Below are positions 1-64,000 of a stretch of DNA of 64,000 nucleotides, one piece after another. The DNA is from Litorivivens lipolytica (lineage in GTDB: Bacteria; Pseudomonadota; Gammaproteobacteria; Pseudomonadales; Spongiibacteraceae): NCBI RefSeq assembly GCF_014191715.1, contig NZ_JACHWY010000001.1, positions 124,001 to 188,000 on the forward strand, in the 5' to 3' direction. Positions within the stretch are counted from its first letter, which is position 1. Each line of letters starts with the position of its first letter. A program made the position numbers and the translations under genes. The notes below the pieces were generated by a model, which saw only the letters and a list, made by a program, of their open reading frames with translations, was not told the origin of the DNA and did no database searches.

Positions 1-417
1 GACAATATCGAGATCGAAATCGACCCTTCTGATGTGCGTACCGACACCTACCGCGCCAGTGGTGCCGGTGGTCAGCACGTCAACAAAACCGACTCGGCGG
101 TGCGCCTGACCCACGAGCCCACCGGTATTGTGGTGCAGTGTCAGAGCGAGCGCTCCCAGCACCAGAACCGGGATAAATCCTGGAAGATGCTGAAAGCCAA
201 ACTGTACGAGCTGGAGCTGCAAAAACGCAGTCAGGCTGCGCAGGCGGTGGAAGACAGCAAATCCGATATCGGTTGGGGCAGTCAGATCCGTTCTTACGTG
301 CTCGACGATCAGCGCATTAAGGATCTTCGCACCAACGTTCAGACCAGCAACTGTGACAAGGTGCTGGATGGCGACATCGATCAGTTTATTGAAGCCAGCC
401 TGAAAAGCGGCCTTTGA
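1..417 (+). CDS. prfB: peptide chain release factor 2 (RF2), C-terminal part
   Basis: RF2 reads UGA and UAA stop codons and triggers hydrolysis of peptidyl-tRNA on the ribosome. The reading frame is open from base 1, so the gene starts left of the window and only about the last 138 residues are present. The visible part contains the catalytic GGQ loop ([15 protein letters not shown]) that enters the peptidyl-transferase centre, followed by the typical basic RF C-terminal domain. The codon-recognition domain and any programmed frameshift site would lie outside the window. It is followed after 43 bases by lysS, the usual prfB-lysS order of gammaproteobacteria. Identity is secure; RF1 is unlikely because RF1 is not normally paired with lysS. 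Confidence 0.95.
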
Positions 418-460
418 TTCCGACTCTCACATTTACAGCCTTATACAGACAGGTAGGCCC

Positions 461-1990
461 ATGACCGAACAGACCCCACACCAAGCCGACGAGAACCGCC
501 TGATAACGGAGCGTCGCGCCAAACTGGCGAAGATCCGGGAGCAGCGCAATGCCTTCCCGAACACCTTCCGCCGTACCGACTATGCCGCCGATCTGCAGGC
601 GGAGCTGGGCGACAAGGACAAGGAATCCCTGGAAGCGCTGGATCGCAAGGCGGCGGTGGCCGGTCGCATTATGGCCAAGCGCGGGCCCTTTCTGGTGCTG
701 CAGGATTCCACCGGTCGCATTCAGGCCTATGTCGACAAGAAGCAGCTTCCTGCGGACTTGGTTGAAGAGATCAAGACTTGGGATATCGGCGACATTATTG
801 CCGGCAAAGGCCCCGTGCATAAATCGGGCAAGGGCGATCTGTATGTGTATCTGGAAAGCGCCGAGCTGCAGACCAAATCCTTGCGCCCATTGCCGGACAA
901 ATTCCACGGCCTGCAGGATCAGGAAATGCGCTATCGCCAGCGCTATGTGGATCTGATCGTCAATCCGGAAGTGCGCGACGTATTTCGCGCCCGCACCAAG
1001 GTGATCAGCACCATTCGTCGCTACCTGTCTGATCACAACTTCATGGAGGTCGAAACCCCCATGATGCAGGTGATTCCCGGTGGCGCAACGGCGCGCCCCT
1101 TTAAGACCCACCACAACGCCCTTGATGTGGATATGTATCTCAGAATCGCGCCTGAGCTGTACCTGAAACGTCTAGTAGTTGGCGGTTTTGAACGCGTCTT
1201 TGAAATCAATCGAAACTTTCGCAACGAAGGCTTGTCCACTCGGCACAATCCGGAATTCACGATGCTGGAGTTCTATCAGGCCTACGCGGACTACAACGAC
1301 CTGATGGACCTGACCGAAGACATGTTGCGCACGGTTGCACTGGAGGTGCTGGGCACCACCGAAGTGAAGCAAACCGAGCGCAATGCCGAAGGTGAGGTGG
1401 TGAGTGAGAAAGTCTATGACTTTGGTAAGCCCTTCCAGCGTCTGTCGGTGTTCGATTCGGTATTGAAGTACAACGCGGATATTACGGCTGAGGCCCTGTC
1501 GGACGAGGCCAAAGCGCGTGAAATCGCCAAAGGATTGGGCATCCAGCTAAAAGACAGCTGGGGTTTGGGCAAAGTGCAGATCGAAATCTTCGAATCTACC
1601 GTAGAACACCTTTTGGATCAGCCGACGTTCATAACGGAGTACCCCACCGAGGTGTCTCCTCTGGCGCGGCGCAGCGATGACAATCCTTTTGTCACCGACC
1701 GCTTTGAATTCTTTGTGGGCGGTCGGGAACTGGCAAACGGATTCTCGGAGCTGAATGATGCAGAAGACCAGGCCGCCCGCTTTATGGAGCAGGTGGCGGA
1801 AAAAGAAGGCGGCGACCTTGAGGCCATGCATTACGATGCAGATTACATTAAGGCGCTGGAATACGGGCTGCCCCCGACCGCAGGTGAGGGCATTGGTATC
1901 GACCGGCTTGTCATGCTGTTGACGGACTCGCCTTCGATACGCGATGTGCTCCTGTTTCCTCATATGAGGCCGGAGGGTAGTGCTAACTAG
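461..1990 (+). CDS. lysS: lysyl-tRNA synthetase, class II
   Basis: This enzyme charges tRNA-Lys with lysine using ATP in the cytoplasm. The 509-residue length is normal. An N-terminal OB-fold anticodon-binding domain covers roughly residues 60-150, and the class II catalytic domain fills the rest. Class II motif 2 is visible as [11 protein letters not shown] and motif 3 as [13 protein letters not shown] near the C terminus. ATG at 461 is preceded by an AGG-containing stretch. It lies directly downstream of prfB, probably in the same transcript. Nothing is missing. Confidence 0.97.
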
Positions 1991-2034
1991 GGTTTAGAGA
2001 TATTCTAGGCCCATAAGAAACTTAGGGGTGTTGA

Positions 2035-2685
2035 ATGCGACTCGATACAGTAGATCTGTTTCAAGGTTTGAGTGCCGAAGAGTTGGAAGCTCTTCGTCGT
2101 GCGAGTGTAGCCAGGGAGTTCAGTAAAAATTCCGTGGTGATACATGAGGGGGATCTGGCCGATTCCCTTTATATCATCGAGCGGGGCAGGGTGAAGGTCT
2201 ATTGCAGTGACAAGAACGGCAAGGACTTTGTCCTCGATATCCTCGAAGACGGCGACTACTTTGGCGAGCTTGCTCTGTTGGATGACGACCGTCGCTCTGC
2301 GTCAGTTCGCGCCATGGAAACTGCCAGCTTCCGCGTGATCTACAAGCAGGACTTCAACACCGTGCTCGATGCCCATCCGAACATCGCGCGCACCCTGATC
2401 CGCAACCTGACCCGTCGTATTCGAAAATTGACCGACGATGTGAAGGCGCTCGCGCTGCAGGACGTTTACGGTCGCGTAGCCAAAGTTCTGACCACGCTGG
2501 CGGAAACTGATGAAGACGGCGTAGGGCGCATTCAGGAAAAGCTGACCCAGCAGGATATTGCCGATCGGGTCGGTGCCTCGCGTGAAATGGTCGCCCGCAT
2601 CCTGAAAGACCTGACCATTGGTGAGTACATCGCCATTGAGTCGCGGCAGATTCTGCTGTTGAAGCAGTTGCCGGAAAGCTACTGA
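2035..2685 (+). CDS. Crp/Fnr-family transcriptional regulator
   Basis: A 216-residue DNA-binding regulator. The N-terminal half is a cyclic-nucleotide-binding beta-barrel with the phosphate-cassette pattern FGELALLDDDRRSASVRA at about residues 75-92, close to the cAMP pocket of CRP. A dimerisation helix follows, then a winged helix-turn-helix (TQQDIADRVGASREMVARIL, about residues 165-185). The N-terminal cysteines that bind the Fe-S cluster in FNR are absent, so oxygen sensing of the FNR type is unlikely. Whether it binds cAMP or another nucleotide cannot be told from sequence. It follows lysS by 44 bases and is convergent with xseA across a palindromic repeat. Confidence 0.88.
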   Translation: MRLDTVDLFQGLSAEELEALRRASVAREFSKNSVVIHEGDLADSLYIIERGRVKVYCSDKNGKDFVLDILEDGDYFGELALLDDDRRSASVRAMETASFRVIYKQDFNTVLDAHPNIARTLIRNLTRRIRKLTDDVKALALQDVYGRVAKVLTTLAETDEDGVGRIQEKLTQQDIADRVGASREMVARILKDLTIGEYIAIESRQILLLKQLPESY

Positions 2686-2691
2686 CAATGC

Positions 2692-2794
2692 TCCCCCCCC
2701 CCCTCACCCTGTCCCTCTCCCTGAGGGAGAGGGTATCTCATAGCAGAGAGTGAAGTTCTCCCTCTCCATCGGGGAGAGGGCTGGGGTGAGGGGT
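2692..2794. repeat. intergenic palindromic (REP-like) repeat with poly-C run
   Basis: Between the convergent Crp-family gene and xseA. A perfect hairpin lies at 2713-2733 (CCCTCTCCC-TGA-GGGAGAGGG). The outer arm at 2701-2721 (CCCTCACCC...CCCTCTCC) pairs with 2771-2792 (GGGGAGAGGG...GGGTGAGGG). It starts with a run of 11 C at 2693-2703, which could slip in replication or sequencing. This CCCTCACCC/CCCTCTCCC sequence type is seen as a dispersed intergenic repeat in many proteobacteria. Located between two gene ends, it may also act as a bidirectional terminator. Confidence 0.75.
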
Positions 2795-2795
2795 G

Positions 2796-4139
2796 TTAAT
2801 CTTTTTCGACGCGTTCTACCACCGAAACCGCTCGTCCGCTCGCCAAGCGCGCGGTAATCCGTTCGCCCGCTTTCAATTGCGCGGCATCCCGCACTGCTTT
2901 TCCTTTCTCATCCAACACAATCGCATAACCCCGTTGCAGGGTGCCATCGGGGCTTAATTTTCGGATCACGTCGGTCATATGATTCAGGCGCTGCTGTTGT
3001 TGGCGGAATTGCGCTTTGGTAGCGCCGAGCAGACGTTTGCGGCTTTCGATCAATCGCGTTTGTTGCTGCTGTAACTGTCTGGCCGGGTTTAACGATAACA
3101 GACGCAGCTCAAGCCCTTTTAATTGTTGCTTGTTGGTCTGCAGGTGCTGGCTTATAAGCCGCTGTAGATAGAGTTCTCGTTCATCCACGCGCTGCGAACG
3201 CTCCGCCAGAAGTTGCGAAGGGTTGCGCAGGCGCTTGTGCAAAGCCTGCTGGCGCTCGCGCTGCTGGCGCAGGCTCTGCTGCATCTGGTTGTGCAGGGCA
3301 TTGTTCAGTGAGCGGATGGCATTGACCACTTCCTGTTGATCCGGGCACAGCAGTTCTGCCGCCGCCGACGGCGTGGGTGCGCGCAAATCAGCCACAAAAT
3401 CACTGATACTGAAGTCCACTTCGTGCCCGACGGCGCTGACGACCGGCAGCTCGCTGGCAAAGACCGCATCGGCGACAATGCGCTCATTGAAAGGCCAGAG
3501 GTCTTCCAGCGAGCCGCCACCGCGAGTCAATAGAATGACATCCGGGCGGTCTTCACCGCTCAGGCGATTGGCCTGTTGCAAGGCAGTGACCAATTGGCTG
3601 GCGGCCTGATCACCCTGAACCTGAGTGGGGATCAGTGTCACACGCAAGGCTGGCCAGCGCCGCTCAATCACCGACAGCACATCGCGAATAGCGGCGCCGG
3701 TGGGCGAGGTGATAACAGCGAGATGGCGGATGCGTTTAGGCAGGGGGCGCTTGCGGTCAAAGCGACCGGCGGCTTTCAGTTCCTGCTTGAGTTGTTCAAA
3801 GGCCTGAGCCAGAGCGCCGGCACCGGCCGGCTGCATGGTATCCACAATCAGCTGGTAATCGCCGCGGCCCTCATAAAGGCTGACCTTGCCGGTGACCTGC
3901 ACCTGCTGGCCGGCTTGAGGCTGAAAGCGTACGGCAAAATTCCGGCCCTTGAACATGGCGCAACGGATCTGGGCGCGATCGTCTTTCAGAGTGAAATACC
4001 AGTGACCGGAACCGGGGCGAGCCAGATTGGAAATCTCGCCGCTCACGGTCACGTGGGCAAAGCAGTCTTCCAGCAGTTGCTTGGCCAGGCGGTTAAGTTG
4101 GCCAACGGATAAAACGTCTGAGGGGGAGGGTGTTTGCAT
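2796..4139 (-). CDS. xseA: exodeoxyribonuclease VII large subunit
   Basis: The catalytic large subunit of the single-strand-specific nuclease that trims DNA ends in repair and recombination, acting with XseB (not in this window). An N-terminal OB fold (about residues 10-105) is followed by the exonuclease VII core, including the [12 protein letters not shown] and [16 protein letters not shown] motifs, and a long Gln/Arg-rich coiled coil toward the C terminus. The open frame extends to 4238, but the start chosen is the ATG ending at 4139 ([16 protein letters not shown]), which gives 447 residues, the usual family length. An in-frame ATG at 4148 is possible. It is divergent from guaB, as in Pseudomonas. 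Confidence 0.95.
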
Positions 4140-4245
4140 GGCCGGCATTGTACTGTCTGGCGGGGTGTGGCAACAGTGCGAAGTCGCAGCTTTGTAAGCG
4201 GGATTCGGTGGTTTCGCACTGGTATTGACAGGCCCCATCCCGTAA

Positions 4246-5751
<1,506 letters not shown>

Positions 5752-5773
5752 GCTGGAACGACACGAACTTTGA

Positions 5774-5802
5774 CACGGGGCTGACACGCCCCGTTTTTCT
5801 TT
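5774..5802 (+). terminator. hairpin between guaB and guaA
   Basis: ACGGGGC (5775-5781), a 6-base loop, GCCCCGT (5788-5794), then a T-rich tail. It has the form of a Rho-independent terminator or attenuator inside the guaBA operon. Confidence 0.75.
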
Positions 5803-5822
5803 AAGTGATCTGAGATACACGC

Positions 5823-7394
5823 ATGCAAAACATCCACTCCCATCGAATTCTGGTTCTCGACTTCGGCTCCCAGTACACCCAGCTGATCGCCCGCCGCGTG
5901 CGTGAAATCGGCGTGTATTGTGAGATTCACGCCTTCGATATGTCGGAAGAGGATATTCGCGCCTTTAATGCCAAGGGTGTGATTCTGGCGGGTGGTCCGG
6001 AATCGGTTACTGCCGGTGAATCGCCGCGAGCACCGCAGGTGGTGTTTGAGCTGGGTATTCCGGTATTGGGTATCTGCTACGGCATGCAGACCATGGCCGA
6101 ACAGATGGGCGGCAAGGTTGAAGGTTCAGAGATTCGCGAATTCGGTTACGCGCGGGTATCGGTGAATGAGCCCGGCAGCCTGTTGGCGGATATCGCCGAC
6201 CATATGGAAGGCGGCCGTGCCCAGCTGGATGTATGGATGAGCCACGGCGACAAGGTCGTTAAACTGCCGGAAGGCTTCTCAGTCATGGCAGAAACCCCGT
6301 CCTGCCCAATTGCCGGCATGGTGAACGAAGAACGCAAATTCTACGGCGTGCAATTCCATCCGGAAGTAACCCACACCCTGCAGGGCAAGCGTATTTTTGA
6401 ACACTTCCTGCTCAATATCTGCGGCTGTGAAGCCTTGTGGACCGCCGAGAACATTATTAACGACGGCATTGAGCGCGTCCGAGAGCAAGTGGGCGACCGC
6501 AAGGTGCTGCTCGGTCTGTCCGGCGGTGTCGACAGCTCGGTGGTCGCGGCCCTGCTGCACCGCGCGATTGGCGATCAGCTGACTTGTGTATTTGTCGACA
6601 ACGGTCTGCTGCGCAAGAATGAAGGCGATCAGGTGATGACTATGTTCGCCGACAATATGGGCGTAAAAGTGATTCGCGCCGATGCAAGCGACGCCTTCCT
6701 GTCGCGTCTGGTGGGGGTCAATGACCCCGAACAGAAGCGCAAGATTATCGGCAACACCTTTATCGAAATCTTCGACGAAGAAGCCCAGAAACTGAAAGAC
6801 GTCGACTTTCTGGCGCAGGGCACCATTTACCCGGACGTGATTGAATCGGCCGCCGCCAAAACCGGCAAGGCCCACGTGATCAAATCTCACCACAATGTGG
6901 GTGGCCTGCCGGAAGATATGCGCTTTGAGCTGGTTGAGCCGCTGCGCGAGTTATTCAAGGACGAGGTGCGCAAGATCGGTCTGGAACTCGGCCTGCCCTA
7001 CGATATGGTTTACCGCCACCCCTTCCCGGGCCCTGGCTTGGGCGTGCGGATTCTGGGCGAAGTGAAAAAGGAATACGCCGATCTCTTGCGTGAGGCCGAT
7101 GCCATCTTTATTGAAGAGCTGCACAAGGCGGACTGGTATCACAAAACCAGCCAGGCCTTTGCAGTCTTCCTGCCGGTCAAGTCAGTCGGTGTGGTGGGCG
7201 ATCAGCGTCGCTACGAGTACGTGATTGCCCTGCGCGCCGTGGAAACCATCGACTTTATGACTGCGCGTTGGGCTCATTTGCCTTACGAGCTGCTGGAAAC
7301 CGTGTCCAATCGCATCATTAACGAGATTTCCGGTGTGTCGCGAGTGACCTATGACGTGTCCAGCAAGCCGCCAGCTACGATTGAGTGGGAGTGA
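5823..7394 (+). CDS. guaA: GMP synthase (glutamine-hydrolysing)
   Basis: Converts XMP to GMP using glutamine and ATP. The 523-residue protein has three parts. The first is an N-terminal class I glutamine amidotransferase domain with nucleophile Cys85 in GICYGMQ and the downstream His of GVQFHPEV. The second is an ATP pyrophosphatase domain with the PP-loop [10 protein letters not shown] near residue 232. The third is the C-terminal dimerisation domain ending in IEWE, as expected. It is the second gene of guaBA, 71 bases after guaB with a hairpin between. All catalytic residues looked for are present. Confidence 0.97.
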
Positions 7395-7404
7395 TACTCT
7401 CGCC

Positions 7405-7431
7405 TTTAACAAATTTTACAGCTGCTATACT
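7405..7431 (+). promoter_or_regulatory. candidate sigma-70 promoter for the EAL gene
   Basis: An extended -10 element TGCTATACT lies at 7423-7431, with a weak -35-like TTTAAC at 7405-7410, 15 bases upstream. It is placed between the guaA stop and the EAL gene start. Sequence inspection only. Confidence 0.45.
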
Positions 7432-7454
7432 TTATCCCTTCAGAGGGCGTTGAG

Positions 7455-9026
7455 GTGGCAGTGAAGCTGGGGCGGCGGGACAAAATCTATCTGGGAATGG
7501 TGGCGACAGCGATCGCTGGCGCCCTCATCCTGTTTGCTGCTATTGGCGGCTATGTCTGGTTTCAATCGGTATCAGCGGAAGAAACGCGACTGCAGAAGTT
7601 GGCCGAGCGCATTGGCCAGCGAGCGGAAAACGCCATCATCGATGCCAGGGCCCTTCTGGTCGAGCTAAATGATGCGGCGCTCGAACCATGTTCCCCCAAA
7701 CACCTTGAGTTAATGCAGGATATCGCGATAGCCCGTACCTACGTGCGAGGTATCGGTTACTGGCGTGCTGCCGAGCGTCAGTGCGGTACAGGGCTGGCGG
7801 AGCATTTCACGCCGCCCAAAGCCAGTCGCATCTACGACTCTGGCATGATTGCGTGGTGGCCCGGCGAGGAAACTGAAGTCGGGGGCGTGCAACTGTTCTT
7901 GATGCGTTTTGGCCGCCACGACGTAGTCATTGATCCTCGCCTGCTCTTGAACTCGGACCTGTTGGAAAATCATGAGGTCGGTCTTTGGGTTGAAGGCCTG
8001 TTGATGACGACCTCCCCTAAGGGCGTGGTCTTGCCCGAGCCTGAAACGCTGGAACAGGGGCTGACCGTAGACAGCAAAACCCAGCGTACGATGGCCCGCT
8101 TCTCTCTGGGCACGATTTTCCCGATTGATGTTGTTGCGGTGCAGCATATTCAGGAGTTCTGGAGCGTCTACCTGCCAACCATTCTCACCTTTGGTGCGAT
8201 CGGGATCGGTATCATCTGGTTGTGGATTGTGATCCTGCTGAAATTCAGCCGCAGCAAACTGGGGCTTCTGGCCGAATTGAAAGCCGCTATTGCCGACCGC
8301 AAGATCGAGGCTTACTACCAGCCCGTTGTGGATCTCTCGACAGGCCAATGCGTTGGCGCGGAATCGCTGGCTCGCTGGACAACGGAAGACGGATCGCGGG
8401 TTGGTCCCGATGTTTTTATTCCACTGGCAGAAGACAACCGGCTGATAAGCGATCTGACCATCTCCATGTTGCACAGCATCCTCACGGATATGGGCGACCT
8501 GCTTCGGCGCAATCCACAACTCAGTATCAATCTGAATTTGTCGGCTCAGGATCTGGAGAGCGATCGGCTCATGATCGAGCTGGACTCTGCCATCAAGCAG
8601 GCAAAACTTAAACCGGCGTGCATCAAGCTGGAAATAACAGAGCGGGCGCTGGTCGATACCGACGAGGCACGCAAGCGCATTAGTACCCTGCGCAGCCGTG
8701 GACATACCATCGCTATCGATGACTTTGGCACCGGCTATTCCAGTTTGTCCTATCTAGAAAGTTTTGAACTGGATGTGCTCAAGATTGATAAGGCTTTTGT
8801 GGATGCCATCGATACCCATGCGGTAACCAGTAACGTTATTGTGCACGTTATCGAGGTCGCCAAATCCTTAGAGTTGGATATTATTGCCGAGGGTATCGAG
8901 GAGTCACATCAGGCTAGCTGGCTCGTGAAGCAGGGTGTCCGTCTGGGGCAGGGTTATTTCTATGCCAAGCCGATGGCGTCAAGAGAATTTAAGGCTTTCG
9001 TCAGAAAGAATAACGGCAAACAATAA
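7455..9026 (+). CDS. CSS-motif EAL-domain cyclic-di-GMP phosphodiesterase
   Basis: An inner-membrane enzyme predicted to hydrolyse c-di-GMP. Two membrane segments (about residues 12-36 and 240-262) flank a periplasmic domain with the CSS motif (Cys79-Ser-Pro) and a second cysteine at about residue 110. In this family the two cysteines respond to periplasmic thiol redox and control activity. The cytoplasmic EAL domain (about 274-515) keeps all catalytic motifs: ESLAR in place of EALAR, NLNLS, LEITER, DDFGTGYSS, LKIDKAF, EGIEE and GQGYFYAKP, so it should be active. The start is GTG at 7455, with GTG at 7461 as alternative. An OmpA-like lipoprotein follows 52 bases later. Confidence 0.9.
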   Translation: MAVKLGRRDKIYLGMVATAIAGALILFAAIGGYVWFQSVSAEETRLQKLAERIGQRAENAIIDARALLVELNDAALEPCSPKHLELMQDIAIARTYVRGIGYWRAAERQCGTGLAEHFTPPKASRIYDSGMIAWWPGEETEVGGVQLFLMRFGRHDVVIDPRLLLNSDLLENHEVGLWVEGLLMTTSPKGVVLPEPETLEQGLTVDSKTQRTMARFSLGTIFPIDVVAVQHIQEFWSVYLPTILTFGAIGIGIIWLWIVILLKFSRSKLGLLAELKAAIADRKIEAYYQPVVDLSTGQCVGAESLARWTTEDGSRVGPDVFIPLAEDNRLISDLTISMLHSILTDMGDLLRRNPQLSINLNLSAQDLESDRLMIELDSAIKQAKLKPACIKLEITERALVDTDEARKRISTLRSRGHTIAIDDFGTGYSSLSYLESFELDVLKIDKAFVDAIDTHAVTSNVIVHVIEVAKSLELDIIAEGIEESHQASWLVKQGVRLGQGYFYAKPMASREFKAFVRKNNGKQ

Positions 9027-9078
9027 GGAGGCTCGCTCCTGAAATCGCCGTTTAGTCAGGTTTATGGAGTTCTGGACT

Positions 9079-9786
9079 ATGTATTTAGTAGCCCAAAATA
9101 GGCGTCTGCTCGGCGCAATAAAAGCGTGTGTGATCGGGGCAACATTGAGCCTCAGTGCCTGTTCCTATATTGATTTTCAGCGTTTCTATGGCGAGAAGCC
9201 GGAGCCGGAAACGTCAGCGAATGCAAAACCAGTGGCTGCGCAAGCGAGTCTGAAGGTGGTCGCCAACCCCAGTGAGCTGGACGAGTATCTCCAGCGATTA
9301 GTTCAAACGTCTGCGGCGCCACTGAGTCAGGATAACGTTGGCTATTATATGGACGTGCAGTACGCGACTCTGCAGCATCAACTTCGTGACAGCGGCATTG
9401 AGCTGACTCGTGGCAATCGCGAGATTCAAATGATTATGCCGGGGGCGCCTACCTTTGAAGCGGGCAGCGACCGAATCAATCCCGAGGTGACCTCGGTCCT
9501 GTCGGTGATTGGGAAAATTTTGACTGAATATGACAAAACACTGGTGACGGTGGTCGGCCACACCGATGCCAGTGGCGGGGAGGCGGCGAATCATGCCCTC
9601 GCTCAACGCCGGGCGCTGGCGGTGGGTGAGTACCTGAATAGGCAGCGCATAGCGAAGAAACGCCTCGCGATCATGAGTTACGGTTCCGCAAAGCCCATTG
9701 CCAATAATGACACAGCCGAGGGGCGGGCTCAGAACCGCCGCATCGAGCTGATCTTGAAGCCTATTGCCGCTCTTGCGGCGAAGTGA
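9079..9786 (+). CDS. OmpA-family peptidoglycan-associated lipoprotein
   Basis: A predicted outer-membrane lipoprotein of about 235 residues. The N terminus carries a lipoprotein signal peptide with lipobox LSAC. The C-terminal half is an OmpA/Pal-like peptidoglycan-binding domain, with VVGHTDASGG, the QRRALAVGEYL helix and the AEGRAQNRRIEL signature. ATG at 9079 is preferred over ATG at 9064 because GGAG lies nine bases upstream of it. It follows the CSS-EAL gene and overlaps nothing; tadA starts one base after its stop. OmpA-like lipoproteins beside c-di-GMP enzymes recall the YfiB-YfiN arrangement, but a functional link here is inference. Confidence 0.87.
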   Translation: MYLVAQNRRLLGAIKACVIGATLSLSACSYIDFQRFYGEKPEPETSANAKPVAAQASLKVVANPSELDEYLQRLVQTSAAPLSQDNVGYYMDVQYATLQHQLRDSGIELTRGNREIQMIMPGAPTFEAGSDRINPEVTSVLSVIGKILTEYDKTLVTVVGHTDASGGEAANHALAQRRALAVGEYLNRQRIAKKRLAIMSYGSAKPIANNDTAEGRAQNRRIELILKPIAALAAK

Positions 9787-9787
9787 G

Positions 9788-10243
9788 ATGACCTCCGAAG
9801 ACGAAAAGTGGATGCGCCGAGCGCTCGAACAGGCGCATGCCGCGGAGCGTCTCGGTGAAGTGCCGGTCGGTGCCGTACTGGTGCGTGACGGTGAGTTAAT
9901 TGCCGAAGGCTTTAACCAGCCCATTACCCTGAATGATCCTACCGCCCATGCCGAAATCGTGGTGTTGCGCAAGGCGGCCGAGACGGTCAGCAATTACCGT
10001 CTGCCTGATACTACCCTGTATGTCACCGTTGAGCCTTGCACCATGTGTGCCGGCTCACTGATACACGCCCGCATCAAACGGCTGGTCTATGGCGCGAGTG
10101 AACCGCGTGCCGGAGCGGTAGCCAGTCAGCTGCAAGTGCTTTCTCAGCCGTTTTACAACCACCGCGTGGATGTTGAGGGCGGGGTGCTGGCGGAGGAGTG
10201 CGCGCGGGTGATGAGCGAGTTTTTTGCGCGCAAGCGACGTTAG
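9788..10243 (+). CDS. tadA: tRNA-specific adenosine deaminase
   Basis: Deaminates the wobble adenosine of tRNA-Arg(ACG) to inosine. The 151-residue protein has the zinc-dependent deaminase motifs: HAE (in PTAHAEIVVL) with the proton-shuttling Glu, and PCTMC (in EPCTMCAGSL) supplying the two zinc cysteines. The open frame could start at TTG 9764, but ATG 9788 (MTSEDEKWMRRAL) matches family N termini and lies right after the upstream stop, suggesting translational coupling. The order tadA-mltF-purL is conserved in gammaproteobacteria. Confidence 0.94.
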   Translation: MTSEDEKWMRRALEQAHAAERLGEVPVGAVLVRDGELIAEGFNQPITLNDPTAHAEIVVLRKAAETVSNYRLPDTTLYVTVEPCTMCAGSLIHARIKRLVYGASEPRAGAVASQLQVLSQPFYNHRVDVEGGVLAEECARVMSEFFARKRR

Positions 10244-10258
10244 AGTAGAGCTCTCCAT

Positions 10259-10446
10259 CATTGCGAGGCTATGCTGCCACTCGTCGGGAGATTGCTTCGA
10301 TTCTCTCGCAATGACGTTGGTTTGGGGTTTGTCCTGACACTAATTTAGATTCCCCCGTCATTGCGAGGAGTGAAACGACGACGCAATCTCGAGACTATGC
10401 TGCACTTGTCGGGAGATTGCTTCGCTAAAAGGGCTCGCAATGACGG
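10259..10446. repeat. two copies of a CATTGCGAG...CTCGCAATG palindromic repeat
   Basis: The gene-free stretch 10244-10454 is filled by two related units, 10259-10315 and 10358-10446. Each opens with CATTGCGAG, contains CTATGCTGC followed by the shared stretch GTCGGGAGATTGCTTCG, and closes with CTCGCAATGAC, so each unit can fold on itself. Related copies lie at 41118-41153 and 46034-46113. This is a dispersed intergenic repeat family; no coding function is visible. Confidence 0.8.
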
Positions 10447-10454
10447 TGCCGCGC

Positions 10455-11912
10455 TTACAGCGCTTTGTAGAACGGCGCCACTTCCGGCGGCAGCAAATCC
10501 TGCACCACTTTTGGCGGCGGCACGCGCACTTTGCTGATCTCGGTCCAGGTGAGCAGGCTGTAGTAGTGGCGGATATTCTGCACGTAGTGCACCGCCTCAT
10601 CGCCCCGGGCAAAACCGTAGCGGGTTTTGCTGTAGTATTTGCGCTGGCGCAGTAGCGGCAGTCTTTCCTTCACATCCTTCCACAGCTTCGGGTTGCCGCC
10701 CTGTTGTTTGGTCAGGGTTCTGGCATCTTCCAGATGCCCTCGGCCGATATTGTAGGAGGCCAGTGCAAACCAGGTTCGGTCTGGCTCCGGTACGTCATCA
10801 TCCTGCAGCTGGTGAATTTTCTTGAAGTAGCGCGCTCCGCCTCGTAGGCTCTGGCGGGCATCAAAGCGTTGGGTTACGCCCATCTCCTTGGCGGTGCGAC
10901 GGGTCAGCATCATCATGCCCTTAACCCCGGTGGGCGATACGGCGCGCGGATTCCAGTAGGATTCCTGATAACTGATGGCGGCGAGCAGGCGCCAGTCGAT
11001 TTCATATTCCAGTGCGACGGTCTCGATCAGATCCTTGTAGTCCGGCAGTTTGGACTCAACCGCTTCCACAAAGGTCTGGGAGTTAATCTGGGTGTTGGCC
11101 TCATTGTGGCCGTAAAAACGCTCTACCAGACTGGCCAGCTCGCCGCTTTCCCGGATTTTTTCGAAAAAGGCATCGAGTTTTTTCTGCAGGCGGGTGTTGT
11201 CGTATTTGTTGGTCAGGGCCCAGGCCAGGGCGCTCGGTTCGCCGATGCTGAAGGCGACCCGGTGCTGGGGGTAGAAGCCTTTATTGGCGAGGTATTCATT
11301 GGAGTCCAGCACCGTAAATTCAATCTCGCCGTCCTCGAGCATCTCCAGCAGGTCGGTGGTTTCCAGCTTGGGTGGTGCTTCCCAGCTTAACTCCGGGTGC
11401 TCCTTCTGCAGCTCGCGCAGTGTTTCTTCCTGAGTGCTGCCCTGCATCACCTGAACTTTGCGACCGATCAGGTCTTCGATGGAGGCGGCAAAGGCAATCC
11501 CGCGGCGGTAGATCACAAATTGCCTCACCTTCATATAGGTGGGGCCGTAGTCAAAATGCTGGCTGCGTTCGGGGGAGGGTGTCAGGCTGGCGGCTGCCAG
11601 TTGGGCGCGGCCTTTTTCCAAGTGCACAAAAAGATCTTCTATGCCGTATACCGGGATGATTTCCAGTTCCACGTCCAGATAGTCGGCAAACATCTGGGCG
11701 AGCACGAACTCAAAGCCCGTACCGGCCCCCCGGTTCTCATAGTAGGTAGTCGGGCCATTGCGGGTGGTGACTTTGAGGGTTCCTTCCTTCTCAATGATGC
11801 TGAGGCTGTCCTGCTCCTGGCAGGCGCCGAGCAGCAGGGCGCTGATCAGTAGAAGGTGCTGGTATAGGTGTTTAAATCTCAACGGTCCGTTCCCGGGAGC
11901 TACCCGCCACAT
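10455..11912 (-). CDS. mltF: membrane-bound lytic murein transglycosylase F
   Basis: Cleaves peptidoglycan glycan strands at the outer membrane. The 485-residue protein begins with a lipoprotein signal (lipobox LLGAC). An ABC-type solute-binding-like domain (about residues 40-265) is followed by a C-terminal SLT lysozyme-like domain with catalytic Glu in ISYQESYWNPRA and the signatures SPTGVKGMMML and ASYNIGRGH. The start is the ATG ending at 11912. It is divergent from purL, 131 bases away, the same arrangement as in E. coli and Pseudomonas. Confidence 0.95.
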   Translation of the reverse strand: MWRVAPGNGPLRFKHLYQHLLLISALLLGACQEQDSLSIIEKEGTLKVTTRNGPTTYYENRGAGTGFEFVLAQMFADYLDVELEIIPVYGIEDLFVHLEKGRAQLAAASLTPSPERSQHFDYGPTYMKVRQFVIYRRGIAFAASIEDLIGRKVQVMQGSTQEETLRELQKEHPELSWEAPPKLETTDLLEMLEDGEIEFTVLDSNEYLANKGFYPQHRVAFSIGEPSALAWALTNKYDNTRLQKKLDAFFEKIRESGELASLVERFYGHNEANTQINSQTFVEAVESKLPDYKDLIETVALEYEIDWRLLAAISYQESYWNPRAVSPTGVKGMMMLTRRTAKEMGVTQRFDARQSLRGGARYFKKIHQLQDDDVPEPDRTWFALASYNIGRGHLEDARTLTKQQGGNPKLWKDVKERLPLLRQRKYYSKTRYGFARGDEAVHYVQNIRHYYSLLTWTEISKVRVPPPKVVQDLLPPEVAPFYKAL

Positions 11913-12043
11913 TCTAGCCTCGGGGTGGGGCCGGACGCCAGAATTTCAAATGCCTGAGGAATCGGGGATTTGGATAAAAATTCGGTGCCAAATCGATTAC
12001 AATACGCCGCTCAAATTTTGTCGATACAGGGCACCAGGCCAGT

Positions 12044-15000
12044 ATGCTTATTCTTCCCGGACCTCCGGCGCTTTCAGACTTCCGTCTCGAGAAACTTCAG
12101 CAGACCTTGCGCGATATCGCGCCTGACCTTCAGGCCGTGTCTGCGCGCTATATCCACCTCGCGGATGTCGAGGGTCATCTTGAAGAAGCCTCAATGAAGG
12201 TACTGCGCCAGCTGCTGCGCTACGGGCCTGCCTTACAGCAGGACGAAGTGGAAGGGCTCTGTATCTTCGCGACGCCTCGTATCGGCACCATATCGCCCTG
12301 GTCGAGCAAGGCAACGGATATCGCCCGCAATGCGGGGCTTGATAAGGTCAAGCGTATCGAGCGCGGTATTGCCTACCATCTGGCCTTTGATACGCCTCCG
12401 GATGCAGAACTCGCGAAGGCACTGGCGGCTGAGCTGCACGATCGTATGGTAGAGAGTGTTTTTGCCGACCCTCAGGAAGCTGTTGCCCTGTTCAGCAGTC
12501 AAGAGCCGGCGCTTCTGTCCACGGTCCCGGTGCTTGCTGACGGCCGCGATGCGCTGGTCGAAGCCAATGTCTCACTCGGTCTTGCACTGGCCGACGACGA
12601 AATCGATTATCTCCACGACGCCTTTGCCAAGCTTCAGCGCGACCCGACCGATGTCGAACTGATGATGTTTGCGCAAGCCAACTCCGAACACTGCCGTCAC
12701 AAGATCTTCAACGCCAGCTGGAGTATCGACGGTGAAGAACAGTCCCTGTCACTGTTCAAGATGATCAAGAACACCTACGAGCAGGGCGGCGACAACGTCC
12801 TCAGCGCCTACGCCGATAATGCGGCGGTGGTCACCGGCAGTCGTGCCGGGCGTTTCTATCCCGAGCCGGACACCATGGAGTACCACTATCATCAGGAAGA
12901 CATTCATCTGCTGATGAAGGTGGAAACCCATAACCATCCGACGGCTATTGCGCCGTTCCCCGGTGCGGGCACTGGCAGTGGTGGTGAGATTCGCGATGAG
13001 GGTGCCGTGGGGCGCGGTTCCAAACCCAAAGTGGGTTTGACCGGTTTTACGGTCTCTAACCTGCAACTGCCAGGTGCAGTTCAGCCCTGGGAGCAGGATT
13101 ACGGCAAGCCGGATCGCATAGTCTCGGCCCTCGACATCATGGTTGAAGGCCCCATTGGTGGTGCGGCGTTCAACAACGAGTTCGGTCGTCCCAATATTTG
13201 CGGTTACTTCCGCACCTACGAAGAAACTGTCAACGGCCCCAACGGCGAAGAGCGCCGCGGTTATCACAAGCCCATTATGATTGCCGGTGGTTACGGCAAT
13301 ATTAAAGCCGAACACGTTGATAAGCCGCCCTTCGAGCCCGGCGCCCAGCTGGTGGTGCTCGGTGGTCCGGCCATGTTGATTGGTCTGGGTGGCGGTGCTG
13401 CGTCGTCTATGAGCAGCGGCAGTTCCAGCGAAGATCTGGATTTTGCCTCGGTGCAGCGCCAGAACCCGGAAATCGAGCGTCGCTGTCAGGAAGTCATCGA
13501 CCGTTGCTGGTCGCGTGGCGAGCAAAACCCGATCGCCTTTATTCACGACGTGGGTGCAGGCGGTCTGTCCAACGCCTTCCCGGAGCTCGCCAAAGACGGT
13601 GGCACCGGTGGCACCTTTGATATTCGCAATGTGCCCAATGCCGAGCCCGGCATGTCACCGCTCGAAATCTGGTGTAACGAATCCCAGGAGCGCTATGTTC
13701 TGGCGGTTAACCCGGAAGATATGGAAACCTTCGCCGCCATCTGTGAGCGCGAGCGCTGCCCCTATGCGGTGGTGGGTGAAGCGACCGAAGACAAGCATCT
13801 CAAGGTTGGCGACAGCTACCTTAAGAGCAATCCGGTCGATCTGCCGATGAGCGTTTTGTTCGGCAAGCCGCCGAAAATGCATCGGGAAATTACCCGCAGC
13901 CGCTTCGACAAGCCAGCGCTGGATTTGGACGGCGTCGATCTGGTAGAGGCCGCTGAACGTCTGCTGCGTCTGCCCACCGTCGGCAGCAAGCAGTTTCTGA
14001 TTACCATTGGCGACCGCTCGGTAACTGGCCAGGTACACCGCGATCAGATGGTTGGCCCCTGGCAAGTGCCGGTAGCCGATTGCGCGGTCACCACCGTGGC
14101 TTACGACACTTATGCCGGTGAAGCCATGTCGATGGGCGAGCGTACGCCGATGGCCCTGATTGACGCGCCGGCCTCTGGCCGCATGGCGATCGCCGAAGCC
14201 ATCACCAATATTGCCGCTACACGCATTGGCAAACTCAGCGATATCAAACTATCGGCGAACTGGATGTGTGCCGCCGGTCACCCCGGTGAAGACGAGCGTC
14301 TGTATGACACCGTGCGCACCGTGGGGATGGAGCTGTGTCCGGAGCTGGGTATTACGGTTCCGGTTGGCAAAGACTCCATGTCCATGCGCACCGTCTGGCA
14401 GGACGAGGATGGCGAAAAGGCGGTGACTGCCCCCATGTCGCTAATCATTTCTGCCTTTTCACCGGTGCTGGATGTACGCAAAACCGTCACGCCGCAACTG
14501 AAACTGGATCAAGAGAGCAAACTGCTGCTGATCGATCTGGGTAATGGCAAGAACCGCCTCGGCGCGTCCTGTCTGGCCCAGGTTTACAACCAGATTGGTG
14601 ACGAAGCGGCGGATCTGGATCAGCCTCAGCAACTCAAGGGCTTTTTCAATGCCATGCAGGAACTGTTGGAGCGCGATGCGCTGCTGGCCTACCACGACCG
14701 TTCCGACGGCGGCCTGTTTGTTACGCTCGCGGAAATGGCCTTTGCCGGACGCTGCGGTCTGGATGTAGACCTGAGCGAACTTGAAGGCGCGAGCCTTGCA
14801 GTCTTGTTTGCCGAGGAACCGGGCGCCGTACTGCAGGTTCGCGAATCCGATCTGGCGGCGGTAAAAGCCACGCTGGAACAGCACGGCTTGAGCGATTGTG
14901 TGCGTGAGATTGGTGCGCCTGAAGACAGCGATACTCTGCGTATTCGCCGCTTTGCAGAAGTCTTGTTTGAAGAGCCGCGCAGCTACTGCCAGCGTCTGTG

Positions 15001-15931
15001 GAGCCAAACCAGTTACGCAATCCAGTCACTGCGCGACAATCCGGAGTGCGCCCAGCAGGAATACGATGCCATTCTCGCTGACGATCCGGGCCTCAGCGCC
15101 AAGCTCAGCTACGATGTGAACGAAGACGTCGCCGCGCCCTTTATTCAGACTGGCGTGCGCCCGCGTATCGCCATTCTGCGCGAGCAGGGCGTTAACGGTC
15201 AGAATGAAATGGCCGCGGCCTTTGATCGCGCCGGCTTTACTTCGGTCGACGTGCACATGAGCGATATTCTTAGCGGTCGTGTCTCGCTGGCAGATTTCAA
15301 AGGCCTCGCCGCCTGTGGTGGCTTCTCCTACGGTGATGTACTCGGCGCCGGTGAAGGCTGGGCCAAGACCATTCTGTTTAACAGCCGCGCTCGCGATGAG
15401 TTCGAAGCCTACTTCAACCGCGACGATACCTTTGCGCTGGGTGTGTGCAACGGTTGTCAGATGATGTCGAATCTGCGTGAGCTGATTCCCGGTGCCGAAG
15501 ACTGGCCGCGCTTTGTGCGCAATCGCTCGGAGCAGTTCGAGGCGCGGGCATCCTTGGTCAAAATAGAGGAATCTCCCTCGATCCTGCTGGCCGGCATGGC
15601 AGGTTCACATATGCCAGTTGCGGTTGCCCACGGCGAAGGCCGTGCGGAATTCCGCAATCAAAACCATCAGGTGCGCAGCCTGACCAATGGCACCTTGGCA
15701 CTGCGCTACGTGGATAATCATCTGGAACCGACCGAAAACTACCCGGCTAACCCCAACGGGTCGCCTTCGGGTATTACCGGTGTGACCAGCAAAGACGGGC
15801 GGGTCACCATTATGATGCCGCATCCGGAGCGCGTATTCCGGGCGGTCAGCAATTCCTGGTATCCGGACGAGTGGGGTGAAGATGGTGCCTGGTTGCGCCT
15901 GTTCCGCAACGCACGCGTGTGGCTGGGCTGA
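12044..15931 (+). CDS. purL: phosphoribosylformylglycinamidine synthase
   Basis: Converts FGAR to FGAM in purine synthesis using glutamine and ATP. This is the long single-chain form (1295 residues) typical of gammaproteobacteria: N-terminal PurS-like domain, linker, tandem AIRS-like ATP-binding domains ([16 protein letters not shown] visible near residue 300), and a C-terminal class I glutaminase with nucleophile Cys1135 in GVCNGCQ and the later [10 protein letters not shown] His/Glu region. Start ATG 12044. It is divergent from mltF and followed by secD after 157 bases in which no gene was recognised. Confidence 0.97.
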
Positions 15932-16088
15932 GCTAGAGGTCATACGCCACAGAAATCCCGGTCGCTGCCTGTTATGATGCCGCCAGCCTTGAAATTCTCG
16001 CTGGCGGCCCGATCTACCTATAACGGCACGGAAAACCGCACAGACTAAAAAAATAGGCTGCCACAGGCAGCGCAAACGGTGGAGCTCA

Positions 16089-17966
16089 ATGAATAAGTAC
16101 CCCTGGTGGAAGAACGCACTGATCTTGCTGGTCGTTGCGTTCGGCTTTTTTTACGCCGCCCCCAACCTTTACAGCCCGGACCCCGCGATCCAGATTTCTG
16201 GTGAAAGCAGTGGTGCCGAGATCAGTCAGGCCGATCTGAATCGGGCGCTGGCGTCACTCGATGCAGAGAATATTGAGCATTTTGGCGAAACCATCGGCGA
16301 GAAAGGCAATTCGGCGCTGATTCGCCTGAAAGATCGCGAGCAGCAGCTGACTGCCCAAAAGCTGATTCAGCGCGCCTTGGGGGATGGCTATATCGTGGCG
16401 CTGAACCTTGCGCCGACCACACCCGAATGGCTGACCGCCTGGGGTGGCCAACCCATGAAGTTGGGTCTGGATCTCAGCGGCGGTGTGCACTTTCTGTTGG
16501 AAGTGGATACCGACAGCGCAGTTGCCAGCCGTCAGGAGTTTTATAACACCGGCATCAAGCGGGTGTTGCGCAAGGAGCGTATTCGCGGACTGGTTCAGCT
16601 GCAGGATAACGGCGAAATTCAGGGGCGTTTCAACACCGAAGAGCTGCGCGATAAAGCTGCTCGAGTGATTCGCGACGAATACAATGAACTGCAGGTCACC
16701 AAGACCGAAGACGAGGGCAACTTCTACCTCACCGCCGTGCTGACCGAACAGAAACGCAAGGAAATTGAAGGCTACGCCGTTGAGCAAAACCTGACCACCT
16801 TGCGCAACCGGGTCAACGAACTGGGTGTTTCCGAGCCGCTGGTACAGCGTCAGGGCAAAAACCGCATCGTAGTGGAATTGCCGGGTATTCAGGACACCGC
16901 CGAAGCGAAGCGTATTCTGGGTAAAACGGCGAACCTTGAATTCCGTTTGGAAGCCAAATACGACGCACCGCTGTCCGAGCGCGAGCGTTTTGACTTCCGT
17001 TCCAATGATTACGGCGATTCCGGCGCCTGGCTGGAAAAAGATATCGTGATCACCGGTGAGCGTGTTTCCAACGCCCAAGCCGGCTTTGATCAGCAGACCG
17101 GTCAGGCTCAGGTGAACATCACCCTCGACAGCGAGGGCGGCACCATGATGCACCGGGTGACCCGCCACAATATCAACCGCCGTCTGGGCGTGTTGTTTAT
17201 CGAGCGCAAGACCCGTACCACCTATGTGGAAGCGGCCGACGGCACCGAAAAGATTGTTAAAACCCCTTACGACGAAAAACACATCATCAGCCTTGCAACC
17301 ATTCGCGATGCGCTGGGTGTGCAATTCCGTATCACCGGTCTGGACAGTCCGGCAGAGGCCGCGGAACTGGCCCTCTTGTTGCGCGCCGGTGCACTGGCCG
17401 CGCCCATCGACTTTGTTGAGGAGCGCACGGTAGGGCCATCACTCGGGGCGGAAAACATCAAACAGGGCGTGCTCTCGGTGCAGATTGGTCTGGGGCTGGT
17501 CGCACTGTTTATGCTGGTGTATTACCGGGTCTTTGGTATCGCGGCGGTGTGTGCGCTGTCGGCCAACATCGTGCTCCTGATTTCGGTGATGTCGGTGCTG
17601 GCGGCTACGCTGACCCTGCCGGGTATCGCCGGTATCGTACTGACCGTGGGTATGGCGGTAGACGCCAACGTGCTGATCTTTTCGCGTATTCGAGAAGAGC
17701 TTGCCAATCGGGCTTCACCCCAGCAGGCCATTTCTGCGGGCTTTGACCGCGCCTTTGTCACCATTATGGATGCCAATATCACCACCTTGATCGTGGCGGT
17801 AATCCTGTACGCAGTGGGCACCGGCCCGGTGAAAGGCTTCGCGGTCACTCTGTCGATCGGTATTTTGACGTCCATGTTTACCGCGATTATGGGTACTCGC
17901 GCGATTATTAACCTGATTTACGGCGGTCGCCGTGTGAACAAACTGGCGATCGGAGGTGGGGCATGA
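16089..17966 (+). CDS. secD: protein translocase subunit SecD
   Basis: An inner-membrane RND-like partner of SecYEG that uses the proton gradient to pull exported proteins into the periplasm. The 625-residue length is standard. It has an N-terminal membrane segment, a large periplasmic P1 region (including LGLDLSGGVHFLLEVD and LRNRVNELGVSEPLVQRQG), and five C-terminal membrane segments with GMAVDANVLIFSRIREE. AGGTGGAGCTC precedes ATG 16089. It overlaps secF by four bases (ATGA), implying coupled translation. The usual upstream yajC and tgt are not here; purL is the neighbour instead. Confidence 0.97.
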   Translation: MNKYPWWKNALILLVVAFGFFYAAPNLYSPDPAIQISGESSGAEISQADLNRALASLDAENIEHFGETIGEKGNSALIRLKDREQQLTAQKLIQRALGDGYIVALNLAPTTPEWLTAWGGQPMKLGLDLSGGVHFLLEVDTDSAVASRQEFYNTGIKRVLRKERIRGLVQLQDNGEIQGRFNTEELRDKAARVIRDEYNELQVTKTEDEGNFYLTAVLTEQKRKEIEGYAVEQNLTTLRNRVNELGVSEPLVQRQGKNRIVVELPGIQDTAEAKRILGKTANLEFRLEAKYDAPLSERERFDFRSNDYGDSGAWLEKDIVITGERVSNAQAGFDQQTGQAQVNITLDSEGGTMMHRVTRHNINRRLGVLFIERKTRTTYVEAADGTEKIVKTPYDEKHIISLATIRDALGVQFRITGLDSPAEAAELALLLRAGALAAPIDFVEERTVGPSLGAENIKQGVLSVQIGLGLVALFMLVYYRVFGIAAVCALSANIVLLISVMSVLAATLTLPGIAGIVLTVGMAVDANVLIFSRIREELANRASPQQAISAGFDRAFVTIMDANITTLIVAVILYAVGTGPVKGFAVTLSIGILTSMFTAIMGTRAIINLIYGGRRVNKLAIGGGA

Positions 17967-18880
17967 ACGATAAAGTGATTAACTTTATGGGCGTCCGCAG
18001 AGTTGCGGCGGCCCTGTCGATTGCCTTCGTGCTGATCTCTATTGTTTCCCTTGCGGTGCGCGGCTTGAACTTTGGCCTCGACTTTACCGGCGGTACGTTG
18101 GTCGAGGTGGTCTACGAGCAAGCTGAACCGCTGAGCAACGTGCGTAGTTCCCTGGCCAATGCCGGCTATCCCGACGCTGTGGTGGTGAACTTCGGCGCAG
18201 ATACCGATGTGCTGGTGCGTTTGCCGCAGGGCATGAGCCCGGATCTGGGCGATCAGATTCTCGGCATTCTGCAGGAAACTGCCGGTAGTGAAGTCGAATT
18301 GCGACGGATTGAGTTCGTTGGCCCGCAGGTAGGTGAAGAACTGCGCGAGCAGGGCGGGTTGGCGATTCTGCTGGCGCTGGTCGTCGTTCTGATCTACATC
18401 TCCATGCGCTTTCAGCTCAAGTTTGCCTTTGGCGCAGTCGTAGCCCTGGGCCACGACGTGATTATCGTGCTCGGTATTTTCTCGCTGTTGCAGCTGGATT
18501 TTGACCTGACCGTGCTGGGCGCCTTGCTGGCGGTGATCGGTTACTCGTTGAACGACACCATCGTCGTGTCAGACCGTATCCGCGAGAATTTCCGGAAACT
18601 GCGCAAACAATCGCCGACAGAAGTCATCAATATTTCTCTGACCGATACGCTGGGCCGTACCTTGGTGACCTCATTGACCACCTTGCTGGTACTGCTGGCG
18701 CTGCTGTTTACCGGCGGCGAAATGATTCGCGGTTTTGCCCAAGCGTTAACAGCGGGCATTGTGGTGGGTACCTACTCATCTATATATGTAGCCGCCAACT
18801 TCATGCTGATGCTGAATATCAATCAGGAAGACCTGATTATCCCCGAGAAAGAAGGCGAGCCTATCGACGATATGCCGTAA
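17963..18880 (+). CDS. secF: protein translocase subunit SecF
   Basis: Forms the SecDF export motor with SecD. 305 residues: first membrane helix about 15-37, the FGLDFTGGTLVEV periplasmic start, then five helices carrying GYSLNDTIVVSDRIREN, the SecF family signature. ATG overlaps the secD stop (ATGA). The gene ends 12 bases before the convergent DUF1853 gene. C-terminal residues are acidic, as often seen. Confidence 0.97.
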   Translation: MNDKVINFMGVRRVAAALSIAFVLISIVSLAVRGLNFGLDFTGGTLVEVVYEQAEPLSNVRSSLANAGYPDAVVVNFGADTDVLVRLPQGMSPDLGDQILGILQETAGSEVELRRIEFVGPQVGEELREQGGLAILLALVVVLIYISMRFQLKFAFGAVVALGHDVIIVLGIFSLLQLDFDLTVLGALLAVIGYSLNDTIVVSDRIRENFRKLRKQSPTEVINISLTDTLGRTLVTSLTTLLVLLALLFTGGEMIRGFAQALTAGIVVGTYSSIYVAANFMLMLNINQEDLIIPEKEGEPIDDMP

Positions 18881-18892
18881 ACCGCGCCTTGC

Positions 18893-19774
18893 TCAGGGGC
18901 GATTTAATACGGTTTCGGGCCAGGTATCTGGCGCGATCATGCGCCGCTCCTGCTGCTCGTTAATCACCATAATCGGGCGCTGCACTGTCAGCGCCCGATG
19001 CTTTTCTTCCAGTGCTACCGCGTTTTCAAAGCTGTCCAGCCAGTCGGGTTTGGCGAGATAGCGCCAGTCGGATGCGTTTTCCTGTTCACTAAATTCGGCG
19101 TGGGTCTGCCAAAGGCCGCGACAGTGATCGGGATTAATAGGCGCTGGTTCAGGGGTTCGCTTTGGGTGATGGAATAGCCAGCCTTTCACGGCGGCTTCCT
19201 GTTCAAACTGGGGAATTCCGAGCTCCTGCAGCACCGCCTGCGCCGCCGGTTTGCGGGGCAGGGCCAGTTGATGATCGCGCATGCGCTGCCATTTGATATC
19301 GAGCCGGTCGCGACTGTTGGGCCCCAGCCATTGGCTCATGGGGCTGCCCGCCTGCAGGGGCTCGGGAGTGGCCATAAAGTATTTGAGTGCCAGCTCCAGA
19401 TGCACCGCACGATTGCGGCGGTGGCAGTGATAGAGCACATCGAACTCGCCGAGGGTTTTGCCGTCATCGCGCACTGGCAGGTTGTGTGCGATCAGCTCGG
19501 TTTCGGCATCGTGTTGCAGAAAAAAGTGCCAATAGGTCTCAAATACTAGGCCAAGTCGCTTGGAACGGCAGTTTTCAGTTAAATGGCGCAGCAAGGGCTC
19601 AGGATCGTGATCCAGCGCGAGCAGGGCATTTTGGCGGTTTTCGTGCAGTTCAAAACGGGCTGCGGTAACCTTGCGGGCCAGTGTGCTGAGATCACTCAGT
19701 ACCGGTTCAGAAAAACAGATCCAGGCAAGCTCGCGCACGCGCGGATGTTTTAGAGCATGAATAAACGCGTTCAT
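18893..19774 (-). CDS. DUF1853 family protein
   Basis: A conserved protein of unknown function, 293 residues from ATG at 19774 (MNAFIHALKHPRVREL). The longer open frame to 19912 would run into the divergent nadK start and is rejected. The DUF1853 family is recognised by the N-terminal HPRVRELAW-like opening and the FDVLYHCHRR...VHLELALKYF pattern, whose acidic and basic residues resemble a PD-(D/E)XK-like nuclease core (inference only). It is divergent from nadK with 37 bases between starts, the same neighbour as in Pseudomonas. Confidence 0.82.
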   Translation of the reverse strand: MNAFIHALKHPRVRELAWICFSEPVLSDLSTLARKVTAARFELHENRQNALLALDHDPEPLLRHLTENCRSKRLGLVFETYWHFFLQHDAETELIAHNLPVRDDGKTLGEFDVLYHCHRRNRAVHLELALKYFMATPEPLQAGSPMSQWLGPNSRDRLDIKWQRMRDHQLALPRKPAAQAVLQELGIPQFEQEAAVKGWLFHHPKRTPEPAPINPDHCRGLWQTHAEFSEQENASDWRYLAKPDWLDSFENAVALEEKHRALTVQRPIMVINEQQERRMIAPDTWPETVLNRP

Positions 19775-19811
19775 AGTGCGATACTGGCGAGCCTTGATCA
19801 GGGCGAGATTT

Positions 19812-20690
19812 ATGGATCCATTCCGAAACATCGGCATTGTAGGACGTGAAGGTAACGGCGTTGCGGAAACCTTGCAACGGCTGGTGACCTTTTTGCAGTC
19901 GCGCGGCCTCACCGTGGTGCTAGGTGAGCATATTGCGCCCTTGCTGCCGAATCACGATTTGCGGGTTTGCCCGCGCAAATCCATCGGCGAAGTCTGCGAT
20001 TTGGTGATTGTGGTCGGCGGCGATGGCAGCTTTCTCGGTGCCGCCCGCTCCCTGTCCAAACAGCCCGCGCCGGTGCTGGGTATCAACCGTGGCCGCCTCG
20101 GCTTTCTGACCGATATTTCCCCCGATGAACTCGAAAGCCAGATCGGCGCCGTGCTCGATGGCGAATACTCGCTGGAAAAACGCTTCCTTCTGGATGTGGA
20201 GGTCAAGCGGCAGGGCGAGCCGGTGGGCAAGGGCGAGGCCCTGAACGATGTGGTGGTCAACTCCGGCACCTCGGCGCATATGATGGAATTCGACCTTTAT
20301 ATAGAAGGCGAGTTTGTCTATCGCCAACGCTCTGACGGTTTGATTGTGTCGACCCCGACCGGCTCTACGGCGTATTCCATGTCGGGCGGTGGCCCCATCA
20401 TGCACCCGAAACTGGATGCCATAGTGCTGGTGCCCATGTTCCCCCATACCCTCAGCAGCCGCCCGATTGTGGTGGACGGCAAGAGCGAGATCAAAATTGT
20501 GATCCTCGCCGACAATAAAATGCCCGCGCCCGTAACCTGTGACGGTCAGGAAGTGATTCCGACCCGCCCCGGTGATGTCGTCTACGTGCGCAAAAAGCCC
20601 CAGAAACTCACGATGATTCATCCCGCCAAACAAAGCTTTTACGCCAGCTGCCGCGATAAATTGGGTTGGGGCGGAAAACTTGGCAACTGA
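19812..20690 (+). CDS. nadK: NAD kinase
   Basis: Phosphorylates NAD+ to NADP+ using ATP. 292 residues, the E. coli length. It has the GGDGS nucleotide motif (VVGGDGSFLGAAR, about residues 70-82), GRLGFLTD, and the second conserved block DGLIVSTPTGSTAYSMSGGGP. ATG 19812 (MDPFRNIGIVGR) is preferred over the upstream GTG at 19776, which has no family support. It heads a block with rhomboid, DUF1315, DUF2797 and pepN. Confidence 0.96.
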   Translation: MDPFRNIGIVGREGNGVAETLQRLVTFLQSRGLTVVLGEHIAPLLPNHDLRVCPRKSIGEVCDLVIVVGGDGSFLGAARSLSKQPAPVLGINRGRLGFLTDISPDELESQIGAVLDGEYSLEKRFLLDVEVKRQGEPVGKGEALNDVVVNSGTSAHMMEFDLYIEGEFVYRQRSDGLIVSTPTGSTAYSMSGGGPIMHPKLDAIVLVPMFPHTLSSRPIVVDGKSEIKIVILADNKMPAPVTCDGQEVIPTRPGDVVYVRKKPQKLTMIHPAKQSFYASCRDKLGWGGKLGN

Positions 20691-20699
20691 ACACGCCGC

Positions 20700-21536
20700 A
20701 TGAATTACGAAGCCTTACGCGTTCCCCTGGATTACGACCTACGCCCGCTGGCGATGATGCTGGCGGGTAGGGGCGTCCCCCACCAGATCAGTGAATTGCA
20801 GGGCGAACAGGTGGTTTGGGTCACCGACGAAACCACGGCTCAGGCGGTGCAATCACTGCATCAGCGCATGGCCTCCGGCGAGATCGAATTGACGGTTGAG
20901 CCCTCGGAAGCGCCGGTGCGTCAGCCGTCGCGCGCTACCACCTTCTTGCCCGTCACGCTTTTGTTGCTCGTGCTCAGCATACTGGGCGCCGCGCTTGTAA
21001 CCTTCAGCACAGAAGGTATGGCCCTGCTGACCTATTACCAGATCAATGCCGTAGAAGACGGGTATGTGCTCAGCAGTGCACCGGATCAATACTGGCGCTG
21101 GTTTACCCCGGTCTTTCTGCACTATGGCCTGATGCATCTGGTGTTTAACGGGCTCTGGACCTGGGAGCTGGGGCGGCGGATCGAGTTCAAGCAGGGCAGT
21201 ATGACGCTGCTGATATTCACCGTGGTGTCCGGGGTTTTCTCGAATCTGGCGCAAGTTTGGTACACGCCGGGCCAGCTATTTGGTGGTATGAGCGGGGTGA
21301 TCTACGCCTACCTCGGTTATATCGTCGTCTGGCAGCGCTTTCGGCCCACCCCGGCCTTTTCCCTGCCCAAGGGTATTGTGGTGTTTATGCTGGCCTGGCT
21401 TTTTATCTGCATGGCCGGCTTTACCGAAATGCTCGGCTTAGGCTCCATCGCCAACGCGGCCCATCTCGGCGGTCTGATTGCCGGCGTGGTGCTGGCCCTC
21501 TCAGGCCTTGCGGTTCAGCGCCTCACGGGCCGCTGA
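20700..21536 (+). CDS. rhomboid-family intramembrane serine protease
   Basis: A 278-residue membrane protease. A cytoplasmic N-terminal domain of about 75 residues is followed by six predicted membrane helices. The catalytic Ser198 lies in GGMSGVIYAYLGY and the catalytic His255 in NAAHLGGLIAG, so the dyad is intact. The loop HYGLMHLVFNGLWTWELG carries the HxxxN family residues. It is located nine bases after nadK. Substrate is unknown; GlpG is the closest well-known relative in layout. Confidence 0.9.
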   Translation: MNYEALRVPLDYDLRPLAMMLAGRGVPHQISELQGEQVVWVTDETTAQAVQSLHQRMASGEIELTVEPSEAPVRQPSRATTFLPVTLLLLVLSILGAALVTFSTEGMALLTYYQINAVEDGYVLSSAPDQYWRWFTPVFLHYGLMHLVFNGLWTWELGRRIEFKQGSMTLLIFTVVSGVFSNLAQVWYTPGQLFGGMSGVIYAYLGYIVVWQRFRPTPAFSLPKGIVVFMLAWLFICMAGFTEMLGLGSIANAAHLGGLIAGVVLALSGLAVQRLTGR

Positions 21537-21594
21537 GCCTTTGGTATAATCGCTCGTTTAGTCAGCTCAGAATTCGACTCGCAGAAGTAAAGCC

Positions 21595-21861
21595 ATGAAT
21601 GTAGAAGCAATGCTCAAGGCGATGACGCCGGAAGTTCACGCCGCCCTCAAACGTGCCGTCGAAATCGGCAAGTGGCCCGATGGTCGCGCACTCACCGACG
21701 AGCAAAAAGCGGTGTGTATGGAAGCGGTCATTACCTACGATCTGCACAATCTCAGTGAAGAAGAGCGGGTGGGCTACATTGACCGTGGCAGCAAGGCCGA
21801 AGGGGAGTTGTGCGACGACGAGCCGCCGGAGACCAGCATTCTTAAGTGGAAGGATCAGTAA
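21595..21861 (+). CDS. DUF1315 (YeaC-like) protein
   Basis: A small acidic protein of 88 residues, function unknown. It opens MNVEAMLKAMTPEVHAALKRAVEIGKWPDG, the YeaC/DUF1315 pattern, and contains a QKAVCMEAVITYD segment. Its stop overlaps the start of the DUF2797 gene by one base (TAATG), so the two are probably co-translated. The pair lies between rhomboid and pepN, as in Pseudomonas. Confidence 0.85.
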   Translation: MNVEAMLKAMTPEVHAALKRAVEIGKWPDGRALTDEQKAVCMEAVITYDLHNLSEEERVGYIDRGSKAEGELCDDEPPETSILKWKDQ

Positions 21862-22691
21862 TGGCGGTACTGGCAAGCGGTAATGTCCAGAAAATGCGCA
21901 CCGAATTGGTGGATGGGCTCGCCCACTACCGGATGCCCTTGGGTGAGTCGGAAGTTGAACTGAATAGTCGCATCGGCAGCCACCTCAAAATTGAATTTGA
22001 AGGCCAGATCAATTGCGTGCACTGCGACCGCAAAACCAAGAAGAGCTTTAATCAGGGCTACTGCTACCCCTGTTTCCAGCGCCTTGCCCAGTGTGACAGC
22101 TGCATTATGAGTCCGGAAAAGTGCCACTATTTTGAAGGCACCTGCCGCGAGCCGGAGTGGGGCGAAACCCACTGCATGATCGATCACATTGTCTATCTGT
22201 CGAATACCTCCACCGCCAAAGTGGGTATCACCCGCAATACTCAGATACCCACGCGCTGGATTGATCAGGGTGCGGTGCAGGCCCTGCCCATTTTCCGGGT
22301 CAGCAACCGCTTGCAATCGGGCTTGGTGGAAAGCCTGTTCAAAAACCATATTGCCGACAAAACCAGTTGGCAGGCCATGCTCAAGAACAACCCAGAGTCG
22401 CTCGATCTGCACGCCGAGCGCGACCGCCTTGCCGAAGAATGTGCGGATGATATTGCCCACCTGCGCGAGCGCTTTGGTGATGATGCGATTGAGCTATTGA
22501 ATGCAGAAGATGTGCATATCACCTTCCCGGTCGAGGTTTACCCGACTAAAGTGAAGGCCTTCAATCTCGACAAACTGCCCACAGCCGAAGGCACTTTGCT
22601 GGGTATTAAAGGTCAGTATCTGATGTTCGATACCGGCGTGATCAATATTCGCAAATACGGCGGTTATCATCTGACGATTTCCGGCGAGTAG
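21861..22691 (+). CDS. DUF2797 family protein
   Basis: 276 residues, function unknown. A cysteine-rich central part (CVHCDRKTKKSFNQGYCYPC, then CDSC and further Cys/His up to about residue 105) should bind zinc. It is followed by a region with IVYLSNTSTAKVGITR, which resembles the first strands of GIY-YIG-like folds. The start is ATG 21861 with AAGGA upstream; the longer frame from GTG 21846 overlaps the upstream gene without support. Confidence 0.82.
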   Translation: MAVLASGNVQKMRTELVDGLAHYRMPLGESEVELNSRIGSHLKIEFEGQINCVHCDRKTKKSFNQGYCYPCFQRLAQCDSCIMSPEKCHYFEGTCREPEWGETHCMIDHIVYLSNTSTAKVGITRNTQIPTRWIDQGAVQALPIFRVSNRLQSGLVESLFKNHIADKTSWQAMLKNNPESLDLHAERDRLAEECADDIAHLRERFGDDAIELLNAEDVHITFPVEVYPTKVKAFNLDKLPTAEGTLLGIKGQYLMFDTGVINIRKYGGYHLTISGE

Positions 22692-22765
22692 CGCCGCGTT
22701 TTTGGTCTGTTTGTTTTAGTTTGTTTCAGCTTGTTTGAACGAAAGCATGTTTCGGAGTAACTGAT

Positions 22766-25429
22766 ATGCGCGATGCCCAGGCCACGACTATCTACCTGAA
22801 AGACTATCAGGTGCCTGATTTTCTGATTGATCGCACGGCCCTGCATTTCGAAATTTTTGATTCGCACACACTGGTGCACTCCACGCTGGCGATGCGGCGC
22901 AATCCGGCCGCGAAAAATGCCAGCGCACCGCTGGTACTGGATGGCTGTGAGCTGGAACTGGAAGCACTGTCGATTGACGATCAGGCCGTGACTGAGAGCG
23001 GTTATGAAAGCGCTGGTGAAAGCCTGACCATCCATACCGTACCGGACAGTTTCACCCTGCGCTGCACCACGCGGATCTACCCCCAGAACAATACTTCGCT
23101 GGAAGGCCTCTACAAATCCAGCACCATGTACTGCACCCAGTGCGAGGCCGAAGGGTTTCGCAAGATCACCTACTTTCTAGATCGCCCGGATGTCATGTCG
23201 GTGTACACCGTTACCGTTGATGCCGACAGCAAGCGCTGTCCGGTGCTGCTGTCCAACGGCAATCTGGTCAGCACCGAAACCCTGGAAGGCGGTCGCCACC
23301 GGGCCGTGTGGGAAGACCCCCACAAAAAACCTGCCTACCTGTTCGCTTTAGTTGCGGGTGACTTGGAGCGGGTCAGCGATACCTTTACTACCATGAATGG
23401 TCGCAAGGTGGATTTGCATATTTATGTTGAGGAGAAAGACCTCGACAAGTGTGATCACGCGATGCTCTCCCTGAAAAACGCCATGACCTGGGACGAAGAG
23501 GTCTATGGCCGCGAATACGATCTGGATATTTTCAATATCGTTGCGGTCGATGATTTCAATATGGGGGCGATGGAAAACAAGAGCCTCAATATCTTCAATA
23601 CCTCCTGTGTACTGGCTAGCCCGGGAACAACCACCGACGCAGGTTTTCAGCGCGTGGAAGGGGTGGTCGCCCACGAGTATTTTCATAACTGGTCGGGTAA
23701 CCGCGTGACTTGCCGCGACTGGTTCCAGCTCAGTTTGAAAGAAGGCTTTACTGTGTTCCGCGATGCCGAGTTTTCCGCGGATATGGGATCGCGCGTGGTC
23801 AAACGGGTTGAAGACGTCGGCCTGTTGCGCACTGCCCAGTTTGCCGAAGATGCGGGCCCAATGGCCCACCCGGTGCGCCCGGATTCCTACATGGAAATCT
23901 CCAACTTCTATACCGTCACCATTTATGAAAAAGGTGCGGAAGTGGTGCGGATGATCCACACCCTGTTGGGGCCGGAACTGTTCCGCAAGGGCAGCGATCT
24001 CTACTTTGATCGTTTCGACGGTCAAGCCGTTACCTGCGAAGACTTTGTGAAAGCCATGGAAGACGCCAGCGGTATGGATCTGGGCCAATTCCGCTTGTGG
24101 TATTCACAGGCCGGTACGCCGCAGGTTGACGCGCGTGGCGAGTACGATGCCGAGGCCAACACCTACACCTTGACCTTTAAGCAAAGCTGCCCGAAAACCC
24201 CCGGCCAGCCGCAGAAAGAACCCTTTCATATCCCCATTGCGATGGGCCTGTTGGGCGATGCCGGTGCTTTGCGCCTGGAGCTCAAAGGCGAAGCACCCAA
24301 CCCGGATACCGCCGACAACACCCACACAGTGCTCCACCTGAAACAGGCCGAGCAACAGTTTGTGTTTGAAAATGTGCCCGAAAAACCCGTGCCGAGCTTG
24401 CTGCGCGGATTTTCTGCCCCGGTAAAACTGCAGTTCGATTACTCGCGTGATGAACTGCTGTTCTTGATGCAGCACGACGATGACGGCTTTAACCGCTGGG
24501 AAGCTGCCCAGCAGTTAGGTGTGCTGGCGTTGAAAGAATTGGTGGCTGCGCACCAGAACAACGAAGTGCGCGCACTGGATGAGCGGCTGATTACCGCTGG
24601 ACGCAACCTGTTGAATGACGACAGTCTTGATCTGGCCATGGTCGCGTTGATGCTGACCTTGCCAACCGAGGCCTACATGGCCGAAGTGATGCAGCCGGTT
24701 GATGTGCTGTCGATTCACGCAGCTCGGATGCAAGCGCGTTTGGAACTGGCGACTGCCCTTAAAGAAGAGTTTACGAACACCTATCGCACCTTGAGTCGCC
24801 GTCAGGGCGACTACCAACCCAGCGCAGAGCAGATCGCCCAGCGCAGCCTGAAAAACCTGTGTCTGCAATACCTGATGCTGTTGAACGACGAGCACAGTCT
24901 GCAGGTGTGCATGGAGCAGCTCGATACCTCAGACAACATGACCGATCGCATTGCCGCGCTGGTGGCGCTGGTGAACAGCGAGCACGAGCCGCAAAAAGCG
25001 CTCGCCTTGCAGAAGTTCTATCAGGATTGGCAGCATGAGCCGCTGGTGATTAACCAGTGGTTCCAGATTCAAGCCACCAGTCATTTGCCCGGCACCCTCA
25101 AGCGCGTGCAGGAATTGCTTAACCACCCGGCCTTTGAAATTCGCAACCCGAACAAGGTGCGCGCGGTGATCGGTGCTTTCTGTGGCCAGAACGCGGTGAA
25201 CTTCCATCAGACCGATGGCGCCGGTTATCGCTTTTTGGCGGATCGGGTGATCGAGTTGAATACCCTCAACCCGCAGATTGCCTCACGCCTTTTGGGGCCG
25301 CTGTCCAAGTGGCGCAAATACCTGCCGGAGCAACAGGCCTTGATGAAAGCGGAACTTGAGCGCATTGCCGCTGAACCCAAGCTGTCGCGGGATGTGTTCG
25401 AGGTCGTGTCTAAATCCCTAGCTGACTGA
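22766..25429 (+). CDS. pepN: aminopeptidase N
   Basis: A broad-specificity M1 zinc aminopeptidase of the cytoplasm. 887 residues. The exopeptidase motif GAMEN (NMGAMENKSLN) is present. The zinc site HEYFH begins at His303, with the third ligand Glu in LKEGFTVFRD. A C-terminal alpha-helical domain follows, as in E. coli PepN. Start ATG 22766 with GGAG upstream. Its stop lies two bases before the end of the convergent lipoprotein gene. Confidence 0.97.
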   Translation: MRDAQATTIYLKDYQVPDFLIDRTALHFEIFDSHTLVHSTLAMRRNPAAKNASAPLVLDGCELELEALSIDDQAVTESGYESAGESLTIHTVPDSFTLRCTTRIYPQNNTSLEGLYKSSTMYCTQCEAEGFRKITYFLDRPDVMSVYTVTVDADSKRCPVLLSNGNLVSTETLEGGRHRAVWEDPHKKPAYLFALVAGDLERVSDTFTTMNGRKVDLHIYVEEKDLDKCDHAMLSLKNAMTWDEEVYGREYDLDIFNIVAVDDFNMGAMENKSLNIFNTSCVLASPGTTTDAGFQRVEGVVAHEYFHNWSGNRVTCRDWFQLSLKEGFTVFRDAEFSADMGSRVVKRVEDVGLLRTAQFAEDAGPMAHPVRPDSYMEISNFYTVTIYEKGAEVVRMIHTLLGPELFRKGSDLYFDRFDGQAVTCEDFVKAMEDASGMDLGQFRLWYSQAGTPQVDARGEYDAEANTYTLTFKQSCPKTPGQPQKEPFHIPIAMGLLGDAGALRLELKGEAPNPDTADNTHTVLHLKQAEQQFVFENVPEKPVPSLLRGFSAPVKLQFDYSRDELLFLMQHDDDGFNRWEAAQQLGVLALKELVAAHQNNEVRALDERLITAGRNLLNDDSLDLAMVALMLTLPTEAYMAEVMQPVDVLSIHAARMQARLELATALKEEFTNTYRTLSRRQGDYQPSAEQIAQRSLKNLCLQYLMLLNDEHSLQVCMEQLDTSDNMTDRIAALVALVNSEHEPQKALALQKFYQDWQHEPLVINQWFQIQATSHLPGTLKRVQELLNHPAFEIRNPNKVRAVIGAFCGQNAVNFHQTDGAGYRFLADRVIELNTLNPQIASRLLGPLSKWRKYLPEQQALMKAELERIAAEPKLSRDVFEVVSKSLAD

Positions 25430-25431
25430 GC

Positions 25432-26424
25432 TTAGCGCTGCAGCGTCAGGTAGGAATCAAAGTGGTGAATGGCCGTGCCGCTGTAGGCACGGTATTCGCG
25501 CAAGGCGGCATCCACCTCCACCAATGTGGCTTCCATCTGCTGACTGCCTTCCTCGCAGAAGGTAATCCAGGTGGGCTCAATGCAGAGTGTTTCCACGCCC
25601 ACCACCATCGGCCGGTTCTGGCTTGACGCATAACTCAGTTCATTGCGGGCGTCGTTGATAATGCGTTGGGTTTCATCCCGGTAGTCCATCAGGACAATGC
25701 CGTCAGTGGCATCCACCACCAGTTCATGCAGGGGGCGTGCGCGGCCTTCATAAAAGATGCCGTGCTCGTCATACCACACCGGAATATCCGCCCACAGGTC
25801 ATAGCCATAACCATTGGCCCGGGCGCGGGCGTCGCTCAGCAACTTCACAAAGCTACTCGCCAAGGTCTGGCGTTCGCTGTCCCATTCCGGCAGCAGGTAG
25901 GGCTCCACATCCAGATGAATGGCGGCAATAGTGAGTTCCGGGTAGCGCTCGGCAAAATCCGCCACCCGATCAATCCAGCTCATTACATGGTGGTGATTGT
26001 CCGGCAGCGCCCAATCAGGCTGGCCAAACAGGAGTTCTACCGCAATTGCCTGTTGTTCCGCCCGCTGGAAAAACGCCGCCAGCGCGGCCTGCTCATAACG
26101 CAGGGCTTCTGAGGCCTCGAGATACAAGCTATTCAGTGACTTCTCTTTAGCGAAGGCGAACAGCGCATCCTGCCGCTCCGTGTTCAGCACCACTTGAGAA
26201 CCCCAGACCCATAGCGCGCGAATACCCTCATCGGGCGCCGGCGTGGGCGATTCGCGCTCCTCACTGGCTGAGCAGTCGGTGCAGGGCTCAGTTGGCCCAC
26301 TGGCCAGCGGAATCGGCTCCAGCGGGGCAACAGGATCAGAGCCACCAGTGGAATTGCAGGCCGCGAGCCAAAGCGTCAGGCTTAAAGCGGGTATGAGGGC
26401 GATAAATCGGGGCATTGTGAACAT
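25432..26424 (-). CDS. unrecognised lipoprotein with TIM-barrel-like pattern
   Basis: 330 residues with a lipoprotein signal (lipobox LAAC) and a short Pro/Ser/Glu-rich linker to about residue 65. The rest reads like a glycoside-hydrolase-type (alpha/beta)8 barrel: GIRALWVWG, a repeated strand-helix pattern, IAAIHLDVEPYLLPEW with acidic residues at a strand end, LWADIPVWYDE, IVLMDYRD and VVGVETL. The acidic residues at strand ends suggest an active site, but no specific family was assigned. A second start lies three codons in (MPRF). The gene is convergent with pepN. Confidence 0.6.
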   Translation of the reverse strand: MFTMPRFIALIPALSLTLWLAACNSTGGSDPVAPLEPIPLASGPTEPCTDCSASEERESPTPAPDEGIRALWVWGSQVVLNTERQDALFAFAKEKSLNSLYLEASEALRYEQAALAAFFQRAEQQAIAVELLFGQPDWALPDNHHHVMSWIDRVADFAERYPELTIAAIHLDVEPYLLPEWDSERQTLASSFVKLLSDARARANGYGYDLWADIPVWYDEHGIFYEGRARPLHELVVDATDGIVLMDYRDETQRIINDARNELSYASSQNRPMVVGVETLCIEPTWITFCEEGSQQMEATLVEVDAALREYRAYSGTAIHHFDSYLTLQR

Positions 26425-26461
26425 TCCATGTAACTTCGGGGCTGATCTTGTTATGGCAGGA

Positions 26462-26483
26462 GTTGACCACAGCCCAAGTCAAC
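26462..26483. promoter_or_regulatory. inverted repeat upstream of the aldehyde dehydrogenase
   Basis: GTTGAC (26462-26467), a 10-base gap, then GTCAAC (26478-26483), a perfect dyad in the 196-base gap between divergent genes. It overlaps a TTGACC that could be a -35 box. A possible operator; no regulator identified. Confidence 0.3.
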
Positions 26484-26620
26484 TCGATATAGGCACTCGT
26501 CCTCATGTAGTCGAGCAACGACAGGGCCCAATTCTAACATTTCGGACATTTTTCAGGCAGCGAGTAGGCGTATACTCGAAGGCTAATAACTATTAGTTGC
26601 TGACAGGAAGGGAGGGCGTA

Positions 26621-28165
26621 ATGTCTATCTATCAACCCATTGAGAAAGCCGGAGAAGCACGCCGGGTATACCAGTTGACCAGCCCGGTCACCATGGAACC
26701 CATTGGTGAGCTGGTTTGTGCCAGTACTGATGACGTAAAAGAAGCGGTGGCCAAGGCTCGCAAGGCCCAGACCGCTTGGGGTGAAATGCCCTTTGCTGCC
26801 CGCGCCAAAATCATCCAAAAAGCGGTGCAGGTCATTTTGCAACGTCAGGATGAAATCATTGATACCGTCATCAAGGAAACCGGCAAGGCGCCCGCCGATG
26901 CACTGGCGATGGAGATTTTCTCCGTGGTTGACGCAATGACTTACTATGCCAAGCACGCCAAAAAATTCCTGGCCACCGAAAAGCGGAAAGTACCGGGTAT
27001 TGTCGGCCTCGCCAAGAAAATGAAGATCGTCTACAAGCCGCTGGGCGTTGTGGGCGTGATTGTGCCCTGGAATGGCCCCTTCGTTCTCGCCGCCAACCCG
27101 GCCGTGCAGGCGCTGATGGCAGGCAATGCGGTGGTGCTCAAAGGCTCAGAAGTCACGCCGTATTCCACCAAAATCCTTGAAGATATCTACCGCGAAGCGG
27201 GTCTGCCCGATGGCGTGCTGCAAGTGCTGATGGGTGACGGTCAGACCGGGGCTGATCTGGTTGAAGCCGGGGTCGACAAAATCTCCTTCACCGGTAGCGT
27301 GAATACCGGCCGCAAGGTGGCCGAATCCTGCGCCCGTCAACTGATTCCTGTAACGCTGGAACTGGGCGGTAAAGACGCCATGATCGTTTGCGCGGATGCC
27401 AATCTGGACCGGGCTGCCGATGGCGCTCTGGTCGGCTCCTGCATGAACACCGGTCACTACTGTTGCGGTACTGAGCGTATTTACGTCGTGGAAAGCGTCT
27501 ATGACCAGTTTGTTTCTCTCGTGGTTGAAAAAGCTAAGGCTCTGAAACAAGGCGCAGAGCATGGAGGCGACGAAGATGTAGGTGCCGTTTTCTGGGACAA
27601 GCAGATGACCATCATCGAAAGCCACGTGGAAGACGCCAAAGCCAAAGGCGCCAAGATACTGGTTGGTGGTAGCCGCAATAGCGAGCAGAAAGGGCTGTAC
27701 TACCTGCCTACAGTCATTACCGACGTGACACACGACATGACCATCATGCGCGACGAAACCTTCGGCCCGATTATCTGCATCCAGAAAGTGCGGGATGAAA
27801 ACGAAGCCCTCCGTCTAGCGAATGACAGCGAGTTTGGTTTGAACGGCAACGTTTGGACCGCTGACCTCGATAAAGGCTTTAACCTGGCCCGCCGTATCGA
27901 TACCGGCGGTGTGAGCGTGAACGACATGGCCATGACCTACGGTGTACCTGCAGCCCCCTTCGGCGGCCGCAAGCACAGTGGGGTAGGGCAGGTGAACAGC
28001 GTCACCGGCATTCGCGGTTACTGTTTCGCCCAGCCCATTCTGTTGGATAAGGGCAAAGGCAAACTGCAGAGCGGTTATCCCTATACCGCGAAGAACGTGG
28101 AAGGCATGAAGAAATTTATCAACTTCCTGTGGGGCAAAACCCGTTTGGGGCATTGGTTGTCATAA
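26621..28165 (+). CDS. NAD(P)-dependent aldehyde dehydrogenase
   Basis: 514 residues. Oxidises an aldehyde to the acid. The cofactor-binding region (VIVPWNGPFVLAANP, SFTGSVNTGRKVAE), the general-base Glu in ELGGKDAMIV and the nucleophilic Cys in NTGHYCCGTERI are all present. The final block KHSGVGQVNSVTGIRGYC is also intact. ATG 26621 has GGGAGG at good distance; the frame from 26597 has no such signal. Substrate cannot be fixed from sequence. It is followed by a strong terminator and then the integron integrase. Confidence 0.92.
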   Translation: MSIYQPIEKAGEARRVYQLTSPVTMEPIGELVCASTDDVKEAVAKARKAQTAWGEMPFAARAKIIQKAVQVILQRQDEIIDTVIKETGKAPADALAMEIFSVVDAMTYYAKHAKKFLATEKRKVPGIVGLAKKMKIVYKPLGVVGVIVPWNGPFVLAANPAVQALMAGNAVVLKGSEVTPYSTKILEDIYREAGLPDGVLQVLMGDGQTGADLVEAGVDKISFTGSVNTGRKVAESCARQLIPVTLELGGKDAMIVCADANLDRAADGALVGSCMNTGHYCCGTERIYVVESVYDQFVSLVVEKAKALKQGAEHGGDEDVGAVFWDKQMTIIESHVEDAKAKGAKILVGGSRNSEQKGLYYLPTVITDVTHDMTIMRDETFGPIICIQKVRDENEALRLANDSEFGLNGNVWTADLDKGFNLARRIDTGGVSVNDMAMTYGVPAAPFGGRKHSGVGQVNSVTGIRGYCFAQPILLDKGKGKLQSGYPYTAKNVEGMKKFINFLWGKTRLGHWLS

Positions 28166-28201
28166 ACCTGCAATTGCATAACCCCTAGCACCACCTTGAA
28201 T

Positions 28202-28226
28202 AAGCCCGCTCAGCGGGCTTTTTTAT
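28202..28226 (+). terminator. Rho-independent terminator after the aldehyde dehydrogenase
   Basis: AAGCCCGCT, a tiny loop, AGCGGGCTT, then a T tract. It separates the backbone from the integron and also faces the end of intI. Confidence 0.85.
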
Positions 28227-28241
28227 TCTGAGCCGATGGCT

Positions 28242-29216
28242 TTAATCGAATACCGTAAGATCACTTAATGGGCTCAGTACCGCACGACCGCCGCGATTGA
28301 GAACATGGGTATAAATTTCTGTGGTGCGCACATCACTGTGGCCCAATTGCTCCTGCACAGTTCGAATATCGGCTCCGCGCTCAAGCAGATGGGTAGCGAA
28401 ACTGTGTCGCAGCGAATGACAGCTCGCAGGCTTTTGAATGCCAGCCAATTGAACGCCGCGCTTTACGGCTCGCTGCAAACCTTTCTCATGCATATGGTGT
28501 CGCCGCACCTTAAATGAACGCGGATCAATACTGCGTTTTGACATTGGAAATAGATACTGCCACCCAAATTCGTATGGCGCGCTAGGGTATTTGCGCTCCA
28601 AAGCAAAGGGCAGATAAACCCCATCCCAATCTTCGGCCGCTTTGTCCTGCTCCCAGAATAATCGAGCCTGCGCGATCTGATGCTTAAGCGATGCTACACA
28701 GCTGTCGGCTAGCGTTGTAACTCGCTGTTTGCCACCCTTGGCCTCTCGCACCGTGATAGAAAGCCGCTCTAGGTCGATATCCTTAATCCGCAGCCGACAA
28801 ACCTCCATCAGGCGTAAACCTGAGCCATACATTAACTCTGCACAGAGTCGATGAGGGTGCTCCAGCTGCCGCAGTAAATTACTAACTTCTGCGCGGGAAA
28901 GTACCACAGGCAGCTTTCGCTCTTTCCGAGCTCTGGAAAAGTCGGGAATCTGCAGGTTTTCTCGTTCTAGTACCCGCTTGTACAAATACATCAAGGCGTT
29001 CAGAGCCGTTTTCTGTGTTGAGGGGGTGACATTGCGTTGAACAGCCAGATACTCAAGAAACTGGACAATCGCTGTCTCGTCCAGATTCTTGGGGTGCTCC
29101 ATTTTGTGGAAACGGATGTAATAGACGATCCAATATAGGTAAGTCTGCTCTGTGCGCTTTGCGTAGTTCCGAGCACGCATATGCTGACGGACTGATTCCA
29201 GAAAAGCTGAGGCCAT
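28242..29216 (-). CDS. intI: integron integrase (tyrosine recombinase)
   Basis: Catalyses insertion and excision of gene cassettes between attI and attC. 324 residues. The catalytic set is complete at IntI1-like spacing: Arg135, Lys160, His267, Arg270, His293 and Tyr302 (GSGLRLMEV, CHSLRHSFATHL, LGHSDVRTTEIYTH). The extra segment that separates IntI from XerC/XerD is present at about residues 200-232 (YLPFALERKYP...FGWQYLFP). The gene points away from its cassettes, the classic layout. Expression is probably LexA-repressed (box at 29233-29248). The protein looks functional. Confidence 0.97.
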   Translation of the reverse strand: MASAFLESVRQHMRARNYAKRTEQTYLYWIVYYIRFHKMEHPKNLDETAIVQFLEYLAVQRNVTPSTQKTALNALMYLYKRVLERENLQIPDFSRARKERKLPVVLSRAEVSNLLRQLEHPHRLCAELMYGSGLRLMEVCRLRIKDIDLERLSITVREAKGGKQRVTTLADSCVASLKHQIAQARLFWEQDKAAEDWDGVYLPFALERKYPSAPYEFGWQYLFPMSKRSIDPRSFKVRRHHMHEKGLQRAVKRGVQLAGIQKPASCHSLRHSFATHLLERGADIRTVQEQLGHSDVRTTEIYTHVLNRGGRAVLSPLSDLTVFD

Positions 29217-29232
29217 CGCAAATTCCCTTTTG

Positions 29233-29248
29233 CTGTATGGATGAACAG
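29233..29248 (-). promoter_or_regulatory. LexA box in front of intI
   Basis: CTGT-ATGGATGA-ACAG, a perfect match to CTGT-N8-ACAG, 17 bases upstream of the intI start codon. LexA control of integron integrases is established in other integrons; here it implies SOS induction of cassette shuffling. Confidence 0.9.
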
Positions 29249-29290
29249 TTGGTCATAGATTGCACGAGACTAGAACGGATGGCAAGACAA

Positions 29291-29318
29291 TTGCACTATT
29301 TCTCCATCGCGGTAGAAT
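29291..29318 (+). promoter_or_regulatory. candidate cassette promoter Pc
   Basis: TTGCAC (29291-29296), a 16-base spacer and TAGAAT (29313-29318), reading into the first cassette. It has a weak -35 and a good -10. TTGGTC at 29249 with TAGAAC at 29271 is a poorer alternative. Confidence 0.4.
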
Positions 29319-29379
29319 CCAATAAAAAGAAAAATAAAATAGCGTCAGGGAGATAGCGTGTTGCAAAGCCTCAATTCCA

Positions 29380-29443
29380 TCGGGATAGTTCGCACGAAGT
29401 CCCGTTATATCGCCCCTCCTTGCCATCTATTTAGCTGTTATGT
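29380..29443 (+). other. attI: attI recombination site (left limit approximate)
   Basis: The insertion point is GTTATGT at 29437-29443, upstream of intI and immediately before cassette 1. The sequence before it has no attC-type inverted repeat, as expected for attI. The left limit is set by the usual size of attI sites, not by a visible motif. Confidence 0.6.
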
Positions 29444-29458
29444 GTTGCGGATGTGACT

Positions 29459-29854
29459 ATGGATCACTGTCAATTTCATTGCTCTGAATGCGGCGAAACC
29501 AGCGACTTGCAGCCAGAAGAAAATGGCGCAATATTTTGTCCGCTCTGTGGTGGTACTAAGGGAAAGTTGGATGTGGGGTTTTCTTTCGGCGTCGCTGCTC
29601 AAATGGACTCTGTGCGGGTCGTGGGGAAAAACGATTCACTACCCAGCAAGAAAAAGCGAAGACTTGAGTACAGGCGGGAGCATTCTTTAACGGTATCCAC
29701 GGGAAGAATGAGTATTCTCGAACGCTTGATTGATAAAGAAAATGACATCTATCGAGAGAAAATAATAGATAAGGAAAGCGGAGAGATCATTCATTCTGAT
29801 GAAGAGCCGTTAACGGATCATACTGGTCATGGTTCTGCAAAGAAAAACACATAA
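29459..29854 (+). CDS. cassette 1: zinc-ribbon hypothetical protein
   Basis: About 131 residues, not recognised. The N terminus has two CxxC pairs (CSEC near residue 9, CPLC near residue 28) forming a zinc ribbon. The middle and C-terminal parts are charged and probably partly disordered, ending in a GHGSAKKNT tail. ATG 29459 is used; a GTG two codons earlier is possible. The stop TAA is the TAA of the attC inverse core ACATAAC. As the first cassette it should be the one best expressed from Pc. Confidence 0.65.
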   Translation: MDHCQFHCSECGETSDLQPEENGAIFCPLCGGTKGKLDVGFSFGVAAQMDSVRVVGKNDSLPSKKKRRLEYRREHSLTVSTGRMSILERLIDKENDIYREKIIDKESGEIIHSDEEPLTDHTGHGSAKKNT

Positions 29855-29932
29855 CAAGGCCAATCACCGCGACGTATTTTTCGTTGCGCCTGCGGCTCCA
29901 CAAAAAATACGCGCGTGTTGGCGGCGTTAGGC
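29849..29932 (+). repeat. attC: attC of cassette 1 (family A)
   Basis: From ACATAAC to core GTTAGGC. The inner arms GACGTATTTTT/AAAAATACGCGCGTG-type pair around a GCGCCTGCGGC centre. Nearly identical to the attC sites of cassettes 2, 5 and 12. Confidence 0.93.
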
Positions 29933-29954
29933 ATCAAAACATCTGGAGATCGTT

Positions 29955-30164
29955 ATGGCTGCTCGGGATAGATATTCATATGGAGTGGAATGCCCAAAAT
30001 GTCACCAAAAAGGGATATTTCATGTATCAGAAAACGACTATCCGTTCATGAAACGATTAGACAGAACCGTTGATCGTATTGAAGGAGAGTTCTCGGCTTC
30101 AGTAGATCGAGACAGTAAAGTTCAGGCATTGTGTAAGAATTGCAACGAGGCATTCTCCGGCTAA
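29955..30164 (+). CDS. cassette 2, first gene: small zinc-ribbon protein
   Basis: 69 residues, not recognised. Two CxxC pairs (CPKC about residue 13, CKNC about residue 62) bracket a basic and acidic middle, giving a zinc-ribbon-like outline. ATG 29955 has GGAG-like sequence upstream (CTGGAGATCGTT). It ends at a TAA inside GGCTAAC, which looks like an inverse core but has no matching core. A second zinc-ribbon gene follows 30 bases later in the same cassette. Confidence 0.6.
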   Translation: MAARDRYSYGVECPKCHQKGIFHVSENDYPFMKRLDRTVDRIEGEFSASVDRDSKVQALCKNCNEAFSG

Positions 30165-30194
30165 CGTGTGTAAATAATTATTAGGAGCATAGCT

Positions 30195-30377
30195 ATGGGG
30201 TGGAACTACGAAACTTCCTGTGAAAAATGCGGCGCTAAAGTCCGGATTGTTGAGCGCCCAATGGGGGTTCCCGGGGGCAAAGATAAAGAACAAGCATATT
30301 GCCCCAAATGTCATGCTCTCGTTGCAGAGCATATGACCGACGGATTCATTGACGCGCAGTTAATCCCCGAAGATTAA
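30195..30377 (+). CDS. cassette 2, second gene: small zinc-ribbon protein
   Basis: 60 residues. CEKC near residue 9 and CPKC near residue 37 define a zinc ribbon, and the C terminus is acidic. AGGAG at 30183-30187 sits eight bases before ATG 30195, a strong ribosome-binding site. It shares cassette 2 with another zinc-ribbon gene, unusual because most cassettes carry one gene. Function unknown. Confidence 0.62.
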   Translation: MGWNYETSCEKCGAKVRIVERPMGVPGGKDKEQAYCPKCHALVAEHMTDGFIDAQLIPED

Positions 30378-30380
30378 AAT

Positions 30381-30464
30381 GCCTAACAAGGCCAAGCACC
30401 GCGACGTATTTTTCGTTCCGCCTGAGGCTCCACAAAAAATACGCGCGTGTTGGCGGCGTTAGGC
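30381..30464 (+). repeat. attC: attC of cassette 2 (family A)
   Basis: GCCTAAC at 30381 to GTTAGGC at 30458-30464. Family A sequence with a few substitutions (CGTTCCGCCTGAGGC centre). Confidence 0.93.
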
Positions 30465-30487
30465 ATTCTTAACTATCGGAGTAAATA

Positions 30488-31027
30488 ATGAGATTGTTGA
30501 TTTTAGTTGTATCTGTATTTTTTATGTCTGCTTGCAGTACTAATGAGCAAGTTCGTCAGCCGCATGAAATAGAAAACACAGTCACTCTTGAATATTTTGG
30601 GTCAAGGAATGATATTTTTCGCTCAGGCGATCAAGCAGTCTTTACAACAAATATTCAGGCAAAGGAAAGCCCTGCCAATTCCAATTATCGTGTCGATTTT
30701 CCTCTTTCTTATGCTGTGTTTTGTAATGCGCAAAAGTCTGAATGTAAGCATGCGGTAGTAAAATCCTCTATTAAATATAAAGTTGTTAAGTCGGAACCAG
30801 GGCTTTTAACTCTTGTAGGTACATTCTCCTCCGAGATGGGTCGCTCTAAATCATTGGAGTCCTCTCTTTCTAGGTCTGGAAATAAAACAACGTCCAGCGT
30901 CGCTAGTGGAGTCCCCATAATTTCAGAAGAGAGGCAAGAAAGAGATATTTATCTTGCTCTTGCGAAAGGAGAAAAAGTCATATTAAACGGCATCTCAGGA
31001 GATAGGGTTGCCTTATATGTGCAATAA
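30488..31027 (+). CDS. cassette 3: lipoprotein of unknown function
   Basis: 179 residues. A clear lipoprotein signal peptide ends in lipobox MSAC. The mature part is Ser/Lys/Val-rich with beta-strand character and two cysteines in FCNAQKSECKH that could pair in the periplasm. Codon use is visibly AT-richer than the backbone, a sign of transfer. CGGAG precedes ATG 30488. No family recognised. Confidence 0.68.
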   Translation: MRLLILVVSVFFMSACSTNEQVRQPHEIENTVTLEYFGSRNDIFRSGDQAVFTTNIQAKESPANSNYRVDFPLSYAVFCNAQKSECKHAVVKSSIKYKVVKSEPGLLTLVGTFSSEMGRSKSLESSLSRSGNKTTSSVASGVPIISEERQERDIYLALAKGEKVILNGISGDRVALYVQ

Positions 31028-31120
31028 GCCTAACAAAGTGTTGTTGTCGCAGCGCGAAAGAGCCCGCGCTGCTGGGACGCCTTCGCTGACGCTCCGGCGC
31101 CCCAAAACACGGCGTTAGCT
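31028..31120 (+). repeat. attC: attC of cassette 3
   Basis: GCCTAAC at 31028 to GTTAGCT at 31114-31120. Inner arms GTGTTGTTGTCGC and the matching 3' part with CAAAACACGGC; sequence unlike family A. Confidence 0.88.
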
Positions 31121-31135
31121 CTCTAGGAGTATCGG

Positions 31136-31546
31136 GTGGATACCAATGAAGGAAGAGTTTACTTCTCTCTAGATGGTGATGATTTTGATCCAGATGAAAT
31201 GACCATATTTCTGGGGATTGAACCAACATCAATTAGACGTAAAGGCTCAAAGGTTCCCGGCAAAATTCCGAAAATGAATTCATGGGAGCTTTCAACTGAA
31301 AATATTGTTAACGAATACATCGATGTATTTGAAATGTCCACAGAGATAGTCAACAAACTAAAGGCCAAGAAGGAGCTTATTCTTCAGGCAAAGGACCGAT
31401 TCAACGTCTTGCCAAGATTTGAAGTGGTTTTATGGTTTTCCATGAATGAAGAGCATTCAACTCCTGCAATAGGTTTCGAAGTTGAAACAGTAGAGTTTTT
31501 GGGTGAAATTGGTGCATTTGTTGATATTGATACATATAAGCACTAA
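31136..31546 (+). CDS. cassette 4: DUF4279 family protein
   Basis: 136 residues. It matches the DUF4279 outline: an opening beta-strand followed by FDPDEMTIFLGIEPTSIRRKG, then NSWELST and a C-terminal IGFEVETVEFLGEIGAFVDIDTY. Family function is not established; members are common in accessory regions. Translation probably starts at GTG 31136, with AGGAG at 31125-31129. The next in-frame starts lie too far inside the conserved region. Confidence 0.78.
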   Translation: MDTNEGRVYFSLDGDDFDPDEMTIFLGIEPTSIRRKGSKVPGKIPKMNSWELSTENIVNEYIDVFEMSTEIVNKLKAKKELILQAKDRFNVLPRFEVVLWFSMNEEHSTPAIGFEVETVEFLGEIGAFVDIDTYKH

Positions 31547-31554
31547 AGCAAAAG

Positions 31555-31636
31555 AGCTAACAAGCGGCTGCTGTCGGACTGGTAAAAGCTCCGGCTTCGC
31601 CTCCACTTTTACCAGCCGCAGAGCCGAGCGTTAGAT
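31555..31636 (+). repeat. attC: attC of cassette 4
   Basis: AGCTAAC at 31555 to GTTAGAT at 31630-31636. The long arms GGACTGGTAAAAG and CTTTTACCAG pair well. Confidence 0.9.
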
Positions 31637-31638
31637 GT

Positions 31639-32088
31639 ATGCACAAGTTTAGCCTGGTAATAGCTGTTGTAATGGTAGCGCTTTCAGGATGTGCGAATCA
31701 GCGAGTGGTTTTTATTGGTGAGCCTGTTGCGGTCCATAAAAGTCCGAGAGCATGTAGCGATTTTCAGGAAAGGGAAGTGCGGGGATTTGAAGAGGTATGT
31801 ATGAGCGCCGTCTATGAGCTTAACTACCGTGTTTTGAAATACGTGAGTCGTCCATCTTTTGCATCAGAACAGCACTTTTATGGTTTCTATCACTATCAAG
31901 GTGCACCGGCTTACACGGAGTATTCCCCCGCAATATTGGTACTTAAATCGGTGCGCGGCTCTAAAATCTTAGAAAGTATTGCACCGGCAATGAAATTCGG
32001 TGCGGAGTGGAAGTATTGCGAACAAGATAATGAGTTTGGGCAATGTATAGCGTGGCAGTCGGTTGAAGATTATGCGGCAGCTAATTAA
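31639..32088 (+). CDS. cassette 5: lipoprotein of unknown function
   Basis: 149 residues with a lipoprotein signal (lipobox LSGC). The mature part carries four further cysteines (ACSDFQ, EVCMSA, KYCEQD, QCIAW), likely disulfide-linked in the periplasm. Not recognised. ATG lies only eight bases inside the cassette (TTAGATGT-ATG), so any Shine-Dalgarno sequence must come from the preceding attC, and none is obvious there. Translation may therefore depend on the upstream cassette. Confidence 0.66.
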   Translation: MHKFSLVIAVVMVALSGCANQRVVFIGEPVAVHKSPRACSDFQEREVRGFEEVCMSAVYELNYRVLKYVSRPSFASEQHFYGFYHYQGAPAYTEYSPAILVLKSVRGSKILESIAPAMKFGAEWKYCEQDNEFGQCIAWQSVEDYAAAN

Positions 32089-32091
32089 AAC

Positions 32092-32175
32092 ATCTAACAA
32101 GGCCAAGCACCGCGACGTATTTTTCGTTGCGCCTGCGGCTACACAAAAAATACGCGCGTGTTGGCGGCGTTATGG
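32092..32175 (+). repeat. attC: attC of cassette 5 (family A)
   Basis: ATCTAAC at 32092 to GTTATGG at 32169-32175. Family A sequence. Confidence 0.93.
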
Positions 32176-32193
32176 CTCCTGATAGGTTATGAC

Positions 32194-32556
32194 ATGGACG
32201 AAACGAATATTAGGGCTGGCAAAGGATATAGCGTTGGTTTCTTTGGCTTTTTGGCAACAGCACCAGGTCTGCTTAGTATGGGAAACCTCGCGGCCTACGT
32301 AATATTGGCTTTATTCCTGTCTGTATTAGCGCAGGTCTCGCTACGCCATGTCGGCGTCAGCAGCAAGATCACGCTGGTTGGCTTTTCTGTATTTGTGTTT
32401 GGCTCCGGGATTCTTCTGCCCTTTTCCCAAACCAACGGCGGAATGGCAGGCGCGGTGTTAATAGGATATTGGCTTTTATTTGGCCTATTTTTTTACTTCA
32501 GATGCTGGGCTTCTATAAAAACTCACTTAGCAAAAAGCGGTGGCTCAATTGTTTAG
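32194..32556 (+). CDS. cassette 6: small integral membrane protein
   Basis: 120 residues with about four hydrophobic segments and a short charged N terminus (MDETNIRAGKG). Not recognised. ATG 32194 is chosen over the TTG at 32158, which lies in the previous attC. A weak AGG lies ten bases upstream. Expected to sit in the inner membrane. Confidence 0.62.
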   Translation: MDETNIRAGKGYSVGFFGFLATAPGLLSMGNLAAYVILALFLSVLAQVSLRHVGVSSKITLVGFSVFVFGSGILLPFSQTNGGMAGAVLIGYWLLFGLFFYFRCWASIKTHLAKSGGSIV

Positions 32557-32562
32557 TAAAAG

Positions 32563-32664
32563 CCATAACAAGGCGCGTCAATCGCCCGGCAAAAGGCCGC
32601 CGGGCTGGGACGCTTTACTCTCCGCTTCGCTCCGAGTAAACCGCCCTTGCGCGCGGCGTTAATG
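32563..32664 (+). repeat. attC: attC of cassette 6
   Basis: CCATAAC at 32563 to GTTAATG at 32658-32664. Paired arms AAGGCGCG/CGCGCGGCG and a GTTTACTC-type centre. Confidence 0.88.
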
Positions 32665-32965
32665 GGCATGATGGTTTTCGCGTAATTCGCGTGCGGCACT
32701 TCGGTTTGGGTAAAATCCGTGCGCTTCGGAAACTGTGAGCAAGATTAGGGCTAGGTGTGGGTTCTTAACCGCCAGCCCGCTGCGGTAGTTGGTTCCTTCC
32801 TGTTTGGGTTCGGTGGTAAATTGAAGTCCTGCAGTTTCTGGGGTGGGCCACCGCCTAAGGTTCCGCCTGAGCAACTGGCTTGCATGGCTCACTTGGGCAC
32901 CGCAAGCGTCACTTTGTAGCGCAGATTTGTGCAAAAGGAGTTGTAGTGAAAATGTGCCGTCATGC
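32659..32965. other. cassette 7 body: no convincing sense-strand gene
   Basis: A 307-base cassette body between two good attC sites. On the sense strand only very short frames occur. The antisense strand has an open frame of 91 codons (32659-32934) with a segment reading GLAVKNPHLALILL, but no clear start signal was found and it opposes the array. It may be a non-coding cassette, an antisense gene or a promoter-carrying cassette. No promoter was identified with confidence. Confidence 0.6.
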
Positions 32966-33041
32966 CATTAACAAGGTAAGGCAGAGCGACATGAGAACCG
33001 CCGCTTCGCTCTGGTTCTCACGCGCCTGCTTACGGCGTTAG
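32952..33041 (+). CDS. short frame running through attC7 (doubtful)
   Basis: ATG 32952 (or GTG 32946, five bases after AGGAG at 32936-32940) opens a frame of 29 codons that translates the whole of attC7 and stops at the TAG formed by the core GTTAGAA. The ribosome-binding site is the only one in cassette 7. It may be real, but a frame through an attC can arise by chance. Confidence 0.25.
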   Translation: MCRHAINKVRQSDMRTAASLWFSRACLRR

Positions 33042-33043
33042 AA
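32966..33043 (+). repeat. attC: attC of cassette 7
   Basis: CATTAAC at 32966 to GTTAGAA at 33037-33043. Arms ACATGAGAACC/GGTTCTCACGCG pair around a GCCGCTTCGCTCT centre. Confidence 0.9.
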
Positions 33044-33049
33044 GTTGCC

Positions 33050-33286
33050 ATGAAATATACAGATGGTAATCAAGCAAAGGTTGGAGATCAGGTTCTTATT
33101 GGAAAGAAGTACCATGGAGTTGTGGTGGCCGATATAGATGCTGGTGAATATTCAATAGAATACCCAAGAGAGCAATGGAGCTATCTTATTTCAGGGGTAA
33201 TGATTGATACTGACTTCGGGGGCTTGGTTCACTATGATCAAGAGAGCTTAGTTGGCGAAGTTATAGAGTTGGTGAAACGTGGCTGA
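33050..33286 (+). CDS. cassette 8: small conserved hypothetical protein
   Basis: 78 residues, acidic, beta-rich. The pattern GDQVLIGKKYHGVVVADIDAG, then EYPREQWSYL, GVMIDTDFGG and LVHY suggests a compact beta-barrel-like fold of the kind often seen in small immunity or accessory proteins, but no family was assigned. ATG 33050 lies 12 bases inside the cassette with no strong ribosome-binding site. Confidence 0.62.
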   Translation: MKYTDGNQAKVGDQVLIGKKYHGVVVADIDAGEYSIEYPREQWSYLISGVMIDTDFGGLVHYDQESLVGEVIELVKRG

Positions 33287-33292
33287 GATAAC

Positions 33293-33379
33293 TTCTAACC
33301 AGGTGCTGTTGTCGCCGCTACGCGGCTGGGACCTCCGTTGCGCTGCGCTTCACTTCGGCCCCAAAGCAAGGCGTTATGA
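33293..33379 (+). repeat. attC: attC of cassette 8
   Basis: TTCTAAC at 33293 to GTTATGA at 33373-33379. Arms GTGCTGTTGTCGC and the matching CAAAGCAAGGC part. Confidence 0.87.
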
Positions 33380-33400
33380 GTAATCGCAGAGGATGCATAT

Positions 33401-33796
33401 ATGCCGCGTAGAATGACGGCAACCAAGGAAGGAACTCATCAAGTTCTCAAGAACTCCTCATTCGAAAGCTTGGTAGTGAGCTGGCTAATGCAAGATGGAT
33501 GGCAGGTGTTTGTTCCAATTTTGGATAATGGTCACCAGACAGATATTCTCATTTCAGATGGCCCAAATTACCACAGGATACAGGTCAAAACCGTAGAAGC
33601 TGCCGGAGAGGACCACAAGCTTGAGAATCGCTGGCGAGATAGTAGCGTTGATGTTGTGGTCGTTTTCGCGCGGAATGCGAATTGGGGCTATATCATGCCC
33701 GCATTTACTCAAAATCAGCGGCGCCTCAACGCGGAGGGGCATCAAAAGTTCCTCCACACTAAAAAGTCGTTCTTAAAGGCATTTCATAAGCTATGA
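33401..33796 (+). CDS. cassette 9: PD-(D/E)XK-like nuclease
   Basis: 131 residues, a single compact domain. A Glu in the first helix (Glu22 in SFESLVVSWL), Asp48 in GHQTDILI, and Gln61/Lys63 in RIQVKTVE reproduce the E...D...(Q/E)xK core of the PD-(D/E)XK superfamily, in the size range of archaeal Holliday-junction or homing-type nucleases. A GAGGATGCATAT stretch precedes ATG 33401. No partner methylase or accessory gene is in the cassette. DNA cleavage is inferred from the motif; defence or recombination roles are both open. Confidence 0.72.
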   Translation: MPRRMTATKEGTHQVLKNSSFESLVVSWLMQDGWQVFVPILDNGHQTDILISDGPNYHRIQVKTVEAAGEDHKLENRWRDSSVDVVVVFARNANWGYIMPAFTQNQRRLNAEGHQKFLHTKKSFLKAFHKL

Positions 33797-33800
33797 AAAC

Positions 33801-33890
33801 TCATAACAAGTGGCGGCAATACGCACCCTGCGGGTGCCGGACGCCAAAAACGCTGCGCTTATTTTGGCGCCGTTGCGCCAGGCGTTAAGT
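33801..33890 (+). repeat. attC: attC of cassette 9 (family B)
   Basis: TCATAAC at 33801 to GTTAAGT at 33884-33890. Almost identical to the attC of cassette 11. Confidence 0.93.
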
Positions 33891-33903
33891 GCTAAGGAGA
33901 GTT

Positions 33904-34479
33904 ATGGCTCAGAATCCGTTTTATGTTTATGCGCTTAAAGACCCGAGGCAAAAACCAGCCAAGCCGTTCTATATCGGAAAGGGCACCGGAAATCGTGCTT
34001 GGGAGCATCTGAACGAAGTATCTGATTCAGAGAAGAGTGGAGTAATTCAAGAAATTCACGATGCGGGGCTCAAAGTTTTGCATACGGTGATTTCAGATAA
34101 CCTTACCGAAGAACAAGCTTTAAAAATTGAAGCAGAGTTAATCTCGGCATTTGGCATTCGTTCTCAAGGTGGTTTGCTTACAAATCGAGTTAGGCCAAAC
34201 CCAGAAAACATTTCAAAAAAAGTTAAAGTCAATATTCCAGAGGGGTGCTACGAAAAGGCACAGATGGGATTGGATTTTATAAAATCAGCAATAATGGAGC
34301 TTGCTAAGGCTAATCCGTCAGGTATTAAAAACTCAGATGCCGCCAAATATCTTGGGCTTCAGTCTGATTATGGTGGCGGCTCTAAAGATTACTTAAGCTA
34401 CAGCATTCTGGGTATTTTAATGAAAGAGGGTCGGATGGTGCGCAATGAGAAAAAGAAACATGTTGCCAAATCCGAGTAA
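33904..34479 (+). CDS. cassette 10: GIY-YIG nuclease-domain protein
   Basis: 191 residues. The GIY-YIG fold is clear: YVY at residues 7-9, YIG at 23-25, Arg31 in GNRAWEHL, a Glu-containing helix (EEQALKIEAELISAFG) and a closing Asn (LLTNRV). It resembles the LEM-3/COG3680 branch. The C-terminal part (about 100-191) looks like a helical winged-helix-type DNA-binding domain (SGIKNSDAAKYLGL...SYSILGILMKEGRMVR). AAGGAG precedes ATG 33904. Probably a DNA-cleaving protein; target unknown. Confidence 0.82.
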   Translation: MAQNPFYVYALKDPRQKPAKPFYIGKGTGNRAWEHLNEVSDSEKSGVIQEIHDAGLKVLHTVISDNLTEEQALKIEAELISAFGIRSQGGLLTNRVRPNPENISKKVKVNIPEGCYEKAQMGLDFIKSAIMELAKANPSGIKNSDAAKYLGLQSDYGGGSKDYLSYSILGILMKEGRMVRNEKKKHVAKSE

Positions 34480-34482
34480 AGC

Positions 34483-34554
34483 ACTTAACAAGCGCATGTT
34501 GTCGGACTGGTTTTCCGCTGCGCTCCAAACCAGCCGCAAATGCGGGCGTTAGGT
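34483..34554 (+). repeat. attC: attC of cassette 10
   Basis: ACTTAAC at 34483 to GTTAGGT at 34548-34554. Short site, arms GCATGTTGTCGGACTGGTTT and AAACCAGCCGCAAATGC. Confidence 0.92.
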
Positions 34555-34557
34555 GCT

Positions 34558-34941
34558 ATGAATCTCTCTACCCTGAAAGCTCGAGCTCAGCAACTGAAGC
34601 AGCATACACTAACGGTCTATTTCGCAGCTCGTGATCCACGCACGCCATTCTTCGTGCGTGTCTTGGCTGTGCTCGTCGCGGCTTACGCGCTCAGTCCCAT
34701 TGACCTGATCCCGGATTTCATTCCTGTTATCGGCTACCTCGACGACATTGTGATTATCCCTCTTGGTTTGGCTGCGGTCGTGCGTCTTACTCCGCCAGCC
34801 GTTCTGGCATCGGCGCGTGCTCAGGCCCAACAAACCGCAAGCCGGCCAGTCAGCTACTCCGCCGCTGTGTTTGTTGTCGTAGTCTGGCTTGCGGTAGGTT
34901 GGCTTATAATCCGTTGGGTCATTAATGCAGCGCGCACCTAA
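34558..34941 (+). CDS. cassette 11: DUF1232 (YkvA-like) membrane protein
   Basis: 127 residues. The DUF1232 signature is complete: ARDPRTPFFVRVLAVLVAAY, ALSPIDLIPDFIPVIGYLDD, then IPLGLAAVVRL; a C-terminal membrane anchor follows. Family role unknown. ATG lies nine bases after the recombination point and the core GTTAGGT itself supplies AGGTG five bases upstream, so the recombination site doubles as ribosome-binding site. The stop TAA is the TAA of the inverse core. Confidence 0.88.
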   Translation: MNLSTLKARAQQLKQHTLTVYFAARDPRTPFFVRVLAVLVAAYALSPIDLIPDFIPVIGYLDDIVIIPLGLAAVVRLTPPAVLASARAQAQQTASRPVSYSAAVFVVVVWLAVGWLIIRWVINAART

Positions 34942-35025
34942 CAAGTGGCGGCAATACGCACCCTCCGGGTGCCGGACGCCAAAAACGCTGCGCTTATTTT
35001 GGCGCCGTTGCGCCAGGCGTTAAAG
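34936..35025 (+). repeat. attC: attC of cassette 11 (family B)
   Basis: ACCTAAC at 34936 to GTTAAAG at 35019-35025. Copy of the cassette 9 attC with one or two differences in the body. Confidence 0.93.
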
Positions 35026-35033
35026 GTTATTTC

Positions 35034-35351
35034 GTGGCGTTGAGAGCGTTTTTTGACAGTTTCGATAAGGTCTTCCTTCCTCTTTGCGTATTAGTTCTAT
35101 GTGCAGCTCTTATGCAATACTTCCGAATAGTAGAGTTGGCCGTAGAAAATAGAATGCTATGGTATTTTTGGGGCGTGCTGTGGGGTTTCAGAATGCTTTA
35201 TCGAGTCCAGTTCGGGTATGAGACTAGGCTTGGGTACGCACGAATTCCGGGCCTGAATAGCGATAATGATAGTTTAGACAGAGCAATTGCGTTTGTAGTT
35301 TGTTTTTCTGTGATGGGGTTAAGTATTTGGCATATAGTAAAAAACCTTTAA
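35034..35351 (+). CDS. cassette 12: small membrane protein
   Basis: 105 residues with about three hydrophobic segments, aromatic-rich middle (MLWYFWGVLWGFRMLYR). Not recognised. It begins at GTG 35034, nine bases after the core, and ends on the TAA of the inverse core CTTTAAC. No strong Shine-Dalgarno is visible. Confidence 0.58.
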   Translation: MALRAFFDSFDKVFLPLCVLVLCAALMQYFRIVELAVENRMLWYFWGVLWGFRMLYRVQFGYETRLGYARIPGLNSDNDSLDRAIAFVVCFSVMGLSIWHIVKNL

Positions 35352-35430
35352 CAAGGCCAAGCACCGCGACGTATTTTTCGTTGCGCCTACGGCTACACAA
35401 AAAAATACGCGCGTGTTGGCGGCGTTAGGC
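35346..35430 (+). repeat. attC: attC of cassette 12 (family A)
   Basis: CTTTAAC at 35346 to GTTAGGC at 35424-35430. Family A, with one extra A in the 3' A-run. Confidence 0.93.
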
Positions 35431-35453
35431 ATCACATCAAGTTGCGGTGGATC

Positions 35454-36347
35454 ATGAAGGCATTGGGAGCGAAACTTGACCTACAACTCTGGCGGATTCC
35501 GTCTGAGATTCCGGAGCATGAGCAAACTTCGATCATTTCAGTCGGGTCAGCATCCGTACGACTGAGAGATACTGGAGGCACTGGAAATTCGTTGGTGTTC
35601 CTCTGTGACCCGCCAATTACCGTTGAGGCATATGACGGTCTGATTAGTGCATTTAGCCCCGATTTCAGGGTGATTGTTGCTGAGGTGCCTGGGTTTGGAT
35701 TCTCACGAGCCTCATCTGGTCGGCAACTATCGTTCACCGGTGCCGTCGAAATTGTTGAGACTGCACTTGCCAGCTTGGAGCTGAAATCCGTCGTTCTATT
35801 CGGCCCCTGCATATGCGGCTTTGTGGCAACTGAAATCGCGTCGCGGGGGAATCTTCCTGTCGCGGGTGTCGTTCTGATGCAAGCTCCGGACAAGGAGGGG
35901 ATGCTGGCCTGGGTAGAACGAATGGACCCGAAAGGTCTACTTCGAGTCCCATTATTCGGTCAGATGCTGCTAAAGCTCAACGCAAAGAAGACGGTAAAGT
36001 TTTGGCTGAAATACGCCACGGCCAAGATTTTCGATCCGAGTTCAATAATTGATGTGACGACCCAATCTTTGGAGGATGGTGGCGGCTACCCTTTAGCGAC
36101 CATGCTGCAATCTTGGTCTGCCGGGACAAAGGATGCCGGCCTCGAAATTCCGGGTTTGATCATTTGGGGGCGACAGGATCGATCTCATTTGGAGACACCG
36201 TCGGAGTGTACCCGCGCACACTTGGTCAACGGTGAGGTCATTGAATTTCCAGATTGCGGCCATTTTTCCGAGTTGGAGAAGCCTGCAGAGTTTGCTGCTA
36301 CGGTCAGGCCATTCTTAAGCCGTTGCCTCGACGGTAGTGATGCCTAA
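35454..36347 (+). CDS. cassette 13: alpha/beta hydrolase with Cys at the nucleophile position
   Basis: 297 residues, alpha/beta-hydrolase fold. The nucleophile elbow reads FGPCICGFV, so Cys119 stands where Ser is usual. The acid is probably Asp242 (IWGRQDRSHLE) and the base His270 (DCGHFSELEKP). The N-terminal part has the expected VFLCDPP oxyanion loop and VPGFGFSRAS motif. Cys-nucleophile hydrolases such as dienelactone hydrolase are active, but sequence cannot tell activity or substrate here. The stop TAA comes from the inverse core GCCTAAC. Base composition is closer to the backbone than in other cassettes. Confidence 0.78.
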   Translation: MKALGAKLDLQLWRIPSEIPEHEQTSIISVGSASVRLRDTGGTGNSLVFLCDPPITVEAYDGLISAFSPDFRVIVAEVPGFGFSRASSGRQLSFTGAVEIVETALASLELKSVVLFGPCICGFVATEIASRGNLPVAGVVLMQAPDKEGMLAWVERMDPKGLLRVPLFGQMLLKLNAKKTVKFWLKYATAKIFDPSSIIDVTTQSLEDGGGYPLATMLQSWSAGTKDAGLEIPGLIIWGRQDRSHLETPSECTRAHLVNGEVIEFPDCGHFSELEKPAEFAATVRPFLSRCLDGSDA

Positions 36348-36440
36348 CAAATCGCTGCAGCGGACATTTGACCCGCCACCTGCTTTTGCTGCCGCAAAAT
36401 CAGGCGTCGCCTCAAATGCCGCTGAGCTCAGGCGTTAGCC
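36342..36440 (+). repeat. attC: attC of cassette 13
   Basis: GCCTAAC at 36342 to GTTAGCC at 36434-36440. Arms AGCGGACATTTGA and TCAAATGCCGCT pair well. Confidence 0.9.
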
Positions 36441-36453
36441 ATAGGAGGTGGCA

Positions 36454-37248
36454 TTGAATTTAAGTGGAATTGCTATAGTCCGGTGTGAGAAGTGTGAGCA
36501 CGATCTAGATATAGATGGATCTGACATTTACATGGATGCAGTCAGCTCAGAGGAACGTGGAATGGGTCCTGAAGTCGAATATGAAGGGGAGCTGGAGTGT
36601 GAGTGCCCTAATTGCGGTAATGTCCTTCTTGTCCGTCACAGCGCTTGGGAATATCCAGTCGGCGCACTAAATTACAGCGAAAATTATGTAAGCGGAGGAG
36701 AGTTAGTTGAAGGTTTTAAGGATATAGATTTCGCTTTCGAAGAAGAAATATATTCGTTTGATGAAACGAGTAAAATTTATCTACCAGAAAGCAAGAAGAT
36801 AATCACCAACCTAGAGTCAGGTGTGGCATCACTTCTTGCTAGCTTATCTTCATCTCCCGATCTTATACACAAAATATCACCTCGTGAATTCGAAGAATTA
36901 ATTGCGCATGTTTTTAGTCGGCACGGTTTTTCTGTAGAGTTGACCAAGAAAACCCGAGATGGGGGGCGAGATATAATTGCGTTGAAGCACGACTTAGGCA
37001 TACCCGTGAAGTACATCATCGAATGCAAGAGGTACGCCAAAACCAATCCAGTTACAGTAGAAATTGCTAGAGCCTTGTACGGCGTCCAAATGCAGGAAAG
37101 TGCAAATAAGTCCGTCATTGCAACTACGTCCTATTTTACAAGCGATGCCAAAAAATTCGTAGAGAGCCAAAACACAACAAAATGGCACATGTCGCTCAAG
37201 GATTATGATGATGTTATTGGCTGGCTTCTACAAACACCAAATGGCTAA
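36454..37248 (+). CDS. cassette 14: Mrr-like restriction endonuclease with N-terminal zinc module
   Basis: About 264 residues. The C-terminal half (about 140-255) is an Mrr/restriction-endonuclease-4-like PD-(D/E)XK domain: ISPREFEELIAHVF, TRDGGRDIIA (Asp173) and YIIECKRY (Glu190, Lys192). The N-terminal third has CEKC and CPNC pairs, a zinc ribbon that could act as sensor or DNA-binding part. TTG 36454 is preferred because AGGAGG ends five bases before it; GTG 36448 overlaps that site. Stop TAA from the inverse core. No methylase nearby; Mrr relatives cut modified DNA. Confidence 0.83.
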   Translation: MNLSGIAIVRCEKCEHDLDIDGSDIYMDAVSSEERGMGPEVEYEGELECECPNCGNVLLVRHSAWEYPVGALNYSENYVSGGELVEGFKDIDFAFEEEIYSFDETSKIYLPESKKIITNLESGVASLLASLSSSPDLIHKISPREFEELIAHVFSRHGFSVELTKKTRDGGRDIIALKHDLGIPVKYIIECKRYAKTNPVTVEIARALYGVQMQESANKSVIATTSYFTSDAKKFVESQNTTKWHMSLKDYDDVIGWLLQTPNG

Positions 37249-37380
37249 CAAGCACGAGCAGTATGCCGCTGAAAAGCGCGGCGGGACAGTCAAAGCTCCG
37301 CACCTTTTTGTGCAATCGCTCCGCTCATTTTTGCACAAAAAGCCGCTCCACTTTGTCTGCCCCTGTCGTGGGCGTTATGT
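37243..37380 (+). repeat. attC: attC of cassette 14 (long form)
   Basis: GGCTAAC at 37243 to GTTATGT at 37374-37380, about 138 bases, the longest here. Central arms TTTTTGTGCAA and TTGCACAAAAA form a strong inner hairpin. Confidence 0.88.
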
Positions 37381-37395
37381 GCTGGAGAGGGTTAG

Positions 37396-37950
37396 ATGCC
37401 GTCAGAACAAAAATTAGAACAAACCAGTTTGGTTGCATGCGATTGTGGCCAGGTAGCTATTGAACTTCAGGGGCGCCCAATCTTAGTTTCTGAGTGCTTA
37501 TGTAATAGCTGTCGCGAGGCGGCAAGTAGATTGGCCAGTTTGCCAGGCGCTAAGAATATTCTTACTTCGTATGGAGCAACCGGCTGCGCTGAATATCGCA
37601 AAGATTGCGTGCGATTCATATCTGGTGCAAAGTACTTGAGAGAATTCAGGCTAACGGCTCGTTCAGGTACACGCCGCGTTATTGCGTCATGTTGCAATAC
37701 GCCAGTTCTTCTAGAATTAAAAGGTGCGCACTGGTTAAGCATTTATTTGCATCTTTGGAAAAATGGTTCAAGACCCGTCGTAAAGCTAAGGACCATGACA
37801 GGGGACCTAGACGACGCATCGATACTTCCAAGCGATGTCCAAAATCTGAAGACGCACTCCTTGTTATTCTATGTGAAACTTCTAGGTGCGTGGATCAAGA
37901 TGGGATTCAAGAATCCTACAATAGAGATCTCTGGAAAAATCGAAGCTTGA
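37396..37950 (+). CDS. cassette 15: GFA-like (CENP-V) zinc protein
   Basis: 184 residues. The opening CDCGQVAIEL and ECLCNSCREAA are the first zinc ligands of the GFA/CENP-V fold, and a later CC pair (SCCNTPVL) stands where the second zinc site is expected. The chain is longer at the C terminus than typical GFA proteins. Members were named for glutathione-dependent formaldehyde activation, but most have no proven activity. GGAGAGG precedes ATG 37396. A second GFA gene at 39435 lies outside the intact array. Confidence 0.72.
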   Translation: MPSEQKLEQTSLVACDCGQVAIELQGRPILVSECLCNSCREAASRLASLPGAKNILTSYGATGCAEYRKDCVRFISGAKYLREFRLTARSGTRRVIASCCNTPVLLELKGAHWLSIYLHLWKNGSRPVVKLRTMTGDLDDASILPSDVQNLKTHSLLFYVKLLGAWIKMGFKNPTIEISGKIEA

Positions 37951-37996
37951 GATCGTCTGACTCGTTTTAAGGCATCAATTATTAAGTGCATCAATC

Positions 37997-38105
37997 ACAT
38001 AACCATACGCTGCTAGGGACGTGGCATATTTGGCCCCTTTTATTGCACAGCTTCGCTAGCAAAAAAGCCGCCAAATATGCCACGCCCCAGAGCTAAGCGT
38101 TATAA
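37997..38105 (+). repeat. attC: attC of cassette 15
   Basis: ACATAAC at 37997 to GTTATAA at 38099-38105. A near-perfect stem GTGGCATATTTGGC / GCCAAATATGCCAC dominates. Confidence 0.92.
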
Positions 38106-38143
38106 CTCATCGAGCTTCCTGTGAAATAAATTGAGAATTGGAA

Positions 38144-38488
38144 ATGACAAAAATAGTAAGAGATGACGGGAGTTGGGTTCCTGATCCAAGTGGAGCTAAG
38201 TCAGGAGACTTGCAAGCTTGGCGTGACAGAATGTATCAAGAATGTCCAAATCCAGATGTTGGGGATATCGTTATTATTATTAACGAGCAACAAGGAAAGA
38301 GATACGGATATAGAGCGCTAACGTCCGAAGGATATGATACACGCTGGCAAAGAGTTTCATCTGAAGAAGTAGCTAAGCACTTACGCTTAATTGACGTAAA
38401 AGATGGTAACGATCAGCTTACTAACCCAGATGATTATGTATATCTCGCCGATGGGGTTTATGTCCATAAAGATGATGCCTGGTTTTGA
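38144..38488 (+). CDS. cassette 16: hypothetical protein
   Basis: 114 residues, acidic, soluble, not recognised. Notable segments are VPDPSGAKSGDLQAWRDRMY, a beta-rich middle (GDIVIIINE...GKRYGYRAL) and a C-terminal YVYLADGVYVHKDDAWF. Start ATG 38144, with TTG 38138 as weaker choice. It is the last cassette with a recognisable inverse core. Confidence 0.58.
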   Translation: MTKIVRDDGSWVPDPSGAKSGDLQAWRDRMYQECPNPDVGDIVIIINEQQGKRYGYRALTSEGYDTRWQRVSSEEVAKHLRLIDVKDGNDQLTNPDDYVYLADGVYVHKDDAWF

Positions 38489-38494
38489 GCAAAG

Positions 38495-38537
38495 TTATAA
38501 CAAGGCCAAGCACCGCGACGGCTTTTGGCTTTATGAG
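38495..38537 (+). repeat. attC: damaged attC of cassette 16
   Basis: TTATAAC-AAGGCCAAGCACCGCGACG (38495-38520) is the left part of a family A attC. It then breaks off into GCTTTTGGCTTTATGAG, where the end differs by one base from a normal GGCGTTATGAG. This fits an internal deletion plus a mutated core, so the site should be inactive. Confidence 0.75.
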
Positions 38538-38880
38538 TTTCGAAATTACGCTACGTAGTCTTAAAATCGCGTCGTTGTTCTCATTAGCTTTTGCAATACT
38601 GTTTGCGCTGGTATCTGCCATATTTTATTTCGGCGATTGGTATCGTCTCATGGCAGTGTCATGCATTGGTGCTTTTGTCGGTCTAGTTGCGGCGCCGGAA
38701 TTTGAGCCAAAGGCATTTTCTAGGCCCCGCCTTGTTCAGTCCTTATCGGGTCTCTGTGCCGGCGTACTTGCAGGTAGTGTGGCAGGTTTTTCTATCGAAT
38801 TAGTGCTGGCAGTGAGTATCGCAGGCCTTGTGGTAGGCTGGTTAGCGCCAATTTGGGTTAAGCATATTCAAATACCTTAA
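38533..38880 (+). CDS. small membrane protein at the array end
   Basis: 115 residues with four likely membrane segments. Not recognised. ATG 38533 falls inside the mutated core of the damaged attC, the same position as a start in other cassettes of the GTTATG type. It may be a former cassette 17. After its stop, AGCATAGCAAGAGGCTGG (38884-38901) resembles a decayed inverse core. No ribosome-binding site is visible. Confidence 0.5.
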   Translation: MSFEITLRSLKIASLFSLAFAILFALVSAIFYFGDWYRLMAVSCIGAFVGLVAAPEFEPKAFSRPRLVQSLSGLCAGVLAGSVAGFSIELVLAVSIAGLVVGWLAPIWVKHIQIP

Positions 38881-38972
38881 AAAGCATAGCAAGAGGCTGG
38901 ATCATGCGTGACTCAATCTAACCATGATGTCGGCTGAGATTTTCCCGTCGCAAATAATTTTAGGCATATGTT

Positions 38973-39377
38973 ATGGATTTAGTACAAAGCTACTCTTCTA
39001 CCATCGGGGCCATGGCCGCTTTGGCCGTGTTACTCTTCTGCCAAGTTCTTGTGGCAGATTTAATCGGCATTCGCTCCAAGCATATTCCCGGTACAACGGT
39101 CCAGCCTGATCACAGCAACCTATTATTTCGGGCTAGTCGCACAGTCGCTAACACCAATGAGAGTGTTGCGATATTCATACTGGCTGTGTTCTTTTGCATG
39201 CTATCCGGCGCCGCGGCAAGTTCCACAGCCTATGCTGCCTGGGCCTTTGTGGTTGCGAGGTTGTTGTTCGCCACCTGCTACTACGCCAACTGGCAATTGC
39301 CACGGTCAGTGATGTTTGGCTTATCGCTTATTGCGCTGGCTGCACTGCTTATCATCGGGTCTTCGGCGTGGCTATAA
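38973..39377 (+). CDS. MAPEG-family membrane protein
   Basis: 134 residues, four hydrophobic segments. The central RASRTVANTNESVAIFILAVFF matches the MAPEG pattern (RAxxNxxE), a family of membrane proteins related to glutathione- and eicosanoid-metabolising enzymes whose bacterial members are mostly uncharacterised. ATG 38973 lies inside a GTTATGG heptamer, which may be a relic integron core. It sits just beyond the damaged end of the array. Confidence 0.75.
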   Translation: MDLVQSYSSTIGAMAALAVLLFCQVLVADLIGIRSKHIPGTTVQPDHSNLLFRASRTVANTNESVAIFILAVFFCMLSGAAASSTAYAAWAFVVARLLFATCYYANWQLPRSVMFGLSLIALAALLIIGSSAWL

Positions 39378-39434
39378 TGTTCCACGCTGCATTCTGACCG
39401 ACAGCTTGCCCGGAGCTTGATCAGGAGTGTTCTA

Positions 39435-39842
39435 ATGACTCACCAGGGTTCCTGCCTCTGCGGCGAAGTCGCTTTTCAAGTTGATTGTGACTTTAACGGC
39501 TTTTATCTCTGCCATTGCAGCCGTTGCCGTAAAGATACCGGTTCTGCGCATGGGGCGAATCTTTTCGCGGCCGATGCGGCATTTCGTTGGCTAAAGGGGC
39601 AAGAGTACGTTACTACCTTCAAGCTCGCGGATACGCTGCATGCGCGTAGCTTTTGTTCAAAGTGCGGGTCTGCGTTGCCACTTCTGAACGAAGATTCACA
39701 GTCTGTGGTGGTGCCGGCCGGTAGTCTCGATAACGATCCCGGTGTTCAGCCCACGGCTCATATTTTTATGGGCAGTAAAGCGGCTTGGGATGTGGATCTT
39801 AACGATGTTACTGCCTACGAAGAGCTTCTGGGTTCAAGCTAG
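39435..39842 (+). CDS. GFA-family (CENP-V) zinc protein
   Basis: 135 residues, normal GFA length. The zinc ligands are all there: SCLCGEV, CHCSRCRKDTGSAH and FCSKCGSALP. The family is called glutathione-dependent formaldehyde-activating, but activity of this member is unknown. ATG 39435 (MTHQGSCLCG) is preceded by an AGGAG 13 bases upstream; the frame from 39417 adds residues without support. The HIT-family gene follows after 28 bases. Confidence 0.85.
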   Translation: MTHQGSCLCGEVAFQVDCDFNGFYLCHCSRCRKDTGSAHGANLFAADAAFRWLKGQEYVTTFKLADTLHARSFCSKCGSALPLLNEDSQSVVVPAGSLDNDPGVQPTAHIFMGSKAAWDVDLNDVTAYEELLGSS

Positions 39843-39870
39843 CCGTGCCTACTTACATCAGGTGAAAACG

Positions 39871-40299
39871 ATGGATTCGACTTACGATACCAATAATATA
39901 TTCGCCAAAATCCTTGCAGGCGAAGCGCCGTGTATCAAGGTGTATGAGGATAATCTGACGCTGGCGTTTATGGATATCATGCCTCAGACAGACGGCCATG
40001 TATTGGTAATACCCAAGGAGCGGGCGGTCACTATTTATGATCTGTCAGTCGAGGCGGCGCAGGCGTGTATGCTCACTGTTCAGAAGGTCGGCAAGGCGGT
40101 AGAGCGTGCTATGGGCGTTACCGGCTCGACCATCTTTCAGCACAATGGCCGTTCTGCAGGGCAGACAGTAGGGCACTTTCATTTTCATGTGCTGCCGGGC
40201 CCCTTATCAGGGCTGAAAGGGCATGGGGTGACGTTTGAGGATACTGACAAACTACAGCAGATCGCTGAGTTGATCATAGCGGAACTGGCGGATTTGTAA
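39871..40299 (+). CDS. HIT-family nucleotide hydrolase
   Basis: 142 residues. The histidine-triad motif HFHFHVLP is at about residues 99-106, and the typical N terminus NIFAKILAGEAPCIKVYED is present. HIT proteins hydrolyse dinucleoside polyphosphates or AMP-linked phosphoramidates in the cytoplasm. Start ATG 39871 with AGG upstream; GTG 39862 is in frame and possible. The longer frame from 39742 overlaps the GFA gene and is rejected. Confidence 0.88.
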   Translation: MDSTYDTNNIFAKILAGEAPCIKVYEDNLTLAFMDIMPQTDGHVLVIPKERAVTIYDLSVEAAQACMLTVQKVGKAVERAMGVTGSTIFQHNGRSAGQTVGHFHFHVLPGPLSGLKGHGVTFEDTDKLQQIAELIIAELADL

Positions 40300-40355
40300 G
40301 TCTGATGCGAGTTGCCATTAACCGCTAACGATAGAGACCTGAGGTGTGTTTGTGA

Positions 40356-41063
40356 TCACCAATCGACATCGTTGCCGTCAAAGCTGACAAAGCGCCCGCT
40401 ATCTTCCGGACGCGACTCCTTAATTGTTTCCATCAACGTTTCGGCCGTGTAATTGGGTGAGTGCAGTTGACCTTCTGGCAGATTCCGGTGAAAGGGCTGT
40501 GAAAGCGCGGAATCCGTAGTGCCGGGATGAAACAGCAGTACACAACAATTAGGCAGCTTCACCTTCCATTCAATGGCGATTGTTTTTACCGCCATATTCA
40601 GCGCGGCCTTGCTGGCCCGATAGCTGAGCCAGCCACCAAGGTGGTTGTCGCTGATGCTCCCCACTCGGGCCGAGAGCGAAATAAACCAGCTAGGATTATC
40701 GCTACGCAGCGATTTCATGAAATATTTTGCCAGTAGTATGCTGGGCAAGGTGTTGGCGGCCATATTCTCTTGAAAAAATACAGGGTCGAATTCGCGAATG
40801 GTCTTTTCTGGGCGATGGTCAGGCGTATGGAGCAGACCAATGGCGTTGATCAGGATCGTGACGGAGCCCAACTGTTCCGCCATCTCGGCGACGGCTTTTT
40901 CATTAGCCGCATCCAGTGGATGCCAGCGCAGGCGCTGATGGGTAAAATCCGGTTGGCGTGTGCGCCAGGTAGCGATGATATAGGCCTCTGGATAATACTG
41001 TAGAGCCTGTTTGACGATGGCGAGGCCAATGCCGCCAGAGCCGCCAACAATGACGATTTTCAT
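40356..41063 (-). CDS. short-chain dehydrogenase/reductase
   Basis: 235 residues, Rossmann fold. The cofactor motif GGSGGIG is at residues 7-13, an INAIG strand replaces the usual NNAG, and catalytic Ser, Tyr and Lys appear in SLSARVGS and LSYRASKAAL. It resembles the C-factor/sniffer-like SDR branch. Substrate unknown. ATG ends at 41063; the gene runs against its neighbours. Confidence 0.88.
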   Translation of the reverse strand: MKIVIVGGSGGIGLAIVKQALQYYPEAYIIATWRTRQPDFTHQRLRWHPLDAANEKAVAEMAEQLGSVTILINAIGLLHTPDHRPEKTIREFDPVFFQENMAANTLPSILLAKYFMKSLRSDNPSWFISLSARVGSISDNHLGGWLSYRASKAALNMAVKTIAIEWKVKLPNCCVLLFHPGTTDSALSQPFHRNLPEGQLHSPNYTAETLMETIKESRPEDSGRFVSFDGNDVDW

Positions 41064-41117
41064 GGTTCACCTGTGTTTTGCACGTGTGTTTAATACGCAG
41101 GTGTGAGTCAAGTAGAT

Positions 41118-41153
41118 GGCGCCCGTCATTGCGAGAGCATCGAAGCAATCTGT
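41118..41153. repeat. half copy of the CATTGCGAG repeat
   Basis: GTCATTGCGAGAGCATCGAAGCAATCT-type sequence matching one arm of the units at 10259-10446. Lies between the SDR and chrA starts. Confidence 0.6.
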
Positions 41154-41181
41154 TTGGGGTATGGGCTTCTAGAGTTTAGAT

Positions 41182-42378
41182 ATGCATAAAACAGCGTCTT
41201 CTAATCCAATCACTGTTTTCCTCGTGTTTCTAAAATTGGGCCTTACCTCTTTTGGAGGTCCTACCGCTCATATCGGCTTCTTCAGAACCGAGTTTGTCGA
41301 GCGTCGCCGCTGGCTGTCGGATCATCAGTTTGCTCATTTGTTGGCGGTCTGCCAGTTTCTGCCGGGGCCGGCGAGCAGTCAGTTGGGATTTTGTATTGGT
41401 CTGCAGCGCGCGGGTTGGCTTGGGGCTTTAGGCGCGTTTATAGGTTTTACTCTGCCATCCGCGATCGTGCTGGTTGCCTTTGCGGTGGCCTTGCCTCTGC
41501 TGTCGTCCACCGCTGGCGAAGCGGTTATACACGGCCTGAAGCTGGTGGCCTGTGCCGTGGTGGCGGATGCCTTGATCGGCATGGGAGGTAAACTCTGCCC
41601 GGACTGGCGCCGGCGGCTTTTGGCGTTGGTATCCGCGCTGGTGATGATTGCGGCGGCGTCCTCTCTGATGCAGCTGGGGGTGGTGTTGGTCGCGGGGCTG
41701 GTTGGGACAATTATATTGAAGGATTTGCCCGCGAGTGATCGCCCTGAAATAAACGTGCCTTATGGTCACCGATTGGGCGGGGCATTAATCGCTGTATTTT
41801 TTGCGATTTTTGTTGCGCTGTCTCTGGGGGCAGCGAGTCAGCAGGAGGCGAATGCCGTTACGGTAGCGGAGGCCTTTTACCGGGCGGGTGCTTTGGTTTT
41901 TGGAGGCGGCCATGTGGTGTTGCCCTTGCTCGAAAACTCAACGGTGGGGCAGGGATGGCTGAGCCCTGAAAAATTTTTGGCGGGTTACGGTGCGGCGCAG
42001 GCGATTCCGGGGCCGATGTTTTCCTTTGCGGCGTATCTGGGTTCTGTGATCTCGACGCCGTTGTCGTCGATGTCGAGTGCAGGTATCGCCTTGTTGTTCA
42101 TGTTTCTGCCCGGATTTTTGTTAGTGGCTGGGATATTGCCGTTCTGGAGTTCCTTATCCCGTCATACCGTGATGAGCCGCGCTGTTGGTGGAGTGAATGC
42201 GGCAGTGGTCGGACTGTTAGCGGCGGCGCTGTATACGCCTATTATCACGTCGGGTATTGCCCGTCTCATCGATTTGGCTATTGTGCTGGTGGGTTTTATC
42301 TTGCTGTTCCGCTGGCGACTGTCACCACTTTGGGTGGTGTTTTGGAGCGTGGCGGCCAGTCTGCTCGCAATGAGTTAG
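41182..42378 (+). CDS. chrA: chromate transporter, two-domain ChrA
   Basis: 398 residues, about ten to twelve membrane segments. Both halves carry the CHR family signatures: FGGPTAHIGFFR and CQFLPGPASSQLGF in the first, FGGGHVVLPLLE and AQAIPGPMFSFAAYLG in the second. ChrA exports chromate from the cytoplasm; some family members have other anion substrates. Start ATG 41182. It is far from the cysC-sat genes but shares sulfate-like chemistry. Confidence 0.93.
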   Translation: MHKTASSNPITVFLVFLKLGLTSFGGPTAHIGFFRTEFVERRRWLSDHQFAHLLAVCQFLPGPASSQLGFCIGLQRAGWLGALGAFIGFTLPSAIVLVAFAVALPLLSSTAGEAVIHGLKLVACAVVADALIGMGGKLCPDWRRRLLALVSALVMIAAASSLMQLGVVLVAGLVGTIILKDLPASDRPEINVPYGHRLGGALIAVFFAIFVALSLGAASQQEANAVTVAEAFYRAGALVFGGGHVVLPLLENSTVGQGWLSPEKFLAGYGAAQAIPGPMFSFAAYLGSVISTPLSSMSSAGIALLFMFLPGFLLVAGILPFWSSLSRHTVMSRAVGGVNAAVVGLLAAALYTPIITSGIARLIDLAIVLVGFILLFRWRLSPLWVVFWSVAASLLAMS

Positions 42379-42495
42379 AGAGCCGTAACGCAAAACATCT
42401 AGAAAATCACTTTTTGCCTAATTCAATGTTTTCAGTGTTTCAATGCGTAATGCAGGACCTTAAAATCCCATATGCGTTTCATTGGGGATGTGATT

Positions 42496-45109
42496 ATGGG
42501 ATTCAACGCATTGCGATCAGGGATGATGGTTCTCCTCCTGATCTTTCTTTATGGCTGCGCGGGCCACTCGGCCTTTACGCAAGCTGTCATCGATCGAAAC
42601 GACGCCTTTATTGATACCTATCTTGCCGAGGGCAATGATGTCGACGAGCCCGATGGTTTTGGCATAACGGCTCTTTACCAGGCAGTGAGTCAGGGTGATT
42701 CCTATCTTTCGCAAAAGTTGCTGGATGCGGGCGCTGACCCCAATGCCGTCGTAGGTGAGTTGGGAAATCGGCCGCTAATGGCAGCGGTGCGTGCCAGTCA
42801 GAATAATGCGCAATTAACGAGTTTGCTGATCAGCGCTGGTGCTGACCCCAATGTGGCAGACATCTACGGTTTTTCACCGCTAAAAATTGCGGTGGGTGAC
42901 GATCGGCCGGATGTCGCGCGATTGCTTATTGACGCAGGCGCGGATGTCAACGAATTGACCGGGGATGCGACGCCACTAATGATCGCGGCCCAGAGCAAAT
43001 ACAGTGACATGGTTCGGCTGCTGCTGGCACGTGGAGCAGATGTCTCAATTAAGCGCGAAACAACCAAAAAACAATACACCGCTCTCTACTATGCAGTTGA
43101 GCTGAGAGGCTGGGAGGCCGCCGAAGCACTGTACCCTCGCATGGTAAACCGCGACGCTCCCGGTGTGCCTCGTACCCGCGAATTTATGGAGCAGCAACAG
43201 CAAGTCATTGTAGATATGTTGTTGAGCGCCGGCGCGGATCCTAATGGGGTAAGTTCCGATAATGAACACACGATTCTGACGCTCGCGGTTTCAAACCCGG
43301 CTGAGCCATCGTTAATCGAAACCTTGTTGCTTGCCGGGGCCGACCCGAATATGCCGAAGGGCAATGGGATGTATCCGCTCTATATTTCTACGGGTGTTGA
43401 AGAGGATACGACTGAGCGCACAGAGATATTGCTTTCCTATGGGGCAGATGTGGATGCTCGTAACGGAAAGGAGAAATGGACGGCTCTTTTTTACGCAGTA
43501 CAGTATAACCGATTGGCGGCATTGAAGGTTTTACTGGCGGCAGGGGCCGATGCTTCTATCGGGTCAGCCAAAGGATATACCCCTGTTTATCAAGCGGCTT
43601 TCAAGGGGCACGACGAGGCCTTTGACTATCTTCTGGCTTCAGGTGTTGATGTCAACACGGTTAATGGTGCCAATGGATGGACTCCGCTTCATGCTGCCTC
43701 AGATAAAGGTCAGATTGATATTGCAAGGAAACTGATTGCTGCGGGGGCTGACGTAAACAAGCGTAGTAAAGAAGGGTACACGGCCATTTATTTTGCTGCG
43801 AAGTCTGAGGTAGAAACCAAACCCATCGTTGAAATGCTGATTGCTGTCGGAGCGGACGTTAATTCTCGCAACAACGGCTACTACGCGGTACATATGGCTG
43901 CAAACGGGGGCTACTACGAGATCGTTCAGTTGTTGCTGGAAGCTGGGGCAAATCCAAACCTTCAGGATAAAGACGGTGACACAGCCCTCGACCATCGCGA
44001 TGGCCAAGGGCTTCCAGAAAACCACCGCCTATCTCCAGCAATATGGCGGTCGTGCGAACAACTACAAGAAGGACAATTCGGGGGAGTTGTTCGGCAAAAT
44101 TTTCGCAACTGCGGCCATCGGCGCGATTGCGGCGGGTGCCGACATTCCAATGGAAAATTCGCTCGATGTAATGAGTGCAGCTGCCAAGGATATCTGGGTA
44201 GATGATGGCAAGGGTAAGCGCTTGGCCAATATGCATCAGTCAGTGATGGATGGAACCTATCAGATTCAAGACCCCTCGCTTCGACGTCTGGCAGAAACGC
44301 GCTTGGAGCTTGAGAAACAGAATCGCGAGATTCAGCGTCAGGTTCAGGCCTACAACGCTGAGCAGAAGCGTAAACAGCAAGCCCAGCGCCGTGAAATGGC
44401 ACAGCGACAGGCTGAGTATCGCGCGCAGCAGCAGGCATATCAGCAGCGTCAGCAGGAAGTAGCGCAGGCTCGAGCGAATGAGCAGCGCAGGTTGGCTGAG
44501 GCGCGCCAGCGTGCTGAACAGGAGCGCCGGGCGCAACTTGCACGAGAAGCCGCTGAGCGTGATCGTTTGGCGGAGGAAGAGCGCGAGCGTCAAATCGCCG
44601 AGCGCAAACGTATTGCAGCCGAGCGAGCAGCGGCTGCCATGCGGCCAAAACCACAAACAGGGCGCATCCGTCAGGGGCGTATGCATGTTGTGGACAAGGC
44701 TGACTGCGATTGCAAAGGCACTCTCACCAAGCGCAACCTGAAAGTTGGTAGTTGTGAGGTTGCTTCACTGACCGTAGCCTACGACGTTACCCATTTTTTG
44801 GGTGAGCCTTTGGTGAAAGGCGACTACAAGTGGCAGGCACCGGCTGGTGGCGCGAAGGATTGTTTGCCATCGAGCCTGTCACTGTGGCTAAAGATCCAGA
44901 ACCGCGAGGCGTTTGGTTATGTGGAGATCAACCCAGTGGTGCCGCGTGCGGGTTCGGTTTCCTACTCTGGTACTGCGGACAGCCCCAACTGGGATTCTTT
45001 TATCTGTGGTTATGAAGGTGATGATGAAACCCAGTGCTTCGACAAGGAAACCGCGAAAACCCTATACAAGAAGGGGCGTATAAGCGATTTCGAGCTGTCA
45101 CACCGCTGA
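42496..45109 (+). pseudogene. ankyrin-repeat lipoprotein interrupted by a one-base frameshift
   Basis: A lipoprotein signal (lipobox LYGC) is followed by about a dozen ankyrin repeats (ALYQAV, DAGADPN, PLMAAV types) up to about residue 500. A Gln/Arg/Glu-rich coiled coil (44290-44640) and a cysteine-containing C-terminal domain follow. The frame breaks at 43996: GAC CAT C GCG ATG GCC, where dropping one C restores DHAMAKGFQKT. The first frame would otherwise end at 44205, the second runs to 45109. Joined, it would be about 870 residues. Both parts keep good coding quality, so the break is recent, a sequencing error, or programmed. The start may also be ATG 42472. Confidence 0.75.
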
Positions 45110-45117
45110 GTTGGCAT

Positions 45118-46008
45118 TTACTCGCTGAGCTGGCTACTGCGGCAGAGCTCGATCCAGTAGTTAACCGCCGCCTTCGGGTGGCGCTTGCGGGGCAGGGCGA
45201 AATAAAACCTGCGCCGCATGTCACGGCGGGCCAGCTTGAGTGGTACCAGATTGCCGGTGCGGAAATCATTCTGCACCACCACCTGCGATAGACAGCCTAT
45301 GCCCAGCCCTGATTCTACGGCGCTTTTGATGGCCTCGTTGTGATGAAACTCCCGCACGATATTCAGCTCCGGCAGCAGTTCGGCCATCGCATGGTCGAAG
45401 GTATGGCGGGCGCCGGAGTTGGGTTCACGCAGAATCCAGCGGGCGTTGCGAATATCACGGCTGCTTAGGGTGCCTTTGTCGGCCAGAGGGTGGTCGGCGG
45501 CGCAGAATACGATCAACTCGTCTTCCATCCACGGAATCAGTTCCAGGTCCTGATGGTGAACCTCGCGCTCAATCATTCCGACATCCACTTCGTAGTTCAG
45601 CACTTGATTGACGATATCGGGTGTGTTGGAGGTGGCGAAATCCACGTCGGCATCCGGGTAGTGGGCGAGGTAGTCCGCTAGATAGCGCACCACCAGATAG
45701 TTACCGATGGTAAAACTGGCACCGACCTTCAAGTGGCCGAGGTCACCGTGCTGACGCAGTATCTGGTCAAACTGCTGGCAGTGGGCGTAAAGGGTTTCCG
45801 CCTCCTTGCGCAGGCTGGAGCCGATAGAATTGAGCGTCAGGCGGTTGCCGTGGCGCTCGAACAGGGTCATGCCGTAATTCTGCTCCAGCGTCTGCAGGGC
45901 TGCGCTGGCGGCAGACTGGGACAGATTCAGCTCCTGCGCGGCGCGCGAGACGTTTTCGTGGCGGGCGACGGCGAGGAAGATGCCGATCTGGCGGAGGGTG
46001 AAATTCAT
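45118..46008 (-). CDS. LysR-family transcriptional regulator (YeiE-like)
   Basis: 296 residues from ATG at 46008 (MNFTLRQIGIFLAVAR); the longer frame to 46047 is unsupported. The N-terminal winged helix-turn-helix (ENVSRAAQELNLSQSAASAALQTLE) and the periplasmic-binding-type effector domain are complete. The SQSAASAAL recognition helix and linker look like YeiE, a LysR regulator linked to sulfite/cysteine metabolism in enterics; this assignment is moderate. It is divergent from cysC-sat across a repeat-bearing gap, so control of sulfate activation is a reasonable guess. Confidence 0.88.
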   Translation of the reverse strand: MNFTLRQIGIFLAVARHENVSRAAQELNLSQSAASAALQTLEQNYGMTLFERHGNRLTLNSIGSSLRKEAETLYAHCQQFDQILRQHGDLGHLKVGASFTIGNYLVVRYLADYLAHYPDADVDFATSNTPDIVNQVLNYEVDVGMIEREVHHQDLELIPWMEDELIVFCAADHPLADKGTLSSRDIRNARWILREPNSGARHTFDHAMAELLPELNIVREFHHNEAIKSAVESGLGIGCLSQVVVQNDFRTGNLVPLKLARRDMRRRFYFALPRKRHPKAAVNYWIELCRSSQLSE

Positions 46009-46033
46009 GATCGAGTGCCTCAGAAAATAAGCT

Positions 46034-46113
46034 GTCATTGCGCTCAAAGCGAAGCAACACTTTCAAGTGTGGCGCCAGCATCTCGAGATTGCTTCGCTTC
46101 GCTCGCAATGACG
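46034..46113. repeat. full copy of the CATTGCG palindromic repeat
   Basis: GTCATTGCG...AAGCGAAGCAA on the left and GAGATTGCTTCGCTTCG...CGCAATGAC on the right form a long hairpin. Related to the units at 10259-10446 and 41118-41153. It fills part of the divergent gap before cysC. Confidence 0.75.
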
Positions 46114-46246
46114 ACTTTAACTAACTATAAAATCGATAGTTACTATTGTAATAACCCGTTTTACTAATGGCCAGGTGATCCGTATCATGCCGGTTTTCCC
46201 AAAAAGCCGGCTACCTGCCGGTCCTGAAATTCTCCCGGAGAGCAAA

Positions 46247-46858
46247 ATGGCAGAGCAAAAAGCAACCAACGTGCATTGGCACGACGGCGAAGTGAGTCGT
46301 GACGACCGGCAGAAATTGCTGAAGCAGAAGGGCGCGACCCTATGGTTTACCGGATTGTCCGGTTCTGGCAAGAGCACGGTAGCGGTTGCGCTGGAGAAGG
46401 CGCTGATCGAGAAAGGCCACCTTTGTTACCGTCTGGACGGCGACAACGTCCGTCTGGGTATCAATAAGAATCTGGGCTTTTCTGCCGAGGATCGCGCCGA
46501 GAACATTCGCCGCATCGGTGAAATCTCCAAGTTGTTTGTCGATACTGGCGTGATTGTGCTGTCGAGCTTCGTCAGCCCCTACCGCGCTGACCGTGATCTG
46601 GTGCGTGAACTGCACGATCAGAGCGACATGGATTTCCTGGAAATCTTTGTTGACGTGCCGCTGTCTGTCGCCGAAGAGCGTGACCCCAAAGGCTTGTACA
46701 AGAAAGCCCGCGCCGGCGAGATCAAAAACTTCACCGGTATCGACGACCCCTACGAGGCGCCCGAGAAGCCGGAAGTGGTTCTGAACAGCCACGAAATGAG
46801 CCTGGAAAAAGAAGTGGAAGTGCTGCTCGAAGAAATGAGCAAGCGCGGCATTATCTGA
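46247..46858 (+). CDS. cysC: adenylylsulfate (APS) kinase
   Basis: Phosphorylates APS to PAPS with ATP. 203 residues, close to E. coli CysC. The P-loop GLSGSGKST, the RLDGDNVR motif with the conserved Asp/Asn/Arg, LGFSAEDRAENIRR and the lid KARAGEIKNFTGID are present. ATG 46247 is preferred because CCGGAGAG precedes it and family N termini begin there; the GTG at 46175 would add an odd 24-residue leader. It is paired with sat 52 bases downstream. Confidence 0.95.
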   Translation: MAEQKATNVHWHDGEVSRDDRQKLLKQKGATLWFTGLSGSGKSTVAVALEKALIEKGHLCYRLDGDNVRLGINKNLGFSAEDRAENIRRIGEISKLFVDTGVIVLSSFVSPYRADRDLVRELHDQSDMDFLEIFVDVPLSVAEERDPKGLYKKARAGEIKNFTGIDDPYEAPEKPEVVLNSHEMSLEKEVEVLLEEMSKRGII

Positions 46859-46910
46859 GCCGTCGACTTACATTGATAGACTAAACACCGAAACTTAAAC
46901 GGAGTTATTC

Positions 46911-48107
46911 ATGATCAAACCCCATGGCGCTGACGAACTGAATCCGCTGTTCGTTTACGACAACGAAAAACACCACGCCCTGCAAAAAGAGGCCGAGTCT
47001 CTGCCGTCACTGCTGCTGAACTCGGCGGCGGCGGCCAACGCCGTTATGCTGGGTGCTGGTTACTTCACGCCCCTCAATGGCTACATGAATCTGGCTGACG
47101 CGCTGAGCGTTGCCGAAAACATGCAGACTGCCGATGGCCTGTTCTGGCCGGTACCGGTGGTTAACCTGACTGAATCTGCCGAAGGCATTGAAGCTGGCAG
47201 CCGCATCGCGCTGCGCGACCCCAACGTTGAAGGTCACCCGATTCTGGCTGTGATGGACGTTGAAGCGGTTGAAAGCGTGAGCGCCGAGCAGATCGACGGC
47301 ATGGCCGAGCAGATCTTCGGTACCCTCGATCCTGAACACCCCGGTGTAAAAACCTTCCGCAGCCTGGGTAACACGCTGCTGTCTGGTCCGATCGAAGTGC
47401 TGAACTTTTCTTACTTCCAGACAGATTTCCCCGATACCTTCCGCACTGCGGTTGAAATTCGCAATGAAATCGCAGAGCGCGGCTGGGAAACGGTTGTGGC
47501 CTTCCAGACCCGTAACCCCATGCACCGTGCGCACGAAGAGCTGTGCCACATGGCGCGTGAACAGCTCAATGCTGATGGTGTACTGATTCACATGCTGCTG
47601 GGCAAACTGAAGGCCGGCGATATTCCTGCTGACGTGCGCGATGCAGCCATTCGCAAGATGGTTGAAGTGTACTTCCCGCCGAACAGCGCGATGGTGACCG
47701 GTTACGGTTTCGACATGCTGTACGCTGGCCCCCGTGAAGCAGTACTGCACGCGGTATTCCGTCAGAACTGTGGCTGTACTCACCTGATTGTCGGTCGTGA
47801 CCACGCCGGTGTAGGTGATTACTACGGTGCTTTCGATGCGCAGACTATCTTTGATGAGAAGGTACCTGCTGGCGCACTGGGTATCGAGATCTTCAAGGCG
47901 GATCACACCGCGTACTCGAAGAAGCTCAACAAGGTCGTGATGATGCGCGATGCGCCGGATCACGACAAAGAAGACTTTGTACTGCTGTCTGGCACCAAAG
48001 TCCGTGAAATGCTGGGGCAGGGCATTGCGCCGCCGCCCGAGTTTTCTCGTCCGGAAGTGGCAAAGATTCTGATGGATTACTATCAGGCGCTGGACGCGAA
48101 GAACTAA
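46911..48107 (+). CDS. sat: sulfate adenylyltransferase, single-chain type
   Basis: Makes APS from sulfate and ATP. 398 residues of the homo-oligomeric Sat type, not the CysD/CysN pair. Active-site motifs QTRNPMHRAHEEL (HxxH), VGRDHAGVGDYYG and the LSGTKVREMLGQG end block are intact. ATG 46911 with GGAG upstream. With cysC it completes PAPS synthesis without a GTPase subunit. Single-chain Sat also occurs in sulfur oxidisers, but the pairing with cysC points to assimilation. Confidence 0.95.
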   Translation: MIKPHGADELNPLFVYDNEKHHALQKEAESLPSLLLNSAAAANAVMLGAGYFTPLNGYMNLADALSVAENMQTADGLFWPVPVVNLTESAEGIEAGSRIALRDPNVEGHPILAVMDVEAVESVSAEQIDGMAEQIFGTLDPEHPGVKTFRSLGNTLLSGPIEVLNFSYFQTDFPDTFRTAVEIRNEIAERGWETVVAFQTRNPMHRAHEELCHMAREQLNADGVLIHMLLGKLKAGDIPADVRDAAIRKMVEVYFPPNSAMVTGYGFDMLYAGPREAVLHAVFRQNCGCTHLIVGRDHAGVGDYYGAFDAQTIFDEKVPAGALGIEIFKADHTAYSKKLNKVVMMRDAPDHDKEDFVLLSGTKVREMLGQGIAPPPEFSRPEVAKILMDYYQALDAKN

Positions 48108-48129
48108 GTTTTACTTTTTCGATTGAAAA

Positions 48130-48164
48130 CAAAAAGCCCCGACCGCAAGGTCGGGGCTTTTTTA
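48130..48164. terminator. strong terminator between sat and dapD
   Basis: AAAAGCCCCGACC-GCAA-GGTCGGGGCTTTT with A-runs on the left and T-runs on the right, so it can stop transcription in both directions between the convergent genes. Confidence 0.92.
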
Positions 48165-48190
48165 TTGGAGCCCGCTTTTGCTCGAAGTGC

Positions 48191-49225
48191 TTAGTTGTGC
48201 GCGTGCAGAGCCTCATTCAGCTCAATCGCTGATTTGTTGGTCAGCACTTCAATCGCACCGGACTTGGAATTGCGACGGAATAGGAGGTCCGATTGGCCGG
48301 CCAGATCGCGAGCTTTCACGGTGTTAACCACCTGACCTTTGTCATCCAGCATAGTGACCAGTGAGCCAGCGGTGACATACAGACCTGCTTCGATGGTGCA
48401 GCGATCACCTAACGGAATACCCACGCCGGCATTGGCGCCGATCAGGCACTCTTTGCCGACAGAGATGATGACGTTATTGCCACCGGACAGGGTTCCCATA
48501 GTAGAAGCACCGCCGCCGAGGTCAGAGCCGGAACCCAGTACCACGCCCGCAGAGATGCGACCTTCGACCATGCCTGGACCTTCGGTGCCCGCATTAAAGT
48601 TCACAAAGCCCTCGTGCATGATAGTGGTACCTTCGCCAAGGTAGGCGCCCAGACGCACGCGCGCCGTGTGAGCGACGCGAACGCCGGCGGGTACCACGTA
48701 GTTAGCCATTTTCGGGAACTTATCTACAGACATCACTTCCAGTAATTCGCCGTTCAGGCGCGCCTCAAGCTGCCTGTCAGCTAATTCATCAATCGCAACG
48801 GCGCCCTGATTGGTCCAGGCGACATTGGGCAGAACGCCAAACATGCCATCCAGTTTAAGAGTGTGAGGTTTGGCCAGACGATGCGACAGCAGGTGCAGTT
48901 TCAGATAAACCTCGGGCACAGAGCTGGGGGCTTCATCGGTGCTCAGAACCGTAGCAACCAGCGGTTGTTTGCTGCTGGCCAGCTTGGCACAGGTGGCTGA
49001 CAGGGCGTCGTCAACACCTTTCAGGGCTTCAGACAGGGCAGTCATTCGCGCCGGATCAAGGTTGATGGCGTGGTTGCCGCCGGTAAAGGCCAGTGCGTCA
49101 ACCAGAATTCCGGTGACTTCGGCAGAGGGGTTAACCAGTGGCTGGGGGTAGAATACTTCCAGCCAGTCGCCTTTGCTATTGTGGGTGCCGACACCAATGC
49201 CAACACTGAAAAGAGAGGATGTCAT
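48191..49225 (-). CDS. dapD: tetrahydrodipicolinate N-succinyltransferase, Pseudomonas type
   Basis: Adds succinyl to tetrahydrodipicolinate in the succinylase branch of lysine and diaminopimelate synthesis. 344 residues, the longer Pseudomonas-type form. A left-handed beta-helix is visible as hexapeptide-like repeats (VRLGAYLGEGTTIMHEGFVN, GRISAGVVLGSGSDLGGG, KECLIGANAGVGIPLGDRC). The succinyl-CoA-binding N-terminal domain precedes it. The gene lies with dapC in the same minus-strand block, as in P. aeruginosa. Confidence 0.93.
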   Translation of the reverse strand: MTSSLFSVGIGVGTHNSKGDWLEVFYPQPLVNPSAEVTGILVDALAFTGGNHAINLDPARMTALSEALKGVDDALSATCAKLASSKQPLVATVLSTDEAPSSVPEVYLKLHLLSHRLAKPHTLKLDGMFGVLPNVAWTNQGAVAIDELADRQLEARLNGELLEVMSVDKFPKMANYVVPAGVRVAHTARVRLGAYLGEGTTIMHEGFVNFNAGTEGPGMVEGRISAGVVLGSGSDLGGGASTMGTLSGGNNVIISVGKECLIGANAGVGIPLGDRCTIEAGLYVTAGSLVTMLDDKGQVVNTVKARDLAGQSDLLFRRNSKSGAIEVLTNKSAIELNEALHAHN

Positions 49226-49259
49226 AGGGGCTACCTTTTCTGTGATTTGAAATGACTGA

Positions 49260-49598
49260 TTAAAAAAACTGTTGATAATCCTTGTCGGAAAATCCCACGT
49301 GCACCGTATCGGCCTTCACCAGCACGGGACGCTTGATGAGTGTGGGGTGTTGGGCCAGCAGGCCGACGATGGCATCTTTGCTGTCCGCACTGCGCTCTGC
49401 ATCGCTGAGCTGTTTCCAGGTGGTGCTGCGCTTGTTCAGCAGCTTGTCGCCGACCGCGTCGTACCAGCCGTTCAGCTCGCTTTTGCTGAGCGGTTCGTCG
49501 CGGTAATCGGTAAACGTGTGCTCGATACCTTTCTGTTCCAGCCACTTGCGCGCCTTGCGCACGGTGTCGCAGTTCTTGATGCCGTAGAGTTTGATCAT
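49260..49598 (-). CDS. ArsC/Spx-family protein (YffB-like)
   Basis: 112 residues, thioredoxin-like fold of the ArsC family. It has only one cysteine near the N terminus (IKNCDTVRKARKWLE), the YffB pattern, and the RPVLVK segment. YffB proteins are thought to be glutathione-linked thiol proteins rather than arsenate reductases. The gene sits between dapD and nth, the same place as in Pseudomonas. Confidence 0.85.
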   Translation of the reverse strand: MIKLYGIKNCDTVRKARKWLEQKGIEHTFTDYRDEPLSKSELNGWYDAVGDKLLNKRSTTWKQLSDAERSADSKDAIVGLLAQHPTLIKRPVLVKADTVHVGFSDKDYQQFF

Positions 49599-49666
49599 CG
49601 GTTTTTCGACTGAGTTCTATGGGATTGCTTACGGGGGGCGAAGAATAGCAGATTGGGCGCAGAAGA

Positions 49667-50320
49667 TCAGGCCTTCAGCGTCACCACGGGCTTTTTGCGG
49701 TTGGGGTAGCAGGTGGTGCAGATCTCGCAGGTCAAACCATGACAGCTGCGGGCGGGGCAGTATTCGCGGCCGTAGTAAATAATCTGCAGGTGCAGGGCAT
49801 TCCAGCTTTCTCTCGGGAACAGCTTTTTCAGGTCGCGCTCGGTTTGGGTGACGCTCTTGCCGGAGGTCAGGCCCCAGCGTTGGGCGAGGCGGTGAATATG
49901 GGTATCGACTGGAAAGGCCGGCACACCAAAGGCCTGTGACATCACGACGCTAGCGGTTTTGTGGCCGACACCGGGCAGGGTTTCCAGTGCCTCGAGATCG
50001 GCGGGGACTTCACCGTTGTACTTTTCGACCAGTATTTCGGACAGGCGCTGAACAGCTTTGGATTTTTGCGGTGACAGCCCGCAAGGGCGAATAATCTCGC
50101 GAATCTCATCGGCGGTTTTCGTCGCCATATCAAAGGGATTGTCTGCGAGTTCAAACAGCGCCGGCGTTACCTGATTCACGCGCTCATCGGTGCATTGCGC
50201 TGACAGCAGCACCGCTACCAACAGGGTGTAGGGGTCTTTATGGTCGAGCGGTATCGGGGGCTCGGGGTAAAGCTCCTGCAAGCGCTGGAGAATATAGGCG
50301 GCGCGTTCTTTTTTTAGCAT
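49667..50320 (-). CDS. nth: endonuclease III (DNA glycosylase/AP lyase)
   Basis: Removes oxidised pyrimidines from DNA. 217 residues. The helix-hairpin-helix LPGVGHKTASVV holds the catalytic Lys, and Asp follows in VDTHIHRLAQRWGL. The C-terminal cysteines read C-x4-C-x4-C-x2-C-x2-C, not the C-x6-C-x2-C-x5-C of E. coli Nth, so the 4Fe-4S loop is of a variant type. The gene lies upstream of the YffB-like gene and 12 bases after dapC in the direction of transcription. Confidence 0.92.
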   Translation of the reverse strand: MLKKERAAYILQRLQELYPEPPIPLDHKDPYTLLVAVLLSAQCTDERVNQVTPALFELADNPFDMATKTADEIREIIRPCGLSPQKSKAVQRLSEILVEKYNGEVPADLEALETLPGVGHKTASVVMSQAFGVPAFPVDTHIHRLAQRWGLTSGKSVTQTERDLKKLFPRESWNALHLQIIYYGREYCPARSCHGLTCEICTTCYPNRKKPVVTLKA

Positions 50321-50332
50321 GTCGTATCGGGC

Positions 50333-51520
50333 TTATAAGGATTCAATAAAGCGGCGGATGCGCTGCGCGGCTTCAATGCATTCAGCGGGCTCGGCCACCA
50401 AGGCCATGCGAACGCGGTGGCTACCGGGATTGCGGCCATTTACCTCGCGGCTCAGAAAGCTCCCGGGCAATACGGTAACGTGCTGCTGCTCGTAGAGGCG
50501 GCGGGCAAATTCCTGGTCGCAGATGGGTGTTTCTGGCCACAGATAGAAGGCGCCATCTGGCGTGGTCACTGGCAGCACCGGATTGAGTATTTCGGTCACG
50601 GCCGCAAATTTTTCGCGATACAAACGGCGGTTTTCAATGACGTGGTCTTCATCGTCCCAGGCGCTGATACTGGCCAGCTGGTGTTGAACCGGCATGGCAC
50701 AGCCGTGATAGGTGCGGTATTGCAGAAAGGCATCGAGCACGCGTGCATCACCGGCGACAAAACCTGAACGCAGTCCCGGCAGGTTGGAGCGTTTGGATAG
50801 GGAGTGAAAGACCACACAGCGGTCATAGCCATCGCGCCCCATCTCGGCGGCTGCTTGCAGCAAACCGGCCGGGGGATTGGCTTCGTCGGGATAGATCTCG
50901 GAGTAACACTCGTCGCTGGCGATAATAAAATCGTGCTGGTCAGCCAGACGGATCAAATCCTGCAGCTGGGCGACGCTCAGCGTCGCACCCGAGGGGTTGC
51001 CCGGGGTGCAGATAAACAATAACTGACAACGCTGCCACTGCTCATCACTGACTTGAGAAAAATCCGGCAGGAAGCCGTTTTCCGCGTCGCAGGCCAGAAA
51101 CAGCGGTTCGGCGCCGGCCAGAAAAGCCGCGCCTTCATAAATCTGGTAGAAGGGGTTGGGGCTGATCACCAGTGGGTTGCGACTGCGATCTACAATGGCT
51201 TGTGCAAAGGCAAACAAAGCTTCGCGCGTGCCGTTGACCGGTAATACCTGCTGTTCTGCATCCAGTGTTTCAAGCTTGAATCGCTGACATACCCACCGGG
51301 CAATGCTCTGACGTAGCTCGGGCAGACCTTTGGTTGTTGGGTAGTTGGCCAATCGCGGTAGCTCGCGAGTGATGGTCTCCATCACAAACGCGGGTGATGC
51401 GTGCTTGGGTTCGCCAATCGACAGCGCAACCGGCGGCAGGTTTGCCGGAGTGACTCCAGCAAACAGGGCGCGCAATTTTTCAAAGGGGTAGGGCTGGAGT
51501 TTCTGTAAATCCGGATTCAC
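50333..51520 (-). CDS. dapC: succinyldiaminopimelate transaminase
   Basis: A PLP aminotransferase of lysine synthesis, acting one step after DapD. 395 residues, fold type I. The PLP lysine lies in HSLSKRSNLPGLRSGF, the Asp that binds the pyridine nitrogen in FIASDECYSEIY, and the substrate-binding Arg in HRVRMALV. The specific product is taken from its position between glnD and dapD, as in P. aeruginosa; by sequence alone it is a class I/II aminotransferase. Confidence 0.88.
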   Translation of the reverse strand: MNPDLQKLQPYPFEKLRALFAGVTPANLPPVALSIGEPKHASPAFVMETITRELPRLANYPTTKGLPELRQSIARWVCQRFKLETLDAEQQVLPVNGTREALFAFAQAIVDRSRNPLVISPNPFYQIYEGAAFLAGAEPLFLACDAENGFLPDFSQVSDEQWQRCQLLFICTPGNPSGATLSVAQLQDLIRLADQHDFIIASDECYSEIYPDEANPPAGLLQAAAEMGRDGYDRCVVFHSLSKRSNLPGLRSGFVAGDARVLDAFLQYRTYHGCAMPVQHQLASISAWDDEDHVIENRRLYREKFAAVTEILNPVLPVTTPDGAFYLWPETPICDQEFARRLYEQQHVTVLPGSFLSREVNGRNPGSHRVRMALVAEPAECIEAAQRIRRFIESL

Positions 51521-51547
51521 TTCTTTATTTCTCGACGTAAGTTCTGG

Positions 51548-54211
51548 TTACGAATAGCGGGGCTCAGCAGCGGCCTGCTCGTCGAGCTCCTTACAGATGG
51601 CGCGTTGAATGTCTTTGCAGAGCTCCGGATCTTTAATCGGTTGCTGCTTTTTGTTGGTGATAAAAAATACGTCTTCTACGCGCTCACCCAGCGTCGCAAT
51701 TTTCGCCGCCATCAGCTTGATGTCGTATTCATAAAAAATACGACCGATGCGCGCCAGCAGGCCGGGACGGTCGGGAGTGATGACTTCCAGCACCGAGCAG
51801 CCCTTGTTGATGTCGGTGGCAATAGTGGTGCGGGTGGGTGTTGAAAACAGCCGCATTTGCCGCGGGGTGCGTTTGCTGATCATTTCCGGGAAGCGATCCG
51901 GGTGTTCGATCTGTTCGCGCAGGAAATCCACAATCGCCTTGCAGCGGGCTTCGTCGTCGCCAATGGGCTTGCCGTCTGCGTCGAGCACATAAAAGGTGTC
52001 GAGCGAGTAACCGGTGGTGGAGCTGTAGATGCGGGCATCGACGATGTTGAGGTCGAGCTGTTCCAGCGTACCGGCCACTACCGCGAACAGGTTGTCGTGT
52101 TCGAGTGTGTGAACAAAAATCTGGGTGGCGCCTTCAAGATCGACATTGCTGCTTTTCTTGACCAGTACCAGCGGTTTGCTCATGTCGTGATGGCGAGCAA
52201 TGGCGCGGGTATGCCACACCACGTCTTCTGCGCGCTCGCGCATGAAATAGTCTTCGCCGCGATCTTTCCAGATCGCTTTGACTTCGTCTTCCTCAAAGCC
52301 GTGATCTTCCAGTCGGCCCATCGCTTCCTGTTGGGTTTCGACAATCCAGTCCTGTTTGTCGATGACGTTTTCCAGACCCCGTCGCAGGGCGCGTTTGGTT
52401 TCGGCGTAAAGTTGGCGCAGCAGCGAAGCGCGCCAGGAATTCCATAGGGTGGGGTTGGTGGCGTTGATATCCGCAACCGTCAGCGCGTAGAGATAGTCGA
52501 GACGAACCTGCTCACCGACTTCCAGCGCAAAGTCGCGAATCACATCCGGGTCTGAAATATCCTTGCGCTGCGCCGTTGCGGACATCAGCAGGTGTTTCTC
52601 CACCAGCCAGCACACCAGATTGGTGTCGCGGTTTGACAGGCCGTGGTTCTCACAGAACTCGCGCGCATCCACCGCACCGAGTGTTGAGTGATCACCACCG
52701 CGACCCTTAGCGATATCGTGATAGAGGCCTGCCAGATAGAGCAATTCCGGCTTGTCCATGCGGCGCACAATGCGCGAGGCAACAGGGAATTTCTCTTCGT
52801 TGTCCGGGTAGGTAAAGCGGCGCAGGTTTTTCACCAGCTCCATGGTGTGCGCATCGACCGAGTAAATATGAAAGAGATCGTGTTGCATCTGGCCGATGAT
52901 CTGGCCGAATTCCGGCAGGTATTTGCCGAGCACACCGAAGCGCATCATGCGGCGCAGGGTCAGGGCGACCTTGCTGCGCGAGCGCAGGATTTCCATAAAG
53001 AAGCGGCGATTGCGTGGATCGGCGCGGAATTTGTCATCCACCAGTTCGCGGTGATCGCGGATCAGTCGGATGGTCGACGCGCGCACCCCGTCTATAGCGT
53101 CGTGCTGGGCCATCAGCACGAAAATTTCCATTAGTGCTGTCGGGGTTTTCTTGAAGACATTTTTGTTGGTGACTTCGATGTGGCCGTTACGCACACGGAA
53201 GCGCGGGTTGAGTTCCAGAATGGTCTCGGCTTCACAGGCGCGCAAAATTGCTTCGTCGAAGTGCTGAATCATAAGATCGTTCAGTTCGCCGAGCGCCAGC
53301 GCCATGCGGTAATAGCGCTGCATGAAATGCTCCACCGCCAGCCGGGCATCGTCGTCTTCGTAGCCAAAGCGGCCCGCCAGCGTGCGCTGGTGGTCAAACA
53401 GCAGGCGATCTTCTTCGCGCTCGCTGAGCATGTGCAGGGCGTAGCGGATCGTCCACAGGTAGTCGCGACCGCGGCGCAGTATCGAGAGATCCTCTTCGCG
53501 CAGAAAACCGAGGGGCAACAGTTCGCTAAGGGAGTCCACGCCGTAGTGACGCTTGGCGATCCAGCCGATCATCTGAATGTCGCGCAGCCCTCCGGGGCAG
53601 CTTTTGACGTTGGGCTCGAGGTTGTATTCCGAGTTGGCGTATTTGCGGTGACGGGCGATTTGCTCATCCCACTTGGCGCGGAAGAAGTCGCGGCTGGGCC
53701 AGATTTTTGCCGGCGTGGTTTCTTCCAGCAGGGTATTGAGCAGCGCTTCATTGCCGATCAGCGTGCGCGATTCCATGATGTTGGTAGCCACGGTGATGTC
53801 TTCGCTGGCGACCTTAATACACTGTTTGATGCTGCGAACGCTGTGGCCGATATCGAGATTCAGGTCCCACAGCAGGGCGATAAAGGATTCAAGGGAATCC
53901 CGGTAGTCTTCGCTGTTGCCGTTTTCCAGCAGGATCAGGAGATCAACGTCGGAAAAGGGGTGGAGTTCTCCGCGGCCATAACCGCCTACCGCCACTAGCG
54001 CGATATCGTCGCCCCATTCATAGAGGCCCCATGCGGCGCGCAGCACATCGTCAACCTTGCTGGCGCGTTCGTGGATAATGTCGCTGATATTGTCTTCGGC
54101 AAGAAACCGCTGATCCATCTCTTCGCGATTTTTCTGCAAATACTCGCGAAACAGGGCGATGCGGTCTTTGGGTTTGCTGAGGGTTTGTATCTGGGCGGCC
54201 AGTGCGCTCAC
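51548..54211 (-). CDS. glnD: PII uridylyltransferase / uridylyl-removing enzyme
   Basis: A nitrogen sensor that modifies and demodifies PII proteins according to glutamine. 887 residues. Nucleotidyltransferase domain with GGYGRGELHPFSDVDLLIL (about 78-96), HD hydrolase domain (GLYHDIAKGRGGDHS, about 490-505), and two C-terminal ACT domains (about 690-770 and 800-880). All key motifs are present. Its start overlaps the map stop by one base (TAATG-type junction), so translation is likely coupled. Confidence 0.96.
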   Translation of the reverse strand: MSALAAQIQTLSKPKDRIALFREYLQKNREEMDQRFLAEDNISDIIHERASKVDDVLRAAWGLYEWGDDIALVAVGGYGRGELHPFSDVDLLILLENGNSEDYRDSLESFIALLWDLNLDIGHSVRSIKQCIKVASEDITVATNIMESRTLIGNEALLNTLLEETTPAKIWPSRDFFRAKWDEQIARHRKYANSEYNLEPNVKSCPGGLRDIQMIGWIAKRHYGVDSLSELLPLGFLREEDLSILRRGRDYLWTIRYALHMLSEREEDRLLFDHQRTLAGRFGYEDDDARLAVEHFMQRYYRMALALGELNDLMIQHFDEAILRACEAETILELNPRFRVRNGHIEVTNKNVFKKTPTALMEIFVLMAQHDAIDGVRASTIRLIRDHRELVDDKFRADPRNRRFFMEILRSRSKVALTLRRMMRFGVLGKYLPEFGQIIGQMQHDLFHIYSVDAHTMELVKNLRRFTYPDNEEKFPVASRIVRRMDKPELLYLAGLYHDIAKGRGGDHSTLGAVDAREFCENHGLSNRDTNLVCWLVEKHLLMSATAQRKDISDPDVIRDFALEVGEQVRLDYLYALTVADINATNPTLWNSWRASLLRQLYAETKRALRRGLENVIDKQDWIVETQQEAMGRLEDHGFEEDEVKAIWKDRGEDYFMRERAEDVVWHTRAIARHHDMSKPLVLVKKSSNVDLEGATQIFVHTLEHDNLFAVVAGTLEQLDLNIVDARIYSSTTGYSLDTFYVLDADGKPIGDDEARCKAIVDFLREQIEHPDRFPEMISKRTPRQMRLFSTPTRTTIATDINKGCSVLEVITPDRPGLLARIGRIFYEYDIKLMAAKIATLGERVEDVFFITNKKQQPIKDPELCKDIQRAICKELDEQAAAEPRYS

Positions 54212-55005
54212 TACCAGTTTCTCCGGAATTCACTTTCGTCGCTGCGGGCGGTGAGGACTTCCACGCCATCTGCGGTGACGGCCATGGTGTGCTCCCATTG
54301 GGCGGACAGGCGGCGATCCTTGGTGGTCACCGTCCAGCCATCTTTCATATTGAGCTTGGTGTGCTTCTTGCCAGCGTTGATCATGGGCTCAATGGTGAAG
54401 GTCATGCCTTCTTTCAATACCAGGTCGTTGCGGGCGTTGTAGCCATTGCCGTAGTGCAGCACCTGAGGGTCTTCATGGAAGCCCCGGCCGATGCCGTGGC
54501 CGCAGTACTCTTCTACCACCGAGTAATGATTGGCGTGAGCGTGCTTGGCAATGATTGTGCCGATATCGCTGAGGCGAGCACCGGGTTTGACCAGCCGGAT
54601 AGCCTGATACAGGCATTCCTGGGTGACGCGGCACAGGCGCTTGGCGTGGTCGGGCACGTCGCCGACGTAGTACATGCGGTTGGTGTCGCCGTGCCAGCCG
54701 TCCTTGATGACGGTGACGTCGATATTCAGAATATCGCCGTTTTTCAATGGCTTGTTGTTGGGAATCCCGTGGCAGATGACCTCGTTGGGCGAGGTGCAGA
54801 TGGATTTGGGAAAGCCGTTGTAGTTCAGCGGGGCCGGGATGGCGTCCTGCACGTCCACAATATAGTTGTGGCAGATGGTATTCAGCTCGTCGGTGGTGAC
54901 CCCGGGCTTGATATATTCCTCAATCATTTCAAGCACATCGGCGGCAAGTCGGCCGGCAATGCGCATTTGTTGGATTTCTTCCGGGGTTTTTATGCTGACA
55001 TTCAT
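54211..55005 (-). CDS. map: methionine aminopeptidase, type I
   Basis: Removes the initiator methionine from new proteins. 264 residues. Metal ligands are seen in LNIDVTVIKDGWHGDTNRMYYVG (two Asp), GHGIGRGFHEDP (His), TFTIEPM (Glu) and SAQWEHTMAVT (Glu). It is the first gene of the minus-strand map-glnD-dapC run, divergent from rpsB, the usual arrangement. Confidence 0.97.
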   Translation of the reverse strand: MNVSIKTPEEIQQMRIAGRLAADVLEMIEEYIKPGVTTDELNTICHNYIVDVQDAIPAPLNYNGFPKSICTSPNEVICHGIPNNKPLKNGDILNIDVTVIKDGWHGDTNRMYYVGDVPDHAKRLCRVTQECLYQAIRLVKPGARLSDIGTIIAKHAHANHYSVVEEYCGHGIGRGFHEDPQVLHYGNGYNARNDLVLKEGMTFTIEPMINAGKKHTKLNMKDGWTVTTKDRRLSAQWEHTMAVTADGVEVLTARSDESEFRRNW

Positions 55006-55135
55006 AGGGCTGGCAGGGGAATCCTTGTCTGGAGCCAGAGGCTCCGCGTCCTCAAAAGGCTGGCATTGTAAACCATGCGCTGCCGGCAGGCGATGCTTGT
55101 GCGGGCAGATTCTGCTTTCAGTTGCCGGGCGATTA

Positions 55136-55144
55136 TGGTATAAA
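55136..55144 (+). promoter_or_regulatory. extended -10 promoter for rpsB
   Basis: TGGTATAAA (TGnTATAAA) followed by a GC-rich ACGCGCCC discriminator, as in stringently controlled ribosomal promoters. A weak TTTCAG lies 17 bases upstream of the hexamer. A transcript from here would carry a leader of about 160 bases. Confidence 0.6.
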
Positions 55145-55149
55145 ACGCG

Positions 55150-55310
55150 CCCTCCGGAACGGCCCTTAGTCGAGCCGGAGGTTAACTTTAACGCCGCCCG
55201 TGTCTCGACACATGATCCCGGGTGCTCGCCAACCTTAGTGTTATACGCTTCGGATGTCGGGTTGGGTCATGGGAGATGCGCAAGCAAGAACCCGTAAAAA
55301 GGAAAATCTG
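55150..55310 (+). ncRNA. rpsB leader (t44-like), probable S2 autoregulatory element
   Basis: The 305-base gap between map and rpsB holds a promoter and this leader. CCTCCGG (55151-55157) and CCGGAGG (55175-55181) form the first hairpin; further complementary segments follow before AAGGAAAATCTG and the rpsB start. In gammaproteobacteria a structured leader (the t44 family) at this place lets ribosomal protein S2 repress rpsB-tsf. Assignment is by position and partial structure. Confidence 0.6.
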
Positions 55311-56057
55311 ATGTCACATGTAAGCATGCGCGATATGCTGCAGGCTGGTGTCCACTTTGGTCACCAAACCCGCTTCTGGAATCCCAAAATGGCACCGTAT
55401 ATCTTCGGTGCGCGTAACAAGATTCATATCATCAACCTCGAGCACACTGTTCCCGCCTTCAATGAAGCGCTGGACAAGATTGTTGAGCTTGCAGGTAACC
55501 GCAACAAGATTCTGTTTGTTGGCACCAAGCGTGCAGCTGGCAAGATCGTAGCCGAGCAGGCGCAGCGCGCCGGTATGCCCTACGTAAGCCACCGCTGGCT
55601 GGGCGGTATGCTGACCAACTACAAAACCATTCGTCAGTCCATCAAGCGTCTGCGTGACCTAGAAGCCCAACAGGCTGACGGCACCTTCGACAAGCTGACC
55701 AAGAAAGAAGCTCTGATGCGTCGCCGCGACATGGACAAGCTCGAGCGCTCCATCGGTGGTATCAAGGATATGGGCGGCCTGCCCGATGCACTGTTCGTGA
55801 TCGACGTTGACCACGAGCGCATCGCTATTCAGGAAGCCAACAAGCTGGGTATTCCCGTTATCGGCATCGTTGACACCAACAGTGACCCCGCTGGCGTTGA
55901 CTACGTAATCCCCGGCAACGATGACGCGATCCGCGCCATCAAGCTGTACACCACTGCCGTTGCTGACGCAATTGCTTCAACCCGTGCTGATGGCGGCGTG
56001 TCTGCCAAAGACGAGTTTGTTGAAGTAGCGGCCGACGACGCAGCCGATCAAGCCTGA
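55311..56057 (+). CDS. rpsB: 30S ribosomal protein S2
   Basis: A component of the small ribosomal subunit that helps recruit S1. 248 residues. The S2 signatures [22 protein letters not shown] and [12 protein letters not shown]...[22 protein letters not shown] are complete. ATG 55311 follows AAAGGAAAATCTG. The longer frame from 55254 would overlap the leader and is rejected. It is the first gene of the rpsB-tsf unit. Confidence 0.98.
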
Positions 56058-56073
56058 TCGAGCTGGCAGGCCG

Positions 56074-56096
56074 AAGGGGCTGCGGCCCCTTTTTTC
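56074..56096 (+). terminator. hairpin between rpsB and tsf
   Basis: AAGGGGC-TGCG-GCCCCTT followed by T residues. Probably a partial terminator that lowers tsf relative to rpsB. Confidence 0.8.
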
Positions 56097-56167
56097 ATGG
56101 TCTGAACCGTACACCACTTTGATTAACGGGCTCGCGGCAGGTGAGCCCACTTCCGGAGGAATCTCAA

Positions 56168-57034
56168 ATGGCTGCAGTATCTGCAAGCATGGTGAAGGAA
56201 CTGCGCGAGCGTACCGGGCTCGGCATGATGGAATGCAAAAAGGCACTGGTTGACGCCGGTGGCGATATCGAACTGGCAATTGAAGAGCTGCGCAAGTCCA
56301 GCGGCATGAAGGCGGCCAAGAAAGCTGGTCGTACTGCGGCTGACGGTGTGGTTGCCACTAAAGTTGCTGAAGATGGCTCTTACGGCGTGTTGGTTGAAGT
56401 TAACAGCGAAACCGATTTTGTTGCTCGCGACGACAACTTCCTGGCCTTCGTGGGCAAGGTGGTAGACAAGGCGTTCGAGACCAAGCAGGACGACGTTGCT
56501 GCGTTGATGGCTGGCGATCTGGAATCTGCGCGTGAAGCACTGGTTCAAAAAATCGGTGAGAACATCTCTGTTCGCCGCGTGATGGTGGTTGCTGCTGAAG
56601 CGGGTGCCGTAGGCAGCTACGTTCACTCCAACAACCGCATCGGCGTACTGGTTGCCCTGAAGGGTGGCGACGTTGAAGTGGCTCGCGATGTGGCCATGCA
56701 CGTTGCGGCAGTTAACCCGCAGGTTGCCAAGCCGGACGACATGCCTGCTGAAATGATTGAGAAAGAGCGTGAAATCTACACTGCTCAAGCTCAAGAGAGC
56801 GGCAAGCCGGCTGAAATTATCGAGAAGATGATTGAAGGCCGTATCCGCAAGTTCCTGGCTGAAAACAGCCTGACTGAGCAAGCCTTCGTTAAAGACCCTG
56901 ACACCACCGTTGGCAAGCTGCTGAAAGGCGCTGGCGCTGACATTCTTGGCTTTGTCCGCCTCGAAGTGGGTGAGGGCATCGAGAAAGAGGAAGTGGATTT
57001 TGCGGCAGAAGTGGCCGCGCAGCTAAAAGGCTGA
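56168..57034 (+). CDS. tsf: elongation factor Ts
   Basis: The nucleotide-exchange factor for EF-Tu. 288 residues. The N-terminal UBA-like segment [19 protein letters not shown] and the core [14 protein letters not shown] are the standard EF-Ts signatures, and the C-terminal helices are present. CGGAGG lies ten bases before ATG 56168, so the frame from 56141 is not the start. Confidence 0.98.
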
Positions 57035-57046
57035 TTCCTCTTCCAA

Positions 57047-57072
57047 AAAATGGGGCCTTCGGGCCCCATTTT
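57047..57072 (+). terminator. terminator after tsf
   Basis: AAAATGGGGCC-TTCG-GGCCCCATTTT, a perfect long hairpin. It separates rpsB-tsf from pyrH. Confidence 0.9.
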
Positions 57073-57113
57073 CGTATTACAATACGCGCAAAATTTCACA
57101 GGGCCGGTTGGGT

Positions 57114-57860
57114 ATGGGCAGTCAGAATCGAGACAAGAAATACAAACGCATATTGTTGAAATTGAGCGGTGAAGCGCTGATGGGCGAGCTGGGCTTCGGG
57201 ATCGACCCGAAGGTGCTGGATCGCATGGCGCTGGAAATCGGCCAGCTGGTCGGTATTGGGGTGCAAGTCGGCCTTGTGGTCGGCGGCGGCAACCTGTTTC
57301 GCGGCGCAGCCCTGAATGCCGCAGGCCTGGACCGGGTCACCGGCGACCATATGGGTATGCTGGCGACCGTGATGAACGGCCTGGCCCTACGCGATGCGTT
57401 GGAGCGCAGTAATATCAAATCCCGAGTGATGTCGGCCATTCCCATGAGTGGGGTGGTGGATCACTATGACCGCCGCAAGGCCATCCGTTCGCTGGAACGC
57501 GGTGAAGTCGTGATATTCTCGGCTGGCACCGGTAACCCCTTCTTTACCACCGATTCCGCTGCCTGTCTGCGCGGTATCGAGATGGAAGCCAACCTTGTGC
57601 TTAAGGCGACCAAGGTAGATGGGGTGTATAGTGCTGACCCTATGAAGGATCCAAACGCCATTAAATACGACCATCTCACCTATGATGAGGTGCTCGATAA
57701 AAAGCTGGAAGTGATGGACCTGACGGCCATTTGCCTGTGCCGTGACCACAATATGCCGCTGCGGGTTTTTGCTATGGAGCAAAAGGGCGCACTGCTGAGC
57801 ATTGTGGTAGGTGGTAAGGAAGGTACGCTGGTAAGCGAATCACAGGAGACAAGTGAGTGA
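57114..57860 (+). CDS. pyrH: uridylate kinase
   Basis: Phosphorylates UMP to UDP. 248 residues, amino-acid-kinase fold. Visible are [24 protein letters not shown], the [17 protein letters not shown] helix and [19 protein letters not shown] 57114 ([12 protein letters not shown]) is preferred over TTG 57108. The stop overlaps the frr start by four bases (GTGA). Confidence 0.97.
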
Positions 57861-58414
57861 TCAACGAAATAAAAGAAGACGCTGCTGAGCGCATGAGTAA
57901 ATCTGTCGATGTGCTGGGGCAGAACTTCAACAAAATCCGTACTGGCCGGGCTCACCCCAGCCTGCTGGACTCGATCAAGGTTGACTACTACGGCGTGGAT
58001 TCGCCCCTGAGCCAGGTGGCGAATATCAACGTGGAAGATGCCCGCACGCTGTCGGTAGTTCCCTGGGAAAAGAGCATGGTGCCCGCCATCGAAAAGGCCA
58101 TCATGAAATCGGATCTGGGTCTGAACCCGAGCACCGCCGGTGCCAATATCCGCATTCCGATGCCGCCGCTGACCGAAGAAACCCGCAAGGGTTACATCAA
58201 GCAGGCGCGTCAGGAGGCCGAAAATGCGCGTGTTTCCGTGCGTAATATCCGTCGCGATGCGATTTCTGACTTTAAGGATCTCCTGAAAGAAAAGGAAATC
58301 AGTGAAGATGAAGAGCGCAAGGCCTCTGATGATATCCAGAAGCTGACCGACAAATACATCGCGGAAATTGATCGCGAGCTGGCAGAAAAAGAAAAAGACC
58401 TGATGGAAATCTGA
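57857..58414 (+). CDS. frr: ribosome recycling factor
   Basis: Splits post-termination ribosomes together with EF-G. 185 residues. The signatures [17 protein letters not shown], the [16 protein letters not shown] segment and the long C-terminal helical bundle are all present. The start is GTG inside the pyrH stop region, indicating coupled translation. Confidence 0.97.
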
Positions 58415-58422
58415 GCTGCCTC

Positions 58423-59205
58423 ATGAGTTCAGATGACACTCCTCCCGCGGCAGCGGGAGATGTTTCAGTGACGGTGCCGCGTCATGTTGCCATCATCATG
58501 GATGGCAACAACCGCTGGGCCAAACGCCATAACCTGAAAGACTACGCCGGCCACAAAGCCGGTGTGGAAACTATTCGCGGTGTGCTCGACGAGTTTCAGA
58601 AAGCGGGCGTCGAGATCGTTACCCTGTTTGCCTTCAGCAGTGAAAACTGGAAGCGTCCCTCGGGCGAGGTTACGGCGCTGATGAAGCTGTTTTCCAATTA
58701 CCTGGACAGTGAAATCCGCAAGTTGAATCAGGATGGGGTGCGGCTGCGCTTTATCGGTCGACGCGACCGGCTGTCTAAGACCTTGCTGAAAAAGATGGAT
58801 TACGCGGAGCAGGCGACCCGGGCCAACCGTCGCACCAGCCTTAATATTGCGCTGGACTACGGTGGTCAGTGGGATATTGCCAATGCCGCGCGCCAGCTTG
58901 CCGAAGAGGTCGCCCGCGGCGAGCGAGCACCGGATTCCGTTACCGAGGAGGCCTTGGCCGAGCGCCTGAGCACCTCACATCTGCCGGACCCGGACCTCTG
59001 TATTCGTACCGCTGGTGAGCATCGCCTCAGTAATTTCCTGCTGTGGCAACTGGCTTACGCCGAATACTATTTTTGCGATGCTCTGTGGCCTGATTTCGAT
59101 GCCGAGCAGGTGCAATTGGCATTGCGCAGTTTTGCCGACCGTGAGCGCCGTTTTGGCGGGCGCCTGGATACCGATCAATCAGACGAGGACCATGAGCGTG
59201 CTTAA
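58423..59205 (+). CDS. uppS: undecaprenyl diphosphate synthase
   Basis: A cis-prenyltransferase making the C55 carrier for peptidoglycan. 260 residues. The catalytic Asp lies in AIIMDGNNRWAKRH, with RFIGRRDRL and the C-terminal DLCIRTAGEHRLSNFLLWQLAYAE block. The Asn after GN replaces the more usual Gly. ATG 58423 is eight bases after frr; the 3' end overlaps cdsA by 14 bases. Confidence 0.96.
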   Translation: MSSDDTPPAAAGDVSVTVPRHVAIIMDGNNRWAKRHNLKDYAGHKAGVETIRGVLDEFQKAGVEIVTLFAFSSENWKRPSGEVTALMKLFSNYLDSEIRKLNQDGVRLRFIGRRDRLSKTLLKKMDYAEQATRANRRTSLNIALDYGGQWDIANAARQLAEEVARGERAPDSVTEEALAERLSTSHLPDPDLCIRTAGEHRLSNFLLWQLAYAEYYFCDALWPDFDAEQVQLALRSFADRERRFGGRLDTDQSDEDHERA

Positions 59206-60034
59206 GCAACGGGTAATTACGGCCATCGCCATTGTGATACCACTGCTAATGGCGCTGGCCTGGCTGGAACCGCTGCCCTTGATGGTGCTGTTTGGCCTGG
59301 TGGTAGCCGGCGCGGCCTGGGAATGGTCGGATATGTCAGGTATTGGCAGTGGCGCGCTACGCGGCCTGTATTGTCTGGTGGTGGCTGCCGGTATGGCAGG
59401 ATTTGCCTTCGAGGCGAACCTGTTGAATGTGATGCCGGATGCCGGGCTGGTACAGGATGCCATGCATGTGGCGGTGATTTTCTGGGCCATCGCGCTGCTG
59501 TGGGTAATGGGTTACCCGGGCAGCACCGGGCTCTGGGGCAGCCGTGCCGTAAGGGCCCTGATGGGATTGGTGGTGCTGGTACCGACCTGGGTGGCGCTGT
59601 ATTACCTGCGATTGCAGGGGCAGGGCGCGCTGCTGATCTTGTATGTGCTGTTGATTGTGGTGGCCGCTGACGTGGGTGCCTATTTTGCCGGGCGTGCCTG
59701 GGGGCGTGCCAAGCTGGCAGTCAATGTTAGCCCCAATAAATCCTGGGCGGGTTTCTGGGGCGGTCTGGCGGCAAGTCAGGCCTTGGCGCTGGTGGCCGGT
59801 CTGTTCTGGCCAGGCGGTCTGCCGATAGAATTGATCGCCTTTATGCTGCTGTCCGGTGTTGCGTCTCTGGCCTCGGTGCTGGGGGATTTGCTGGAAAGTA
59901 TGGTTAAGCGTCACCGCGGCATCAAAGACAGCGGCAACCTGCTGCCCGGTCACGGCGGTTTGATGGATCGCGTGGACAGTCTGACTGCCGCGATTCCGGT
60001 GTTTACTCTGGGTATGCTGGTCATTGGCTGGTAA
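59192..60034 (+). CDS. cdsA: phosphatidate cytidylyltransferase
   Basis: An inner-membrane enzyme making CDP-diacylglycerol for phospholipids. 280 residues, about eight membrane segments. The family signature SMVKRHRGIKDSGNLLPGHGGLMDRVDS is near the C terminus. ATG 59192 overlaps the uppS end; the frame from 59015 lies inside uppS and is rejected. Confidence 0.96.
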   Translation: MSVLKQRVITAIAIVIPLLMALAWLEPLPLMVLFGLVVAGAAWEWSDMSGIGSGALRGLYCLVVAAGMAGFAFEANLLNVMPDAGLVQDAMHVAVIFWAIALLWVMGYPGSTGLWGSRAVRALMGLVVLVPTWVALYYLRLQGQGALLILYVLLIVVAADVGAYFAGRAWGRAKLAVNVSPNKSWAGFWGGLAASQALALVAGLFWPGGLPIELIAFMLLSGVASLASVLGDLLESMVKRHRGIKDSGNLLPGHGGLMDRVDSLTAAIPVFTLGMLVIGW

Positions 60035-60061
60035 CTCGAAATAGTGCAGTTAGAGCGAAAT

Positions 60062-61255
60062 ATGGAGCAAGTTACCGTACTCGGATCGACCGGTTCGATT
60101 GGCGTGAGCACGCTGGATGTGCTGGCGCGTGAGCCAGACCGTTTTCGGGTATTCGCACTGACCGCCAACACCGGTGTGGCAGAGATGCTGCAACAGGTGA
60201 AGGCGGTCAATCCGCAATTTGCCGTGATGCGTTGCGAACAGGCCGCCGCTGAATTGCAGCGGGCTCTGGTAGAGAACGGTCATGCTGACACTGAGGTGCT
60301 GGCCGGCGAAGACAGTCTTTGCCGGGTGGCCTCGGATGACGACGTTGACGTGGTGATGGCAGCAATTGTCGGTGGTGCGGGGCTGGAGCCCACGCTGGCT
60401 GCGGTCAACGCGGGCAAGAAAGTGCTCTTGGCCAACAAGGAAGCGCTAGTCATGGCTGGGCGACTCTTTATGGATGCGGTCGAGGCGGCCAACGCCGTGC
60501 TACTGCCCATCGACAGCGAGCACAATGCGATTTTCCAGTGTCTGGATGACGGCAGCCGCCGCGATCTGCCCTCTCAGGGCGTGCAGCGTATTCTACTGAC
60601 TGGTTCCGGTGGACCTTTCCGGGAAACCCCGGTAGAAGCATTGGCGACCGTGACACCGGATCAGGCCTGTGCCCACCCGAACTGGTCCATGGGGCGCAAG
60701 ATTTCCGTCGATTCAGCCACCATGATGAATAAAGGTCTGGAGCTGATTGAGGCCTGTTGGCTGTTTGATACGCCGGCGTCGAAAATCGATGTGGTGGTTC
60801 ATCCGCAGAGCATTATTCACTCGATGGTCGAGTACATCGACGGTTCGGTGCTGGCTCAGATGGGTAACCCGGATATGCGCACCCCCATTGCCCATGCGCT
60901 GGCCTGGCCCCAGCGGATGCCCTCCGGTGTTGGCAGCCTGGATTTGATCGCTCAAGGTCGGCTGGATTTTCAGGCGCCTGATGAAGTGCGCTTTCCCTGC
61001 CTGCGACTGGCCCGCGAGGCGGTAGAGCGGGGTGGTACTGCTGCCGTGCTCTTGAATGCGGCTAACGAAGTGGCTGTTGCGGCCTTTCTCGAGGGCGGTC
61101 TAGACTTTGTTGCGATACCGGAAGTGATTGAATCAGTGATGAATTCTATTCCCTTGGTTGAACCGAACAGCCTCGATGCGGTCAAACTGGCGGATCGGGA
61201 AGCCCGTGCCGCCGCAGAACGCGAAGTACAGCGCAGGCAATCAGAGAAGCACTAA
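60062..61255 (+). CDS. dxr: 1-deoxy-D-xylulose-5-phosphate reductoisomerase
   Basis: Makes MEP in the non-mevalonate isoprenoid pathway, feeding uppS. 397 residues. NADPH motif [25 protein letters not shown], and the metal/substrate region [12 protein letters not shown]...GSGGPFR and [23 protein letters not shown] are present. ATG 60062 is used; GTG 60044 adds six residues without support. The stop overlaps the rseP start by one base. Confidence 0.97.
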
Positions 61256-62613
61256 TGCTGGATACCCTACAGACACTGCTCGCCTTCGTCGTCACCCTCA
61301 GTATTCTGGTGGCGGTGCATGAATTTGGCCATTTCTGGGTGGCCCGCCGCTGCGGCGTCAAAGTGCTGCGGTTTTCCATTGGCTTCGGCAAGCCGCTGAT
61401 CAGCTGGCGCGATCGCCATAATACCGAATTCGCCGTCGCCGGCATTCCGCTGGGCGGTTACGTCAAAATGCTGGACGAGCGCGAGGGTGAAGTGGCCCCC
61501 GAAGAGGCCCATCTGGCCTTTAACCGGCAATCTCCCTCAAAACGCATTGCTATTGCCGCGGCCGGTCCGCTGGCGAACTTTATTCTGGCTGTGCTGGTGT
61601 ACTGGCTGTTCTTCATGGGTGGCACTCAGGGGGTTGCGCCGCTGGTAGGCGGGGTTGAAGAGGGCTCTCTGGCCCAGAAAGCCGGTCTGGTTGCTGGTCA
61701 GGAAATCGTCTCTGTCGATGGCAAGGCCACGCCGACCTGGGAGCAGCTGAATATCCGCCTGCTGGAGCGGGTTGGAGAGAGTGGTGAACTGTCTATTGCC
61801 GCCAAGTATCCGGAATCCGATCTGATATACGAATCCACCGTGATCCTCGACGGCTGGATGCAGGGCGTTGCTGAGCCTGATCCCGTGGCGGGTTTGGGGC
61901 TGGAGCTCTACCGCCCGAAAGTCGATCCGGTGATTGAGGAAGTGGTTGCAGACAGTGCCGCCGAGCGTGCGGGCATGCAGGCCGGCGATCGTCTGCTGGC
62001 GGCTGATGGTCAGGTTATGGATGACTGGATGACCTGGGTGGACTACGTCAAGGCGCGCGCCGATACGCCGATTGCGCTGGAATACGAGCGCAACGGCGTG
62101 GTTGAAACCACCGAAATTACTCCTGCCGGGCGCGATATGGATGGCAAGCGCGTCGGTTTTGTCGGTATGGCGGTCGTGCCGCCGCCACCGCTGCCGGAAA
62201 AGTGGTTTCGCGAGTACCATTACGGCCCGATCGAGGCCTTTATCGCGGCCAGCCACAAGACGGTGCATATGAGCGTTTTCACCGTTGAGTCCATCTATAA
62301 AATGATTACCGGGCTGCTCTCGCCAAAAAACTTGAGTGGGCCCATAACCATTGCTAAAGTGGCCGGCGCCTCGGCCGAGTACGGCCTGTCAGCCTGGCTG
62401 AATCTGCTGGCGCTGCTTAGCATCAGTCTGGCTGTCCTCAATCTGCTGCCCGTGCCTGTGCTTGATGGCGGACATATCGTCTATGGCCTGATTGAGCTTG
62501 TATCCGGGCGCCCGGTTACCGAAAAAGTACAGATGGTGGCCAATCAGGTCGGACTGGCGATGGTGGTCTGTCTGATGGTTTTTGCCCTGTATAACGACGT
62601 ATTGCGTCTGTAA
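61255..62613 (+). CDS. rseP: site-2 zinc metalloprotease RseP
   Basis: An inner-membrane protease that cuts RseA-type anti-sigma factors to release sigma-E and clears signal peptides. 452 residues. The zinc site HEFGHFW is in the first membrane segment and LNLLPVPVLDGGH in the third; two PDZ domains (about 120-195 and 215-295) lie between. It starts at ATG 61255 (TAATG junction with dxr). Confidence 0.96.
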   Translation: MLDTLQTLLAFVVTLSILVAVHEFGHFWVARRCGVKVLRFSIGFGKPLISWRDRHNTEFAVAGIPLGGYVKMLDEREGEVAPEEAHLAFNRQSPSKRIAIAAAGPLANFILAVLVYWLFFMGGTQGVAPLVGGVEEGSLAQKAGLVAGQEIVSVDGKATPTWEQLNIRLLERVGESGELSIAAKYPESDLIYESTVILDGWMQGVAEPDPVAGLGLELYRPKVDPVIEEVVADSAAERAGMQAGDRLLAADGQVMDDWMTWVDYVKARADTPIALEYERNGVVETTEITPAGRDMDGKRVGFVGMAVVPPPPLPEKWFREYHYGPIEAFIAASHKTVHMSVFTVESIYKMITGLLSPKNLSGPITIAKVAGASAEYGLSAWLNLLALLSISLAVLNLLPVPVLDGGHIVYGLIELVSGRPVTEKVQMVANQVGLAMVVCLMVFALYNDVLRL

Positions 62614-62633
62614 GCCGCAGGGCTTTCAGAATA

Positions 62634-64000
62634 ATGAGTAAGTTGCTGCCGCGTTTTGTCGGTAGCCAAGGACTGTTGGTGTTCTCAAAGATTGTGAAGC
62701 GTTTTTTACTCTGTATGCTGCTCGTGGCGGCAGGTTCTGCGTGGTCGGTTGAACGCTTTGTGATAAGCGATATCCGTGTCGAGGGTCTGCAGCGTATTTC
62801 CCCGGACACCGTGTTTGCCGCATTGCCCATGAATGTGGGGGACCGTGTGAGCGAGGAAGCTCTGGCGAATGCGGCCCGTTCCCTGTTCCGCACCGGTAAC
62901 TTCGACGATATCAAGATTGGTCGCGACGGCGATGTGCTGGTCATTCTGGCGGCAGAACGCCCCTCGATCAGTGAAATCAATATCGATGGTAACAAGGCCA
63001 TAAAAACCGAAGCCCTGCTGGACGGCCTGAAAAATGCTGGTTTGGCAGAGGGGCAGGTCTTCAAACGCTCCACCCTTGAAGGCATGCGGATGGAGCTGAC
63101 CCGTCAGTATGTGTCGCAGGGTCGCTACGATGCCTCGATTGAAACTGACGTTATTGCGCAACCGCGCAACCGGGTAGCGGTCAGCATTCATGTGAATGAG
63201 GGTAGCACCGCGGCGATCAAGCACATCAATATCGTCGGGAACCATGCCTACGACGACGAAACTCTGCTCGACGAATTTGAGCTGAAGCCCACCAACTGGC
63301 TTAGCTGGATTACCAGTAGCGACAAGTACGCCCGCGAAAAGCTTAAAGGTGATCTTGAGAAACTTAGCTCCTGGTATCTGGATCGCGGTTATATCAAGTT
63401 CAATATCGATTCGACCCAGGTAGCGATCAGCCCTGATAAAGAGTCGGTTTACATTACCGCGAATATCACCGAGGGTGACGTCTATAAAGTCGGAAAAGTC
63501 GAGTTGTCTGGTGATGTGGTTCTGCCGGAAGAGCAGCTAACGCCTTTCCTGCTGCCAAAGACCGACGAGACCTTTTCTCAGGCCAAGCTGACAACTACGG
63601 AAGAGCTGTTGACCAAGCGCCTGGGTAACGATGGTTACAACTTCGCGCGAGTGTCTGGTATTCCGGAAATCAATGACGAAGAAAAAATTGTTGATCTGAA
63701 ATTCTTTATCGATCCGGGCAAGCGCACCTACGTGCGTCGCGTGGACTTCTCCGGTAACCACCGTACGTCTGACGAGGTACTGCGTCGCGAAATGCGTCAG
63801 ATGGAATCGGCACCGGCGTCCCAGTCCAACATCGAATTGTCGCGTGTACGCCTTGAGCGGTTGGGCTTCTTTAAGGAAGCGAAGGTCGAAACCCGCGAAG
63901 TGCCGGGTACGGACGACATGATCGATCTGGAATACGTGGTCGAAGAACAGAGTTCCGGCTCACTGGCTGCCAGCGTTGGTTTCTCTCAGGATAGCGGTCT
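62634..64000 (+). CDS. bamA: outer membrane protein assembly factor BamA (5' part)
   Basis: The central component of the machine that inserts beta-barrel proteins into the outer membrane. The frame is open to the right edge; about 455 residues are visible. A signal peptide (KRFLLCMLLVAAGSAWS) is followed by five POTRA domains (first begins FVISDIRVEGLQRI; later ones marked GRYDA, NIVGNHAYDDETLL, RGYIKF and VDFSGNHRT). The last residues, SSGSLAASVGFSQDSG, enter the barrel. ATG 62634 may be too early; GTG 62694 would start directly at the signal peptide. Confidence 0.95.
   Translation, partial: MSKLLPRFVGSQGLLVFSKIVKRFLLCMLLVAAGSAWSVERFVISDIRVEGLQRISPDTVFAALPMNVGDRVSEEALANAARSLFRTGNFDDIKIGRDGDVLVILAAERPSISEINIDGNKAIKTEALLDGLKNAGLAEGQVFKRSTLEGMRMELTRQYVSQGRYDASIETDVIAQPRNRVAVSIHVNEGSTAAIKHINIVGNHAYDDETLLDEFELKPTNWLSWITSSDKYAREKLKGDLEKLSSWYLDRGYIKFNIDSTQVAISPDKESVYITANITEGDVYKVGKVELSGDVVLPEEQLTPFLLPKTDETFSQAKLTTTEELLTKRLGNDGYNFARVSGIPEINDEEKIVDLKFFIDPGKRTYVRRVDFSGNHRTSDEVLRREMRQMESAPASQSNIELSRVRLERLGFFKEAKVETREVPGTDDMIDLEYVVEEQSSGSLAASVGFSQDSG

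Follow-up and report, generated by a model that had tools for sequence, protein, structure and literature searches.

An acidic paired-cysteine domain joined to an Mrr-type nuclease in an integron cassette, and its recurrence on other proteins

What is the N-terminal part of a small, cassette-borne nuclease for? The question is raised by a gene on the plus strand of the window (by which we mean the whole 64,000-nucleotide stretch of Litorivivens lipolytica DNA analysed here), an open frame at 36454..37248 that encodes 264 amino acids from a TTG start. The original prediction, made from the letters alone, described an Mrr-like endonuclease preceded by a zinc ribbon and some 80 residues of unassigned sequence, and proposed that this N-terminal part might sense modified or foreign DNA. 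We find the nuclease to be as described; the region in front of it is a separate acidic domain that recurs on several kinds of protein, and this changes what it is likely to sense.

The gene itself appears to be intact and maintained. An alternative in-frame GTG at 36448 would give a product of 266 amino acids; we prefer the TTG because an AGGAGG ribosome-binding site is found at 36443..36448 (+) and because a homologue carried by Alcanivorax sp. DSM 26293 (G273/L009, whose DNA is that of L050), with 76% identity across 264 residues, has a TTG at the equivalent position with AGGAG ahead of it. The two genes share 69.4% identity in DNA and 76.1% in protein, and their differences fall at the first, second and third codon positions in the numbers 62, 27 and 153 (dN 0.18, dS saturated), from which we conclude that the gene is under purifying selection. 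With a leader of 19 nt, fourteenth place in its array and no promoter-like match just upstream (plus strand, 35378-36453), it is probably expressed only poorly in its present position; the 2.2-kb region as a whole has four promoter-like matches, about as many as chance would give (2.5 ± 1.5 in shuffles). A 5-bp hairpin, GCCAT-AGGAG-GTGGC, encloses the ribosome-binding site at the start of the cassette (36438-36452) and is not conserved in the Alcanivorax copy. In plasmids, 234 records match the protein, none with 80% coverage of it; four phage records match, all over the nuclease part only, and no match was returned from E. coli genomes or, with the protein as a single query, from viral contigs.

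The setting is a chromosomal integron. The integrase gene intI (28242..29216, minus strand; TIGR02249 at 3.4e-134, 447 bits against a cut-off of 265; Phage_integrase at 6.5e-39) faces an array of 15 cassettes (29438-38099) that begins at an attI core, GTTATGT, at 29437..29443 (+). We walked the array by a self-match rule, in which the first seven bases of a cassette, taken with the preceding G, recur as an exact reverse complement in the 7-mer with which the attC at the other end of that cassette begins. Applied from the attI core at 29437 onwards, this rule steps through 15 cassettes before it fails, and the gene studied here lies in the fourteenth, the number first given to it. Cassette 14 (36435..37374, +; 940 bp) carries a single gene. 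It opens with the core GTTAGCC (36434-36440) at the end of the attC of cassette 13 (36342..36440, +; 55.4 bits), which is complementary to the R'' element GGCTAAC at 37243 in its own attC (37243..37380, +; 138 bp, 62.8 bits). The alignment of the attC sites yields a 23-pair consensus hairpin, and at 17 of these pairs both sides have changed in one or more sequences. A covariance model of the sites recovers all 15 training sites and no other site in the 64-kb window. The locus thus has the parts of an integron gene cassette: intI, attI and an attC-delimited unit with one open reading frame in the direction of the array.

Several neighbouring cassettes are of interest in their own right. Cassette 9 (33374..33884, +) encodes a small PDDEXK_5 protein (33401-33796) whose match, at 7.4e-6 and 26.5 bits, is barely above the cut-off of 26.1. 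Cassette 10 (33885..34548, +) encodes a GIY-YIG protein (33889-34479; PF22945, 9.7e-11), the first 88 residues of which also match PADLOC PD-T4-3 (8.5e-15). Counting the marginal PDDEXK_5, the Mrr domain is indeed the third nuclease fold in 4 kb, the three lying within 3.85 kb (33401-37248). The array opens with several small cysteine-pair proteins: cassette 1 (29453-29854) has CxxC and weak zinc-ribbon matches under cut-off, and cassette 2 (29927-30458) has two short plus-strand frames, 77 and 67 amino acids long from stop to stop and both with CxxC pairs. Cassette 7 (32659-33037) has no plus-strand frame above 56 amino acids and is perhaps non-coding. The attachment sites of cassettes 1, 2, 5 and 12 (29849-29932, 30381-30464, 32092-32175 and 35346-35430) are near copies of one another, while their genes differ.

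The C-terminal part of the protein is an Mrr-type PD-(D/E)XK nuclease domain (36808..37245, +). Residues 138-257 match Mrr_cat (PF04471) at 1.5e-26 (93.2 bits, cut-off 21). The catalytic residues Asp173 (36970..36972, +) and Glu190-Cys-Lys192 (37021..37029, +) are numbered exactly as in the original prediction, and the Asp, Glu and Lys are identical in all ten aligned proteins. Structure comparison with VIA places the domain nearest to AF1548 (Z 14.4, rmsd 2.4, 112 residues), followed by MspJI (Z 13.2, rmsd 3.0, 131 residues) and AspBHI (Z 12.8, rmsd 3.4, 130 residues). The top PADLOC match is mREase_IV (residues 127-237, 1e-13); a match to PDC-S02 (residues 136-241, 6.1e-13) covers only positions 191-293 of the 334 in the model and is therefore not whole-length. 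The PADLOC matches are confined to the nuclease part, with the N-terminal domain outside them, so that the likeness to the PDC-S02 and mREase_IV candidates is limited to an Mrr-type nuclease. Among 24 Mrr loci, 15 were read (14 directly, L054 through its duplicate L029), of which eight have the acidic N-terminal domain and seven do not. Other N-terminal parts are seen on the same Mrr subfamily in L022, L064 and L065 and in L026 and L061; one group shares a 'DKDWGY' stretch, and another looks by eye like a P-loop ATPase. Since the subfamily has different N-terminal parts elsewhere, we regard the nuclease as a shared effector. In one Mrr subfamily the N-terminal domain turns up repeatedly (8 of 24 loci, 15 read), and in that sense it is a common family part, but one for which no known role was found.

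An AlphaFold2 model built from a 31-row alignment (mean pLDDT 87.0, pTM 0.57) resolves the N-terminal region as one all-beta domain, residues 2-96 (36457..36741, +). Its seven strands are predicted at pLDDT 85-98 over residue blocks 1-90 (mostly so over residues 2-91 in the full model), and the domain modelled alone reaches pLDDT 88.0 and pTM 0.74. It is followed by a linker at residues 97-118 (model residues 96-117; 36742..36807, +) that is predicted to be flexible, with pLDDT under 50. What had been taken for about 80 unassigned residues is thus, by prediction, the remainder of a single beta domain, some 95 residues long in all, and the flexible linker of about 22 that follows it. The signature of the domain consists of two CxxC pairs and the motifs ER-x-MG and EYP. 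The pairs stand at residues 11-14 (C11, C14; 36484..36495, +) and 51-54 (C51, C54; 36604..36615, +), which bears out the CxxC...CxxC module noted at the outset. C14, C51 and C54 are present in all ten homologues and C11 in nine, the frame of the tenth (L051) beginning after C11; an extra cysteine, C49, is retained in only two of the ten. The four conserved cysteines presumably hold a zinc ion. The label 'zinc ribbon' is borne out by the conserved pairs but not by any named zinc-ribbon family, for which the best scores are under cut-off (HVO_2753_ZBP, 17.1 bits against 33.2; best in NCBIfam, 15.3 bits against 61).

Does the domain have a name? The domain search proposed with the original prediction returned no family above cut-off in Pfam, NCBIfam or PADLOC for the window protein, nor for the same domain in ten relatives, where PADLOC, used without curated cut-offs, gave one match on the domain (L035 to HEC-08, 0.019). 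On the window protein, the 10 Pfam families listed at E ≤ 1 do not include Mrr_N (PF14338), and SRA has no Pfam match at that threshold, structure comparison being unable to exclude a fold. PHROGs gave weak matches to phrog_2834 (function not annotated) in two of six proteins (L052, 5.2e-4; L044, 0.005). Foldseek returned 323 matches of the domain to the PDB up to E 10, none at 0.001 (best 0.47), and none at 0.001 in BFVD (best 0.05); in VIA none of 1000 comparisons reached Z 5 (best 4.9). Among the weak structural look-alikes are S27e (1qxf, Z 3.8) and the N-terminal domains of MCM (Z up to 4.2), both of them nucleic-acid-binding zinc-ribbon proteins; unrelated rows score equally well. Against PDB sequences, the best E-value of the domain profile is 0.077, and the whole protein has nothing at 0.01. 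A literature search covering few subscription papers found, among the matches listed, none that describes the domain or the architecture.

The domain is not confined to nucleases of the Mrr type. A whole-genome search with the window protein gave two matches confined to its first 93 residues, on proteins that lack the nuclease (in genomes G057 and G118). After removal of duplicates, the partners fall into several types. Ten proteins are Mrr fusions (the window protein, L050, L051, L052, L053, L029, L055, L056, L058 and L060), among which the window protein represents the smallest nuclease-bearing form of the domain that we have seen. Six have two hydrophobic segments and a coiled coil (L036-L040, L048) and two are glycine-rich (L041, L028); the terms 'membrane-type' and 'glycine-zipper' for these partners reflect our reading of their sequences, and Gly-zipper models on domain carriers stay under cut-off. 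Two carry a PIN domain (L045 and L046; PIN_8, PF18476, at 2.8e-43 for L045, the only one scanned, with L046 alike by translation), and in one the domain sits at the C-terminus of GajA (L077/L098). There are further two other long partners (L078, L097) and seven short or stand-alone forms (L031, L032, L035, L042, L043, L044, L049), besides the truncated or broken copies L047, L079, L080 and L094. Three proteins (L033, L081, L096) show an R-x4-H motif, which we take to be that of HEPN, yet they match no Pfam family; we keep this partner as HEPN-like, unproven. L097 scores 25.6 bits against HEPN_RES_NTD1, below the cut-off of 27.4.

In a tree of the domain, clades track the type of partner, with seven label changes for seven groups where the minimum is six; the tree is compatible with a single or a multiple origin of the Mrr fusion and shows neither. 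The CxxC pairs are missing from an alphaproteobacterial branch (L033, L077, L078), the Cys-less domain forming a separate branch of the tree (100/100), and the cysteines are also lost in L081. Because they are lost in the GajA-fused domain as well as in L033, L078 and L081, the fold may not need a metal in every branch. The domain is rare and scattered. It was found in 3 of 398 genomes of the phylum, with a narrower model in 1 of 369 genomes of the class (the window's own), and with a model of the Cys-less branch in 3 of 240 genomes of the class of G670; copies are seen in Pseudomonadota, Bacteroidota, Thermodesulfobacteriota, Cyanobacteriota and Bacillota.

We also asked how often the domain travels in cassettes. 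The attC model was run on 32 domain-bearing loci (L080, L094, L096, L097 and duplicates left out) and gave 27 matches in 8 of them, every one on the strand of the domain gene, against a single match, perhaps a true attC (L016, 3.8e-12), in 35 control loci without the domain. An attC lies within 100 bp of the domain gene at 7 of 15 loci from the genome scan (L036-L041, L047), and all four loci with an attC on both sides obey the self-match rule, the upstream match of L036 being weak (E 0.047). Two candidate observations were set aside. The Alcanivorax copy (L050) has the same GTTAGCC and GGCTAAC ends but no attC at E ≤ 0.05, perhaps because its attC has decayed. A link by co-occurrence with intI was dropped as well; intI is over cut-off in 6 of 13 domain-bearing genomes searched, for which 0 of 14 control genomes is the sole base rate. 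In G000 the integrase and the domain gene are on one contig, in G273, G057 and G118 on separate ones.

One of the fusions joins the domain to a known anti-virus system. In genome G670 it stands at the end of a 718-residue frame (L098:231-2387, stop to stop), the part ahead of it matching PADLOC GajA at 1.9e-208 over profile positions 103-582 of 600; the match stops before the domain. In Pfam the GajA part is AAA_15 and an OLD-like TOPRIM. The next frame (L098:2388-4208) matches PADLOC GajB at 2.1e-167, and L098:231-4208 therefore reads as a Gabija gajA with an additional C-terminal domain, adjoining gajB. Further copies of the domain adjoin AbiJ-NTD4 genes. None of the membrane-type, PIN_8, stand-alone and HEPN-like carriers that were tested is assigned to a defence family by PADLOC. 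With copies on several further proteins, among them one from Gabija, the domain is more likely to act as a switch or a sensor than to read modified DNA.

The charge of the domain points the same way. Its net charge is -7 to -22 and its pI 4.05-4.71 in 28 of 28 copies, which are related, so that the values are not independent. The mean charge of -0.143 per residue is matched by 0.8% of 1163 90-residue stretches from 41 window proteins, and the -0.179 of the window copy is reached by none of them; the mildest copies, at -0.08, are equalled by 13% of ordinary stretches. As a control we used the Mrr_N domains of 10 genomes of the same order (present in 10 of 95 searched). In these 10 canonical Mrr proteins Mrr_N is near neutral (-0.058 to +0.106 per residue, mean +0.015), whereas the 10 Mrr-fused copies of our domain lie between -0.09 and -0.22, with no overlap (Mann-Whitney p-value 1.8e-4, which is not a true probability, the sequences being related). 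In all ten homologues the N-terminal part with the linker has a net charge of -12 to -22 and the nuclease part one of 0 to +10. So acidic a domain argues against the reading of modified DNA, though a local nucleic-acid-binding patch is still compatible with the net charge. Mainly because the domain is acidic where Mrr_N is near neutral, we have given up the term 'modified-DNA sensor' for 'protein-binding or masking module'.

How, then, is the protein best explained? We consider it about evenly balanced whether the window protein is a single-gene defence nuclease, carried by a cassette, in which the acidic zinc domain either binds to a protein that acts as trigger or holds the nuclease in check. 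A defence role is suggested by the association of the domain with effector-type and defence genes. The GIY-YIG cassette nearby, with its match to PD-T4-3, and the copies of the domain next to AbiJ-NTD4 genes or to a type ISP restriction enzyme with a GHKL-type ATPase fit such a role. A rather unlikely alternative is a Type IV, modification-dependent enzyme built like MspJI, with an N-terminal domain that recognises a modified base and an Mrr-type domain that cuts nearby. It draws on the structural alignments given above, in which the second and third matches, MspJI and AspBHI, are modification-dependent, on mREase_IV as the top PADLOC match, and on the layout of MspJI, in which an SRA-like domain and Mrr-cat occur in the same order as in the window protein (PMC3874153, partial text). 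Likeness in the nuclease is, however, silent on what is sensed; according to the same partial text, nuclease similarity does not fix the modification preference (PMC3874153). The N-terminal domain, for its part, is strongly acidic and without an SRA or Mrr_N match in Pfam at E ≤ 1. The same module is found on PIN_8-type, GajA and membrane-type proteins and alone, where a reader of DNA bases would be needless, so that the sensing of modified or foreign DNA, as first proposed, is unsupported, and it is unlikely that the domain itself reads a modified base. What stands of that proposal is a separate domain that is plausibly a sensor or regulator.

Opposite net charges on the two parts of all ten homologues, joined by a predicted flexible linker of about 22 residues, suggest a different arrangement, in which the domain acts as a DNA mimic, its acidic face filling the nuclease cleft and keeping the enzyme off until proteolysis, loss of zinc or binding of a partner. 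We think this improbable as the full explanation: the domain also occurs alone and on proteins without an evident nuclease, and no confident contact between the domains is predicted (whole-protein pTM 0.57). The protein might also have nothing to do with defence, being a housekeeping or stress DNA-processing protein or the product of a silent passenger cassette, as array position 14, the 19-nt leader and chance-level promoter-like matches would allow; but the purifying selection between distant copies, the intact catalytic residues and the repeated fusion to effector-type domains, that to Gabija included, make this very doubtful.

Under the reading of a defence nuclease with a protein-binding or masking domain, the N-terminal part would be a transferable regulator that either recognises a protein which the invader makes or exposes, or serves as an acidic lid over a basic surface of the nuclease. 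On infection it would release or recruit the nuclease, and the freed nuclease would then cut phage (or all) DNA. As cassette 14, the gene may be a stored defence until it is shuffled closer to attI or read through. Such an enzyme would differ from known relatives. It shares with EcoKMrr the C-terminal Mrr_cat PD-(D/E)XK nuclease with D...E-x-K, but EcoKMrr has an N-terminal winged-helix Mrr_N (PMC3874153, partial text) in place of an acidic all-beta CxxC domain; since Mrr_N was tested for and not found, the window protein is not EcoKMrr proper. With MspJI and AspBHI it shares an N-terminal recognition part (for the window protein, a probable sensor) ahead of an Mrr-type nuclease, yet MspJI has an SRA-like domain where the window protein has, as far as our searches go, none and instead an acidic domain of about 95 residues. 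In the Gabija variant the domain is a Cys-less relative at the C-terminus of GajA, whose nuclease, an ABC-ATPase with OLD-like TOPRIM, is unrelated to that of the window. What is new is a known nuclease joined to an unnamed acidic module that is recurrent and travels in cassettes. The nearest parallel in habit is the defence genes of Vibrio and mobile-integron cassettes, which the gene resembles as a single small frame with its own attC (here in a chromosomal integron, in a host other than a named Vibrio). In the available parts of two reports, integron cassettes of no assigned function often confer phage resistance (PMC12409362, PMC12444791): 16 of 179 V. cholerae cassettes were active against phage when tested, cassette-borne restriction genes and systems being small (PMC12409362), and phage resistance amounts to 20% for cassettes without predicted function (PMC12444791).

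It is tempting to go further. More tentatively, the CxxC / ER-x-MG / EYP domain may be a general-purpose trigger module of bacterial immunity: a small acidic fold responding to some widely shared mark of infection, probably a protein, that has become attached to effectors of at least the Mrr, PIN_8-type, GajA and membrane kinds and is spread in part by integron cassettes. If the domain is such a shared sensor, the trigger of a 264-residue, single-gene system would also explain the Gabija variant and the PIN_8-type and membrane-type cassette proteins, which at present lack a functional name. Integrons would then be shuffling one sensor joined to different effectors, and 'hypothetical' cassette genes would become a testable family with a simple signature.

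Some further loci show features worth recording. The contig of L036 in G118, which has attC sites and the domain gene, also has a partial integron-integrase match (G118:C6:19102-19335; 6.6e-29, below cut-off), perhaps a decayed intI. In a cassette of Bacterioplanes sanyensis (L041:7970-8815), a second small hydrophobic frame overlaps the end of the domain gene in another reading frame, before the attC, and the cassette possibly holds two genes. On a Phaeobacter plasmid (L078:1-5113), a type ISP restriction enzyme, a GHKL-type ATPase and a 374-amino-acid protein with the Cys-less domain at its start lie head to tail, a gene set that is possibly a defence operon.
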